Source: Cyanobacteria bacterium SIG29
Lineage (GTDB): Bacteria > Cyanobacteriota > Vampirovibrionia > Gastranaerophilales > Gastranaerophilaceae
Assembly (NCBI GenBank): GCA_015152515.1
Contig: SUTV01000008.1
Span: 1 to 46,892 of the forward strand
DNA: 46,892 bases
Direction of reading: 5' to 3'
In this document: piece by piece, positions 1 to 46,892 of the stretch
Position numbering within the stretch: the first letter of the stretch is position 1
How the letters are laid out: the number at the start of each line of letters is the position of its first letter
Program-made: the position numbers and the translations under genes
The notes under the pieces: generated by a model
Seen by the model: only the letters and a program-made list of their open reading frames with translations
Database searches by the model: none
What the model was told of the DNA's origin: nothing

Positions 1-313
1 TTGCATCTTGCATTTCATCTGAAGAAATTTCTTTGCCGTTAGCATCATACCATTTGTCGCCTTTTTTCTCGTATGCGCTTTCCCAGCTTTCACTTTGTTC
101 GTTATATACTTGACCAACTCTAGCTAATTCTTCATATTTTAATGATAGTTCAAATGCTTGAGATGATTGCATTGATGTCATTTGTTGTTGTAATGATAAT
201 GTTTGTGTTGCTAACATATATTGTTCGTTAGAACGTTGTGTTTGTTGTAAGCTAACTGTGTTAATTTGTCCAGTTAAAACAATTTTTCTTTGTGCAAATA
301 AAGCGTAACCCAT
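1..313 (-). CDS. Gln/Ser-rich protein of unknown function, C-terminus beyond window
   Basis: Only the first 104 codons are inside the window. The reading frame starts MGYALFAQRKIVLTG and continues with a helical, Gln-rich stretch (VSLQQTQRSNEQYMLATQ) and a more polar part. There is no signal peptide and no membrane segment. The ATG at 311-313 is preceded by GAGGAT, a good ribosome binding site. The leader upstream (to about 477) shares several sequence blocks with the leader of the gene at 30849-31526, so the two are probably co-regulated. I do not recognise a named family; the composition suggests a structural or exported protein, but that is a guess. Confidence 0.8.
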   Translation of the reverse strand, partial: MGYALFAQRKIVLTGQINTVSLQQTQRSNEQYMLATQTLSLQQQMTSMQSSQAFELSLKYEELARVGQVYNEQSESWESAYEKKGDKWYDANGKEISSDEMQDA

Positions 314-342
314 TTTTGTAAATCCTCATTTCGTATCCGTAC

Positions 343-477
343 TTATATAAAAACATTTCAAAAATGAAAATTGCATAAAAAGTATGTATAAAGTATATAC
401 TAATTTTTAAAAATAACCAAAAACTCAACAAATTCAATATATACAGCAGTATATATTCATCTTTACAAAACTTAATA
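343..477 (-). promoter_or_regulatory. Conserved multi-block leader/promoter, copy 1
   Basis: Three blocks recur upstream of the gene at 30849-31526. Block 3 (343-358, + strand TTATATAAAAACATTT) is identical in 16 of 16 bases. Block 2 (382-400) is an imperfect palindrome, on the coding strand GTATATACTTTATACATAC. Block 1 (448-477) matches in 28 of 30 bases and reads TATTAAGTTTTGTAAAGA on the coding strand. Spacings are similar (24 versus 14 and 47 versus 44 bases). Non-coding sequence this conserved between otherwise unrelated neighbours suggests a common promoter and operator; the factor is unknown. Confidence 0.6.
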
Positions 478-529
478 TATAGGTTTAGAATTGGTAATTC
501 TTGATAAAAATATCAAAAATCTGGCTGAT

Positions 530-1972
530 TTATACTAATTCTTTATATATTTTTTTGTATTCTTTTGCACTCTTAGACCAAGAAAAATCAGATTTTATCG
601 CATTTTGCATTAATTTTTCCCATTTTTCTTTGTCTTTATATATATATATAGTTTCATTTATACAATTAAGCATTTCATGTGCATTATAATTATAGAATTT
701 AAAACCAGTCGCATTTTTATTTGGGTAGCCTATAACTGTGTCATCAAGACCACCTGTCGCTCTTACGATTGGAATGGTTCCATATTTCATTGCGATTAGT
801 TGAGATAGTCCACAAGGTTCAAATCTTGATGGCATTAAAAACATATCTGCACCAGCATATATTTTATTGCAAAGTTGTGCGCTATATTCTAGTCTTGCTC
901 TAATATTTTTTGAATTATAGCTTATCCAAGTAAAGAAATCTTCGTACCTTTTTTCACCTGTTCCTAATATTATTATATCTGCATCAATATTCATTAATTC
1001 ATTTTCAACTGCTTTAATTAAATCGATACCTTTTTGTTCAACTAGTCTTGATATTATTGCAATTAGTGGTCTATCTTTTTTATATTCTAGGTTGAAGTGT
1101 TTTAGTATATCTTTTTTACATTCTTCTTTCTTTTCTAAAGAAGATTCATCATAGTTATTAATTAATAGTTTATCTGTTTTGGGGTTGAATTCTGTGTAAT
1201 CAATACCATTTAATATGCCAATTAATTTATTTTTATTGTTATTTAATGTCCAATCTAATCCTTCTCCAAATTCAAAGGTAAGAATTTCTTGTGCATATTT
1301 TGGAGATACAGCTATTATTTTATCTGAATAGTTTAAAGCCCCCTTAAGCCATATCATTGTTCCATAATGTTCTACGCCATATTGGTGGTAAACTTCATCT
1401 TTATTTATTCCTGCAAAATCTAAAATTTCGTGAAAATATCTTCCTTGATATGCAAGGTTGTGAATAGAAAAGACTGTTTTTGTGTTTTTGTAGAAATCAT
1501 CATTTTTATATGATGTTTTTATCCAAATTGGAATCATTGATGTATGCCAATCGTTACAATGGATAATGTCTGGTTTAAAGTTTAATAATCTTGCATATTC
1601 TAATATTGCTTTTGAAAAGGTTATAAATCTTTCTTGTTCATACCAGCTATCAATTCCTGATGGATATACATTGTTGAAGCAAGAGAAAAATTTGGGATTA
1701 TCAATAAAAAATACATTTATATTTGTATTTGGCAGTTTGCACATTTTTAAAGTAAATGAATATTGTGCATATCCAAAATTTAGTGATAATTTTGAATTTG
1801 GTATTTCTTTAATTTCATATTTTTCTGTATCGATACTTCCAATTAGTGGTGTAAAAATTGCTATTTGAGTATTTTCATCTTCAATATATTTTGGAAGTGA
1901 ACCCATAACATCTGCTAAACCGCCCACTTTTGTAAATGGTGCAAGTTCAAATGTTGCATATAAAATTTTCAT
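530..1972 (-). CDS. glgA: Glycogen (starch) synthase, GT5
   Basis: 480 residues, the normal length for bacterial GlgA, which transfers glucose from ADP-glucose to the non-reducing end of alpha-1,4-glucan in the cytoplasm. The N-terminal GT5 domain has the nucleotide-sugar motif KVGGL at residues 15-19 in the context PFTKVGGLADV. The C-terminal Rossmann domain has RLVEQKGIDL and the family signature FEPCGLSQLIAMKYG followed by RATGGLDDTV. The ATG at 1972 has an AAAGAGG ribosome binding site. It lies 11 bases after ruvA on the same strand and may be the last gene of a TPR-ruvA-glgA transcript. A GT35 enzyme elsewhere in the window (36021-37706) is a likely functional companion. Confidence 0.95.
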   Translation of the reverse strand: MKILYATFELAPFTKVGGLADVMGSLPKYIEDENTQIAIFTPLIGSIDTEKYEIKEIPNSKLSLNFGYAQYSFTLKMCKLPNTNINVFFIDNPKFFSCFNNVYPSGIDSWYEQERFITFSKAILEYARLLNFKPDIIHCNDWHTSMIPIWIKTSYKNDDFYKNTKTVFSIHNLAYQGRYFHEILDFAGINKDEVYHQYGVEHYGTMIWLKGALNYSDKIIAVSPKYAQEILTFEFGEGLDWTLNNNKNKLIGILNGIDYTEFNPKTDKLLINNYDESSLEKKEECKKDILKHFNLEYKKDRPLIAIISRLVEQKGIDLIKAVENELMNIDADIIILGTGEKRYEDFFTWISYNSKNIRARLEYSAQLCNKIYAGADMFLMPSRFEPCGLSQLIAMKYGTIPIVRATGGLDDTVIGYPNKNATGFKFYNYNAHEMLNCINETIYIYKDKEKWEKLMQNAIKSDFSWSKSAKEYKKIYKELV

Positions 1973-1983
1973 AAAAAGCCTCT

Positions 1984-2613
1984 TTATACCATTTTAGAGA
2001 GATATTCTAAAGCGTATTTTAAAATATCTTCTGTTTTTGTACAATCTTTTTTATAGTTAAGAATTTCTTTTATAGCACCTTTTGCTTCATTTGCGCTATA
2101 GCCCAATGAAATTAGTACACTTTGTACTTCAACTATAGAATCTTGTGGTACTTCTTTTGTTATTTCAATATCAGAAACATCAACTGGTGTTACGTTTGAC
2201 CAATTGATTAGTTTGTCTTTTAATTCTAAAATTATTTTTTGAGCTACTTTTGCACCAACACCTTTTGCTCTAGATAGTTCTTTAAAATCTTCTCTAATCA
2301 TAATATCTATTAATTCAGATATTGAAAATTCATCTAAAATTAAAAGTGCTAATTTTACTCCAATACCAGAAACGCTTTGTAAAATATTAAAAATATCACG
2401 TTCTTCTTTTGTTAAAAAGCCAGTTAAACTCATTGAATCTTCTTTGTGATTTAGAGCTACATATATTTTTATATTATCTTCTTCAATTCGCTCAATTGTG
2501 CTTTTACCCGTATGAATAAGGTAACCAATATTGTTTACTTCTAAAACAATGTGTGAGCCTCTATATGAATTTGTTTGTTTTGATACTAGATGTCCTTTTA
2601 GATAATCGTACAT
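1984..2613 (-). CDS. ruvA: Holliday junction branch migration protein RuvA
   Basis: 209 residues, typical for RuvA, which binds four-way DNA junctions as a tetramer and loads the RuvB motor. The N-terminal OB-fold (MYDYLKGHLV...VLEVNNIGYLI) is followed by the two helix-hairpin-helix motifs, SVSGIGVKLALLIL and RAKGVGAKVAQKIILEL, and by the small C-terminal RuvB-binding domain (VQSVLISLGYSANEAKGAI). It starts 2 bases after the stop of the upstream TPR gene, so the two are translationally close and probably co-transcribed. ruvB and ruvC are not in the window. Confidence 0.96.
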   Translation of the reverse strand: MYDYLKGHLVSKQTNSYRGSHIVLEVNNIGYLIHTGKSTIERIEEDNIKIYVALNHKEDSMSLTGFLTKEERDIFNILQSVSGIGVKLALLILDEFSISELIDIMIREDFKELSRAKGVGAKVAQKIILELKDKLINWSNVTPVDVSDIEITKEVPQDSIVEVQSVLISLGYSANEAKGAIKEILNYKKDCTKTEDILKYALEYLSKMV

Positions 2614-2615
2614 TT

Positions 2616-3194
2616 CTAACCTTTTAGTTTTTCATATTCTGATAATGCTTGTGTGTATTCTTTTTCTTTTTTTAATTGTTTATTTACAAAAGCTAAATTA
2701 TAGTAAAAATCAGCTTCTTTTTTTAGTTTTATAGCTTTTTTTAGCATTGTTTTAGCTTCTTTGTATTCTTTTTGAGCAATATATGCACATGCTAAATTGT
2801 AATAATAATATGGAAAATCTTTTTTATGTTTTATCGCTTCTTTATATTCTTTAATTGCCATATTATATTTTTTTTGATTGAAATATATATTTGCAAGATT
2901 ATAATGTGCTTTATCAAAATCAGGTTTTAATTTGATTGATTTTTGAAGATAAAATATACTATTTTCTTCATTATTTAAGTCTTGTGATATATTTCCTAGT
3001 AAAAACCAAGTTTCATAATCACGTTCATTTTCTGTGAGCATTGAAATTTGTTTGTGTGCTTGTTCAATATTATTAGATGTATATAAAGCAAAAATTTCTT
3101 CCTTTTTTTCATCTAAAGTTTGCACAGCAAAAGTTTGTTGTGTGCAAAATAATAATATAGAACAAATTAAAAATAATTTTAAAATTTTTTTCAT
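2616..3194 (-). CDS. Secreted or periplasmic TPR protein
   Basis: 192 residues. Residues 1-23 form a signal peptide (KK, hydrophobic core, cleavage after TFA). Residues from about 55 to the end are tetratricopeptide repeats, with hallmarks such as AHYNLANIYFNQKKYNMAIKEYKEAI and YYYNLACAYIAQKEYKEAKTML. TPR domains are protein-interaction scaffolds; no catalytic domain is present. It is the first gene of the minus-strand group ending in ruvA and glgA, although nothing suggests a functional link. The partner is not identifiable from sequence. Confidence 0.85.
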   Translation of the reverse strand: MKKILKLFLICSILLFCTQQTFAVQTLDEKKEEIFALYTSNNIEQAHKQISMLTENERDYETWFLLGNISQDLNNEENSIFYLQKSIKLKPDFDKAHYNLANIYFNQKKYNMAIKEYKEAIKHKKDFPYYYYNLACAYIAQKEYKEAKTMLKKAIKLKKEADFYYNLAFVNKQLKKEKEYTQALSEYEKLKG

Positions 3195-3338
3195 AATCTA
3201 CCCTATAAATATTATATGTTATATATAAAATAATTCCAAAGTTAATTGTAAAATTTTATAACATTTGCATATTCTAAAATAAATTTTATATATAAAAAAA
3301 ACTTATTATATATATAAAGATAAAACACAGGGATAACT

Positions 3339-4247
3339 ATGATTACTTTAGACATAGATTTATCATACTTTAGTAGATACTATCATATTAGTTCTGAGGC
3401 TATTAAACAATATCAACAGAAAAATATGAGTATCCCTCAAATTATGCAAGCAGAAGCATTAAAGGGTAATGAAGCTGCTGCAAAATTTATGGCTAAAATT
3501 TCAGGAAACCCTGAGTTATTAGTTCAATTGTATCAATTAACCGATCCTAAAAATAGGTTCTTAATTCTTTCTCATATGAATCAAGAAGATTTGGCTAAAA
3601 TTATGGAATGTTTAGAACCTGATGAATTGATACTTGGTTTGAGTATATTTACTCAAGAAGCTTTAGTTGAATTGATGATGAAACTTCCGCCAGAAACTTT
3701 ATCTACTGTTGTTCTTGAAAATATGGATACAAACAAATTTTTAGACCAACTTCCAGAAGAACATATGGATGCTTTTTTATCTTCTGAAAAAATAGACAGA
3801 AATATGTTTATGATTGGAATGCAAGATATGGAAGATTCTAGTCTTCAAAAAATGATGGAAAAATATAGCGGACAACCTTGTTACGATAACCGTGAAACCA
3901 TAATGGGCAAAATGAATGAAATGGATGATAAAAACTTCCAACGTGCCATTATGGGATTTGAAGAAGATGATAAAAAACAATTAATTGGAAATATGCTTCA
4001 AGCAAAACCAGATTTGTTTGAAGAATTTTCTCCTGAAGCTATGGTTGAACCATTTAAAGCTATGGAAAAAGAAGATGTTTTAAAAGCATTGACTGTTTTA
4101 GATACTGAAGAATTGATGCCAATGGTTGAAGATTTACCTCAAGATATTATGGCGTTAATTGCTACACAAATTGATCCAGCAATGTTTGCGCAAATTTTAA
4201 CTTCAGACTTTAAAGACATAATTGCATCTTGTGGTATTGATTCATAA
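3339..4247 (+). CDS. All-helical repeat protein of unknown function (MgtE-N/FliG-like repeats)
   Basis: 302 residues, no signal peptide, acidic and Met-rich. The sequence is a run of short helix pairs with recurring 'L..L....' units such as LAKIMECLEPDELILGL and ALVELMMKLPPETLSTVV. This pattern is like the superhelical repeats of the MgtE intracellular N domain or the FliG middle domain. The MgtE channel domain is absent, so it is not a magnesium transporter, and no flagellar genes are near. The ATG follows a short CAGGG ribosome binding site; an AT-rich stretch at 3270-3320 probably holds the promoter. Function unknown; a cytosolic scaffold is the simplest reading. Confidence 0.75.
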   Translation: MITLDIDLSYFSRYYHISSEAIKQYQQKNMSIPQIMQAEALKGNEAAAKFMAKISGNPELLVQLYQLTDPKNRFLILSHMNQEDLAKIMECLEPDELILGLSIFTQEALVELMMKLPPETLSTVVLENMDTNKFLDQLPEEHMDAFLSSEKIDRNMFMIGMQDMEDSSLQKMMEKYSGQPCYDNRETIMGKMNEMDDKNFQRAIMGFEEDDKKQLIGNMLQAKPDLFEEFSPEAMVEPFKAMEKEDVLKALTVLDTEELMPMVEDLPQDIMALIATQIDPAMFAQILTSDFKDIIASCGIDS

Positions 4248-4295
4248 TTGTAAACAAATGTAACGAAAAATAGAAAAATTGAATTTTTGATATTT

Positions 4296-4314
4296 GTATA
4301 TACTTTATATATAC
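4296..4314 (+). promoter_or_regulatory. Palindromic element upstream of the 53-residue gene
   Basis: GTATATACTTTATATATAC has perfect 7-base arms (GTATATA/TATATAC) around CTTTA. It resembles block 2 of the leaders at 382-400 and 31589-31607 and ends one base before the AAGAGG ribosome binding site. It may act as an operator, or its TATACT/TATATA core may serve as a -10 box. Confidence 0.45.
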
Positions 4315-4329
4315 AAGAGGATATTAAAA

Positions 4330-4491
4330 ATGCAATTTAAATCTATTGATTCAAAAATGAAAGAAATTTATTTCAATCCAACAACAGTTGAAGAAAAAAC
4401 TGAAACAGTTGAATTCAACAAGACGTTTTGGAATACGATGAATGTTGTAGCTTATCAAAATATGGCTATACAACAAGTTCGATTTGCTTAA
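4330..4491 (+). CDS. Small protein of unknown function, 53 residues
   Basis: The start is placed at the ATG at 4330, 7-8 bases after an AAGAGGAT ribosome binding site, rather than at an in-frame TTG at 4294 that lies upstream of it. The product begins MQFKSIDSKMKEIYFNPTT and ends AYQNMAIQQVRFA. No signal peptide or membrane segment. Supporting evidence is the good ribosome binding site and the palindrome at 4296-4314 shared with other leaders. The stop codon directly abuts the stop of the convergent gene at 4492. No homologous family recognised. Confidence 0.6.
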   Translation: MQFKSIDSKMKEIYFNPTTVEEKTETVEFNKTFWNTMNVVAYQNMAIQQVRFA

Positions 4492-5271
4492 TTATTTTAA
4501 ATTCCATTTTTCTTTAAGTGATTTTATAGTTCCATCTTTATGCATTCTATTAATAATCACATTCAAGTTGTTTTTTAGTTTTTTTTCATTTTCAGTTTGC
4601 TTAATGCCAATTGCGTATGGTTCAGTTGATATTTTGTTTTTAAGCATTCTGTAACCTTCATGGTCAATTAAATAGCCAGATAAAATGGTGTTATCTGTGC
4701 TCATTGCATCGCCAATGCCTTCTTCTAATGCTTTAAAAGCTTCGTCATAGTTTTTATATCCTATGATTTTTGCAGTTGGTATTATTCTTCTTATGTTACT
4801 TTCTGCTGTTGAACCTAGAACAACTATTGTTGTTTTTTTCTTTAAATCAGAAAAGGTATGAATGTTACTATCTTTTTTAACGATAGCACTTTGTCCTGCT
4901 ACATAGTATGGGTCAGAAAAATCAATAAAATATTGTCTTTGTGGTGTTACGCTCATAGCTGCAATAACCATATCAACTTGACCTGATGTTATAGCTTCAA
5001 CTTTTGTGCTTGGCGTTACACCAATAAATTTTATTTTTCGTTCGCTACCTAAGATATCTTGTGCTATATATCTTGCAATATCTATATCAAAACCTTCGTG
5101 TTCTTTTGTTATTTCGCTTATGTATCCTAGTGGTTTTGAATCTTCTTTTACACCTACTATTAATAAGTCTCTTTTTACAATTTTATCGTATGAATCTTCT
5201 ATCTCTTCTTTTTTTGTACAACCAGTTAGTAGTAATAAAGATAGAATTAATATAGAAAATATCTTTTTCAT
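4492..5271 (-). CDS. Amino-acid ABC transporter substrate-binding lipoprotein (SBP_bac_3)
   Basis: 259 residues. Residues 1-18 are a lipoprotein signal ending LLLTGC, so the mature protein would be lipid-anchored at Cys18. The rest matches family 3 periplasmic binding proteins for polar amino acids: GFDIDIARYIA, then KVEAITSGQVDMVIAAMSVTPQR and IDFSDPYYVAGQSAIV, and a terminal MHKDGTIKSLKEKW. Such proteins deliver amino acids (Gln, Glu, His, Arg or cystine classes) to a permease. No permease or ATPase gene adjoins it, so it is an orphan here and the ligand cannot be told. An AAGGAA ribosome binding site precedes the ATG. Confidence 0.9.
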   Translation of the reverse strand: MKKIFSILILSLLLLTGCTKKEEIEDSYDKIVKRDLLIVGVKEDSKPLGYISEITKEHEGFDIDIARYIAQDILGSERKIKFIGVTPSTKVEAITSGQVDMVIAAMSVTPQRQYFIDFSDPYYVAGQSAIVKKDSNIHTFSDLKKKTTIVVLGSTAESNIRRIIPTAKIIGYKNYDEAFKALEEGIGDAMSTDNTILSGYLIDHEGYRMLKNKISTEPYAIGIKQTENEKKLKNNLNVIINRMHKDGTIKSLKEKWNLK

Positions 5272-5339
5272 TTTTATTCCTTTTTTTTAATTAAATCATT
5301 TTAGCGATATTTTTACATCCAATTAATGTTGTAGAAATG

Positions 5340-5367
5340 TTCACTTTCCTAAAAATATCAGTATAAT
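5340..5367 (+). promoter_or_regulatory. Promoter, TATAAT 6 bases before a start codon
   Basis: A perfect -10 box TATAAT lies at 5362-5367, with TTCACT at 5340-5345 as a possible -35 (16-base spacer). The ATG of the next gene is at 5374, so transcription would begin at or within a base or two of the start codon. No ribosome binding site is present, which implies a leaderless mRNA. Confidence 0.55.
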
Positions 5368-5373
5368 ATAGTT

Positions 5374-5985
5374 ATGAGGAAGTTTTTAACTGTTTTATTA
5401 TTATTTGGAATTGTTCTAATAACCACAGGTGCTGGTTATGTTGGTACTTTGCCAAATATTGAAGCAGAATTTGATTATTTGCGTAAAGAGTCTAGTGAAA
5501 AAGCTATGACTCCATATACAATTCAAGAGTTAGATGAAAAAAATCAAGAAAAACTTAAACCTATTCCTCGTGAAGATGATAGTTATGTAGATATTATTAT
5601 TAAAAAAGATAAGACTACTAAATATTTAAAAGATGTTAATCATGTGATTATCATATTGGAAAAATTACGCAAATGTTTGAATACTAATCAAGATATTCAA
5701 ATGTTTAATGCTATTGTTAGTAATTTAATTGACAATGTTGAATATATAAGAGTTGAATATAAAGATAAACCTGAAAGTAATTATTTATCATATAATAGGC
5801 TTCAAGTTGTTTCATATGAAGCTAGAGAAGTCGCAAGTTTTAGAACGCAAGGTTTGGCTAAGCAAAAATATATGCCATATTCTGCTAGTAATAATGTTTA
5901 TACAAAAGAAAATCTTGATAAAAAACTAGAAAATCTTTTGGCTACTGTTAATGAAACAATTTTTGTTTTGAAAAATTTAGAATAA
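5374..5985 (+). CDS. Secreted protein of unknown function
   Basis: 203 residues with an N-terminal hydrophobic signal or anchor (residues 4-24, RKFLTVLLLFGIVLITTGAGYV). The mature part is charged and predicted helical (DVNHVIIILEKLRKCL, QMFNAIVSNLIDNVEYIRVEY) and ends in another helical stretch. I do not recognise the family. There is no ribosome binding site before the ATG; a TATAAT box 6 bases upstream suggests leaderless expression. It is followed 77 bases later by another secreted protein on the same strand. Confidence 0.75.
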   Translation: MRKFLTVLLLFGIVLITTGAGYVGTLPNIEAEFDYLRKESSEKAMTPYTIQELDEKNQEKLKPIPREDDSYVDIIIKKDKTTKYLKDVNHVIIILEKLRKCLNTNQDIQMFNAIVSNLIDNVEYIRVEYKDKPESNYLSYNRLQVVSYEAREVASFRTQGLAKQKYMPYSASNNVYTKENLDKKLENLLATVNETIFVLKNLE

Positions 5986-6062
5986 TAATCAGTTAGTTTA
6001 GCTTTTTGGTTATTATTTATTTTATGAATTTTCTCCAATATTTAATTAGGAGAAAAGTTATT

Positions 6063-6626
6063 ATGAAGAAAATTTTGTTTAGTTTAGTTTTGTTCTTTTG
6101 TTCAATTTCGTTTGTTTTCGCATACAGTGAAGATGAATTATCTTTTTTAGAAATGAGAAAATATGGGCAAACATATAATAATCAGAGCTTAGCTGATAGA
6201 TTGTTTAGATTAGAAACTGATATTTTGGGAATGCGTCAATCTGGTGATTTGGATTCAAGAATAAATACTTTGAATAATATTTTTTCTAATCCTTCATCAA
6301 ATGCTATTGTTCCGCCAACTGCTGATATTTATTCTTATAAGAAAAAAGGGCTGTTAGGTAGGTTTTTAGATAATTTTTCATCTGGTTATGTAACAGGGTT
6401 TATTCCGCCAATAAATACTGGATATTATTCAGATGATTACTATAATAATTATTGTCCATACGGTAATAATCAGGTTCATTCAGTTTATCATCATAGAGGT
6501 TATCACCCACATCACCGTCATTTACATTCTAGATCGTATAATCCTTATGGAGATTATAATTATAGACCAACATATTTTAATAGGAATGTTTCAACAGGTT
6601 CTGCTATACATATTTTGCGGGACTGA
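6063..6626 (+). CDS. Secreted His/Tyr-rich protein with a cyanobacterial-type N-terminal motif
   Basis: 187 residues from the ATG at 6063, chosen because AGGAG precedes it and a signal peptide (KKILFSLVLFFCSISFVFA) follows; the frame is open upstream but without these signals. After cleavage the segment FLEMRKYGQTYNNQSLADRL continues to about residue 60. It resembles a motif seen repeatedly in exported proteins of cyanobacteria and their relatives. The C-terminal half is rich in Tyr, Asn and His (HSVYHHRGYHPHHRHLHSR), suggesting metal binding or a disordered surface segment. The hairpin at 6639-6666 follows. Function unknown. Confidence 0.75.
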   Translation: MKKILFSLVLFFCSISFVFAYSEDELSFLEMRKYGQTYNNQSLADRLFRLETDILGMRQSGDLDSRINTLNNIFSNPSSNAIVPPTADIYSYKKKGLLGRFLDNFSSGYVTGFIPPINTGYYSDDYYNNYCPYGNNQVHSVYHHRGYHPHHRHLHSRSYNPYGDYNYRPTYFNRNVSTGSAIHILRD

Positions 6627-6638
6627 TTTTATACAATA

Positions 6639-6666
6639 AAAAGAGAACTCTTTCAAGTTCTCTTTT
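6639..6666. terminator. Hairpin terminator, copy 1
   Basis: Perfect 11-base arms AAAAGAGAACT/AGTTCTCTTTT around CTTTCA. The T run is longer on the minus strand (TTTTTATT) than on the plus strand (TTTTGTCC), but it can serve both. The hairpin plus about 25 flanking bases is repeated almost exactly at 6910-6937. Confidence 0.75.
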
Positions 6667-6667
6667 G

Positions 6668-6905
6668 TCCAAATTTTATATTTGAATTTTTTATTATCAG
6701 AAAACTTATATAATTTGATACTTTTCTCATTGCAGAAAAGTATTCAAAAGGCTAGCAACCTGATATTTCGTTTCTATTTTTCTAATTGCAACTAATAGCT
6801 TTGTAACTCGGCATTAAGCCTCGAACAGACAAAGCTATGTTGTTGTTTTAATAAGAAAAATCACGAAACTTCATATATGGTTGCATCAAATTTGATAATT
6901 TTCTA
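6668..6905. ncRNA. Candidate structured non-coding RNA
   Basis: About 200 bases without an ORF show nested complementarity. Outer strands AGAAAACTTATATAATTTGAT (6698-6718) and ATCAAATTTGATAATTTTCT pair with small bulges. Inside are a 10-bp hairpin ATACTTTTCT/AGAAAAGTAT, a GCAACC/GGTTGC helix, TTTCGT/ACGAAA, ATTTTTC/GAAAAAT and an apical TAGCTTTGT/ACAAAGCTA stem. A TATAAT box at 6709-6714 favours the plus strand, ending at the terminator 6910-6937. The minus strand would give a 6S-like rod with a side hairpin on its 3' side, ending at 6639-6666. Identity and strand are unresolved. Confidence 0.5.
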
Positions 6906-6909
6906 ATAA

Positions 6910-6937
6910 AAAAGAGAACTCTTTCAAGTTCTCTTTT
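6910..6937 (-). terminator. Hairpin terminator, copy 2, of the rpsF-ssb-rpsR operon
   Basis: The same 11-base arms as copy 1 at 6639-6666. On the minus strand it follows the rpsR stop by 24 bases and has a good T tract (TTTTTTATT). The flanking TTTATATTTGAATT is also duplicated. Confidence 0.8.
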
Positions 6938-6961
6938 GTCCAAGTTTTTATATTTGAATTA

Positions 6962-7195
6962 TTAGTTTTCAAATACATAGCAAAGAAGAGATGCTTCTCT
7001 TGCTTTTTTAACTGCTTTTGCTAACATTCTTTGGTGTTCAGCACAAGTTCCAGTAATTCTTCTTGGAAGAATTTTACCAGCTTCAGTTAAATATTTTCTT
7101 AATTTTTGTGCATCTTTATAGTCGATAACTTCTACTTTGTCTGCACAGAAACTACAATTTTTACGTTTCTTTTTGTCTAATTCTTGTTTTGCCAT
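6962..7195 (-). CDS. rpsR: 30S ribosomal protein S18
   Basis: 77 residues, normal for bacterial S18, which pairs with S6 on the platform of the small ribosomal subunit. Typical core: [28 protein letters not shown] followed by the basic [20 protein letters not shown]. It keeps a CSFC motif near the N-terminus plus further cysteines, the zinc-type variant of S18. It is the last gene of the conserved rpsF-ssb-rpsR order, 24 bases after ssb, and ends at a strong hairpin terminator. Confidence 0.97.
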
Positions 7196-7219
7196 TGTTA
7201 ATTTTCCTTTACTAATTTT

Positions 7220-7615
7220 CTAAAACGGAATCTCTTCTTCGCCGATTAATACATCGTCCATTTCAACTTCAGAGAATTTAACAACCTCTTCGGTTTTAGA
7301 AGAAGATGATGGTGCTTGAGATGATGTTAAAACTTCAAAGCTAGACATATCAATTTCCATAACTTTTTTTTCTTGACCGTCATCACCTTGAATAGAAGAT
7401 ATTTGTAATCTTCCTTCAACAACAATCTTGTCACCTTTAGAAACTGCTTGTTCAAGCACTTCTGCATTGTTGCCTCTAGCAACAACTCTAATTAAAGATT
7501 GTTCTTTTTCGTCAATATTTAAAGTGAATGTTGTTACTGCAATATTATTGCCTGTAAATCTTTTTTCTGGATTTCTGTAAACTACACCAGATATTACTGC
7601 TTTTGCTATTGACAT
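7220..7615 (-). CDS. ssb: Single-stranded DNA-binding protein
   Basis: 131 residues. An N-terminal OB-fold (ISGVVYRNPEKRF...NIAVTTFTLNI, then VVEGRLQISSIQGDDGQEKKVMEID) is followed by a short Ser-rich linker. The acidic tip ending EEEIPF is the docking peptide for replication and repair partners. SSB coats single-stranded DNA at forks and repair sites. The beta strand region is compact and the linker short compared with enterobacterial SSB. The position between rpsF and rpsR is the classical bacterial arrangement. The ATG is preceded by AGGAG. Confidence 0.95.
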   Translation of the reverse strand: MSIAKAVISGVVYRNPEKRFTGNNIAVTTFTLNIDEKEQSLIRVVARGNNAEVLEQAVSKGDKIVVEGRLQISSIQGDDGQEKKVMEIDMSSFEVLTSSQAPSSSSKTEEVVKFSEVEMDDVLIGEEEIPF

Positions 7616-7627
7616 TTTAATCTCCTA

Positions 7628-7924
7628 TTATGCTTTTACAGCAGATACTTCAAGAAGCATAATTCTTAAAATATTTTCATTTAATCTTAATTGTCTGTTG
7701 AATTTTTCAACTTGGTTTGGTTCTAATTCAAAGTTGTGTACTACAAAGTAACCATCTCTGAAATCTTTGATGTCGTATGATAATTTTTTACGACCCATTT
7801 TGTCTGTTGATAATACTTTACCTTTTAATGTTGTGATTGTTTCTTCAATCTTTTCAACAATTTTGTCGAATTCTTCAGAATCGATATTAGGTTTAATTAT
7901 TGATAATAATTCGTAAGTTCTCAA
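7628..7924 (-). CDS. rpsF: 30S ribosomal protein S6
   Basis: 98 residues, the usual S6 length. Features are the RTYELLSIIKPN strand at the start and GRKKLSYDIKDFRDGYFVVHNFEL in the middle. The acidic C-terminal tail of some S6 proteins is absent. The start is TTG at 7922-7924, set by an AAGGAG 7 bases upstream. It is the first gene of rpsF-ssb-rpsR and is divergent from rlmN. The ~100-base gap holds an inverted repeat (TCATG/CATGA, about 7960-7975). I saw no clear S6:S18 autoregulatory leader. Confidence 0.96.
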   Translation of the reverse strand: MRTYELLSIIKPNIDSEEFDKIVEKIEETITTLKGKVLSTDKMGRKKLSYDIKDFRDGYFVVHNFELEPNQVEKFNRQLRLNENILRIMLLEVSAVKA

Positions 7925-8027
7925 TTTATTTCTCCTTGACTTATACGTATCTTTTCATATGTCATGTTAGCATGAACATTTTTAAATACAAATATTTGGT
8001 AGTGTTTATGTTAAAATAAGTTTAAAG

Positions 8028-9044
8028 ATGGATATAGTAGGAAAAAATTTAGCTCAAATAGAAGAATTTATGATTGCAAATGGACAATCTAAATTTCGTG
8101 CAAAACAAGTTTATAATTGGGTTTATCTAAAATCTGTTTCAACATATAATGAAATGACTGACTTGCCTCTTCAAACAAGAGAACTTTTAAAAGAAAAAAC
8201 AAATTTGTGTTCTATTTCTATTAAAGATAAACAAGTTAGTAAAGATGGCACTATGAAATTTTTGTTTGAAATGAAAGATGGCGCTTTTGCAGAAGCTGTT
8301 TTAATGCGTTTTGATAATAGAGCCAATTTAACTGCTTGTATTTCTACTCAAGTTGGATGTCCTATGGGATGTAGTTTCTGTGCTACTGCAAAATTGGGTT
8401 TTAAACGCAATTTAGAAATTGATGAAATTATTCAACAAATTTTCTTGATTCAAGCTGATACAGGATTAAAGGTTACAAATATTGTATATATGGGACAAGG
8501 TGAACCATTATTAAATTTTGATAACTTGATAGGTTCAATTAATATTTTTAGAGAACAATTTCAAGTTGGTGCAAGAAGAATAACAGTTTCTACTTGTGGG
8601 TTAATCCCTCAAATAAATAAGCTTGCCGATTTGGATTTTCAGTCAACTTTAGCTATTTCCCTTCACGCTCCAAACCAAGCGATAAGAAGTGAAATTATGC
8701 CTGTCGCAAAAAAATATGCCTTTGATGAATTGATTTCTTGTTTAAAAAAATATACTGAGAAAACTGGTAGAAGAGTTACTGTTGAGTATGTTTTGATGAA
8801 AGATGTAAATGATTCTGTTGAAAATGCTAAAGAACTTGCTTATGCAATAGCAAAATTAAAAAGTAATGTTAATTTAATTGTTTATAATCAAAATGAGAAA
8901 AGTCCTTATAAAAAACCAAATAAAGATAATGTATTAAAGTTTAAATATATTTTGGAAGCTTCAGGAAAAAAGGTTACAGTTAGGCTTGAACGTGGTGCGG
9001 ATATTGATGCTGCGTGTGGTCAGTTAGCTTCAAAAGCGAAATAA
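8028..9044 (+). CDS. rlmN: Dual-specificity 23S rRNA/tRNA adenine-C2 methyltransferase (radical SAM)
   Basis: 338 residues, typical of RlmN, which methylates C2 of A2503 in 23S rRNA and A37 of some tRNAs. The radical-SAM cluster motif is CPMGCSFC, followed by ATAKLGFKRNL. The downstream SAM-binding motif is YMGQGEPLLN. The second catalytic cysteine is in the C-terminal DAACGQL. The ATG has no ribosome binding site; a TAAAAT box at 8012-8017 would start transcription about 4 bases before it, so the message is nearly leaderless. Divergent from rpsF. Confidence 0.96.
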   Translation: MDIVGKNLAQIEEFMIANGQSKFRAKQVYNWVYLKSVSTYNEMTDLPLQTRELLKEKTNLCSISIKDKQVSKDGTMKFLFEMKDGAFAEAVLMRFDNRANLTACISTQVGCPMGCSFCATAKLGFKRNLEIDEIIQQIFLIQADTGLKVTNIVYMGQGEPLLNFDNLIGSINIFREQFQVGARRITVSTCGLIPQINKLADLDFQSTLAISLHAPNQAIRSEIMPVAKKYAFDELISCLKKYTEKTGRRVTVEYVLMKDVNDSVENAKELAYAIAKLKSNVNLIVYNQNEKSPYKKPNKDNVLKFKYILEASGKKVTVRLERGADIDAACGQLASKAK

Positions 9045-9079
9045 TTTGTCGTTTTCTTTATCTTGAAAATTTAAAATAC

Positions 9080-9108
9080 TTGTCAGATTTTATATTTATG
9101 TGTAAAAT
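9080..9108 (+). promoter_or_regulatory. Sigma-70-type promoter for the 9220-11368 genes
   Basis: TTGTCA at 9080-9085, a 17-base spacer and TAAAAT at 9103-9108. Transcription would start near 9115, leaving a leader of about 105 bases before the zinc-ribbon gene, which heads the rimM-trmD group. Confidence 0.55.
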
Positions 9109-9219
9109 TATCTTAGGGTTATTTTTAACTAGTTATAAAATTTATAAATCTAATCAACATTGGTATTTTTAAAAAGGGAAGAGGAAAGTCTTTCTAAGAA
9201 GAAGGGGCATATAAGTAAA

Positions 9220-10116
9220 ATGTATGTAAATAAGTGTATTAAATGCGGCGCAGAGTTCGAAACTAAGAATCCTAAAAGAGTAATTTGCCCAAGCTGTTTA
9301 TATTCTGATAAAAAATATACTGAAGAATTATCGCAAGAAGCTGCGAATGTAAATACTGAACAAGCTTCACCAAAGAGAAATTCATATTCATTTGGTTCTG
9401 AAGAACAACAAGAACGAAGACCAAGACCTTATGACCGTGGCGATAGACCTCAGTATAACGATAGAGGAAATCGTCCACAATACAATAGAAATAACTATGG
9501 TAATTCTGGTTATGGTAATAACAGATATGGTAACGAAAGAAATAATGATAGACCTCGTGACAACCGTAATCAAGGAGATAGACCATATAACAATAGATTT
9601 AATAATGGACAAAGACCACAAAGACAAGGTGGATTTAACAGACCAGGTGGTGGTTTTAATAGACAACGTCCAGGTGGTGGTAGACCTCAAAAACCTCAAA
9701 GACAAAAACAATTATTGGTTAGTAAGGAACAAATTGAACAAATTGAAATTCTTTATAAAAAGGCACTTCCATTACCTAACCCAGATGTACATGAAATCAT
9801 TGGCCAAGCAATTGGTTTAGAACCAAGAAAAGTTTTCTTTGGTATTAATTTAGTTAGACAAAAATTAATGCTTCCTAAATTACCATTCCCAAAAAGAAAA
9901 TTGGCTGTTTCTCCTGATCAATTATTTGCTGTTAAAAATTTATATGAACCATTATTGCCATTGCCTCCAATAGGTTGTCACAAAATTATTGCTGCACAAT
10001 TAAGAATGGATGAATGGAGAGTTCATGTTGGTATTGGTTTAATCAGAAAGCAAATGGGCTTAGATCGTTGGAATCAAGAAAGAGAAGACGCTCCAGAAGA
10101 ATATAAAAAGAAATAA
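9220..10116 (+). CDS. Zinc-ribbon protein with Asn/Arg/Gly-rich linker and two C-terminal repeats
   Basis: 298 residues from the ATG at 9220 (GAAGGGG 12 bases upstream); a longer frame from a TTG at 9160 has no ribosome binding site. Three parts. A CxxC...CxxC zinc ribbon (Cys6, 9, 23, 26). A disordered stretch at about 55-165 of RPQYN, GYGNN and RPGGG units, like RGG-type RNA-binding tails. Two related ~55-residue repeats, sharing an 'LY...LPLP......I' core and a later '..GI.L.R....L', at about 166-220 and 229-283. Its place just before rimM and trmD, ending 5 bases before rimM, suggests RNA or ribosome binding. Family not recognised. Confidence 0.8.
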   Translation: MYVNKCIKCGAEFETKNPKRVICPSCLYSDKKYTEELSQEAANVNTEQASPKRNSYSFGSEEQQERRPRPYDRGDRPQYNDRGNRPQYNRNNYGNSGYGNNRYGNERNNDRPRDNRNQGDRPYNNRFNNGQRPQRQGGFNRPGGGFNRQRPGGGRPQKPQRQKQLLVSKEQIEQIEILYKKALPLPNPDVHEIIGQAIGLEPRKVFFGINLVRQKLMLPKLPFPKRKLAVSPDQLFAVKNLYEPLLPLPPIGCHKIIAAQLRMDEWRVHVGIGLIRKQMGLDRWNQEREDAPEEYKKK

Positions 10117-10121
10117 TAATT

Positions 10122-10637
10122 ATGAGCGAAAATCTTATTTCAATTGCTAAAATTCTTAATTTTCACGGAATTAAAGGTGAAGCAAAGATTGGTTTTACTA
10201 AAGGTAGAGAAAACCAAATTGTTGCTTTAAAAAAAGTTTTTGCAAAAAAAGATGGTCAATTTTCAGAATTAAATGTTTCATCTGTTCGTTTTCATAAACA
10301 TTTTGCAATTATAAAGTTTAAAGAATTCAAAACTGTAAATGATGTTGAAGAATTTAAAGGTTGTGATTTATTCTTACCAAAAGAAGAAGTTGAAGAAACT
10401 TTGTCAAATGATGAATTTTTAATTAGTGACTTAGTTGGTATGGATGTTTATGACGAAGATGGAAGTTGTATTGGTAATGTAGTTGCTGTCGGCGAAAATC
10501 TTGCTAATGATTTGTTAAGCGTTAAAGATGGGAATGGAAAAGAACATTTAGTTCCTTTTGTTAAAGAAATAGTTCCAGTTGTAGATTTAAAAGCTAAAAG
10601 AATTGTCATAAACAATATAGAAGGCCTTATAAATTGA
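10122..10637 (+). CDS. rimM: 16S rRNA processing protein RimM
   Basis: 171 residues, normal length. The N-terminal beta-barrel has the family signature ISIAKILNFHGIKGEAKIGF. The C-terminal PRC-barrel domain includes SDLVGMDVYDEDGSCIGNV and HLVPFVKEIVPVVDLKAKRIVI. RimM binds S19 and helps mature the 30S head. Its stop overlaps the trmD start (TTGA), so the two are translationally coupled; rimM-trmD pairing is conserved in many bacteria. Confidence 0.95.
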   Translation: MSENLISIAKILNFHGIKGEAKIGFTKGRENQIVALKKVFAKKDGQFSELNVSSVRFHKHFAIIKFKEFKTVNDVEEFKGCDLFLPKEEVEETLSNDEFLISDLVGMDVYDEDGSCIGNVVAVGENLANDLLSVKDGNGKEHLVPFVKEIVPVVDLKAKRIVINNIEGLIN

Positions 10638-11368
10638 GATTTGATGTTATATCTTTGTTTCCTGAAACTGTTGCTAAAGCGTGTGATTTTAGCATTATAA
10701 AACGTGCTAGTGAACAAAATCTTGTTAATGTAAATTGTATTAATCCTCGTGATTTTTCACTTGATAAACATAAAAAAGTTGATGATACCCCTTATGGTGG
10801 TGGTGCGGGAATGTTGTTAGCTTGTCAACCATATTTAGATGCTTATAAATCTGTTGAAAAATTTGAAAATTCACAAACTATAATTATGTCGCCACAAGGA
10901 AAAGTTTTTAATCAACAAATGGCTAATGAATTTGCGAAAAAAGAACAGTTAATCATAATATGCGGTCATTATGAAGGCTTTGATGAAAGAATAATTCAAA
11001 AAACTAATGCAATGGAAGTGTCTATCGGTGATTTTGTTATGACTGGTGGAGAATTTCCTGCTTTGTGTATTATAGACAGTGTATCAAGGCTTATAAAAGG
11101 TGCTTTGGGTGATGAAGAATCTTTTGAGTATGATTCTCATTATGATGGTTTATTAGAACATCCTCATTACACTAAGCCTAGAGAATATGATGGTATTGAA
11201 GTGCCAGAAGTTTTGTTATCTGGTAATCATGAAAAAATAAAAGAATGGCGTCGTTTACAACAATTTATAAATACAAAAAATAAAAGACCCGATATGTTCG
11301 AAAAGTTTTTGAAATCTGAGTTATCTGATTATGATAAAAAACTTTTAAAGAAAAATAATATGTTATAA
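10634..11368 (+). CDS. trmD: tRNA (guanine37-N1)-methyltransferase
   Basis: 244 residues. The SPOUT-class trefoil-knot region is clear: GGGAGMLLACQPYLDA, IMSPQGKVF, ICGHYEGFDERI and SIGDFVMTGGEFPAL. The C-terminal helical domain contains LEHPHYTKPREYDG. TrmD places m1G37 next to the anticodon and prevents frameshifting. The start is a TTG inside the rimM stop (TTGA), so it is read by coupling. Most TrmD genes are followed by rplS; here an alcohol dehydrogenase follows after 38 bases. Confidence 0.96.
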   Translation: MRFDVISLFPETVAKACDFSIIKRASEQNLVNVNCINPRDFSLDKHKKVDDTPYGGGAGMLLACQPYLDAYKSVEKFENSQTIIMSPQGKVFNQQMANEFAKKEQLIIICGHYEGFDERIIQKTNAMEVSIGDFVMTGGEFPALCIIDSVSRLIKGALGDEESFEYDSHYDGLLEHPHYTKPREYDGIEVPEVLLSGNHEKIKEWRRLQQFINTKNKRPDMFEKFLKSELSDYDKKLLKKNNML

Positions 11369-11406
11369 ATAATATTTTTTATTTATAATTTGTATGAGGT
11401 TTATTT

Positions 11407-12420
11407 ATGAAAGCAGCCGTATTACAAAATAATAAATTTAAAATCGATGAAGTCCCAAAACCAATTCTTGATGAGTATGGTGAAGGTGCTATTGTTAAAG
11501 TTATCGGTTGTGGTTTATGCGGTAGTGATATTGTTAAAATCCGAAATGGACAAGCAAAAAATGGTGCCGTTTTAGGACATGAAGTTGTTGGTGAAATTGT
11601 AGAAATAAATTCAAAAACCAATTTTGATGTTGGTGATAAAGTTGCATTAGGTCACCATGTTCCTTGTTTTAATTGTTCATATTGTTGGAATGGTAATTAT
11701 TCTATGTGCAAACATTTTAAGGCAACTAATATTTTTCCTGGTGGTTTTGCACAATACATTTATGTTTCAGAAGAACATCTTAATAATACTGTTTTTAATG
11801 TTAATTTGAATTTATCAGATATAGAAGCTTCTTTTTTAGAACCTTTAGCTTGTTGTGTTCGTGCTGTTAAACGTGCTCAAATTAAAGATAATTCTAATGT
11901 TTTAATTGTTGGACTTGGCAGTGTTGGTTTATTAATGGGACAAGCAGCTAAAGCGTATGGTCATAAAGTTTATGGTTGTGATTTAATTTATGAACGTGCT
12001 TGTATAGCTGAAAAATTTGGGTTTGAAGGTGCTTTTACTTTATCTGATGATGTGACAAATTTTGAAAAAATCAAAAAAATTGCACCAATGGGATTTGATA
12101 CAGTATTTTTAACTGCTGGCGCTACAGGTGCTGTGGATTTTAGTGTTAAGGCAGCTCGCGATGGTGCTACAATTGTTGTTTTTTCTAGTATTAAAGATGA
12201 TTTGGTTGGTTTTAACAATAATGATATTTATTATAGAGAATTAACAGTAATGGGTAGTTATTCTCCTTCACCAATGGATTTAGAGGATTCTATGTCATTG
12301 ATAGAAGATGGTAGAGTTCGAGTTGATGGAATTTCTACTATTTATCCTCTTGAACAATTAAATGAAGCTATTAGTGATACTCTTTCTAATAAGATAATGA
12401 AGGCATATATAAAATTATGA
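11407..12420 (+). CDS. Zinc-dependent medium-chain dehydrogenase, paralogue 1
   Basis: 337 residues of the MDR (alcohol/sorbitol/threonine dehydrogenase) superfamily. The catalytic zinc site is CGLCGSD with GHEVVG. A second, structural zinc site is the four-Cys cluster in VPCFNCSYCWNGNYSMC. The cofactor fold has VLIVGLGSVGLLMGQAA. Substrate cannot be assigned; the sorbitol or threonine dehydrogenase branches are most similar by eye. Its stop overlaps the next gene by ATGA, and the neighbour is a diverged paralogue, so they probably act in one pathway. Confidence 0.85.
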   Translation: MKAAVLQNNKFKIDEVPKPILDEYGEGAIVKVIGCGLCGSDIVKIRNGQAKNGAVLGHEVVGEIVEINSKTNFDVGDKVALGHHVPCFNCSYCWNGNYSMCKHFKATNIFPGGFAQYIYVSEEHLNNTVFNVNLNLSDIEASFLEPLACCVRAVKRAQIKDNSNVLIVGLGSVGLLMGQAAKAYGHKVYGCDLIYERACIAEKFGFEGAFTLSDDVTNFEKIKKIAPMGFDTVFLTAGATGAVDFSVKAARDGATIVVFSSIKDDLVGFNNNDIYYRELTVMGSYSPSPMDLEDSMSLIEDGRVRVDGISTIYPLEQLNEAISDTLSNKIMKAYIKL

Positions 12421-13454
12421 AAATGAAGGCTATACAATTTTATTCACCTTTGAATATAAAATATGAAGAAGTTGAAATTAAAGATCCGAAAGATGATGAG
12501 GTTCAAGTTAAAATAATGGCAGCTTTGACTTGCGGTACTGATGTTAAAACATATCGTAGAGGTCATCCTGTTTTAATTAAAAAAATTCCATCTGGCTTTG
12601 GACACGAATTTTCTGGAATAATTACAAAAGTAGGAAAAAATGTTATAGGCTTTAAAGAAGGTGATAGAGTTGTTGCTGCAAATTCTGCGCCTTGTGGTGA
12701 ATGTTTTTTTTGTAAGCGTGGCGAATATAATTTATGTGAAAAGCTAGAGTTTTTAAATGGTGCTTATGCTGAATATATAAATATTCCAAAGGCTATTGTT
12801 AAAAGAAACTTATTACATATTTCTGATTCCTTAAGTTTTGATAAAGCTGCTTTTGCTGAACCACTTGCGAATGTAGTTCATGGCGTTGAAAGAACTGGTA
12901 TAAAAGCAGGACAAACTGTTGGTGTTGTTGGACTTGGTCCAATTGGCTTGATGTTTGTAAAACTTGCCAAGTTAAAAGGTGCTAGAGTTATTGCTGCTGG
13001 TAGAAATCCATTAAAATTAAAACTAGCTAAAGAATTTGGTGGTGCTGATGAAGTTATTGATTTAACTAAATATCAAAATCCTGAAAAAATTTTTATTGAT
13101 TTTTCTGATGGGAAAAAAGGGTTAGATGTTGCAGTTGAATGTGTTGGTCTTCCTGAAATATGGGAAAGAATGTTTACCTTTGTGCGTCGTGGGGGTGTTG
13201 TACATTTATTTGGTGGATGTAAATCTGGTACATCTGTTTCGATTGATACCAGAAGGCTTCATTATGATGAAATAAAAGTTTTAAGTATATTTCACCATAC
13301 CCCATTATATTTTAGGGAAGCTTTAAAATTAATCGAAGAAGGTAGTGTTCCTGTTGAAAAATTAATAACAGAAACTTTGCCTTTATCTATGACAGAAGAA
13401 GCTATTATCAAGCATATGAATGGAAGAGCTTTAAAAATTTTGATTAAGCCGTAG
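12417..13454 (+). CDS. Zinc-dependent medium-chain dehydrogenase, paralogue 2
   Basis: 345 residues, same superfamily as the upstream gene. Catalytic zinc ligands are in LTCGTDVKTYRRG and GFGHEFSG. The structural cluster is CGECFFCKRGEYNLC. The NAD(P)-binding turn is VGVVGLGPIGLMFVKLAK. The ATG overlaps the preceding stop (ATGA) and another ATG follows two codons later. Both genes keep all zinc ligands, so neither looks inactive. Substrate unknown; two dehydrogenases in tandem may oxidise and reduce successive polyol or sugar-alcohol intermediates. Confidence 0.85.
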   Translation: MKMKAIQFYSPLNIKYEEVEIKDPKDDEVQVKIMAALTCGTDVKTYRRGHPVLIKKIPSGFGHEFSGIITKVGKNVIGFKEGDRVVAANSAPCGECFFCKRGEYNLCEKLEFLNGAYAEYINIPKAIVKRNLLHISDSLSFDKAAFAEPLANVVHGVERTGIKAGQTVGVVGLGPIGLMFVKLAKLKGARVIAAGRNPLKLKLAKEFGGADEVIDLTKYQNPEKIFIDFSDGKKGLDVAVECVGLPEIWERMFTFVRRGGVVHLFGGCKSGTSVSIDTRRLHYDEIKVLSIFHHTPLYFREALKLIEEGSVPVEKLITETLPLSMTEEAIIKHMNGRALKILIKP

Positions 13455-13498
13455 GTCTAATTTGATTTTTATAGTATAATTATCTTGAGATTGAGAGT

Positions 13499-14470
13499 AT
13501 GGATAATTTGTACACAGATTTAAGAAATAAAATAACAGAAGCTGAAAGTATTATTATATTTTCACATGTTAATCCTGATGGCGATACATTGGGTTCTAGT
13601 CTTGCTTTAAGCCTAATGATTGAAAAATATTTTGGTAAAAAAGTAGATTCTGTATATGTAGGTCAACTTCCAAACAGTTATTCATATTTGCCCGATTTTA
13701 ATAGATTTATAGATGTACAAACCATTGATAGTAAAAAGAAATATGATTTAGCTATTGCCGTTGATGTTGCGTCAAAAGATAGAATGGTTTTTGGTACAAC
13801 AATTTTTGATAATGCCGTTGTAAAAGTAAACATTGACCATCATAAAACTAATATTGGTTATGCAGATATAAATATTGTTGATGGTGATGCAGCCTGTGTA
13901 GGAATTATTTTATATAGAATTTTTAATGATTGGAATTTAGAAATATCAACTGATGTAGCAAGATGTATTTATACATCATTATTAACTGATACAGGTGGTT
14001 TTAAATATGAAAATACAACTCCTGAAACCTTTATGTTAGCTGCTGATTTAGTAAGGTTGGGTGTTTCTCCTACATATGAATTTAGAGCTTGTTATGAAAC
14101 AAAACCTCAATCTATGGTGCAGTTTCAAGCTTATGTTGTTACAAATACTGTATTTTATAATTCGGGAAAAGTTGCTTTTTCTAAAATAACAAGAAGTGAT
14201 ATGAGTAAATTCAATGCAACTGACGATTATACAGAAGGTATAGTTGAAATTTTAAGAACTTCTAAAAATGTTGAAATTGCAGCAATATTAAAAGAAACAA
14301 AAGAAGGTTATACCAAAGTTAGTTTAAGAAGTAAAACCATAGATTTAACACCAATTGTTGTTGATTTTGGTGGTGGCGGACATACTTTTGCTGCTGGTTG
14401 TACAATTAAAAAGCCTATTGCAATAGCTTTTGATAAACTTTTAAAACGAGTTCAAAGTGAAATAGAATGA
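13499..14470 (+). CDS. nrnA: DHH-family phosphoesterase (NrnA-type nanoRNase/pAp phosphatase)
   Basis: 323 residues, the length of NrnA, which degrades 2-5 nt RNA fragments and often dephosphorylates pAp. Metal-binding motifs are present in order: SHVNPDGDTLGSSLAL, AVDVAS, the DHH in NIDHHKTN, and a D near LLTDTGGF. The DHHA1 domain ends GGGGHTFAAGC. A TATAAT box at 13475-13480 precedes the ATG by 18 bases, with no clear -35. The stop overlaps the yihY start (ATGA). Confidence 0.92.
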   Translation: MDNLYTDLRNKITEAESIIIFSHVNPDGDTLGSSLALSLMIEKYFGKKVDSVYVGQLPNSYSYLPDFNRFIDVQTIDSKKKYDLAIAVDVASKDRMVFGTTIFDNAVVKVNIDHHKTNIGYADINIVDGDAACVGIILYRIFNDWNLEISTDVARCIYTSLLTDTGGFKYENTTPETFMLAADLVRLGVSPTYEFRACYETKPQSMVQFQAYVVTNTVFYNSGKVAFSKITRSDMSKFNATDDYTEGIVEILRTSKNVEIAAILKETKEGYTKVSLRSKTIDLTPIVVDFGGGGHTFAAGCTIKKPIAIAFDKLLKRVQSEIE

Positions 14471-15321
14471 GAAAATATATAGAGACGCTTATTAAAAAAA
14501 TAATAGACCAAGATTTTTTTGGTGTAGCGGCAGAAATGGCTTTTTGGTTCATTTTGGGCTTATTTCCGTTTTTGTTATTTTTAACAGCTCTTTTTGGTTG
14601 GATGGGCAAAAAAACTTTAATGTCTCCAATATTGACTTTTTTAGTTAATATTGCACCGAAAGATGTTTCTACTTTGATTTTGAATACATTAGAAGAAGCT
14701 ATGATTTTTAATCAAGGTACTTTAATTGCTATATTTGGTTTTTGTATAACAGTTTGGCTTTCTTCAAATGCTATTGTCGTTATTATTAAAGGGTTAAACA
14801 AAGCATATGCTATCGAAGAAACAAGAAACTTCGTTTATACAAGAGTTTTAGCTGTGTTAATGGTTTTGGTTAATTCTTTATTGCTATTTTTAGCGGTAAA
14901 CTTAATTGTACTTGGTAAGGTTTTCTTAAACTTTATGATGGAATATACAATTTTATCAGAATTGTCTATTGATTTGATTTCTATTTTAAGATGGCCTGTT
15001 GCATATTTTGCATTGGCTGCTTGTGCGATTGCTAATTATTTTATACTTCCTTGTATTGAAGGTAATGATAAAATGAAATTTAGAAGTGTTTTACCTGGAA
15101 CTTTATTTTTTAGTTTATTTTGGATGTTTGGTTCTTGGTGCTTCTCAATATATTTAAGTAATTTAAATACTTATAATAAAGTATTTGGTACAATTGGTGC
15201 TTTCGCTATTTTGATGGTGTGGTTATATTATACATCTTTAATTTTACTTGTTGGCGGAGAAATTAATTCTAGATTTTATGCAAAATTATCTCAAAAAGAG
15301 GAAGAACAATTACCTGTTTAA
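14467..15321 (+). CDS. YihY/BrkB-family inner membrane protein
   Basis: 284 residues with about six membrane helices. Family features are the N-terminal AAEMAFWFILGLFPFLLFLTA, the FGFCITVWLSSNAIVVIIKGLNKAY segment, and the C-terminal GTIGAFAILMVWLYYTSLILLVGGEIN. Homologues were once called RNase BN, but that activity belongs to another protein; a transport or envelope role is more likely. It overlaps nrnA by 4 bases, so the two are co-translated. Confidence 0.88.
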   Translation: MRKYIETLIKKIIDQDFFGVAAEMAFWFILGLFPFLLFLTALFGWMGKKTLMSPILTFLVNIAPKDVSTLILNTLEEAMIFNQGTLIAIFGFCITVWLSSNAIVVIIKGLNKAYAIEETRNFVYTRVLAVLMVLVNSLLLFLAVNLIVLGKVFLNFMMEYTILSELSIDLISILRWPVAYFALAACAIANYFILPCIEGNDKMKFRSVLPGTLFFSLFWMFGSWCFSIYLSNLNTYNKVFGTIGAFAILMVWLYYTSLILLVGGEINSRFYAKLSQKEEEQLPV

Positions 15322-15391
15322 TAAAAGTTAAGAACAGTGTAAATTCGTTGCATTTTTTTTAAATAAATAAGATAATTTTTATATATAAGTC

Positions 15392-15397
15392 AGGAGG
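15392..15397 (+). promoter_or_regulatory. Strong ribosome binding site that fixes an AUU start
   Basis: AGGAGG, the best Shine-Dalgarno match seen in the window, ends 8 bases before ATT at 15406. The first ATG of the frame (15472) is 74 bases away and too far to use it. An in-frame TGA at 15400-15402 rules out a start further upstream. Confidence 0.75.
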
Positions 15398-15405
15398 GCT
15401 GAGCC

Positions 15406-17415
15406 ATTAATATAAAGACATTATTATCAGCAATAATTATATGTGGTTGTATTACTTCTAGTGCTTTTGCTATGACACCAGAAGCTAATCAATTTTATAG
15501 AAAAGCTTGTAATCTAGCAGATAAGGAACAATATTTAGAAGCTAGTGAAAATTTAAATAAAGCAATTCAACTTTCTCCTGATGATGCATTATTACATACT
15601 AAATTAGCAGGAATGTATAGCGAACTTGGTGAATGGGATAATGCTATTGAAGCTTATAAAAAAGCATTAAAATTAAGACCAGATGATGCATTTATTTATA
15701 TTAGTTTAGGTAATATTTTTGAACAAAAACAAGATTATAAAAGTGCAAATAATGCCTATAATCAAGCTATGAAAATTTTCCCTGAATATAAATATAATTA
15801 TTTGAATTTAGCGAGTGTTAAAACTCATTTAAATGAAGATGAAGAAGCTATCAAATATTATCAAATGTTTTTAAATTATTATCCTGATGCTATTGATGCA
15901 AGGGAAAATATGGCATCTATTTATTTAAGAATGGATAAACCTGAAGAAGCGGTTAATATTTATAGTGATATTTATTCAAAAGACCCTGCTAATTTTAAAG
16001 ATTTTTCAAATTACGGTTTGGCGTTATATAGAATTTCAGATTTTGATAATGCACAAGTTATATTGCAAAAAGCTTTAGAAAAAGATCCAACAGATTATGT
16101 ATCAAGAGCAAATCTTGCATATGTATATTTAGCTAAAGCTAATGATGATAAAGCAATGAAAGAATTTACTAATGTATTAGATATTCAACCAGATATGAAT
16201 TCTATTCGTTTTGATTTTGCTAATATTTTGGCAGATAAAGGTAAATATGATGAAGCGCTTCATCAATATAGTGCTTATTTAAGCGAAGTAAAGGATAATG
16301 AAGTTGCTTATTTAAATGCTGGTATTTTGTATTCAAAAAAAGCTGATTATGAAAATGCTGTAAATGTTTTGAAACAAGGTTTTGAAGTTTTCCCTAAAAA
16401 TATTGAAATTCAAAAAGAATTAGCAAAAGCATATCATTTGGCAAAAAAATATGATGAAGCTGTTAAAATTTATGATAACTTGATTTTGTCAGAACCTGAA
16501 AATCTTGATTTTGTTTTAAATAAAGCAATTGCTTGTCACGCTCAAAAGAAATATGATGAAGCGATTGAATTATATAAACTTGTTATTATTAAAGATGAAG
16601 ATAATAAAAGTGCTAAAGATTATTTATTAAAAGCTTATATTTCTCAAGGTGATGATTATTTTGCTACAGAAAATTATAGAAAAGCTGTTTTAAGTTATGA
16701 TAATGCTTTAAATATGGATGCATATAATCCACTTTTATACATAAACATAGCTAATGCTTATGAAAAACTTGGTTCAAAATCTAAAGTTATGGAATATTAT
16801 GAAAAAGCTATGGAAATTATTCCAGATAATCAACAAATACTTTCTTCTTATGCAAAAGTATTAACTAATTTTGATAAAACAGAAGATGCAAAATTAGTAT
16901 ATGAAAAAGCTATGCAAGTTGGAGATACTTCTGTAGAAGAAAAGTTTGAGTATTCATCAAATATTGCAGATAATTATTATAAACAAAAAGATTATGCAAA
17001 AGCTCTTACAGAATATCAAAAGGCTTCTAGTTTGAAACCACAAGATGAATTAGTTTATATCAAAATAGGTAATACATATAAAGGTTTATCTCAATTAGAT
17101 AGTGCTATTGCTTCTTATAATAAATCTATTGGTTTAAATAAAAACAATCCCGATGCTTATTTTAATAGAGGGTTATGTCAGGCAGAGCTAAATGATTTAG
17201 TATCAGCAAAAGAAAGTTTCAAAAAAGTTATAGAATTAAAACCTGATTATGCTTATGCTTATTATGCTTTAGGTTTATCAATGGAAAAAGAAGATGATTA
17301 TGCTAGTGCAATAAATTATTATTTAAAATTTGTTGAATATACTCAAGATAAAAATCTAAAGAATAATGTTCAAAATAAGATTAATAATTTAATGAAAAAA
17401 TTGCCAAAGACCTAA
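15406..17415 (+). CDS. Large secreted TPR protein, apparent AUU start
   Basis: 669 residues if translation starts at ATT 15406. The first 22 codons then form a signal peptide: N-I-K, a hydrophobic core LLSAIIICGCIT and a cleavage site SSAFA, directly followed by MTPEANQ. Starting at the ATG at 15472 would remove this signal exactly. The mature protein is almost entirely tetratricopeptide repeats (roughly 15 or more), for example AGMYSELGEWDNAIEAYKKAL and GNTYKGLSQLDSAIASYNKSI. It should be a periplasmic or surface scaffold. It is followed after one base by a small secreted protein and a cysteine-cluster protein. Confidence 0.85.
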   Translation: MNIKTLLSAIIICGCITSSAFAMTPEANQFYRKACNLADKEQYLEASENLNKAIQLSPDDALLHTKLAGMYSELGEWDNAIEAYKKALKLRPDDAFIYISLGNIFEQKQDYKSANNAYNQAMKIFPEYKYNYLNLASVKTHLNEDEEAIKYYQMFLNYYPDAIDARENMASIYLRMDKPEEAVNIYSDIYSKDPANFKDFSNYGLALYRISDFDNAQVILQKALEKDPTDYVSRANLAYVYLAKANDDKAMKEFTNVLDIQPDMNSIRFDFANILADKGKYDEALHQYSAYLSEVKDNEVAYLNAGILYSKKADYENAVNVLKQGFEVFPKNIEIQKELAKAYHLAKKYDEAVKIYDNLILSEPENLDFVLNKAIACHAQKKYDEAIELYKLVIIKDEDNKSAKDYLLKAYISQGDDYFATENYRKAVLSYDNALNMDAYNPLLYINIANAYEKLGSKSKVMEYYEKAMEIIPDNQQILSSYAKVLTNFDKTEDAKLVYEKAMQVGDTSVEEKFEYSSNIADNYYKQKDYAKALTEYQKASSLKPQDELVYIKIGNTYKGLSQLDSAIASYNKSIGLNKNNPDAYFNRGLCQAELNDLVSAKESFKKVIELKPDYAYAYYALGLSMEKEDDYASAINYYLKFVEYTQDKNLKNNVQNKINNLMKKLPKT

Positions 17416-17416
17416 A

Positions 17417-17821
17417 ATGAGAAAAATATTATTATTAATTTTAATAATTCCTTTGATTTTGTTATGTGGTTTTAAATTTAAACAAAAACCATATGTTATT
17501 GTTTCTTCTGGTACTATTGATTCATCAAGTATTCAAAGAATAGAGCGAGCCTTTTTGGTTGGTCAGCCAATAAATTATGCTTTAGTTTCACCAGATGGCT
17601 TACAATATTCAGGTGTTAGAATGCAAGTTTCTATGCAAAGTGAAAAAACAACAAATTGGGGTTTTTCAATTGAAGAATCAAATGATTTATATATAGATAA
17701 ATCATCAAAAATTTATAGGGATTATATTTATCCTAGAAAAACTGGTCATTATATTTTGCAATTCTTTTATTTAAATAAAAAAACATATCCATTTGCACAT
17801 ATTGAGTTTGTGGTGAGATAG
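17417..17821 (+). CDS. Small exported protein of unknown function
   Basis: 134 residues with a hydrophobic N-terminus (RKILLLILIIPLILLCGF), possibly a lipoprotein-like signal with Cys17. The mature part looks beta-rich (PYVIVSSGTIDSS, INYALVSPDGLQYSGVRMQVS, HYILQFFYLN, FAHIEFVV). That suggests an immunoglobulin-like or sandwich domain. It begins one base after the TPR gene stop and touches the next gene, so it is in the same operon and may work with the TPR protein at the envelope. No family recognised. Confidence 0.75.
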   Translation: MRKILLLILIIPLILLCGFKFKQKPYVIVSSGTIDSSSIQRIERAFLVGQPINYALVSPDGLQYSGVRMQVSMQSEKTTNWGFSIEESNDLYIDKSSKIYRDYIYPRKTGHYILQFFYLNKKTYPFAHIEFVVR

Positions 17822-18223
17822 ATGTTTAAATATATAAAATTTTTATTTCAAAAATTGCAATCATCAAAATATATAAGAAAAGGTAAGTGTAATAAGTGTG
17901 GTGCTTGTTGCCGAAACATATTGCTTTATGTTGGTGATAAGTCAATCACAACAGAATACCAATTTGAAAAAGTAAAAGAATGGGATAAACATTTTACTAA
18001 TTTTTTTGTGTCCGGCGTAAGTGAAACAGGCGCATTATTATTTACTTGCAAAGAAATTACTCCTGATAATAAATGCAAGGTATATTTTTTTAGAGGAATT
18101 GGTTGTAGGCAGTATCCAAAAAGAAATAAAAAATTCTTAATTAATGGTGGTAAACCATTAGATGGCTGTGGATATTATTTCGCTCCAGATAAAGATTTTA
18201 AATCTTTTTTAAAAAGTAACTAA
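17822..18223 (+). CDS. YkgJ-type cysteine cluster protein
   Basis: 133 residues with the pattern of the YkgJ/UPF0153 family, putative zinc or iron-sulfur binding proteins. The N-terminal CNKCGACCRNI is followed by CKVYFFRGIGCRQYPKR and a last cysteine in DGCGYYF. The biochemical role is unknown in this family; metal binding is inferred from the cysteines. The ATG begins at the base after the upstream stop (TAG), so it belongs to the TPR operon. Confidence 0.85.
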   Translation: MFKYIKFLFQKLQSSKYIRKGKCNKCGACCRNILLYVGDKSITTEYQFEKVKEWDKHFTNFFVSGVSETGALLFTCKEITPDNKCKVYFFRGIGCRQYPKRNKKFLINGGKPLDGCGYYFAPDKDFKSFLKSN

Positions 18224-18240
18224 GAAAAAGGTTGTTTGTT

Positions 18241-19791
18241 TTGAAAAATAATATTATTCCTATATTTATAATAGTAATTTTATCTTGTATTTGTTTTGTA
18301 TTTTTTAAATCCAATGTATATTCTCCATATTCAGATATAGGAAGAGAATTATATATAGTTCAACAAATGTTAAATTCAGAGGCATTGTATAAGGATATTT
18401 TTAATGTTTATGCTCCATTAGGCTATCAAATAAATGCTTTAATTGCGTTAATTTTTGGAACTGGGTTGATTGTTTTTCAGTATATTGGTTTATGTTTAAC
18501 AATTTTAATCTCGTCTATTATTTATTTGATTTCGAAAGAATATACAAATAAAATTTTAGCAACTTTATTATCGGTTATGATGATTTTTGTTTGTGCATAT
18601 TCGCCTGATATTTCAAATTGGATTATGCCTTATTCATATTCTATTTTATATTCGCTATTGGGCTTTTTATTATCTTTTTATTTCCTTGTTAAATATATTA
18701 AAAATGATAATGATAAAAATTTAATGTTATCTTGTTTGTTTTATGGATTTTCTGTAGCGTCAAAGTATGAATATAGTCTGTTTTTATTTGTTATTATTGC
18801 GGTAATTTTATATAAGAAAACATCTATTATAAAATCTCTTAAATCATTAGGAGTAACTTTATTTTTTCCATTATTAAGCTTTTGCGTACTATTGTTTCAA
18901 GGTAATTCTGTTTTAGATTTATATAATGGGTTTATTTCTATGTGTCAGCTGGCATGTAGTGAAAGCGTAAAAACATTCTATTCATATTTTGGTTTTAATT
19001 TTTCTTTGGATTTCTTAAAGGGTTCATATTATATTTGGGGTGATAGTTCGTATTGGTTTAGAAGTCTTGGTTATATTTGTATTTTCATATTTATTTTTAA
19101 ACTGATATTTTTCATAAGAAGTAAAGAAAAATCAAATGATGATTTCTTGCAAATCATTTTACTTTTGAGTGCTATTTTGGGCTCATATAAATGTATTGGT
19201 TCTATTTATTTAAAAATTTATGGGACTTTTTTTCTTCCACTTTTATTTGTTGCTGTTATTAGTATTTTGTACAAATTTAAATATAAAAATATGACAAATA
19301 TTGTTTTATCAATTTTTGTATTATTTTTGATGGTTTCTTGTTTTGCATTGAATTTGCAAGAAATAAAAAATATGGACTTGAAAGAAATTAAAACTTCAAA
19401 AGGTTTAATTAAAATTAAAAATATTTTTTATCCTTCAACTGTTGAATTGCTGTCATATCTTGAAAAAAATATCTCAAAAAATAATATGGTTCTTATTCTT
19501 CCAGAAGGTAGTTTTATAAATTATTTAACTGATATGAAATCAGATAATACTTTATATTATTTAATTCCAACTAATGTTGAAGTTTTAGGAAATGAAAAGA
19601 TTATAAATATTTTGAATAAGAATAATATTGATTATGTCATTTTTTCTAATATTATGTATCCTGATTTTTTACAAGGTTCTTTTCAAAAAACTTATGGTAA
19701 AGACATATATGATAGTGTTGTTGCTAATTTAAAATATGAAAAAACTATTGGAGATGACTTTATATTTAAAATCTATAAAGTAAAAAATTAA
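18241..19791 (+). CDS. Polytopic membrane protein, ArnT/PMT-like glycosyltransferase candidate
   Basis: 516 residues from a TTG at 18241, set by AAAAAGG about 10 bases upstream; an in-frame TTG at 18232 touches that site and is less likely. About 11 hydrophobic helices cover residues 1-400, followed by a soluble C-terminal domain. A luminal loop after the first helix contains SDIGRELYIVQQML and NVYAPLGYQ, reminiscent of the first loop of GT39/GT83 lipid-linked sugar transferases with a conserved acidic residue. The family assignment rests on topology only. The 3' end overlaps convergent trmFO by 4 bases. Confidence 0.65.
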   Translation: MKNNIIPIFIIVILSCICFVFFKSNVYSPYSDIGRELYIVQQMLNSEALYKDIFNVYAPLGYQINALIALIFGTGLIVFQYIGLCLTILISSIIYLISKEYTNKILATLLSVMMIFVCAYSPDISNWIMPYSYSILYSLLGFLLSFYFLVKYIKNDNDKNLMLSCLFYGFSVASKYEYSLFLFVIIAVILYKKTSIIKSLKSLGVTLFFPLLSFCVLLFQGNSVLDLYNGFISMCQLACSESVKTFYSYFGFNFSLDFLKGSYYIWGDSSYWFRSLGYICIFIFIFKLIFFIRSKEKSNDDFLQIILLLSAILGSYKCIGSIYLKIYGTFFLPLLFVAVISILYKFKYKNMTNIVLSIFVLFLMVSCFALNLQEIKNMDLKEIKTSKGLIKIKNIFYPSTVELLSYLEKNISKNNMVLILPEGSFINYLTDMKSDNTLYYLIPTNVEVLGNEKIINILNKNNIDYVIFSNIMYPDFLQGSFQKTYGKDIYDSVVANLKYEKTIGDDFIFKIYKVKN

Positions 19792-21095
19792 ACATATGTT
19801 TTGATTTTTTCTAGTGCTCTATTAGCAAGAAGTTCATTCTTCATTTTTTTGTTTTTTCTAACTTTTCTATCCATTTCCATTTCTGCAAGTATTCCCCAGT
19901 TAGAATTTATTGGTTGAAAAGAAGTATGACCTTCAAATGTTATATAGTGTGTTAGCGCACCTAAAACAGTTTCTTGTGATAATTCAAGTAATTCTTCATT
20001 GTTAATAAATCTTGCCATATTAATTCCAGCTAATAAGCCTGAAGCTATTGATTCAGTATAGCCTTCAGTTCCTGTGATTTGTCCTGCGAAGAAGAAATTT
20101 TTATTTTTTCTTGATTGTAGGGTTGGATTTAATGATTTAGGACTATTTATAAATGTATTTCTGTGCATTACTCCATATCTAACGATATTTGCGTTTTCTA
20201 GTGATGGAATAGATTGAATTAATTCTTTTTGGCTGCCCCATTTTAAGTTTGTTTGAAAACCAACTAGATTATATAAACTTGCTGATTTATTGTCTTGACG
20301 CAATTGTACAACTGCATAATTTTCTATACCTGTTCTTTCATCAACTAAACCAACAGGTTTTAATGGACCAAATCTTAAAGTATCAACTCCGCGAGATGCT
20401 ATAACTTCAATTGGAAGGCAAGATTCAAAGAATTTAGCATCTTTTTCAAATGACTTTAATTCTATTTTCGGCGCATTAATTAAAATATTATAGAAGTTTT
20501 CGTATTCTTCTTTATTCATAGGACAATTAATATAATCAGCGTCGCCTTTGTTGTACCTATTTAAATAAAATGCTTTGTCAAAGTTTATAGAATCTTTTTC
20601 TATAATTGGTGCGATAGCATCAAAGAAATATAAATAGTCTTCACCTAAAAAGTTTTTAATTTCAGTTGCTAAGGTATCAGAAGTTAATGGACCTGATGCT
20701 ATTATTGTAGGGGTGTCTTCATCAAGAGTTGTTACTTCTTCTCTTATAATTGTAATGTTTGGATTGTTTTCAATTTTTTCAGTAACTTTTTTACTGAACA
20801 ATTCTCTATCTATTGCTAGAGCGCCACCAGCAGGAACTTGAGCTTCAAAAATTATTGGCATTAATTCAGAACCGAGTATTTCCATTTCGTGTTTTAAAAG
20901 TCCAGAAGCATTTGTTGTATCATATGAACCTAAACTATTAGAACATACAAATTCAGCAAAATTTTCTGTTTTATGTGCTCCAGTTTGTTTTTCTGGTCTC
21001 ATTTCGTAAAGTTCTACTTTTATTCCTCTTTTTGCAAGTTGTAAACTAGCTTCACTACCGGCTAAACCGCCACCAATAATTTTTACTTTTTTCAT
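19788..21095 (-). CDS. trmFO: Folate-dependent tRNA (uracil54-C5)-methyltransferase TrmFO
   Basis: 435 residues, typical length. The N-terminal FAD fold has KIIGGGLAGSEASLQLAKRG, then ELYEMRPEKQTGAH and the family-specific FVCSNSLGS with Cys51. A second conserved cysteine lies in FFESCLPIEVIASRG. The C-terminus contains FAGQITGTEGYTESIASGLLAG. TrmFO makes ribothymidine at tRNA position 54 using methylene-THF and FADH2, as in Firmicutes and cyanobacteria, rather than the SAM-dependent TrmA. AGAGGAAA precedes the ATG. Confidence 0.96.
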   Translation of the reverse strand: MKKVKIIGGGLAGSEASLQLAKRGIKVELYEMRPEKQTGAHKTENFAEFVCSNSLGSYDTTNASGLLKHEMEILGSELMPIIFEAQVPAGGALAIDRELFSKKVTEKIENNPNITIIREEVTTLDEDTPTIIASGPLTSDTLATEIKNFLGEDYLYFFDAIAPIIEKDSINFDKAFYLNRYNKGDADYINCPMNKEEYENFYNILINAPKIELKSFEKDAKFFESCLPIEVIASRGVDTLRFGPLKPVGLVDERTGIENYAVVQLRQDNKSASLYNLVGFQTNLKWGSQKELIQSIPSLENANIVRYGVMHRNTFINSPKSLNPTLQSRKNKNFFFAGQITGTEGYTESIASGLLAGINMARFINNEELLELSQETVLGALTHYITFEGHTSFQPINSNWGILAEMEMDRKVRKNKKMKNELLANRALEKIKTYV

Positions 21096-21153
21096 AATTT
21101 CCTCTTTGTTTAATTATCACATAAAAATACGATATCTTCTTTAAAAATTGTGG

Positions 21154-21159
21154 TAAAAT
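21154..21159 (+). promoter_or_regulatory. -10 box TAAAAT, 6 bases before a start codon
   Basis: TAAAAT followed by six bases and the ATG at 21166. No ribosome binding site lies between them. The -35 region is poor. The geometry matches 5362-5374 and 25304-25316 and suggests a leaderless message. Confidence 0.4.
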
Positions 21160-21165
21160 ATTTGT

Positions 21166-22287
21166 ATGGATACAATTGTACAAATAATTTTATTTGATGA
21201 AGAAGATTTGTCTAAGACGCTTATTGAAAGTTATTTAAAAGAAGTAACTTTTTCATATAAAGTGGCTAAGTTTAATGAGTTTCAACCTGCTTTAATTCCA
21301 AATGATAATGATAAAAAAATCATTATTGTTAATGTGAATAAAACAAATAATAAAGTATTATCTGAAATTTCAAAGTTATCACAAAATAAAAATAACTTAT
21401 TCTTATTAATTTCATATGACAAATCGGCTGATTTACAAGTTAATGTTTTAAGAACTGGTGCTAAAGATTTCTTGTTTAAACCATTAATACAAGCTGATTT
21501 TATAAATTCTTTGATGAAAATATATAATACCGAAATAAAGAAAAATCCAGATAATTCAAAAAGTATGGTTTATTCTGTATTATCAATTGAACCTTCTGTT
21601 GGTAAAACAACTTTTTCTTTTAATCTTGCTTATGAATTGGCTGAATTATCAAAAGAAAAAGTTTTACTTGTTGATTTTAATAATGATATTAATGATTTGA
21701 ATTCAATGATTGATGTTCAAATTAATTTTAATACTCCTTATTATGTGAATAAGCTAACGAAAGAAAATGCGCAAGAATTACTTTCAAAGGTTCCAAGATA
21801 CAAAAAATCTTCTTTGTATGTAATGGCAAATGGTAATTATAGAAATTCTGAATCAAATGTTGATGAAGGTAAAATAGCGAATTTCCTTGAAGTTGTAAAA
21901 AAACATTATAAATTTATAATAATTGATGTTGATTCTGCTTCTGTTGAGCAAACAAGTGAGTTAATTGATGGGTCTGATTTATCATATTTTGTTATAATAG
22001 CTTCTTTAACAAGTATAGGAGAAGTGAAAAAATATTTGGATAAAAATTTTTATTGCAAAATGGTTAGAGTTATTTTAAATAAACTTAATTTCAAAAAAGA
22101 TGAACCATTAATAAATCAAATAGAACAAAAGTTACAAAGACAAATATTTTATAAAATACCTAAAAATATTCTTGTAACATCCGCTGCTTCTGAAAATAGA
22201 TCTTCGTTTAAAGAAGTTGCTCCAAAACTTGATATAGTGCGAGCTTATGATGAAATTGCACAACATATGATTAATAAGGATTTATAA
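21166..22287 (+). CDS. CpaE-like protein: degenerate receiver plus ParA/MinD-type ATPase
   Basis: 373 residues. Residues 1-120 look like a response-regulator receiver fold: IILFDEED acidic start, LLISYDKSADLQVNVLRTGAKDFLFKP near the end. The phospho-acceptor position reads IIIVNVNKT, Asn instead of Asp, so it should not be phosphorylated. Residues 140-373 form a P-loop domain with SIEPSVGKTTFSFNLAYELA and VLLVDFNND. The GKT is kept but the signature first lysine of MinD-type Walker A is absent, as in many CpaE proteins. CpaE places pilus or secretion machinery. It overlaps the next gene by one base (TAATG). Confidence 0.75.
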   Translation: MDTIVQIILFDEEDLSKTLIESYLKEVTFSYKVAKFNEFQPALIPNDNDKKIIIVNVNKTNNKVLSEISKLSQNKNNLFLLISYDKSADLQVNVLRTGAKDFLFKPLIQADFINSLMKIYNTEIKKNPDNSKSMVYSVLSIEPSVGKTTFSFNLAYELAELSKEKVLLVDFNNDINDLNSMIDVQINFNTPYYVNKLTKENAQELLSKVPRYKKSSLYVMANGNYRNSESNVDEGKIANFLEVVKKHYKFIIIDVDSASVEQTSELIDGSDLSYFVIIASLTSIGEVKKYLDKNFYCKMVRVILNKLNFKKDEPLINQIEQKLQRQIFYKIPKNILVTSAASENRSSFKEVAPKLDIVRAYDEIAQHMINKDL

Positions 22288-23078
22288 TGAAATTTAAAGA
22301 ACGTATTGAAATAAAAAGTAATTTATCTGCTGGAGTAAATTCAAATAAAATTTCTTTAAAAGAAGATTCTGATTCTATTGATTTATTTGTTAAAAATGAT
22401 GAAACTTTTAAAATAGTTAGTGACCTTTTTAAAAGAAATAGCAATATTATTTTGTTATCTCAATCGAATATAGATAGAATTGTATTATTAAATTATTTTA
22501 GGCTTTTTATTAAAAGTGATACACCAGTTGAATTGGTAAATAATTTATCTGAAGAAATTTATTATTCTACTGCTAAAAAAATTATTGTTCCTGAACCAAC
22601 TGTTGATGACTTTATTAAAATTTTAGAGTTGATTTTATGTGATTTTAGAACATTTATTTTTTCTATGAATGTAAAATCTTTTAAAAATATTGTTGATACT
22701 TTTAGGGTGTTAATTTCTTTAAATCGTCCTAATCTAATAAGCCAAAATATTGAACATTTAATTGGTATGTCATCTTGTGCTTTGATAATGTTTGAAGTAA
22801 ATGAAGAAGGATTATTGTATATATCTAATATTTCTGAACTTTCATATCAGTCTAATAAAACAGTGTTAAAAGAAATATATGTTGAAAATCTTATTAAAAA
22901 TTCTACTGAAAATGTAGAAGAACAAATAGATACAAAACAAGAAGAAATTCCTGTCGATAATCAAGAAGAAATTAAAAATATTGTTGAAATTTTTGATGAT
23001 GTAGTTCCACCTGCTGATAATCAAAAAGTAAATAAATATAAGCTTTTAAAAGAGAAAGTTAAAAGAAAAAAACAATAA
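22287..23078 (+). CDS. Degenerate CpaF/TadA-like protein (pseudo-ATPase), partner of the CpaE-like protein
   Basis: 263 residues. NIILLSQSNIDRIVLLNYF lies where CpaF has its Walker A (GGTGSGKTTLLN), but no GxxxxGK remains. Further on, TVDDFIKILELILCDFRTFIF corresponds to the Walker B-side helix and strand. Then IEHLIGMSSCALIMFEVNEE and ISNISEL match the C-terminal part of TadA/CpaF (the 'IA.a.dlivq' to 'it.I.E' region). The last 60 residues are an acidic, Glu/Asp-rich tail ending in a basic KLLKEKVKRKKQ. Homology is by eye. The tight coupling to a CpaE-like gene supports it. Role: probably regulatory or structural, not ATP-hydrolysing. Confidence 0.55.
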   Translation: MKFKERIEIKSNLSAGVNSNKISLKEDSDSIDLFVKNDETFKIVSDLFKRNSNIILLSQSNIDRIVLLNYFRLFIKSDTPVELVNNLSEEIYYSTAKKIIVPEPTVDDFIKILELILCDFRTFIFSMNVKSFKNIVDTFRVLISLNRPNLISQNIEHLIGMSSCALIMFEVNEEGLLYISNISELSYQSNKTVLKEIYVENLIKNSTENVEEQIDTKQEEIPVDNQEEIKNIVEIFDDVVPPADNQKVNKYKLLKEKVKRKKQ

Positions 23079-23203
23079 ATCATATGTATGGTTTATAGAC
23101 TTTTTTAAAAGTATGTTATTAATATGAAAAATGTTTTTCTCGCTAAAGTATTGATTTTATTGGCAAATTAGCCAGTTTATTAATCTAAAGATCTAGATAA
23201 ATA

Positions 23204-23229
23204 AATAAATCTTTTTGCATAGATTTATT
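23204..23229 (+). other. Hairpin in the leader of the response regulator gene
   Basis: AATAAATCT/AGATTTATT, 9 perfect pairs around an 8-base loop, in the 229-base gap before the regulator. A second small repeat, TGGC/GCCA, is at 23161-23174. Either could be part of an operator or RNA leader. No gene is seen between 23079 and 23307. Confidence 0.4.
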
Positions 23230-23307
23230 CATCGTTCTATGGATGAGATATACATGCCGCGAAGGTATATTAATACTATAAGCGATGTATTTACAGGGGG
23301 CGTGAGT

Positions 23308-24024
23308 GTGTATATGAGAAGAACAACAGATTTTGGCAAAAAAATTAAAATTCTTTTAGTTGATGATAATTTTGATCATTTATTAGGGATTAGAGAATTA
23401 ATTAATTTAGAAACAAATTTTGAAGTTATTGCAACAGCAACAAATGCAAATATTGCAATTAATTTAGTAAAAAAATACCAACCAGATGTAGTTTTAATGG
23501 ATGTTAATATGCCAGAAAAAGATGGTTTAACAGCAACAAGTGAAATTGAGCGTCTTGGTCTTGGAACAAAAGTTATTGCTTTAACTGGTTATGATGATCC
23601 GGATTTAATTTTCAGAGCTATGAAAATAGGAGCAAAAGGTTATATCTTAAAAACTATGGCTTCTTCTCAATTGATTTTTGCTATTGAAGAAGTTATGCAA
23701 GGTAAAATTTATTTACCATCTGGCTTATCTTCAAGATTCTTTGAATATTTCCAAAAAACATTCAAAGATGAGTTAAATAATACACAAGCATCAGAAAACT
23801 TATTACAATATTTAACTCAAAGAGAAGAAGAAGTTCTTGAATTGTTAACTCAAGGTGTTACATACAAAGGTGTTGCGCAACAACTATTTATTAGTGAAAC
23901 AACTGTTAAAACACACGTAAATAATATCTTCCAAAAATTACAAGTTAATGACAGAACACAAGCAGTTTTATATGCAATTAATAATGGTTTTATGAATAGA
24001 AAAAAATTAAAAATTGCTATATAA
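23308..24024 (+). CDS. NarL/FixJ-family response regulator
   Basis: 238 residues from GTG 23308, chosen because AGGGGG ends 7 bases before it; the frame is open back to a TTG at 23215, but that start has no ribosome binding site and would add a tail unlike the family. The receiver domain has DD at 19-20, the phospho-acceptor Asp65 in VVLMDVNMPEKDG, a Thr in ALTGYDD and the Lys in GYILKTM. The LuxR-type HTH covers the last 65 residues: LTQREEEVLELLTQG and FISETTVKTHVNNIFQKL. It would bind DNA when phosphorylated by the kinase gene 7 bases downstream. Confidence 0.92.
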   Translation: MYMRRTTDFGKKIKILLVDDNFDHLLGIRELINLETNFEVIATATNANIAINLVKKYQPDVVLMDVNMPEKDGLTATSEIERLGLGTKVIALTGYDDPDLIFRAMKIGAKGYILKTMASSQLIFAIEEVMQGKIYLPSGLSSRFFEYFQKTFKDELNNTQASENLLQYLTQREEEVLELLTQGVTYKGVAQQLFISETTVKTHVNNIFQKLQVNDRTQAVLYAINNGFMNRKKLKIAI

Positions 24025-24031
24025 TTGAAAT

Positions 24032-25279
24032 ATGAAAAACAAATATAATACACTTCACAAATACATTTTTGATAATTTATCAAATGAATATAACAAAGAG
24101 ACCATTAATGGTCTCTTTCGTTCGATTTTAGAACCTGTTGTATCTAATCAAAAGTTCGAATCTTGTGTTTTAGTTAGATTGCTTGATTTGAATGAAAAAG
24201 AAGCATTTATTAAAAGATTATCTTTTTCAAATTCTAAATTGTTTAGTTTTTCTGATTTTATTAACCCAAACAATATAAAAGAAGATATATGGGGACAAAC
24301 TGAATTTGTTATTATTTTAGGTCAAAGATATTCTGTTGCTTTACTTTGGGATTATAATACAGGTTCAAAAGAAAGTTCATCAAGTGTTTGTTTGCTTTAT
24401 AATTCAAAATTTGTTGGTGAAATCGCAAAGGTTGTTCTTGAAAATTCTTTAGTTGATTTTAAAGATTTAATTTCGCAATATTCACCAGATAGGCGTGAAA
24501 ATATTATTTTAAATTCTTCTATTAATAATATTGCTTCCTTACTAAGTGAAAAAAATGAAGAGATTTTATACGCTTTAGCTGAAAAAGATTTTGCAATTAA
24601 TTCTGATGATAGTTTAAAAACTGCTAATATAGTTGCAGAAAAGGCAAAATTTATTGCGCACGAAATTAAAAATAATCTTTCTATTATTAATTTGTATTCA
24701 AAAATTGTTGAAAAAAGATTGTCGAATGTATCTCTGGATGATGAAATAAGAATTTCTGTAGATACTGCATTAAAAAATATCACGTCAGCTTCAGAGACAA
24801 TTTCTTCTCAAATAAATGATTTAAGATGTTTATCAACTCCTTATTTATCTGATTTTAGTATTAAGAAATTGGTTTTAAATACAGTTCTTTTGTGTGAAGA
24901 AAAAGCCAAAAAGGCTGGTGTTGATATTGTTGTAGCTGATTTTAATGATGTGATGGTTACATCAGATAAAGTTAAAGTTGAGTCATCTTTAACAAATCTA
25001 ATATTTAATGCCATTGAGGCTTGTAATCAAGGTCAACAAGTTTGCGTTGATTGTTTTGTTGAACCAAAAGAAATTAGAATTTTTGTTAAAAATAATGGTG
25101 CAAAAATACCAAATGAAATAAAAACTAAAATTTTTGAATCAGATTTTACAACTAAAGAAAATGGTAACGGTTTAGGGTTAGCAATTTGTAAAAATCAAAT
25201 GCAACTTGTTAGTGGTGATATTAACTTGGTTCATTCTAATGATGTTGAAACTTTATTTGAAATAGTATTAAAAAGATAA
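24032..25279 (+). CDS. Sensor histidine kinase, cognate to the upstream regulator
   Basis: 415 residues, no membrane segment, so a cytosolic kinase. Residues 1-185 are a sensory region I cannot assign (GAF-like at most). The phosphorylation helix is KFIAHEIKNNLSIINLY, with the acceptor histidine near residue 211. The ATPase domain has the N box SSLTNLIFNAIEACNQ, a G1 region around FVKNNGAKIP and the G2 box ENGNGLGLAICKNQM. It follows the regulator by 7 bases, so it is the expected partner. NtrB-like H-box paired with a NarL-type regulator is a somewhat unusual combination. Confidence 0.9.
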   Translation: MKNKYNTLHKYIFDNLSNEYNKETINGLFRSILEPVVSNQKFESCVLVRLLDLNEKEAFIKRLSFSNSKLFSFSDFINPNNIKEDIWGQTEFVIILGQRYSVALLWDYNTGSKESSSSVCLLYNSKFVGEIAKVVLENSLVDFKDLISQYSPDRRENIILNSSINNIASLLSEKNEEILYALAEKDFAINSDDSLKTANIVAEKAKFIAHEIKNNLSIINLYSKIVEKRLSNVSLDDEIRISVDTALKNITSASETISSQINDLRCLSTPYLSDFSIKKLVLNTVLLCEEKAKKAGVDIVVADFNDVMVTSDKVKVESSLTNLIFNAIEACNQGQQVCVDCFVEPKEIRIFVKNNGAKIPNEIKTKIFESDFTTKENGNGLGLAICKNQMQLVSGDINLVHSNDVETLFEIVLKR

Positions 25280-25281
25280 TT

Positions 25282-25309
25282 TTGTTATCTTTAATTTATT
25301 TCGTATAAT
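25282..25309 (+). promoter_or_regulatory. Sigma-70-type promoter of the helicase gene, leaderless geometry
   Basis: TTGTTA at 25282-25287, 16-base spacer, TATAAT at 25304-25309. The predicted start of transcription falls on or next to the ATG at 25316, and no ribosome binding site is present. Confidence 0.65.
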
Positions 25310-25315
25310 ATTTTT

Positions 25316-27280
25316 ATGGAAAATTTAACAGTAAAAAAATATACGCTAAAAAAAGTTGCAACAGAAGTTACTTATAAAGTTGAATATGAGAAAGAGTTAA
25401 ATTCTGCTCAACTTGAGGCTGTTAAACAAAAAGATGGTTCTATTTTAGTAATTGCAGGCGCAGGTAGTGGTAAAACTAAAACACTTACATACCGTGTTGC
25501 AAGATTAATTGAAGATGGTGTAAATCCTAAAAATATTTTACTTTTAACTTTCACAAAAAAAGCGGCGCAAGAAATGTTATCTAGAGCAACTATTGTTTTA
25601 GATTCAAGATGTGAGCAAGTAGCTGGTGGGACTTTCCATTCATTTGCTAATATTATTTTGCGCAAATATTCTCCTCTTTTAGAATTGAAAAACAACTTTA
25701 CTATTACAGATAGAACAGATAGTGAAGATATTGTTAATCATATTCGAGCAGGGGTTATAAATAAACAAGAAAAGCGTTTTCCAAAGAAAAGTACTATTTT
25801 AGATATTTATTCAAAAGCTGTTAATAAAAATATTCCTTCTGATGAAATAATCTTGAAAGAATATAAACAGTTTGAACATTGTACTGATAAAATTAATGAG
25901 ATTATAAAAAAATATACTGAATATAAAAGAACCAATTCTATTTTAGATTATGATGATTTACTTTTATATTTAAGAACTTTGCTTGAAGCAAACCCAGAAA
26001 TTCGTAAAAAATTATCAAATCAATATAAATATATTTTGGTTGATGAATATCAAGATACAAATACAATTCAAGCTCAAATTATTAAATTGCTTGCTTCTGA
26101 GCATAATAATGTTATGGCTGTTGGTGATGATTCTCAAAGTATTTATTCTTTCAGAGGTGCAAATTTTAGAAATATTTTAGAATTTCCTGAAATATTTCCT
26201 AATACAAAAATCATTAAATTAGAACAAAATTATAGAAGTTCGCAAAATGTGTTAGCTCTTGCTAATGAACTTCTTTTAAAGGCAAAAGAGAAATATTCAA
26301 AAACTTTATTTTCAACAATTGAATCCCCTATTAAACCTGCAATTATTAGTGCTTCAGATATGAATACAGAAGCAGAGTTTATTGTACAAAGAGTTTTAGA
26401 ATTATCAGAAGAAGAAAATATTCCTTTAAATGATATATGTGTTTTAGCTAGAAGTGCAAGAATGACATATAACTTGGAGATTGAACTTGCAAAAAGAAAT
26501 ATTCCTTATAAAAAATTTGGTGGAATGAAGTTTATAGAAACGGCTCATATTAAAGACATAATTGCTCATTTAAGAGTTATTTTAAATCCATCTGATATTA
26601 TTAGTTATACAAGAATTTTGTTATTACTTGATGGAGTTGGCAATCAAACAGCAGGGAAATTATTGCCTGTATTGGCTCAAGATGGTGATATTAAGGATAA
26701 AAATTTACCTACTAAAAATCCAGAAGCTGTAATTCGACTTGCTGAATTAATAAAAAATACACAAACTGACTTGTTTGCCCCATCAAAATTAGTGAAGAAA
26801 GTTTTGGCGTATTATTCTCCAATTTTGCAAGATAAATATGATGATTATACAAAACGCGAAAAAGATTTAGAACATTTTTTAGCTTTAAGTGAAAAATATT
26901 CAAGTTTAGAAGATTTCTTAAGTGATTTGGCTTTGGAACCACCTGATACATCAGTAACAGATATCAATGAAGGTGCCACAAAAGATGAATATTTGACATT
27001 ATCTACAATTCATAGTGCAAAAGGTTTAGAATATAAAGCTATATTCATAATTGGTGCTGTTGATGGTAGATTTCCTTCTATGTTTTCTTTTAATTCGCTT
27101 GAAGAAATGGACGAAGAATTAAGGTTGATGTATGTTGCTGTTACAAGGGCTAAAACTCACTTGGCAATAACATATCCAATTGATATGTTTGATTATTCAA
27201 CAAATATGGTTTTATCTAAACCATCTAGATTTTTTGATGGCATAGGTCAAGATATTCTTGAAAAATGGATAATAGAATAA
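25316..27280 (+). CDS. UvrD/PcrA/Rep-family ATP-dependent DNA helicase
   Basis: 654 residues. Superfamily 1A motifs appear in order: LNSAQLEAV (Q motif), AGAGSGKTKTLTYRV (Walker A), LTFTKKAAQEM, VDEYQDTN (Walker B), GDDSQSIYSFRGA, QNYRSSQNV, STIHSAKGLEYKAIF and RLMYVAVTRAKTHL. It is a 3'-5' helicase for repair and replication restart. It is shorter than PcrA or UvrD (about 720) and lacks the Tudor-like tail that binds RNA polymerase, so Rep-like roles are possible. The first 25 residues (KKYTLKKVATEVTYKVEYEK) precede the helicase core. Its stop abuts the stop of convergent ilvA. Confidence 0.9.
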   Translation: MENLTVKKYTLKKVATEVTYKVEYEKELNSAQLEAVKQKDGSILVIAGAGSGKTKTLTYRVARLIEDGVNPKNILLLTFTKKAAQEMLSRATIVLDSRCEQVAGGTFHSFANIILRKYSPLLELKNNFTITDRTDSEDIVNHIRAGVINKQEKRFPKKSTILDIYSKAVNKNIPSDEIILKEYKQFEHCTDKINEIIKKYTEYKRTNSILDYDDLLLYLRTLLEANPEIRKKLSNQYKYILVDEYQDTNTIQAQIIKLLASEHNNVMAVGDDSQSIYSFRGANFRNILEFPEIFPNTKIIKLEQNYRSSQNVLALANELLLKAKEKYSKTLFSTIESPIKPAIISASDMNTEAEFIVQRVLELSEEENIPLNDICVLARSARMTYNLEIELAKRNIPYKKFGGMKFIETAHIKDIIAHLRVILNPSDIISYTRILLLLDGVGNQTAGKLLPVLAQDGDIKDKNLPTKNPEAVIRLAELIKNTQTDLFAPSKLVKKVLAYYSPILQDKYDDYTKREKDLEHFLALSEKYSSLEDFLSDLALEPPDTSVTDINEGATKDEYLTLSTIHSAKGLEYKAIFIIGAVDGRFPSMFSFNSLEEMDEELRLMYVAVTRAKTHLAITYPIDMFDYSTNMVLSKPSRFFDGIGQDILEKWIIE

Positions 27281-28486
27281 CTATTGTATGTTAGAAGTTA
27301 TTTTATAACCTTTTTTAGTTAATGCGTCTTGAATTTGTTTAAAGTGTTCGTGATTTCTTGTTTCCATAGAAATTTTTAAGAAACAATCATTAATATCGGT
27401 ATTACTTCCACCTTGTGTATGTCTTACTCTGATAACATTTGCACCATATTCTGCAATTATTGTTGAAACTTCTCTTAATTGTCCTGGTTTATCTAAAAGT
27501 TCAATAGTTAAATGTGATAATCTACCAGAATTTAATAAACCTCTGCTGATAACTCTTGAAATTATATTTACATCAACATTTCCGCCAGATAAAATACAAA
27601 CTGTTTTCTTGCCTTCGATTGGAAGTTTATTATACATAGCAGCTGCAACACTTAAAGCCCCAGCACCTTCTGTAACAAGTTTTTGTTTTTCCATTAAAGC
27701 CAAGATTGCAGATGCTATTTCATCATCACTAACTGTAATAATGTCATCCACATATTTTTGACATAAATCAAAAGTTAAATCTCCAGGTCGTTTTACGGCT
27801 GTACCATCAGCAAATGTATTTACAGAAGGTAATTCAATAATTTCTTTATCTTTGAAAGATTTGTACATACTTCCTGCACCTTGTGATTGAACGCCATAAA
27901 CTTTGCAAGAAGGTTTTAATTGTTTTATTGCAAAAGCTACACCAGCAATTAAACCGCCACCACCAATTGGAACGATAACTGCTTCTACATCAGGTAATTG
28001 TTCTAAAATTTCTAAACCAATTGTTCCTTGTCCAGCAATAACATCAACATCATCAAATGGATGTACAAAAACACCATTTGTTTCTTTTTGAAATTCTACT
28101 GCGGCTTTATATGCATCATCATAAACACCATCAATTAGTTTGATTTCTGCTCCAAATTTTTTTGTAGCTTCTACTTTTGATATAGGTGCTGTTGCGGGTA
28201 TAAAAATTGTAGCTTTAATATTATTTTTTTGAGACGCTAGAGCAACACCTTGAGCGTGATTGCCTGCTGAACAAGCAATTACGCCCTTTGATTTATCTTC
28301 ATCTGATAAATTTGATATTTTATATGAAGCGCCTCTAACCTTAAAAGAGCCAGTAACTTGTAGATTTTCAACTTTAAGATAAATATTGCTGTTTTCAATA
28401 ATGTTTTGAGCATAAATTAAGTCAGTTTTTCTAACTATATTTTTCAATACATTTTCAGCATCTTTTACCTTCGCTATTGTTATCAT
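27281..28486 (-). CDS. ilvA: Threonine ammonia-lyase
   Basis: 401 residues, the medium form with one C-terminal ACT domain. It is a PLP fold-type II enzyme making 2-oxobutanoate from threonine. The Schiff-base lysine is in GSFKVRGASYKI and the phosphate-cradle glycines in VPIGGGGLIAGVA. Other signatures are CSAGNHAQGVALAS and the CILSGGNVDVN segment. The last ~75 residues are an ACT fold (LLDKPGQLREVSTIIAEYGANVI), which usually binds a regulatory ligand such as isoleucine or a nucleotide. Biosynthetic or catabolic role is not decided by sequence; no other ilv gene is adjacent. Confidence 0.92.
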   Translation of the reverse strand: MITIAKVKDAENVLKNIVRKTDLIYAQNIIENSNIYLKVENLQVTGSFKVRGASYKISNLSDEDKSKGVIACSAGNHAQGVALASQKNNIKATIFIPATAPISKVEATKKFGAEIKLIDGVYDDAYKAAVEFQKETNGVFVHPFDDVDVIAGQGTIGLEILEQLPDVEAVIVPIGGGGLIAGVAFAIKQLKPSCKVYGVQSQGAGSMYKSFKDKEIIELPSVNTFADGTAVKRPGDLTFDLCQKYVDDIITVSDDEIASAILALMEKQKLVTEGAGALSVAAAMYNKLPIEGKKTVCILSGGNVDVNIISRVISRGLLNSGRLSHLTIELLDKPGQLREVSTIIAEYGANVIRVRHTQGGSNTDINDCFLKISMETRNHEHFKQIQDALTKKGYKITSNIQ

Positions 28487-28566
28487 GTTTGAGCCCTTTT
28501 TATGTATAAATTATTTTATATTATATCAGTAAATAAAAAGAAAGATATATTATAATTACACATAAA

Positions 28567-28606
28567 AACTAAAAAGGTAAATAAATTAATATTTACCTTT
28601 TTAGTT
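28567..28606 (-). terminator. Hairpin terminator of the 28614-29039 gene
   Basis: Perfect 17-base arms (28567-28583 and 28590-28606) with core AAAAAGGTAAATA and a 6-base loop. On the minus strand it begins 7 bases after the stop at 28614 and the distal arm carries a T run. Confidence 0.85.
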
Positions 28607-28613
28607 AAAAATA

Positions 28614-29039
28614 TTATTCTGTGTCTGTAGCGCCGCCTTTTTGACTTTCATCTAATTTAAGTTTATCGTCATCTTCTTCTGATTCTAAACCTAAACTAGT
28701 ATCAGTTTGTTGTTGTTGCTGATCTTTTTCTTTGTTTGTATTAAAGAAACTTGATACGCTTTGTAATACTTGACCTATGTTATCAAGTATATCTGCAACA
28801 ATCTCTGTGCTTTGGCTAACTCCACTTTCGCCTTCATCTTCAGAAAGTTTGCTTTTTATGTCGCCCATTCCACTAGCTTGCAAAATAGCACTTGGGTCTA
28901 CAACTTCTCCTTCAGATATTTCTTTAGACCATCCGTCACCAAAAATTGTGACAGAATCACCACCATGTGCTTGTATGCCTCCGCCAAAACCAGTTCTTTC
29001 CAATTGTGACACATCAATGCCACCAACTCCTGCAACCAT
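28614..29039 (-). CDS. Acidic, low-complexity protein of unknown function
   Basis: 141 residues, no signal peptide. The N-terminal half is Gly-rich (VAGVGGIDVSQLERTGFGGG, then a GDSVTIFGDGW segment). The middle has a helix (EIVADILDNIGQVLQSVSSFF). The C-terminus is strongly acidic and Gln-rich (KDQQQQQTD, ESEEDDDKLKLDE). The ATG is preceded by GAGGAG. The upstream region carries elements resembling the leaders of the genes at 1-313 and 30849-31526. No family recognised; an exported or structural protein is possible. Confidence 0.7.
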   Translation of the reverse strand: MVAGVGGIDVSQLERTGFGGGIQAHGGDSVTIFGDGWSKEISEGEVVDPSAILQASGMGDIKSKLSEDEGESGVSQSTEIVADILDNIGQVLQSVSSFFNTNKEKDQQQQQTDTSLGLESEEDDDKLKLDESQKGGATDTE

Positions 29040-29051
29040 TTTTTCGCTCCT

Positions 29052-29142
29052 CGTATTAGTTACCGTAATTCCCCATAATTATATAAATGATTTTTTTTAC
29101 AAAAAATTACTTAAAATTAAATTATCGTAATAAAACTTAATA
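29052..29142 (-). promoter_or_regulatory. Diverged copy of the multi-block leader
   Basis: Three parts of the shared leader are recognisable: CGTAT just upstream of the ribosome binding site (29052-29056), TTATATAAATGATT (29079-29092, compare TTATATAAAAACATTT) and AAAACTTAATA (29132-29142, identical to the core of block 1). The block 2 palindrome is not seen. Confidence 0.4.
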
Positions 29143-29231
29143 AATTAAATGTGAAAAATATGATAATTTTTTGCTTTATTTCTCAATTTAAAATAAAAAT
29201 TATTTATTGCTTATTTCTTTTATTACTTATG

Positions 29232-29278
29232 TAATGTGGCATTTTCATTGTGTATAGACAAAAAATAAAAATACCTTG
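29232..29278. repeat. Diverged copy of the tRNA-Arg 3'-flank repeat
   Basis: Aligned by eye to the exact repeats at 30456 and 30647, 23 of 30 bases match over the ATTGTG...GATAAA part, after which about 10 bases are missing and the copy ends AAATAAAAATACC. It lies just upstream of the acyltransferase promoter. Confidence 0.4.
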
Positions 29279-29280
29279 AT

Positions 29281-29308
29281 TTGACAAATTTGGAACTTGC
29301 TTGATAAT
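29281..29308 (+). promoter_or_regulatory. Sigma-70-type promoter for the acyltransferase
   Basis: TTGACA, a perfect -35, at 29281-29286, then 16 bases and GATAAT at 29303-29308 (a TG two bases upstream could add extended -10 character). A leader of about 65 bases would follow, with AAAAGGAA as ribosome binding site. The rest of the 29040-29378 gap holds the diverged leader and repeat described separately. Confidence 0.65.
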
Positions 29309-29378
29309 TAATATAGCTATAAATCATTAAGCAAAACTAACTATTATTTGTGCTTACAAACATAAAAAGGAATTCTTT

Positions 29379-30449
29379 ATGCAAGAGTCGAAACCATTGG
29401 CAAATTTTAATGAAACAGCAAGAAATATTAATATTGATATTATTAAAGTTTTAACCCTTTTTTTTGTAGTATCAGCACATTTTCTTTGGAATAATAATTT
29501 TTATTATACACCAATAACTTGCCCAAGAATGTATGTTATGGCTATTATGCGAACATTTTGTATGATGAGTATAGGCTTATTCATCTTATCATCTGGTTAT
29601 TTAATGCATCAAAAGGAATTCTGTAAAAGTCATTATGTTAAAATAAAAAGAGTTCTATTGCCTTATATAATTATTTCATCAATTACATTTGTAGCTAAGT
29701 TATTTTTGTCAAAATATGGAATTTTTGAAACTGTTACTTTAAATAATTTTTTGAGTGATCTTATTGATTTTAGAATAATTGAGCATGCTTGGTATGTTGA
29801 TTTATACATTGGATTATTTTTATTGATTCCTTTTTTGAATAAAATGTTATCAAATAAATTGCAAGATACTGTATTGCTTATTATTTTATTATTTTTAACT
29901 GCACTTCCAAGTCTTTTAACATCTCCAATATTGATTTTATCTGAGTGGACTCATTTGTGGGTTATAACTTATTATCTGATTGGTGCTTATATAGCAAAAC
30001 ATGATTTAAAAATTTCTCAAAAACTTTCAACTATTCTCTATTTTTCGTTTCTTGCTATATTTGCAATTATGAATCTTTTTTTTACATATGGTAAAGCTTG
30101 GGAGGTGCCTGGTCAAAGCGATTCATTTGGAGGTTATCAATGTACAATTACAGGCGTTTTATTCTTCCTAATGATTCTAAAAACTGATTTTAGTAATTTA
30201 TCTGATAAAGTTAAACTTTTAATTAGTAATATTGCTAAACTTTCATTAGGAATATTTTTATCTACATTTATATTTGAAAAAATATTTTATTATTATTTAA
30301 ACATGTATATTACAGATACCACTGCGAAGTTAGAATGGTATTTCGTTATAGTTCCTACCGTGTTTGTTTGTTCAATATTAATGGCTAAATTTGTAGATGT
30401 AATTTATAAATATATAGACAAGAAATTTTTAAGCTTTAATAATCATTGA
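29379..30449 (+). CDS. Acyltransferase 3 family membrane protein
   Basis: 356 residues with about ten membrane helices. The family start is clear: NINIDIIKVLTLFFVVSAHFLW, with the histidine of the AH motif that is catalytic in this family. Further signs are LFILSSGYLM and the aromatic ends of helices. Members O-acylate (often acetylate) surface sugars such as O-antigen or lipids. The gene sits alone between repeats related to the tRNA-Arg 3' flank (29232-29278 and 30456-30523) and has its own promoter, which suggests acquired cargo. The substrate cannot be told. Confidence 0.88.
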   Translation: MQESKPLANFNETARNINIDIIKVLTLFFVVSAHFLWNNNFYYTPITCPRMYVMAIMRTFCMMSIGLFILSSGYLMHQKEFCKSHYVKIKRVLLPYIIISSITFVAKLFLSKYGIFETVTLNNFLSDLIDFRIIEHAWYVDLYIGLFLLIPFLNKMLSNKLQDTVLLIILLFLTALPSLLTSPILILSEWTHLWVITYYLIGAYIAKHDLKISQKLSTILYFSFLAIFAIMNLFFTYGKAWEVPGQSDSFGGYQCTITGVLFFLMILKTDFSNLSDKVKLLISNIAKLSLGIFLSTFIFEKIFYYYLNMYITDTTAKLEWYFVIVPTVFVCSILMAKFVDVIYKYIDKKFLSFNNH

Positions 30450-30455
30450 TGTATT

Positions 30456-30523
30456 AATGCTTTGCATTGTGACGTTCTCATCGTGAATAGATAAAAATAG
30501 AATAAAAATAAAAAATACCCCTG
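30456..30523. repeat. 68-bp exact direct repeat, distal copy
   Basis: Identical over 68 bases to 30647-30714. It begins AATGCTTTGCATTGTGACG and ends TACCCCTG, the last eight bases of which equal the 3' end of the tRNA-Arg gene. The spacer 30524-30646 contains GGTCGGTCAGTCG and, at 30629-30639, CTGACACGATT, which is also found in the T-arm of the same tRNA (30712-30722). No ORF is seen in 30450-30706. Confidence 0.85.
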
Positions 30524-30646
30524 TCTTGAATTTTACTTTCGGTCGGTCAGTCGAAAATTAAACTTCGTTAAAATTTTCTTTTGCCCTCCCTATTCGAGTT
30601 CGTTTCACTTCACTCTACGTAAAATTCGCTGACACGATTTATAAAC

Positions 30647-30714
30647 AATGCTTTGCATTGTGACGTTCTCATCGTGAATAGATAAAAATAGAATAAAAAT
30701 AAAAAATACCCCTG
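30647..30714. repeat. 68-bp exact direct repeat, tRNA-proximal copy
   Basis: Second copy, 191 bases from the first, overlapping the 3' end of the tRNA-Arg gene by 8 bases. Exact identity in non-coding AT-rich DNA implies a recent duplication or an integration event at the tRNA end. Confidence 0.85.
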
Positions 30715-30780
30715 ACACGATTCGAACGTGCGACGCCTTCCTTAGGACGGAAGCGCTCTATCCAGCTGAGCTACAGAGGC
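30707..30780 (-). tRNA. tRNA-Arg (anticodon CCU)
   Basis: 74 bases folding as a complete cloverleaf: acceptor GCCTCTG/CAGGGGT, D-arm GCTC...GAGC, anticodon stem CTTCC/GGAAG with loop GTCCTAA, T-arm GCACG-TTCGAAT-CGTGT. CCA is not encoded. A TATAAT box on the minus strand at 30794-30789 lies 8 bases upstream. It reads AGG. Its 3' end forms the edge of a duplicated sequence. Confidence 0.95.
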
Positions 30781-30810
30781 ATATTTTTATTATACAATAA
30801 TTAAAAAAAA

Positions 30811-30828
30811 AGAGTCCATTAGGACTCT
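30811..30828 (-). terminator. Hairpin terminator of the 30849-31526 gene
   Basis: AGAGTCC/GGACTCT around ATTA, followed on the minus strand by nine T. It separates the acidic protein gene from the tRNA-Arg promoter. Confidence 0.85.
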
Positions 30829-30848
30829 GTTTTTTATAAAATTTTTAA

Positions 30849-31526
30849 TTATGCTGCAATTTCTTCTTCTTCTTCAATTTCAAATGTGCTGTATGCTGAA
30901 GAATAGAATGGGTTATTTGCTAATAAGTCATCTGTTGAATCGTCTGCTTCTGCTTCTTCAACTGGTGGCATATTAATTTCTTCTGCTTTAACTTCTTCGC
31001 TAGCTTCAGTTGTATCATTTTTTGAGTTAATGATTTCATCAGCCATATTGAAGAAACTTGCGCTTCCAGCTATAACTGTTGCACTAGTTGTGCCTTGTTG
31101 TGTTAATCTGTATTCTTCTTCTGCAAGTGCTTTTAATGCATCAGCTTCTGCATCTGATGAACCACATTTTTCAACTACTTCTTTATAAATTTGTGTTATT
31201 TCTTCTTGTGTATCTTCTGCTTGTTCTTTTTTCGCAACTTCTTCTACAGTGCCGTTTGTTGTTCTTACAAATGTATCAGCTTCGCCTTCAGTTGTGTATG
31301 AATTCTTTGCTGCTCTTTCTTTTTCTACTCTAATGGCATCTCTTAATTTTGCGTAATCAATTTGACCGTTTATTGTGAAGTCATCTAAGTTTAGACCCCA
31401 AGTTGCTGCTTCGTTGATTAACGCGTTGTCATTGTCATTTGAGTTTCTGCCATTATTTCCGTAGTTGCCATAACCATTTCCGTAATGGTTGCCACCTATT
31501 TTAATGTCATAATCGTAACCACTCAT
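30849..31526 (-). CDS. Acidic protein of unknown function with Gly/Asn-rich N-terminus
   Basis: 225 residues without signal peptide or membrane segment. Residues 10-34 are rich in Gly, Asn and Tyr (GGNHYGNGYGNYGNNG). The middle is helical and charged (KEQAEDTQEEITQIYKEVV, EADALKALAEEEYRL). The C-terminal 60 residues are very acidic and end FEIEEEEEIAA. The ATG has AAAGGATTTACAAG upstream, much like that of the gene at 1-313 (AGGATTTACAAAA), and shares its multi-block leader. No family recognised. It is probably abundant or specially regulated, judged by the strong terminator and the long leader. Confidence 0.75.
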   Translation of the reverse strand: MSGYDYDIKIGGNHYGNGYGNYGNNGRNSNDNDNALINEAATWGLNLDDFTINGQIDYAKLRDAIRVEKERAAKNSYTTEGEADTFVRTTNGTVEEVAKKEQAEDTQEEITQIYKEVVEKCGSSDAEADALKALAEEEYRLTQQGTTSATVIAGSASFFNMADEIINSKNDTTEASEEVKAEEINMPPVEEAEADDSTDDLLANNPFYSSAYSTFEIEEEEEIAA

Positions 31527-31559
31527 CTTGTAAATCCTTTTTTTATTCGTATCGCTTAT

Positions 31560-31681
31560 TTATATAAAAACATTTGAATATGTAAAATTGCTATACAAAG
31601 TATATACTTTTAAAGAAAAAATGAAAAAATCAAGCTATTATTGGGTTTGATAGTATATATTAGTCTTTACAAAACTTAATA
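31560..31681 (-). promoter_or_regulatory. Conserved multi-block leader/promoter, copy 2
   Basis: Block 3 at 31560-31575 (TTATATAAAAACATTT on the + strand), block 2 at 31589-31607 (TGCTATACAAAGTATATAC) and block 1 at 31652-31681 (AGTATATATT.. then CTTTACAAAACTTAATA). Order and spacing match copy 1 at 343-477. Confidence 0.6.
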
Positions 31682-31703
31682 AAAGTACGATTTTTATTCT
31701 TTT

Positions 31704-31733
31704 TTGATTGTTTTTTTTATTTTGAAGTAAAAT
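31704..31733 (+). promoter_or_regulatory. Promoter of the MATE gene
   Basis: TTGATT at 31704-31709, 18-base spacer, TAAAAT at 31728-31733, start codon 10 bases further. There is no ribosome binding site, so the leader would be only a few bases. Confidence 0.5.
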
Positions 31734-31743
31734 ATTTATTGAT

Positions 31744-33093
31744 ATGAACACTGAAAAAGACCTAACTCAAGGAAATTTAGTCCAAACATTATTATTATTT
31801 GCTCTTCCATATATCGGAGCAAACTTTTTGCAGGCTTTATATGGCGCTGCAGATTTAATTATTGTTGGCAAATTTTGTGATAGCAGTGTTGTTAGTGCAG
31901 TAGCTACTGGCTCTCAACTTTTGCAAACTTTGATTTTCTTTATTACTGGTTTAACTGTTAGTGCAACAGTATTAATTGGAAAAGCTTTTGGTGCTAAAAA
32001 ATATGATAATATTATTAAAATAATAAATACTATGACTATTTGTTTTATTGTTGCTTCGATTATTTTAAGTTTATTATTGATTGTTTTTGATGTTCCACTA
32101 TTAAATATATTAAATACACCAAGTGAATCGTTTGTATTTACAAAAGATTATGTATTTGTTTGTTCGATTGGTTTGGTTTTTGTGTTTGCATATAATGCTA
32201 TTAGTGCGGTTTTGCGTGGTTTAGGAAACTCTATTGCTCCAATGTATTTTGTTGCAATTTCTTGTTTGGTTAATATTATTTTAGACATTATATTAATTGG
32301 TAAATATAATATGGGGGCACAAGGCGCAGCACTTGCAACTGTTTTTTCTCAGGCAGTTAGTGTTTTAATTGGTCTTATATATATAAAGAATGGTAATTTT
32401 GTTTTTGCTTTTAAATTTAGAGGTGTTAAATTTGATGTTCAAACAGCAAAAGAGTTATTTAAAATTGGTTTGCCATTATCATTACAAGATACTTTAATAC
32501 CATTATCTTTTTTGTTTTTATTTTCAATTGCAAATGCAATGGGGGTATCTTCGAGTGCGGCTTATGGCAGTGTAGTTAGATTAAATGCCTTTTTAATGTT
32601 GCCAGCAGGTTCATTTGCTATGGCATTAACTGCTTTAACAGCTCAAAATCTAGGTGCTGGCTTAATGGATAGGGCTATTAAATCTTTAAAATTATCTATA
32701 TTATTTTCTTTTGTATTTGGTTTTATATTTTTTATATGGCAACAATTATTGCCAGAAAGTGCAATCGCTATATTTACAACGGATAATGATGTAATGAAAC
32801 AGGGCGCGTTGTATTTAAAGACTTTTAGTTATGATTATATTTTAGTTCCATTTGTTTTTTGTTTAAATGGATTTTTCTTTGGTTGTGGAAGAACAATTTT
32901 CCCTGCTGTTGTTAGCACATTATCAGCCTTTTTACTAAGGGTTCCAGTTGCATATATTTTATGCACATTTATTTCTGGGGCAACTTTATTTCATCTAGGA
33001 ATAGCAGCTCCTGTTGCTTCTGTTTTAACAGTTGTTGTGGGTTCTGGTTATTTATATTATTTGTCTAAATCTAAAAAGCTTTTAAATATATAA
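31744..33093 (+). CDS. MATE-family efflux transporter
   Basis: 449 residues with 12 predicted membrane helices in two homologous halves, as usual for this family. Recognisable segments are QGNLVQTLLLFALPYIGANFLQALYGAADLIIVGKF near the start and the second-half GLPLSLQDTLIPLSFLFLF. MATE pumps export cationic drugs or metabolites using a Na+ or H+ gradient. The substrate is unknown. It has its own promoter with an almost leaderless start and is followed 87 bases later by glmS, which has its own ribosome binding site. Confidence 0.92.
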   Translation: MNTEKDLTQGNLVQTLLLFALPYIGANFLQALYGAADLIIVGKFCDSSVVSAVATGSQLLQTLIFFITGLTVSATVLIGKAFGAKKYDNIIKIINTMTICFIVASIILSLLLIVFDVPLLNILNTPSESFVFTKDYVFVCSIGLVFVFAYNAISAVLRGLGNSIAPMYFVAISCLVNIILDIILIGKYNMGAQGAALATVFSQAVSVLIGLIYIKNGNFVFAFKFRGVKFDVQTAKELFKIGLPLSLQDTLIPLSFLFLFSIANAMGVSSSAAYGSVVRLNAFLMLPAGSFAMALTALTAQNLGAGLMDRAIKSLKLSILFSFVFGFIFFIWQQLLPESAIAIFTTDNDVMKQGALYLKTFSYDYILVPFVFCLNGFFFGCGRTIFPAVVSTLSAFLLRVPVAYILCTFISGATLFHLGIAAPVASVLTVVVGSGYLYYLSKSKKLLNI

Positions 33094-33180
33094 TCAAAAA
33101 TCTTTATAATAATTTAATATCATATCCAAAATTTATAATGTATTATGTATTTTGCTAGAATATTTACCGAGGAAAAACAT

Positions 33181-35028
33181 ATGTGTGGAATTATTGGATA
33201 TATAGGACATAGAAATGTTGTTAATGTAATTTTGAGCGGTCTTACAAATCTTGAATATAGAGGTTATGATTCTGCTGGATTAGCTCTTCGTGATGGTAGT
33301 GATATAAAAGTATATAAAACATTAGGAAAGTTAGTTAATTTAAAAAATGAATTAGAAGCTAGAAAAAGTGAATTGTACAATGTTACATGTGGAATTGGAC
33401 ATATTAGATGGGCGACACATGGTTCACCATCTTTAGTTAATGCACATCCTCATTCTTGTACTTGTGGAAAACTTGTTGTTGTTCACAATGGTATTATTGA
33501 AAATTATAAAGAACTAAGGGAAGAATTAATAAAAAAAGGTTGTGAATTTAAATCACAGACTGATACAGAAGTCATAGCTCATTTAGTTGCAAATGAATAT
33601 TCAAAAGCAAAAAATTTAGAAATGGCTATTCAAAATTCTGTTGCAAAGTTACAAGGTGCTTATGCTATTTGTGTTATGCATAAAGATGTGCCTGACTTAA
33701 TTATTGGTGCTAGAAAACATGCTCCAATGCTTATTGGGGTTGGAGATGGTGAAAACTTTATTGCTAGTGATACCCCAGCTATTATTGAATATACAAAGAA
33801 AACAATATATTTAGATGATAATGAAATTGCTATTGTCACTAAAGATAGTGTAAAAATTAAAGATATTAATGGAGAAGAAATAGATAAAAAAATTGAGATT
33901 TTACCTTGGGAACCTATTGCATTGAGTAAATTGGGTTATAAACACTTTATGCTTAAAGAAATCTATGAACAACCTGATGTTATTAGAAATGTTTTAAATG
34001 GAAAAATCTATGATATAGATGAACCAATTATATTGAATGAAGTAAAACTAGATAAAGAAACAATTCGAAATCTTAAAAAAATAGAAATTATTGCGTGTGG
34101 TACATCCCTTCACGTTGGTTTGGTGGCAAAATATGTGTTAGAAGATTTTACAGGTATATCTGTTGAAGTTGAAGCTTCTAGTGAATATATATATAGGAAG
34201 ACAACAACTGATTCATCAACTTTAGTTATTGGTGTTTCTCAATCTGGTGAAACAGCTGATACAATTACTGCAATTAAGCAAGCTAAAGCCAAAAATGCAC
34301 ATGTGTTGATTGTTACAAATAGACCAGATTCTAACATGGCAAGGTTAGCAGATAGTTTAATTCCTGTTAATGCAGGTATAGAAGTTAGTGTTGCTGCGAC
34401 TAAATCTTATATTGCACAATTAGTATCTTTTTATTTATTAGGGATTTATATGGCAGAGGTCAAAGGTACATTAGATTCTGATTATTTAAAAAATTTAAAG
34501 CATGAAATTATTCAATTGCCTACAAAAGTTGAAGAAATTCTATCTTGTACAAATTCAATTCAAACGTGTGCTAAGAAATTCTCATCATTTAAAAATTTTA
34601 TTTTTATAGCTCGTGGGGTGAATTTGGCTACAGCTTATGAAGGTGCTTTAAAATTAAAAGAAGTTAGTTACATTAATGCGACAGGGTATGCAGCAGGCGA
34701 GTTAAAACATGGTCCAATTGCTATGTTAGATGAAACAATGCCCGTTTTATCAATTCTTATGTCTGGTGGTATAACATATGAAAAAGTTCTTTCTAATAGT
34801 GAAGAAGCAAAAGCTAGAAATGCTAAGTTGATAGCTTTAACATCATCAAACGATGAAAAATTAGATTCCTTATTTGATGTTGTATTAAGAGTTCCACAGG
34901 TAAGAGAAATTTTATCTCCTATTATTGCATGTGTACCTTGTCAGTTGTTAGCATATTATATTGCTGAATTTTTAGGTAAGGATGTTGATCAACCTAGAAA
35001 CTTAGCAAAATCAGTGACGGTTGAATAA
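33181..35028 (+). CDS. glmS: Glutamine-fructose-6-phosphate aminotransferase (isomerizing)
   Basis: 615 residues from the ATG at 33181. This start leaves Cys as residue 2, the catalytic nucleophile of the class II amidotransferase domain (CGIIGYIGHRN), and is preceded by GAGG at 8 bases. The glutaminase domain contains EYRGYDSAG and GHIRWATHGSP. The two SIS sugar-isomerase domains contain ACGTSLHVGLVAKY, SQSGETADT and the terminal PRNLAKSVTVE. It makes glucosamine-6-phosphate for peptidoglycan and lipid A. No glmS ribozyme is visible in the 87-base upstream gap. Confidence 0.97.
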   Translation: MCGIIGYIGHRNVVNVILSGLTNLEYRGYDSAGLALRDGSDIKVYKTLGKLVNLKNELEARKSELYNVTCGIGHIRWATHGSPSLVNAHPHSCTCGKLVVVHNGIIENYKELREELIKKGCEFKSQTDTEVIAHLVANEYSKAKNLEMAIQNSVAKLQGAYAICVMHKDVPDLIIGARKHAPMLIGVGDGENFIASDTPAIIEYTKKTIYLDDNEIAIVTKDSVKIKDINGEEIDKKIEILPWEPIALSKLGYKHFMLKEIYEQPDVIRNVLNGKIYDIDEPIILNEVKLDKETIRNLKKIEIIACGTSLHVGLVAKYVLEDFTGISVEVEASSEYIYRKTTTDSSTLVIGVSQSGETADTITAIKQAKAKNAHVLIVTNRPDSNMARLADSLIPVNAGIEVSVAATKSYIAQLVSFYLLGIYMAEVKGTLDSDYLKNLKHEIIQLPTKVEEILSCTNSIQTCAKKFSSFKNFIFIARGVNLATAYEGALKLKEVSYINATGYAAGELKHGPIAMLDETMPVLSILMSGGITYEKVLSNSEEAKARNAKLIALTSSNDEKLDSLFDVVLRVPQVREILSPIIACVPCQLLAYYIAEFLGKDVDQPRNLAKSVTVE

Positions 35029-35189
35029 TGATTACTACAAAAGAAATTAAAATAAAAAGAAATGAAGAATTTTCATCAGAATATATTGAACAACAGCTTA
35101 CTATTCTTGGGCTTGATGTTTTAAGATGGGCGGTTGTAGATTGTGATGATGAAACTTATACTTTAAGTCTTGCAATTGTTGAAAATTAA
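35028..35189 (+). CDS. Small protein coupled to glmS, 53 residues
   Basis: The ATG overlaps the glmS stop (TAATG), giving translational coupling. The product begins MITTKEIKIKRNEEFSSEY, continues with a mixed alpha/beta segment (IEQQLTILGLDVLRWAVVD) and ends LSLAIVEN. It has no signal peptide. Regular amino-acid composition and the coupling argue that it is real. Its stop overlaps convergent serB by 4 bases. Family not recognised. Confidence 0.65.
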   Translation: MITTKEIKIKRNEEFSSEYIEQQLTILGLDVLRWAVVDCDDETYTLSLAIVEN

Positions 35190-35806
35190 ATGTGATTTAA
35201 CAATTCTGTTAAGTCTTTATTGTCAACAATAATGTTTGCATGTTCTTTCAAAATTGGTTTTGCACAAAAAGCAACGCGCTTTCCGGCATGTTTAAACATG
35301 CTTATATCGTTTGCGCCATCTCCAACAGTTAAGGTATTTTCTTCAGATACATTTAATAATGATTGTAAGCGTTTTAGCATTTTTCCTTTGCTGTCAGAAA
35401 ACATCATTTCACCGCCAACTAAACCTGTCATTTCACCATTTTTAAAATGGAGAATGTTTGCAAATTGGGCATCATAACCTAAAATTTCTTGAGCAGGAAT
35501 TGTTGCTGTGTGATATCCACCAGAAAAACATACAACTTTGTATCCTAATTTATGCAATTCGCTAATTGTTTCTTTTGCACCTTTTGTATATGGAAGGTTT
35601 TTACAAATTTCTATAACTTTATCTTCTTTTGCTCCTTTTAGAAGAGCTACACGTTTAGTAAGACTTTCAAAAAAGTCTATCTTTCCTTCCATTGCCTCTG
35701 TTGTAATTTTTTTCATTAAGGGTTCAATATTATATTCTTTAGCTATAAATTCAAGAGTTTCACCTTCCATTAACGTTGAATCAAAATCAAAAACGGCTAA
35801 TTTCAT
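35186..35806 (-). CDS. serB: Phosphoserine phosphatase-like HAD hydrolase
   Basis: 206 residues. HAD motif I is FDFDSTL (nucleophile Asp7, acid/base Asp9), followed by the SerB cap with EGKIDFFESLTKRVALLKG. Motif II is the Ser in CFSGGYHTAT, and motif III/IV is Lys in SDSKGKML with GDGANDISMFKHAG. This matches SerB, the last step of serine synthesis. The usual regulatory ACT domains are absent, as in the short SerB form. GAGGAGA precedes the ATG. Substrate specificity for phosphoserine is inferred. Confidence 0.9.
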   Translation of the reverse strand: MKLAVFDFDSTLMEGETLEFIAKEYNIEPLMKKITTEAMEGKIDFFESLTKRVALLKGAKEDKVIEICKNLPYTKGAKETISELHKLGYKVVCFSGGYHTATIPAQEILGYDAQFANILHFKNGEMTGLVGGEMMFSDSKGKMLKRLQSLLNVSEENTLTVGDGANDISMFKHAGKRVAFCAKPILKEHANIIVDNKDLTELLNHI

Positions 35807-35947
35807 TTTTTATCTCCTCTTGAATTGTAAATTTTCTTTTTCTGCTTTCTATAATAATTATATAAAATAATCTTGATATAACAATACTTTGAAACTTAAG
35901 TGAAAATTGGCAAGTTTTAAATGTAAAGTTTTTGCTCCTATAAAAAG

Positions 35948-35978
35948 TTGATTTTTTGTTATCTTATTGATATAAGAT
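35948..35978 (+). promoter_or_regulatory. Promoter with an inverted repeat over the -10 box
   Basis: TTGATT at 35948-35953, 17-base spacer, TATAAG at 35971-35976. ATCTTAT (35961-35967) and ATAAGAT (35972-35978) form an inverted repeat with a 4-base centre that covers the -10 box, the position expected of a repressor operator. AAAGGAG stands before the downstream ATG. Confidence 0.5.
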
Positions 35979-36020
35979 TATTTGATGGTAAATAAAGTTC
36001 AGTAAAATAAAGGAGAACCA

Positions 36021-37706
36021 ATGGGATTACCAAACGTAGCATATTTTTCAATGGAAATAGCAATTGATCAATCTATCGCAACATATTCAGGTGGTTTAGG
36101 TTTCTTAGCAGGCTCACACATGTTATCTGCTGGATATTTACAAATGCCTATGGTTGGTGTGACAATGTTATGGTCTTATGGTTATTATAATCAAAGAATT
36201 GGTGAAGATGGTAACGTTGAAGTTGCTTATATTAGAAAACATTGTGATTTCTTAACAGATATCAATGAAACAGTAACTGTTGATGTTTATGGTGAAAAAG
36301 TAGTAGTAAAAGCTTTTAGATTAGAACCAGGAATTTTTGATACATGTCCTGTTTACTACTTAACAACGGATATTGAAGAAAACTCAGAATGGGCGAGATC
36401 AATATCACACAAATTGTATGATGGAAATGAAAAAATCAGAATTGCTCAAGAAACAGTTCTTGGTATTGCGGGTATTAGATTACTTCAAAAAGTTGGATAT
36501 AAATTTGATTGTGTTCACTTAAATGAAGGTCATGCTCTTCCTGCAGCATTTGAATTATTAAATCAATATAATGGTGATTTAGCAAAAGTTAGAGAAACAG
36601 TTGTATTTACAACTCACACACCAGTTTCTGCTGGTAACGAAGTTCACTGGGTAGACAATTTATTACAAGGTGGATTCTTCGCTGGTCGTTCTAGAGAAGA
36701 AGCTGTTCAATTAGGTGGTGAACAATTCTCATTAACAGTTGCTGCTTTAAGAATGTCTAGATTGGCTAACGCTGTATCTCAATTGCACGGTTTAGTTTCT
36801 AACAAAATGTGGAGTTGGGTAGAAGGTAGATGTCCAATCAGAGCTATTACTAATGCTGTAAATCTTCATTACTGGCAAGATGAAAGAATGAAGACTAACA
36901 ATTTAGAAGCTTTATTAGAAGCTAAAAAAGAAATGAAAAAAGAAGTATTTGAATATATTGCAAATACTGTTGGTAAAAAGTTTGATCCAAATGTGTTAAC
37001 AATTACTTGGGCAAGAAGATTTGCTGATTACAAACGTGCTTGGTTAATCTTCATGGATGAAAACAGAATTCTTAAATTATTAAACGAAAACAAAGTTCAA
37101 TTAATTTTTGCTGGTAAGTTCCATCCAGATGATGTAATTGGTAAAGAAATGTTCAACAAAATCTTAAGAAGTTCATATTCAATGAAGAACGTAGTTGTTT
37201 TAACTGGTTATGAATTAGATTTAAGTGGTAAATTGAAACGTGCTTCTGATATTTGGTTAAATACTCCATTAAGACCATTTGAAGCTTCTGGTACTTCAGG
37301 TATGTCAGCTAATGCTAACGGTGCTCTTCACTTATCAACATTTGATGGTTGGACAGTAGAAGGTACATTCCCAGGAATCAATGGTTATACTATTGAATAT
37401 GAAGGCTTAGATGATAATATTCCTTGGGAAGAAAGACATAGAAAAGACTATGAATGTATGATGGATATTATTGAAAATCAAATTATTCCAACATATTATG
37501 ATAACAAAGTTCAATGGGCTACAATGATGAGGCAAGCTATCAGAACTGCTGATGCTTATTTCAACTCAGACAGAATGGTTGTAGAATACTATAACAGATT
37601 GTATAAACCAATAGCTCATGGTGCTGATGAAGGTGGCATTTCTGGTGCTGACTATCATGAAGCAACAACTCCAAAAGATGCTTGGACTTTCTCAAACATC
37701 AAATAG
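36021..37706 (+). CDS. GT35 alpha-glucan phosphorylase-like protein lacking the PLP lysine
   Basis: 561 residues, the compact GT35 type. It aligns along its length with alpha-glucan phosphorylases: VAYFSMEIAIDQSIATYSGG, LNEGHALPAAFELL, FTTHTPVSAGNEVHW, WARRFADYKRAWLIF (keeping the Arg and Lys of the phosphate site) and DIWLNTPLRPFEASGTSGM. At residue 429 the lysine that holds pyridoxal phosphate in this family (GTSGMK) is Ser (codon TCA at 37305-37307). A normal phosphorolysis mechanism is therefore doubtful. Possible roles are a glucan-binding protein, a regulator, or a transferase with changed chemistry. Codon use (many AAC, GGT, CTT) suggests high expression. An inverted repeat covers its promoter and a strong terminator follows. 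Confidence 0.85.
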   Translation: MGLPNVAYFSMEIAIDQSIATYSGGLGFLAGSHMLSAGYLQMPMVGVTMLWSYGYYNQRIGEDGNVEVAYIRKHCDFLTDINETVTVDVYGEKVVVKAFRLEPGIFDTCPVYYLTTDIEENSEWARSISHKLYDGNEKIRIAQETVLGIAGIRLLQKVGYKFDCVHLNEGHALPAAFELLNQYNGDLAKVRETVVFTTHTPVSAGNEVHWVDNLLQGGFFAGRSREEAVQLGGEQFSLTVAALRMSRLANAVSQLHGLVSNKMWSWVEGRCPIRAITNAVNLHYWQDERMKTNNLEALLEAKKEMKKEVFEYIANTVGKKFDPNVLTITWARRFADYKRAWLIFMDENRILKLLNENKVQLIFAGKFHPDDVIGKEMFNKILRSSYSMKNVVVLTGYELDLSGKLKRASDIWLNTPLRPFEASGTSGMSANANGALHLSTFDGWTVEGTFPGINGYTIEYEGLDDNIPWEERHRKDYECMMDIIENQIIPTYYDNKVQWATMMRQAIRTADAYFNSDRMVVEYYNRLYKPIAHGADEGGISGADYHEATTPKDAWTFSNIK

Positions 37707-37724
37707 TTGAGTTAAATATTTCTT

Positions 37725-37753
37725 AAAAAGGGGCTTTTAAAAAGTCCCTTTTT
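37725..37753 (+). terminator. Hairpin terminator of the GT35 gene
   Basis: AAAAAGGGGCTTTT pairs with AAAGTCCCTTTTT (one G-T pair), followed by more T and ending 16 bases before the next gene. Confidence 0.85.
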
Positions 37754-37769
37754 TTGTTGTAATTGTTTT

Positions 37770-38297
37770 ATGAAAAAAGAATTAAGAAAATCAGCTAAAG
37801 AAATAAGAAATAGCATTGTTGATAATGGATTATCTAAAAAAATTATGGAAAATTTATTTTCGACTGATTTTTATAAAAAATCCAAAAATATCATGTGTTA
37901 TTTCCCTATAGGTAAAGAGGTTTCTACTTTAGAGTGTTTTGATGATTCATCTAAAAAGTGGTTTTTGCCACGAATTTGTGGTGAGGAGATGGTTGTTTGT
38001 GAATATTTAAAGGAGAATTGTTCTGTAAATAAATATGGAATTGTTGAACCTCTTTCACCTTCTGTTGATTTAAGAAGTATTGATTTGATTATTTTACCTT
38101 CCATTTGTGTTGATAAAAATGGTTTTCGTATTGGTTATGGAAAGGGTTTCTATGATAAGTTTTTAGCTAAAAATGAAACGAATGCTATAAAAGTTGCTGT
38201 TCAATATTCAGATTTATGTTTTGAAAATGTTTTTCCTGAACAATATGATATTAAGTGTGATTACATTATTACTGAAAAAGCAATATATAAATGTTAA
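37770..38297 (+). CDS. 5-formyltetrahydrofolate cyclo-ligase
   Basis: 175 residues, normal for the family that converts 5-formyl-THF to methenyl-THF using ATP. The N-terminus KKELRKSAKEIRNSI holds the usual basic helix. The middle has IMCYFPIGKEVST and LPRICGEEM, and the active-site region is DLIILPSICVDKNGFRIGYGKGFYDKFL. The ATG has no ribosome binding site and comes 16 bases after the strong terminator, so transcription may restart nearby or reach it by read-through. Confidence 0.92.
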   Translation: MKKELRKSAKEIRNSIVDNGLSKKIMENLFSTDFYKKSKNIMCYFPIGKEVSTLECFDDSSKKWFLPRICGEEMVVCEYLKENCSVNKYGIVEPLSPSVDLRSIDLIILPSICVDKNGFRIGYGKGFYDKFLAKNETNAIKVAVQYSDLCFENVFPEQYDIKCDYIITEKAIYKC

Positions 38298-38362
38298 TAT
38301 ATTTGTTTTGTATGATTTTTAGGGTAAAATTATATTAGACAATTATGTATTGGGGATAGAAT

Positions 38363-38467
38363 ATGGAATTCTTTAGAAAAAATAGAAAAGTTATAATGAT
38401 AGTACTGTTAGTATGCATTATTTCTTGGTTCTTTGGCGCAGGTATATTGCTTTATTTGTTTAAATAG
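38363..38467 (+). CDS. Small membrane protein, 34 residues
   Basis: The frame begins MEFFRKNRKVIMIVLL and continues with one hydrophobic helix ending YLFK; basic residues before the helix predict N-in orientation. A GGGGAT ribosome binding site lies 5-6 bases before the ATG, and a TAAAAT box lies about 40 bases upstream. It is 14 bases before the M23 peptidase gene and probably in the same transcript. Function unknown; it might be a small subunit or regulator of envelope proteins. Confidence 0.6.
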   Translation: MEFFRKNRKVIMIVLLVCIISWFFGAGILLYLFK

Positions 38468-38481
38468 TAATGGAATAAATA

Positions 38482-39600
38482 ATGTTTTTTATCAGAAGAG
38501 TAGTATTAGTTTTATTTTTAATTTTTGTTTTATCATTTGGAATGGTAATGCCTACTTTTGCTGATAATACTAAATCTGAAGATGCCAAAAGGCAAGAATT
38601 AAGGCAAAAAATTAATTCTCTTTCTCGATTAGAACGTCAAGAAAATAATAAATTAAATAAAAATCAACAGAAATTAGAGAAAAACCAACAACAGTTGAAA
38701 AATTCTCAAGTTCAATTTGATAAAAAACAAAAAAATATTCAAGAATTACAAACAGAATTAAATGCTTATTTGTATCAGTATAATAAACGCCAAAAGGCTA
38801 CTGCCGAAAGAATTAGATGTATTTATAAATCAAAAAATATGTTGATTTTTGATTTGTTAATTTCAACTGATAGTATAAGCCAGTTTTTAGATAGAGTTTA
38901 TTATCAAAATTTAATTATTCAATCTGATAAGAAAAAGATGGCTGAATTAAAAGTTGATGCTAGAAATGTTTCTGTTTTAAAAAGAAAGTTAGAAAGAGAA
39001 AAAAGACAGCTATCAGGTATTATTAAAACAATTGATAAAGAAAATAAGAGTATCAAAAAGATTATTACTCAAAATAAAGCAATGATTGATAAAATTCAGC
39101 GTGACAAACGCGCTTATGAACGTTCAGAACGTGAATTAAGTCGTCAATCTGAAAACTTAACAACAATTATTTCAAAATCTACAAAAGATAGTGGTGTTAC
39201 TGTTACTGGCGGGTTCTTAAGACCAGTTCAAGGCAGAGTTTCATCACCATTTGGATGGAGAATTCACCCTATATTTAAGTCTAAAATTTTCCATAATGGT
39301 ATTGATTATGCTGCACCATATGGAACTCCAATCAAAGCTTCAAATGCAGGTAAAGTAATTTATTCTGGTTGGTATGGTGGATATGGAAGAGTTGTTATTA
39401 TAGACCATGGTTCTTGTACTGGTGCACCAACAACAACATTATATGCACACATGTCAAAACAAAAAGTATTTGTTGGTGAAAATGTAACAAGAGGACAAAT
39501 TGTTGGATATATTGGTACTACAGGTTATGCAACTGGTCCACACTTACATTTTGAAGTTCGTGTAAATGGTAAACCGCAAAATCCAGCTAATTTCTTATAA
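38482..39600 (+). CDS. Coiled-coil M23 peptidase-type murein hydrolase/activator (EnvC/NlpD-like)
   Basis: 372 residues. A signal peptide (about 1-28, ending PTFA) is followed by a long coiled coil (residues 30-235, heptad-rich, Lys/Gln-rich). The C-terminal M23 domain has the usual zinc motifs HNGIDYAAPYGTPIKA, LYAHMSK and GPHLHFEVRVNGKPQNP. All catalytic positions (HxxxD and HxH) look intact, so it may be an active endopeptidase rather than only an amidase activator like EnvC. Coupling to the LptD-like gene 12 bases downstream fits outer-membrane or septal envelope work. Confidence 0.9.
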   Translation: MFFIRRVVLVLFLIFVLSFGMVMPTFADNTKSEDAKRQELRQKINSLSRLERQENNKLNKNQQKLEKNQQQLKNSQVQFDKKQKNIQELQTELNAYLYQYNKRQKATAERIRCIYKSKNMLIFDLLISTDSISQFLDRVYYQNLIIQSDKKKMAELKVDARNVSVLKRKLEREKRQLSGIIKTIDKENKSIKKIITQNKAMIDKIQRDKRAYERSERELSRQSENLTTIISKSTKDSGVTVTGGFLRPVQGRVSSPFGWRIHPIFKSKIFHNGIDYAAPYGTPIKASNAGKVIYSGWYGGYGRVVIIDHGSCTGAPTTTLYAHMSKQKVFVGENVTRGQIVGYIGTTGYATGPHLHFEVRVNGKPQNPANFL

Positions 39601-39612
39601 AGGAAAAATAAA

Positions 39613-41874
39613 GTGAAGTTGAAACATATATTTTTAATATTAGTAATGTTTATAATCCCTATGGATGTTTCATTTTCTGCTGATTTTTATCCTGAAATGG
39701 GTATGGATCCTTTTTATTCATCATTAAATCCTGTAACTGATGAAAAGGATGAACTTATAAAAGATGATTCTATTGTAGATATAATCAAAAATAGAAAAAA
39801 TAATAAAAAACAAGAAGAGCAAGTTGTTGAACAGAGCGTTGAAGATGTTGTTCCTGAGGTTGAAGAAAAACCAATTTCAAATGAAGCGTTTTCTGATTCA
39901 AGTGCAGAATTTTCTCAAACATCTGCTGAAAAACAGGTAAATTTTTTCAAAAAAATATTTAAAAGAGATGAAAAAAATGTAGAAAAAAAGAAAAAAGAAG
40001 AACACAATATTTATGATATTCCTGAAGAATATTTAGATGATATAGAGCCAGAAACTGATGATTTTGAAGTTAAAAAGAAAAAATCTGATGAAGATTTAGT
40101 TAAAGAACTTGAAAAAGAGCAAGCAGAAAAAGAGCAAGCTCTTACAGGGGTAGAAAAAGAAAAATTTTCTTTTTTAAATATTTTTAAATCTAAAAAAAGT
40201 AATTCAAAAATTGCAGATGAAGATGCAGTGAGTTCATCTAATATTGAAATTACTGCTGATAACATGGAATATTTCCCAGATAGATATGAAGTTGAAGCAA
40301 TTGGAAATGCTAAAGTAACTTTTACTAAGCAAGATGTTTCTTTATCAGCTACAAAAATCATATTTAATTATGATAGAAACATTTTAAAAGCTAGTGAAAA
40401 TGTAGTTTTAATTTCTAAAGATGCAATAACCGAAGGTGATTTCATCAGGTTAGATTTATCTGTTCCTGAAGGTATATTAGAAAACCCAATTACAAAAACA
40501 GAAGATGTTATTTTAAAAGCAAAAGAGGCCAAAATATATTCTGATAGAATTGAAGAATATGATGGTGTTGCTAAAATTTTAAAAGATGAAAAATTAAGAT
40601 TAGGTTCAACTTCTTTTGCTGGTTATATTAATCAATCTTTTGTTGGTGATGATTTTAATCAAGATGTTCAAACGCAATCTTCTGATTTATATTCATTAAA
40701 AGCAAAAACAATATATATTGATGCTAAAGATGAGCATGAAGTTATTACGATAAAAAATGCTGATTTATTCTATAAAAAGCGCAGAGTTGCTTCTATTCCT
40801 TCAGTTAAAGTTGTTACTAATAAAACAAGAAATAATGTAGAAGCAAATCTTCCTGAATTTGGTTCAATGAGTTTACTTGGTATGCACTTTGGTCCTGCTG
40901 TTGTTTTAAATGTTCCAGGTGGAAATACATTGAAATTAGCACCAATTGTTACTTATAGCAAAGATGAATTAGGTATTGGTGGTATTGGTCGTTTTAGAAG
41001 TGTAAATAATATGACTGAAGCGGCTTATGGTACATCTAGAGATCAATTCTTATTAAGAGGTAAACATAAGTTAGCAGAAGGTTTGACATTAAATTATTCT
41101 CGTTTAACAAGCCAAAGTGAATGGTTCTTGGGTTATAGAAAGCCAAAATATTCTGCTTTCTTAAACTATAGAACTAATGATTATGTAAAAGATTTAGATT
41201 TGCATTTTTCTCAAATGTTTATTGCTGGTGCATTTGTAGATGATAGAGCCAACCAACATTTAGAAGATGTTGAAGGTCGTTTTAGATGGATGACTCAAAC
41301 TCATAAACCTATTTATAAATATAGAAATGAAGAAGGTAATATTTCTTTTTCTACTGGTCTTGTTGCGCAAACTGCAGCGACTGTTTATACAACAGGTGAT
41401 GTTGCTGGATTGTTTAGATTTGGTCCATCTCTTAGTACGAGGGTGGGTCCTTGGAAACAGTCTTTAATATACTTACAAACCGCAGTTGCTGGTAAAATGC
41501 CGTTTGATTTTGATAGATACAGATATGGTAAATCAAATATTTTGTTAATTGAAAGTTTAAAGGTATCAAAATATTTATCTTTAGGTTATTTGGCTTCAAT
41601 TGCAATGAACCGTGAAGTTTCTTCTGATGACCTATTCCAAGAAAACAGATTTTTAGTAACAATTGGTCCAGAGTATGCTAAGGTAACTATTGGATATGAT
41701 GCATTTAGAAGAAATACAATGTTTTTATTCTCAATGCTAGTTGGTACAAAAGATACAGATATTGAATTTAAGCGTTCTGTAATAAAAAATCCAAATAAAT
41801 TTGGTAAGGATAAAGAAAAAAAGAAATCAAAGAAAAAAGATTATAAAAAATATTTGAAAGAGGATGTTAAATAA
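39613..41874 (+). CDS. LptD/OstA-like outer-membrane protein
   Basis: 753 residues from GTG 39613 (AGGA 9 bases upstream). Signal peptide about 1-22 (cleavage near FSA). Residues 40-205 are a highly charged Lys/Glu-rich linker. An OstA/LptA-like beta-jellyroll follows: ITADNMEYFPDRYEVEAIGNAKVTF, and later a second stretch in the 330-400 region. From about 420 to the end is an aromatic, alternating pattern typical of an outer-membrane barrel. The tail is Lys-rich (KDKEKKKSKKKDYKKYLK). Cyanobacterial LptD-like proteins share this layout. It probably delivers lipopolysaccharide or a related glycolipid to the outer leaflet. Confidence 0.8.
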   Translation: MKLKHIFLILVMFIIPMDVSFSADFYPEMGMDPFYSSLNPVTDEKDELIKDDSIVDIIKNRKNNKKQEEQVVEQSVEDVVPEVEEKPISNEAFSDSSAEFSQTSAEKQVNFFKKIFKRDEKNVEKKKKEEHNIYDIPEEYLDDIEPETDDFEVKKKKSDEDLVKELEKEQAEKEQALTGVEKEKFSFLNIFKSKKSNSKIADEDAVSSSNIEITADNMEYFPDRYEVEAIGNAKVTFTKQDVSLSATKIIFNYDRNILKASENVVLISKDAITEGDFIRLDLSVPEGILENPITKTEDVILKAKEAKIYSDRIEEYDGVAKILKDEKLRLGSTSFAGYINQSFVGDDFNQDVQTQSSDLYSLKAKTIYIDAKDEHEVITIKNADLFYKKRRVASIPSVKVVTNKTRNNVEANLPEFGSMSLLGMHFGPAVVLNVPGGNTLKLAPIVTYSKDELGIGGIGRFRSVNNMTEAAYGTSRDQFLLRGKHKLAEGLTLNYSRLTSQSEWFLGYRKPKYSAFLNYRTNDYVKDLDLHFSQMFIAGAFVDDRANQHLEDVEGRFRWMTQTHKPIYKYRNEEGNISFSTGLVAQTAATVYTTGDVAGLFRFGPSLSTRVGPWKQSLIYLQTAVAGKMPFDFDRYRYGKSNILLIESLKVSKYLSLGYLASIAMNREVSSDDLFQENRFLVTIGPEYAKVTIGYDAFRRNTMFLFSMLVGTKDTDIEFKRSVIKNPNKFGKDKEKKKSKKKDYKKYLKEDVK

Positions 41875-43603
41875 AACATCCTTTATCTTTGCTATCAATT
41901 TTTCCATCAAAATCGTTATCAATTCCATCAGAGCACGAACCAAGTGATTCTATAGATTCTGGGCGTGGGTCAGTGGTCAAATATTTGTTTGGAATTTTAT
42001 TCCATAAATGAAGAAATGAACTTTTTAAAAATTGCGTGATTTCTTTATCTTCAATTATTAGCATATTTTCATCATTGCGTTTTTCACCATTGTTTGAAAA
42101 ATTCATAGAGCCTATTATTGAGTATTTATCGTCAATAATTATGGTTTTAGAGTGCATTTTGCCTGCGTAGTTTTCTGTTTTGACTTCTATTCCATTTAAT
42201 CGTAATTGTTTGTGAATAGAGTGTGGTGATGTTGCATTTGTAGCATCATTTATAATTTTAATTTCTACGCCTTTGTTGTGCGCATTTGTTAATTCTGTTA
42301 TTAGTTCTTTTTTTGTTATAAAAAATATTGGAATATAAATATATTTTTCAGCTTTTTGAATATAAGGGATAATTTGTTTTGTCAAAACTTTATCTTGAGG
42401 CGAGAAAAATGCTGTTATTTTAGTATTAGGATTTAATTGAATTGTTTGGGCTTGATTTTTTACTTTATGTGTGTGAAATTTCCCATTATACATTTGTTCA
42501 AATTCTTGTTTGAATACTTCAGCTAAATTGGCAGAGTCTATTAGCAGTGCAAAATTGGCATTAAAGCCAGTAAAGTCTGTACTTGTGATATTAGATGAGC
42601 CTGTAAATACTTTTTTGTTGTCGATAATGAAAAATTTATTGTGCATAATTGCACTTCTATTTTCATTATCGTAGATTTCATCTGTGTTAAAAGTTTTTAT
42701 AATCTTTTTTAATTCAAGAGTATCTTTATAATAGCTTTGGTCGTCTTTATCAAAGTCACAAACCCAACGAATTTTAATTCCCCTGTTATAAGCGTTTATA
42801 ATCGCGTTAAAAATTTCAGGTTGATTATTTATACCATATATAGCAAAATCGATTGTATTTTGTGCGTTATCTATCTCAGATTTTAATTTTTTACAAGCTT
42901 GTGTTGTACAAGTTTTTGATGGTTTAAAACTTGTGTTTAAATCAAGAAAAAATACTTCTATATTTTCTTTTTTTAAACTTTCATTGTAAGGAATATTTTC
43001 AGGAAGATTTTCTTCTATTTGACTAGCGATATTATCTATGCAAGCTTTACAAGGTTTGTTATTAGTTTCAAGAAATTCTTTTTTAATTATTTTGAAATTT
43101 TTACTTTTATGACCTTCAGGGCAAGATAATTTGTGATATTTCTTGCTTTTTGTGTTGAGCAAAACATAGTCATCTAGATTGAATTCTTTTAGTTTATTTA
43201 AAACATTTGTTTTAGACTCTTGATTTGAGGTATAGAAAAACCCAGAAGCTAGTAATAAATCTGTGTATTTTTCGTTGTTAATTAAAATTTCATTATTGTT
43301 TAGTGAGACAAATTTATTTTTTAGCAAATATTGTGTATATTGATTTGCTTTATAGTTAAGAAAAAGTTTTTCGCTATAGGATAAAGTTGTAAATTCTTGA
43401 GGGTTTTTATCTAGTTGAATGAAATAGATATTTTCTATTTTTATTGGTTCAGTTTCATCAAAAATATGATTTTTATTTGTATCTATAAAAAACTCTGTTG
43501 GTGAAATTATTTGGAAAATTTTATGTGGCGAAAATGTTTCATCAATATAAATTATTGAAGCTGAAATTATAATTATGATAATGAAATAGAATAAATTTTT
43601 CAT
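41867..43603 (-). CDS. Secreted phospholipase D-superfamily protein with extra domains
   Basis: 578 residues. One N-terminal hydrophobic segment (FYFIIIIIISASIIYID) is a signal or anchor. Residues 25-130 are reminiscent of a nuclease-like OB region (PTEFFIDTNKNHIFDETEPIK...). Next is a Cys/His stretch (YHKLSCPEGHKSKNF, KPCKACID) that could bind zinc. Two HKD motifs follow: HNKFFIIDNKKVFTGSSN and HSKTIIIDDKYSIIGSMN, the active site of PLD-type nucleases and lipases. The extreme C-terminus GSCSDGIDNDFDGKIDSKD is like a Ca-binding DxDxDG loop. It may be an exported nuclease or phospholipase. Its 3' end overlaps the LptD-like gene by 8 bases. Confidence 0.8.
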   Translation of the reverse strand: MKNLFYFIIIIIISASIIYIDETFSPHKIFQIISPTEFFIDTNKNHIFDETEPIKIENIYFIQLDKNPQEFTTLSYSEKLFLNYKANQYTQYLLKNKFVSLNNNEILINNEKYTDLLLASGFFYTSNQESKTNVLNKLKEFNLDDYVLLNTKSKKYHKLSCPEGHKSKNFKIIKKEFLETNNKPCKACIDNIASQIEENLPENIPYNESLKKENIEVFFLDLNTSFKPSKTCTTQACKKLKSEIDNAQNTIDFAIYGINNQPEIFNAIINAYNRGIKIRWVCDFDKDDQSYYKDTLELKKIIKTFNTDEIYDNENRSAIMHNKFFIIDNKKVFTGSSNITSTDFTGFNANFALLIDSANLAEVFKQEFEQMYNGKFHTHKVKNQAQTIQLNPNTKITAFFSPQDKVLTKQIIPYIQKAEKYIYIPIFFITKKELITELTNAHNKGVEIKIINDATNATSPHSIHKQLRLNGIEVKTENYAGKMHSKTIIIDDKYSIIGSMNFSNNGEKRNDENMLIIEDKEITQFLKSSFLHLWNKIPNKYLTTDPRPESIESLGSCSDGIDNDFDGKIDSKDKGCFI

Positions 43604-43624
43604 AAAAATATTATACTTTAAAAA

Positions 43625-43654
43625 TTGACTGTAAGTAATTAGTTGTATTAATAT
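43625..43654 (+). promoter_or_regulatory. Promoter of tRNA-Ser
   Basis: TTGACT at 43625-43630, 18-base spacer and TAATAT at 43649-43654, with the tRNA starting 12 bases downstream. Confidence 0.6.
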
Positions 43655-43665
43655 GAAAGCATAAT

Positions 43666-43753
43666 GGAGAGGTGTCCGAGTGGTTTAAGGTGCAAACCTG
43701 GAACGTTTGTGTGGGGGATAACTCCACCGCGGGTTCGAATCCCGCTCTCTCCG
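43666..43753 (+). tRNA. tRNA-Ser (anticodon GGA)
   Basis: 88 bases with the long variable arm of a class II tRNA. Acceptor GGAGAGG/TCTCTCC, anticodon stem CAAAC/GTTTG with loop CTGGAAC, variable arm GTGGGGGATAACTCCAC, T-arm GCGGG-TTCGAAT-CCCGC. The discriminator base is G, and CCA is not encoded. It reads UCC/UCU. A terminator hairpin follows at 43794-43820. Confidence 0.96.
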
Positions 43754-43786
43754 GATTAAATTTTTGAGAGCAATGAAGTGCTAATA

Positions 43787-43888
43787 CAAAAATAAAAAAG
43801 CCCATTTATCGGGCTTTTTTTCTGTTTCCTTATTAGCAAAAATTCTCTGAGTCTCTGAATTTTGATGAAAATTTGGAGAGTCTCTGAA
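43787..43888. repeat. ~100-bp repeat, copy 1 (terminator plus AT-rich hairpin)
   Basis: Begins CAAAAATAAAAAAGCCCATT, contains the terminator, and ends in a TCTCTGAATTTTGATGAAAA hairpin part. Copy 2 is at 45527-45628; the two halves match closely and the centre is looser. The copies bracket the nuclease gene and the gene remnants. Confidence 0.65.
43794..43820 (+). terminator. Hairpin terminator after tRNA-Ser
   Basis: AAAAAAGCCC/GGGCTTTTTT around ATTTATC with a long T run. Confidence 0.9.
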
Positions 43889-43959
43889 TTGATTTTATGC
43901 TCAAATAATAAAATTGTATTTCTTATGTTTTCAGATATAATTATCAAAAGAGGTGTAAT

Positions 43960-44826
43960 ATGGCTAATTTAGTTTCAATGGAAAAAATTTCCTTAAAAAA
44001 TAATCCGACAATAAAAGAGGATTTAATTCAAGATTTTATATTCAAGACCCCAAGTGTTTTAGGGTTAGGTAATTTAACTCCAAAGCAAAGAGAAAAGATT
44101 CAGCCTGCTGGTGGTAGATTGGATATATTGTTGGCAGATGATGATAATGATATAAGATATGAGGTTGAAATTCAACTTGGAGCTACAGATCCAAGTCATA
44201 TAATCAGGACTCTTGAATATTGGGATACTGAAAAGAAACGATATCCTCAATTTGACCATTGTGCAGTTATTGTCGCAGAAGAAATTACTGGACGATTTAT
44301 GAATGTAATTTCTTTGTTTAATGGAGCTATACCTTTAATTGCTCTTCAGATGTCTGCATATAAAATGGGAGATGATATTTTATTAACATTTACTAAAGTA
44401 ATAGATAGAGTAAATTTGGGTACTGACGAAGATGAACAATATGAAATTACTGATAGGAATTATTGGGACACAAATAAAAGTACTCCAAAAGTTATGAAAT
44501 TAGTTGACGAAATATTTGCGTCAGTAAAAGAATATATTGGTGATTATGAATTGAAATATAACAAGAATTATGTGGGAATTGCAAAAGACGGCGTTGCAAA
44601 AAATTTTATATATTTCAAGCCTAAAAAAAATTTTATAAATTTTTTATTTAAAACAAATAAAGATACTGAAAAAGATGAAATATTAAGTAAAACAGCCTTA
44701 GAATATTCTTATAGGCCATATTGGAAAGAATTAAGGGTCAGACTTAATAGTTTTGAAGATTATAAAAAGAATAAAGAACTTATCGATAAACTTGTAAAAA
44801 TTGCAATGGAAGAATATAATTCGTAA
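43960..44826 (+). CDS. PD-(D/E)XK nuclease-like protein with a C-terminal DUF5655-like domain
   Basis: 288 residues. A helical N-terminus (IKEDLIQDFIFKTPSVLGLG) precedes the nuclease core: GGRLDILLAD with Asp55 and YEVEIQLGA with Glu70 and Gln72. This is an E-x-Q version of the ExK motif, a substitution known in some family members. The middle (VIVAEEITGRFMNVISLF) completes the fold. Residues 195-288, with KNYVGIAKDGVAKNFIYFKPKK, resemble DUF5655-type domains often attached to such nucleases. A TATAAT box at about 43935 and GAGG precede the ATG. Location beside a tRNA between repeats fits accessory, perhaps defence-related cargo; that role is inference. Confidence 0.7.
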   Translation: MANLVSMEKISLKNNPTIKEDLIQDFIFKTPSVLGLGNLTPKQREKIQPAGGRLDILLADDDNDIRYEVEIQLGATDPSHIIRTLEYWDTEKKRYPQFDHCAVIVAEEITGRFMNVISLFNGAIPLIALQMSAYKMGDDILLTFTKVIDRVNLGTDEDEQYEITDRNYWDTNKSTPKVMKLVDEIFASVKEYIGDYELKYNKNYVGIAKDGVAKNFIYFKPKKNFINFLFKTNKDTEKDEILSKTALEYSYRPYWKELRVRLNSFEDYKKNKELIDKLVKIAMEEYNS

Positions 44827-44907
44827 GCATAAGTTGTTAATTTTGTGTATATACTGTGTTTTCTCAAAATTGTATTAAAAAAATAATAGTAAAAATCGTA
44901 TATAAGT

Positions 44908-44928
44908 AGGTCAGGCATTGCCTGACCT
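44908..44928 (+). terminator. Hairpin terminator of the nuclease gene
   Basis: AGGTCAGGC/GCCTGACCT with a 3-base loop followed by TTTTATC. The arms are longer and more GC-rich than the surroundings. Confidence 0.8.
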
Positions 44929-44936
44929 TTTATCTT

Positions 44937-45191
44937 TTACACTTTTGAAAACTCTACTGTTGCGAGGTGGGTGTTTTCTTTATCTTCATAAATACAAACG
45001 CAAGGATTTTTGCTATCCATAAGTTCAATTCTTATTGTGCTTCCTTGTTTTACTTGCATTTTATATTCTATTCTTGCTCTGTTGTAGTCAAACTCTTCGT
45101 TCAAAATATCTTCTGCTAATCTTAAATAATATGTGCTATTGCATAACACTTTATCATCTACCTGATTGGTATATTGGTGATAAAAAGTCAA
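44937..45191 (-). pseudogene. 5'-truncated hotdog-fold thioesterase-like remnant
   Basis: An 84-codon frame with a TTG start and no ribosome binding site. The part from VDDKVLCNSTYYLRLAEDIL onward, then RIEYKMQVKQGSTIRIEL and a final strand, resembles the C-terminal hotdog of acyl-ACP or acyl-CoA thioesterases ('D..GHVNN..Y..W.ED', 'EIEYK'). The conserved catalytic half is missing. An in-frame TAA stands just upstream, so the gene is broken at about 45155-45190. It meets a second truncated gene on the other strand there. Confidence 0.5.
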
Positions 45192-45424
45192 GAAATGAAT
45201 TTAAAAACAAAATTCCTTTTTGTGATGTACTAGAAAGTATAGCAAATGGGACAAAACACTGTAATAAAGAGAAAAAATATCAAACAGGAAAGAGTGAATC
45301 TTCTTATAACCCAACAAAATTAATTGTCGATGATGGTAAAAATACTTATAATTTGGTTGATATTTTAAAGCAAATAGAAAGTTTCTGGGATGATGAATTT
45401 GGAAAATACAGGGAAAAAATATAA
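45164..45424 (+). pseudogene. 5'-truncated C-terminal gene fragment
   Basis: About 86 codons of good protein-like sequence, DWYIGDKKSRNEFKNKIPF, then SIANGTKHCNKEKK, a KLIVDDGKNTYNLVDILKQI segment and a stop. No start codon with a ribosome binding site serves it; the frame upstream is antisense to the thioesterase-like remnant and looks non-coding. 'IANGTKH' reminds me of uncharacterised helical (HEPN-like) proteins, but that is weak. Interpreted as the surviving 3' end of a gene cut by a deletion or rearrangement. Confidence 0.5.
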
Positions 45425-45526
45425 ATATGAGTTAAGGTTTTTATTAAACAAATACATATTCAATTCTTCTGCAGGAATTGTCCCTATGAAAAGTTCTTTC
45501 AGAATGTAGGTTTGGTTTCAACCCAA

Positions 45527-45628
45527 CAAAAATAAAAAAGCCCATTTTACGGGCTTTTTGCGATTTTATTATTTTTCTAAAGTTTCTAAATCTCTGAATT
45601 TTGATGAAAAAATTGAGAGACTTAGAAA
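45527..45628. repeat. ~100-bp repeat, copy 2 (terminator plus AT-rich hairpin)
   Basis: Matches copy 1 at 43787-43888. In this copy the second half is a long imperfect hairpin: TTTCTAA, TCTCT and AATTTT (45583-45602) pair with AAAATT, AGAGA and TTAGAAA (45609-45628), separated by single mismatches. The rest of the 45425-45693 gap shows no gene. Confidence 0.65.
45534..45559 (+). terminator. Hairpin terminator inside repeat copy 2
   Basis: AAAAAAGCCC/GGGCTTTTT with loop ATTTTAC. Stem and flanks equal those after tRNA-Ser. Confidence 0.8.
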
Positions 45629-45693
45629 CCTTTATTTTTATAATGATTTAATTTATAATTATGATTAAGATTGAGTTTGAGTTTGGAGCTTTT

Positions 45694-46680
45694 ATGAACG
45701 TAATTCCAGTAATGCATTGTTTCGATAATAATTATGTTTTACCTGCTTGTATTTCATTTTATTCAATGTTAGAGCACGCAGATACAAATTATTTTTATAA
45801 ATTATATGTTGTAAGCAATGATATTACAGAAGAAAATAAGCAAAAATTATTTGATATTGTTGCTAAATTTCCTAATGCTTCATTAGAGTTTATTAATATA
45901 GATTATGATTTTTCTAAATTATTTAAAAAGACAAAAAATCAAGCTCATTATTCAAAAGAAATTTATTATAAATTTATACCTGCAAGAATATTTACTCAGT
46001 ATGAAAAAATAATTATAACTGATGTTGATGTTGTATTCTTAGGTGATATTTCTAAAGATTTTGTTGAATTTGATATTAATGAAGATTATTATTTGGCTGG
46101 TGTTCAAACATTGTATAGAAGAGATGAATATCTATCAAAAGATTACAAATTATTAAAAAAACATTATTCTAACCAAGAAATAGACAAATTACTTACTGGT
46201 GCAGGATATTGGATTTATAATTTAAAAAAGATGCGCGAAGATAATATGCCAGAAAAATTTATTGAATTTGCACAAAAAAATTCAAAAAAAATAGTTTATC
46301 CGGAACAAGACACAGTAAATCTTGTATGTTATCCAAAAATAAAATTATTACATCCAAAAGCTATGGTTTGTAATCATCATTATAGATTTTATCAAAATGA
46401 AAATGATTATAAATTAGATAATTTTTATCCGGCAGATATTGTAAAAGAAGCGCTTGAAAATCCAATTCAGCTTCATTATGCAGGTCAAAAGCCTTGGACT
46501 GGAGAACTTACAAAAGGTAGGGTATGGCTAGAATATGTTTATAAATTAAATTTAATAGATGAATATATTGATTTATTGAGTAAAGCATTTAAAAAAGATA
46601 AAAAAACTATACTATCATTTAAAATGCCGTTTACTAAAAATAAAATATTTTTGATGAAAAGTGTTAAAGGAAAAAAATAA
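45694..46680 (+). CDS. Glycosyltransferase family 8 protein
   Basis: 328 residues from the ATG at 45694, preceded by GGAG at 5 bases; a frame extending to 45661 adds 11 residues without a ribosome binding site and is rejected. GT8 features: the N-terminal IPVMHCFDNNYVLPACISFYSML, the metal-binding DxD in KIIITDVDVVFLGDIS, FNAGYW-like GAGYWIYNLKKM, and the C-terminal LHYAGQKPWTG with a conserved His. Such enzymes add hexoses to lipopolysaccharide cores or surface polysaccharide. The next gene starts 2 bases later and is probably in the same surface-sugar operon, which continues beyond the window. Confidence 0.92.
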   Translation: MNVIPVMHCFDNNYVLPACISFYSMLEHADTNYFYKLYVVSNDITEENKQKLFDIVAKFPNASLEFINIDYDFSKLFKKTKNQAHYSKEIYYKFIPARIFTQYEKIIITDVDVVFLGDISKDFVEFDINEDYYLAGVQTLYRRDEYLSKDYKLLKKHYSNQEIDKLLTGAGYWIYNLKKMREDNMPEKFIEFAQKNSKKIVYPEQDTVNLVCYPKIKLLHPKAMVCNHHYRFYQNENDYKLDNFYPADIVKEALENPIQLHYAGQKPWTGELTKGRVWLEYVYKLNLIDEYIDLLSKAFKKDKKTILSFKMPFTKNKIFLMKSVKGKK

Positions 46681-46682
46681 AA

Positions 46683-46892
46683 ATGAATATTTTTAAAAAA
46701 ATTTATAATCATTTTTATATGTATAAACATAATAAAATAGATGTAACAGATATTAGTAAAAAGACTACAAAAGTAAGAATTATTGGTGATAATAATACTG
46801 TTTCTATTTTAAATAAAACAAAGAAAAACCCTAAAATCATTGTTAAAATTGATGGATATAACAATCAAGTTATAATTGATGATTTAAATCAA
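46683..46892 (+). CDS. Partial gene, possible left-handed beta-helix acetyltransferase
   Basis: The first 70 codons are inside the window. It starts MNIFKKIYNHFYMYK and shows short beta-rich turns (KVRIIGDNNTVSILNKTK, VKIDGYNNQVIIDDLNQ). Asn-Asn turns of this kind are typical of hexapeptide-repeat sugar acetyltransferases of surface polysaccharide clusters. The assignment is tentative because the catalytic part lies outside. It is 2 bases from the GT8 gene stop and likely co-translated. Confidence 0.5.
   Translation, partial: MNIFKKIYNHFYMYKHNKIDVTDISKKTTKVRIIGDNNTVSILNKTKKNPKIIVKIDGYNNQVIIDDLNQ

Follow-up and report, generated by a model that had tools for sequence, protein, structure and literature searches.

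A short-form alpha-glucan phosphorylase lineage with serine or threonine in place of the PLP lysine, and a probably rebuilt cofactor site

Introduction

Can an alpha-glucan phosphorylase work after losing the lysine that binds its cofactor? The question is raised by a gene of Cyanobacteria bacterium SIG29, a member of the non-photosynthetic Vampirovibrionia/Melainabacteria lineage, found in the window, by which we mean the whole 46,892-nucleotide stretch of DNA analyzed here. The link between a lysine residue and pyridoxal phosphate (PLP) is regarded as a hallmark of glycogen phosphorylases, and the protein encoded by this gene carries Ser at the corresponding position. GT35 proteins without the PLP lysine are not described among the literature matches listed (titles and abstract starts), and a prior description elsewhere is possible. 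Our comparison of the gene with its relatives suggests that the Ser/Thr lineage, which spans gut and environmental bacteria, probably possesses an enzyme that works with a rebuilt cofactor site.

Results and discussion

Family assignment and position of Ser429

The gene lies at positions 36021-37706 on the plus strand and encodes a short-form protein of 561 aa. In profile searches, the protein scored 457.8 bits against NCBIfam TIGR02094 (alpha-glucan family phosphorylase; curated cut-off of 191.7) and 77.4 bits against GT35/PF00343 (gathering cut-off of 27). The scores were below the cut-offs for TIGR02093 (glycogen/starch phosphorylase; 62.3 against 552.9 bits), NF041129 (maltodextrin phosphorylase, Thermococcales equivalog; 362.4 against 1500 bits), and NF001903 (GlgA glycogen synthase, GT5; 18.2 against 616 bits). 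No domain beyond the GT35 match was detected in a Pfam search of the protein. The nearest solved structures by sequence, searched by phmmer against PDB chains, were 20yr and 9l6i, both of which are alpha-glucan family phosphorylases. Judged by these profiles, the gene is a GT35 phosphorylase relative of a known subfamily, in a variant form without the Schiff-base lysine.

The segment aligned with the PLP-lysine motif is EASGTSGMSANANG (residues 421-434; 37281-37322, plus strand). Within this segment, Ser429 (codon TCA; 37305-37307, plus strand) was placed opposite the lysine of GEKA in 20yr and 9l6i, where the window protein reads GMSA. The hhalign comparison between the Ser-type profile and canonical GlgP likewise set GMSA against NMKF, with Ser on the PLP lysine. 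Hence, the protein bears Ser429 where a PLP-dependent alpha-glucan phosphorylase (EC 2.4.1.1) has its Schiff-base lysine. A sequence-only reading of this DNA had claimed the replacement of the PLP lysine by Ser, and both the PDB-chain and profile alignments bear it out; its position for the Ser codon was exact, while the segment that it gave as 37290-37325 was slightly shifted from the true span.

Conservation of Ser429 and of the gene

In a search by motif that left this residue free, all of the 57 orthologues read had Ser at this position (39 from the genus, another 5 from the family, a further 8 from the order, and 5 from the class, with approximately 50-95% identity). Ser429 is thus fixed among the relatives read, which was one of the points that the sequence-only reading had put forward for checking. 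Homologues were present in 91 of the 98 relatives searched; the seven without a homologue match include two members of the same genus (G010 and G012), and a TIGR02094 match was also absent in four further genomes of the same family (G309, G370, G492, and G511). The dN/dS values between the window gene and two same-genus orthologues were 0.074 and 0.043, and those for two more distant orthologues with dS >1 were 0.143 and 0.132; these values rest on four computable pairs, as a fifth pair (L033) gave no dS. The gene is under purifying selection, and this range of dN/dS (0.04-0.14), together with the invariant Ser, agrees with its earlier description as a conserved protein.

A sequencing or assembly error, or a mutation in a single strain, is ruled out by the Ser found in every one of the 57 genomes read, which belong to many genera. 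With linked changes fixed at residues 330, 406, and 437 alongside Ser, and with Thr at the same position in Bacteroidota (see below), we regard the chance of such an artifact as negligible.

Lys was present in all seven of the more remote TIGR02094 homologues from this class (L051-L057, with open frames of 668-1260 aa) and in the three canonical GlgP loci read (L059, L061, and L062). Three class-level families (f8, f10, and f13) possess lysine-type homologues in place of the Ser type, and no homologue of either type was found in family f12. One genome of the same family as the window (G375) encodes a lysine-type phosphorylase of 852 aa and gave no Ser-type match. In the 12 kb read of the 22-kb contig concerned, no other ORF matched the Ser-type loci of its congeners, and in all four congeners of G375 read, a contig ends no more than approximately 300 bases from the Ser-type gene. 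The case of G375 may thus reflect a natural replacement of the Ser type, a gap in the assembly, or a contig of foreign origin.

Loci with the Ser-type gene this close (~300 bases) to a contig end include L168-L171 and those on contigs of some other relatives, for instance G050:C1, G057:C12, and G043:C146. These contig ends suggest that a repeat adjoins the gene; a search of six loci for an RNA repeat gave no Rfam match.

The gene had also been described as apparently highly expressed, with a regulated promoter, a strong terminator, and codon use unlike that of its neighbors. The proportion of C-ending codons in five two-codon families was 0.34, the highest among the 26 plus-strand genes compared (the next being 0.24), but minus-strand genes also reach 0.34, so that the claim on codon use has moderate support. 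A terminator-like hairpin followed by a T run was found at 37725-37753 on the plus strand, but 0.8 such sites are expected by chance. The regulated promoter finds no support, as promoter-like sites were no more numerous than in shuffled sequences (9 observed against 12.0 expected).

Residues retained and changed around the cofactor site

The phosphate-site segment RRFADYKR, containing Arg332, Arg333, and Lys338, is present at 37014-37037 on the plus strand. Ten positions, namely 199, 278, 285, 332, 333, 338, 397, 421, 424, and 425, were invariant in the 14 Ser types aligned. We take these positions to be the equivalents of His377, Asn484, Trp491, Lys568 (as Arg), Arg569, Lys574, Tyr648, Glu672, Gly675, and Thr676 of glycogen phosphorylase. 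All ten, including Glu421, Gly424, and Thr425, were unchanged in a set of 62 Ser-type proteins; this set was picked by a motif requiring Glu421, Ala422, Ser423, Gly424, Thr425, Ser426, Gly427, and Ser429, so that the 62/62 counts are informative for the positions outside the motif and not for those within it. The retention of the phosphate-site residues, as claimed earlier, therefore extends across the Ser types. The retained phosphate site in turn suggests an active phosphorylase that would hold PLP without a lysine at position 429.

The same counts bear on whether the protein could be a catalytically dead glucan-binding or sensor protein of phosphorylase descent. The residue regarded as defining is indeed lost, and the short form is devoid of the N-terminal region of the long TIGR02094 proteins. 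Against this, the residues at the catalytic positions (Glu, His, Arg, Lys, and Asn) are the same in 14 of 14 and 62 of 62 proteins, purifying selection acts across the whole gene, no further Pfam domain accompanies the GT35 match, and 92 of the 98 relatives lack a canonical GlgP over the cut-off. We thus consider a dead protein improbable. The glucan sensor put forward by the sequence-only reading stays a hypothesis, and the kept catalytic positions argue against a pure sensor.

The loss of the lysine is accompanied by the gain of another one. Lys406 (codon AAA; 37236-37238, plus strand) was found in every Ser-type (62 of 62) and Thr-type (2 of 2) protein read, in contrast to none of 48 lysine-type proteins, that is, 0 of 18 alignment rows, with canonical as well as very divergent archaeal proteins among them, and 0 of 30 loci of the cyanobacterial phylum. 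We take rabbit Tyr648 to be the counterpart of Tyr397 and Ala653 to be a neighbor of PLP, and we assume the rabbit sequence, numbering, and PLP contacts accordingly. The alignment puts Lys406 on the helix after Tyr397, at the equivalent of rabbit Ile657 and one helical turn past the equivalent of Ala653. Lys655, two residues from Ile657, is placed in a shallow groove 15 Å from the active site in a passage of PMC11465516. Lys406, being new relative to the lysine types, may be a candidate replacement lysine to reach the PLP aldehyde. The sequence-only reading, which had considered the binding of PLP by another lysine, did not mention Lys406.

Other changes are linked less exclusively. Trp330 (37008-37010, plus strand) is common to the Ser, Thr, and Cys types read, with Phe at this position in most lysine types. 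Asp287 and Trp330 are common to the Ser and Thr types but not exclusive to them, as a divergent lysine-type archaeal protein (L123) possesses both. His209 and His437 (37329-37331, plus strand) are fixed only in the Ser types; residue 437 is Leu in both Thr types and Asn, Gln, Ser, or others in the lysine types.

The new invariant lysine that accompanies the loss, together with the further fixed changes such as Trp330 and His437, can also be read as the trace of a phosphorylase that has given up PLP, in which Lys406 with Arg332, Lys338, and the Ser/Thr hydroxyl would supply the charge and proton shuttling of the PLP phosphate. PLP-independent retaining GT-B trehalose phosphorylases provide a precedent for PLP-free phosphorolysis, and the malQ neighborhood described below fits a phosphorylase. 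The residues binding the PLP phosphate in glycogen phosphorylase are nevertheless all kept, and a cofactor-free site would not need such strictness. We therefore regard a PLP-free phosphorylase as rather unlikely.

Thr types in Bacteroidota

Two proteins encoded on Bacteroidota plasmids, WP_114070759.1 of Runella rosea and WP_025603925.1 of Pontibacter actiniarum, bear Thr at the position of Ser429. They share 44% and 43% identity with the window protein, respectively, and the Thr types scored 404.9 and 405.5 bits against TIGR02094 (cut-off of 191.7). The Ser and Thr types grouped together in one clade (100/99). The Thr types may lie inside or beside the Ser types, as a clade of the Ser types alone was not rejected by the AU test (p = 0.0755). 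Both plasmid proteins are annotated as glgP, meaning that the automatic annotation takes in proteins without the PLP lysine.

In R. rosea, a Pyridox_ox_2 (PF12900) protein is encoded directly downstream of the Thr-type gene on the same strand (L173:7627-8067), which may reflect a link to vitamin B6 or chance. Short-form alpha-glucan phosphorylases, both lysine and Thr types, were found on the four plasmids looked at (L173-L176), with genes such as those for DUF1622, GAPDH, MerR, or metal efflux nearby. The plasmid short forms are perhaps part of a mobile stress or energy module.

Cys and Arg types in DPANN archaea

A non-lysine motif pattern was scanned over the contigs of 84,980 species genomes and matched at least five loci, one on a class-level contig named Candidatus Caenarcaniphilales (L083) and four in DPANN archaea with Cys. 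Five is a lower bound because the pattern required DGWW and a WSN codon (Ser, Thr, Cys, Arg, or Trp), and the Thr types (DGWV) and almost every Ser type escaped it. In the archaeal phylum of the Cys loci, matches were found in 20 of the 156 genomes searched. Of the 19 read for the residue (all but G196), three had Cys, four Arg (GTSWMRA), nine Lys, and three Met (very distant). One Cys-type protein scored 383.1 bits against TIGR02094, again with the cut-off of 191.7. The Arg-type group (L113-L116) carries one more Arg within the phosphate-site motif, reads DGG rather than DGW, and is without the Tyr equivalent to Tyr397; this divergent group is perhaps a different enzyme. No glucan-related genes were found among the archaeal neighbors scanned.

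In the trees, for which 10 of the 62 Ser-type rows were used, the Ser, Cys, and Arg rows formed one clade each. The partial or very divergent sequences L124, L125, L059, and L057 were left out of the tree of Ser, Cys, and Arg types, and the tree with the Thr types left out these four as well as L121, L122, L123, and L062. A single origin of the Ser and Cys types, both of which possess Trp330, was rejected by the AU test (p = 0.0109), and so was a clade uniting the Ser, Thr, and Cys types (p = 0.0198). If the lysine is assumed to be ancestral, these trees point to at least three separate losses that were subsequently kept, one in the Ser/Thr types of a Vampirovibrionia-type lineage and Bacteroidota, and two in the Cys and Arg types of DPANN archaea. 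Since the Cys and Arg types are without both lysines, Lys406 is no general requirement for losing the first one.

Alpha-glucan pathway and gene neighborhood

The sequence-only reading had also asked whether a second, lysine-bearing GlgP exists in the genome; the genome of SIG29, which is 82.5% complete, yielded no second GT35 gene. A glgA-type glycogen synthase gene (TIGR02095, 517.2 bits) is present in the window at 530-1972 on the minus strand. Among the 98 relatives, GlgA exceeded its cut-off in 74, GlgC in 69, GH77 (MalQ) in 91, and GH13 GlgB (TIGR01515) in 7, whereas canonical P_ylase exceeded its cut-off in six. As glgA, glgC, and GH77 are common and canonical P_ylase is rare, the alpha-glucan pathway present usually has, beside MalQ, no phosphorylase candidate other than the Ser type, as far as the gene content indicates. 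The Ser type need not simply replace canonical GlgP, as at least two genomes (G046 and G094, both among these six) carry both. The canonical gene of G046 (G046:C5, L099) lies beside aminotransferase-V and 3-phosphoglycerate-dehydrogenase-type genes, and the lysine-type gene of G094 is at G094:C42 (L078). A 399-aa piece of canonical GlgP was also seen on a 4.7-kb contig (G001:C123, L061) of a genome that has the Ser type.

In family f9, malQ is the gene immediately before the Ser-type gene, on the same strand, in both genomes read (G082 and G092). A debranching-type GH13 gene is located approximately 6.6 kb upstream of the Ser-type gene in G082, and in G092, malQ is itself directly preceded by a GT5-like gene. 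The linkage to malQ was seen in this family only, and no alpha-glucan enzymes were found among the Ser-type neighbors scanned outside f9. In G070, a GT4-type glycosyltransferase gene is near the Ser-type gene.

Several large or repeated frames were observed in the lineage. An 862-aa protein with weak similarity to GlgA is encoded at L132:663-3248 (G000:C6), and many same-genus relatives have frames of ~820-1030 aa with a similarly weak GlgA match. Orthology between the GT5-like neighbor in f9 and the large GlgA-like protein of the SIG29 genome was rejected, as blastp gave no match at 1e-5. Two to five GH77 (MalQ family) matches were found in many genomes, some of which are maybe pieces of one gene, and some sit in frames of >1000 aa.

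The PLP lysine, eight residues after the catalytic Glu, falls on the position of the second Glu of the EX7E motif of GT4 enzymes. This favors another reading, namely that the Ser type is an NDP-glucose-dependent alpha-glucan synthase, in which a nucleotide would again occupy the pocket without PLP and glucans would be extended. The Ser type was found without GlgA or GlgC over the cut-off in f7 (G064, G069, and G072), f9 (G082 and G092), and f14 (G087 and G097), and the searched genomes of f9 and f14 have GH13 GlgB over the cut-off. The reading is also favored by an idea put forward in section 6.3 of the review PMC11046441, that PLP could have entered an NDP-sugar-dependent proto-GT35, replacing a nucleoside monophosphate. 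On the other hand, most relatives already possess GlgA and GlgC over the cut-offs, the GlgA model scored far under its cut-off on the window protein, and the RR...YKR phosphate site is unchanged. We thus consider an NDP-glucose-dependent synthase unlikely. The presence of GlgA in 74 and GlgC in 69 of the 98 relatives also speaks against the Ser type as the missing glycogen synthase, a reading that fits best in f7, f9, and f14.

Proposed function of the Ser/Thr lineage

We propose, with a probability of about one half, that the Ser type is an active short-form maltodextrin/glycogen phosphorylase with a rebuilt cofactor site, in which PLP would be bound non-covalently or via Lys406. The rebuilding would have occurred in the ancestor of the Ser/Thr clade, with the Schiff-base lysine giving way to a conserved hydroxyl residue and Lys406 becoming fixed. 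PLP would still be in the pocket with its phosphate performing proton transfer as in glycogen phosphorylase, and the cofactor would be held either non-covalently, by those contacts to its phosphate and ring that have been retained, or through an imine formed with Lys406. The glucose 1-phosphate produced would feed glycolysis, with MalQ (GH77) as a partner. According to a passage of PMC9081730, glycogen phosphorylase uses the PLP phosphate for proton transfer, and section 4.3.3 of PMC11046441 likewise assigns its chemistry to the PLP phosphate. As the chemistry runs through this phosphate, it may well be unaffected when the Schiff-base lysine is lost, and the new chemistry put forward by the sequence-only reading stays a hypothesis.

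If PLP is still used, the anchor of the cofactor has been moved or dropped in this lineage. More tentatively, the clade with Ser/Thr and Lys406 may have abandoned PLP altogether, comprising either PLP-free phosphorylases or nucleotide-sugar-dependent glucosyltransferases. The clade would then be a living test case for the idea, found in the literature, that a nucleotide was replaced by PLP in an ancestral GT35 enzyme, and the Cys and Arg forms of the DPANN archaea would add two more departures of independent origin.

Comparison with known enzymes

Like the window lineage, the Cys types (L100-L102) and Arg types (L113-L116) of the DPANN archaea are short forms in which the Schiff-base lysine is replaced. 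Unlike the Ser/Thr types, from which they form separate clades, both are without Lys406, and the Arg types also lose Tyr397.

GlgA (GT5) is a GT-B relative with a weaker profile match to the Ser type (hhalign probability of 95.8%), and its motif reads EPCGL instead of EASGT. Canonical GlgP/MalP (TIGR02093, EC 2.4.1.1) is a GT35 relative of the window lineage (hhalign probability of 99.1% over 504 columns), with 21-24% identity to the window protein in the two partial canonical proteins compared. The four canonical proteins aligned are 835-868 aa long, compared with 561 aa in the window protein, and PLP is covalently bound to Lys in the canonical enzymes, whereas the window protein has Ser at that position.

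The closest known systems are the lysine-type phosphorylases of TIGR02094, represented by 20yr, 9l6i, and the plasmid short forms of Stanieria (L175) and Simkania (L176), the last of which scored above the TIGR02094 cut-off. They belong to the same sequence subfamily as the window protein and have the catalytic residues and the E-A-S-G-T-S-G motif frame in common with the window lineage, and the long members possess an N-terminal region that is absent from the window short form. In the lysine types, residue 429 is Lys, residue 406 is Val, Thr, Ile, Phe, or Tyr, and residue 330 is mostly Phe, whereas the window lineage combines Ser or Thr at 429 with Lys406 and Trp330.
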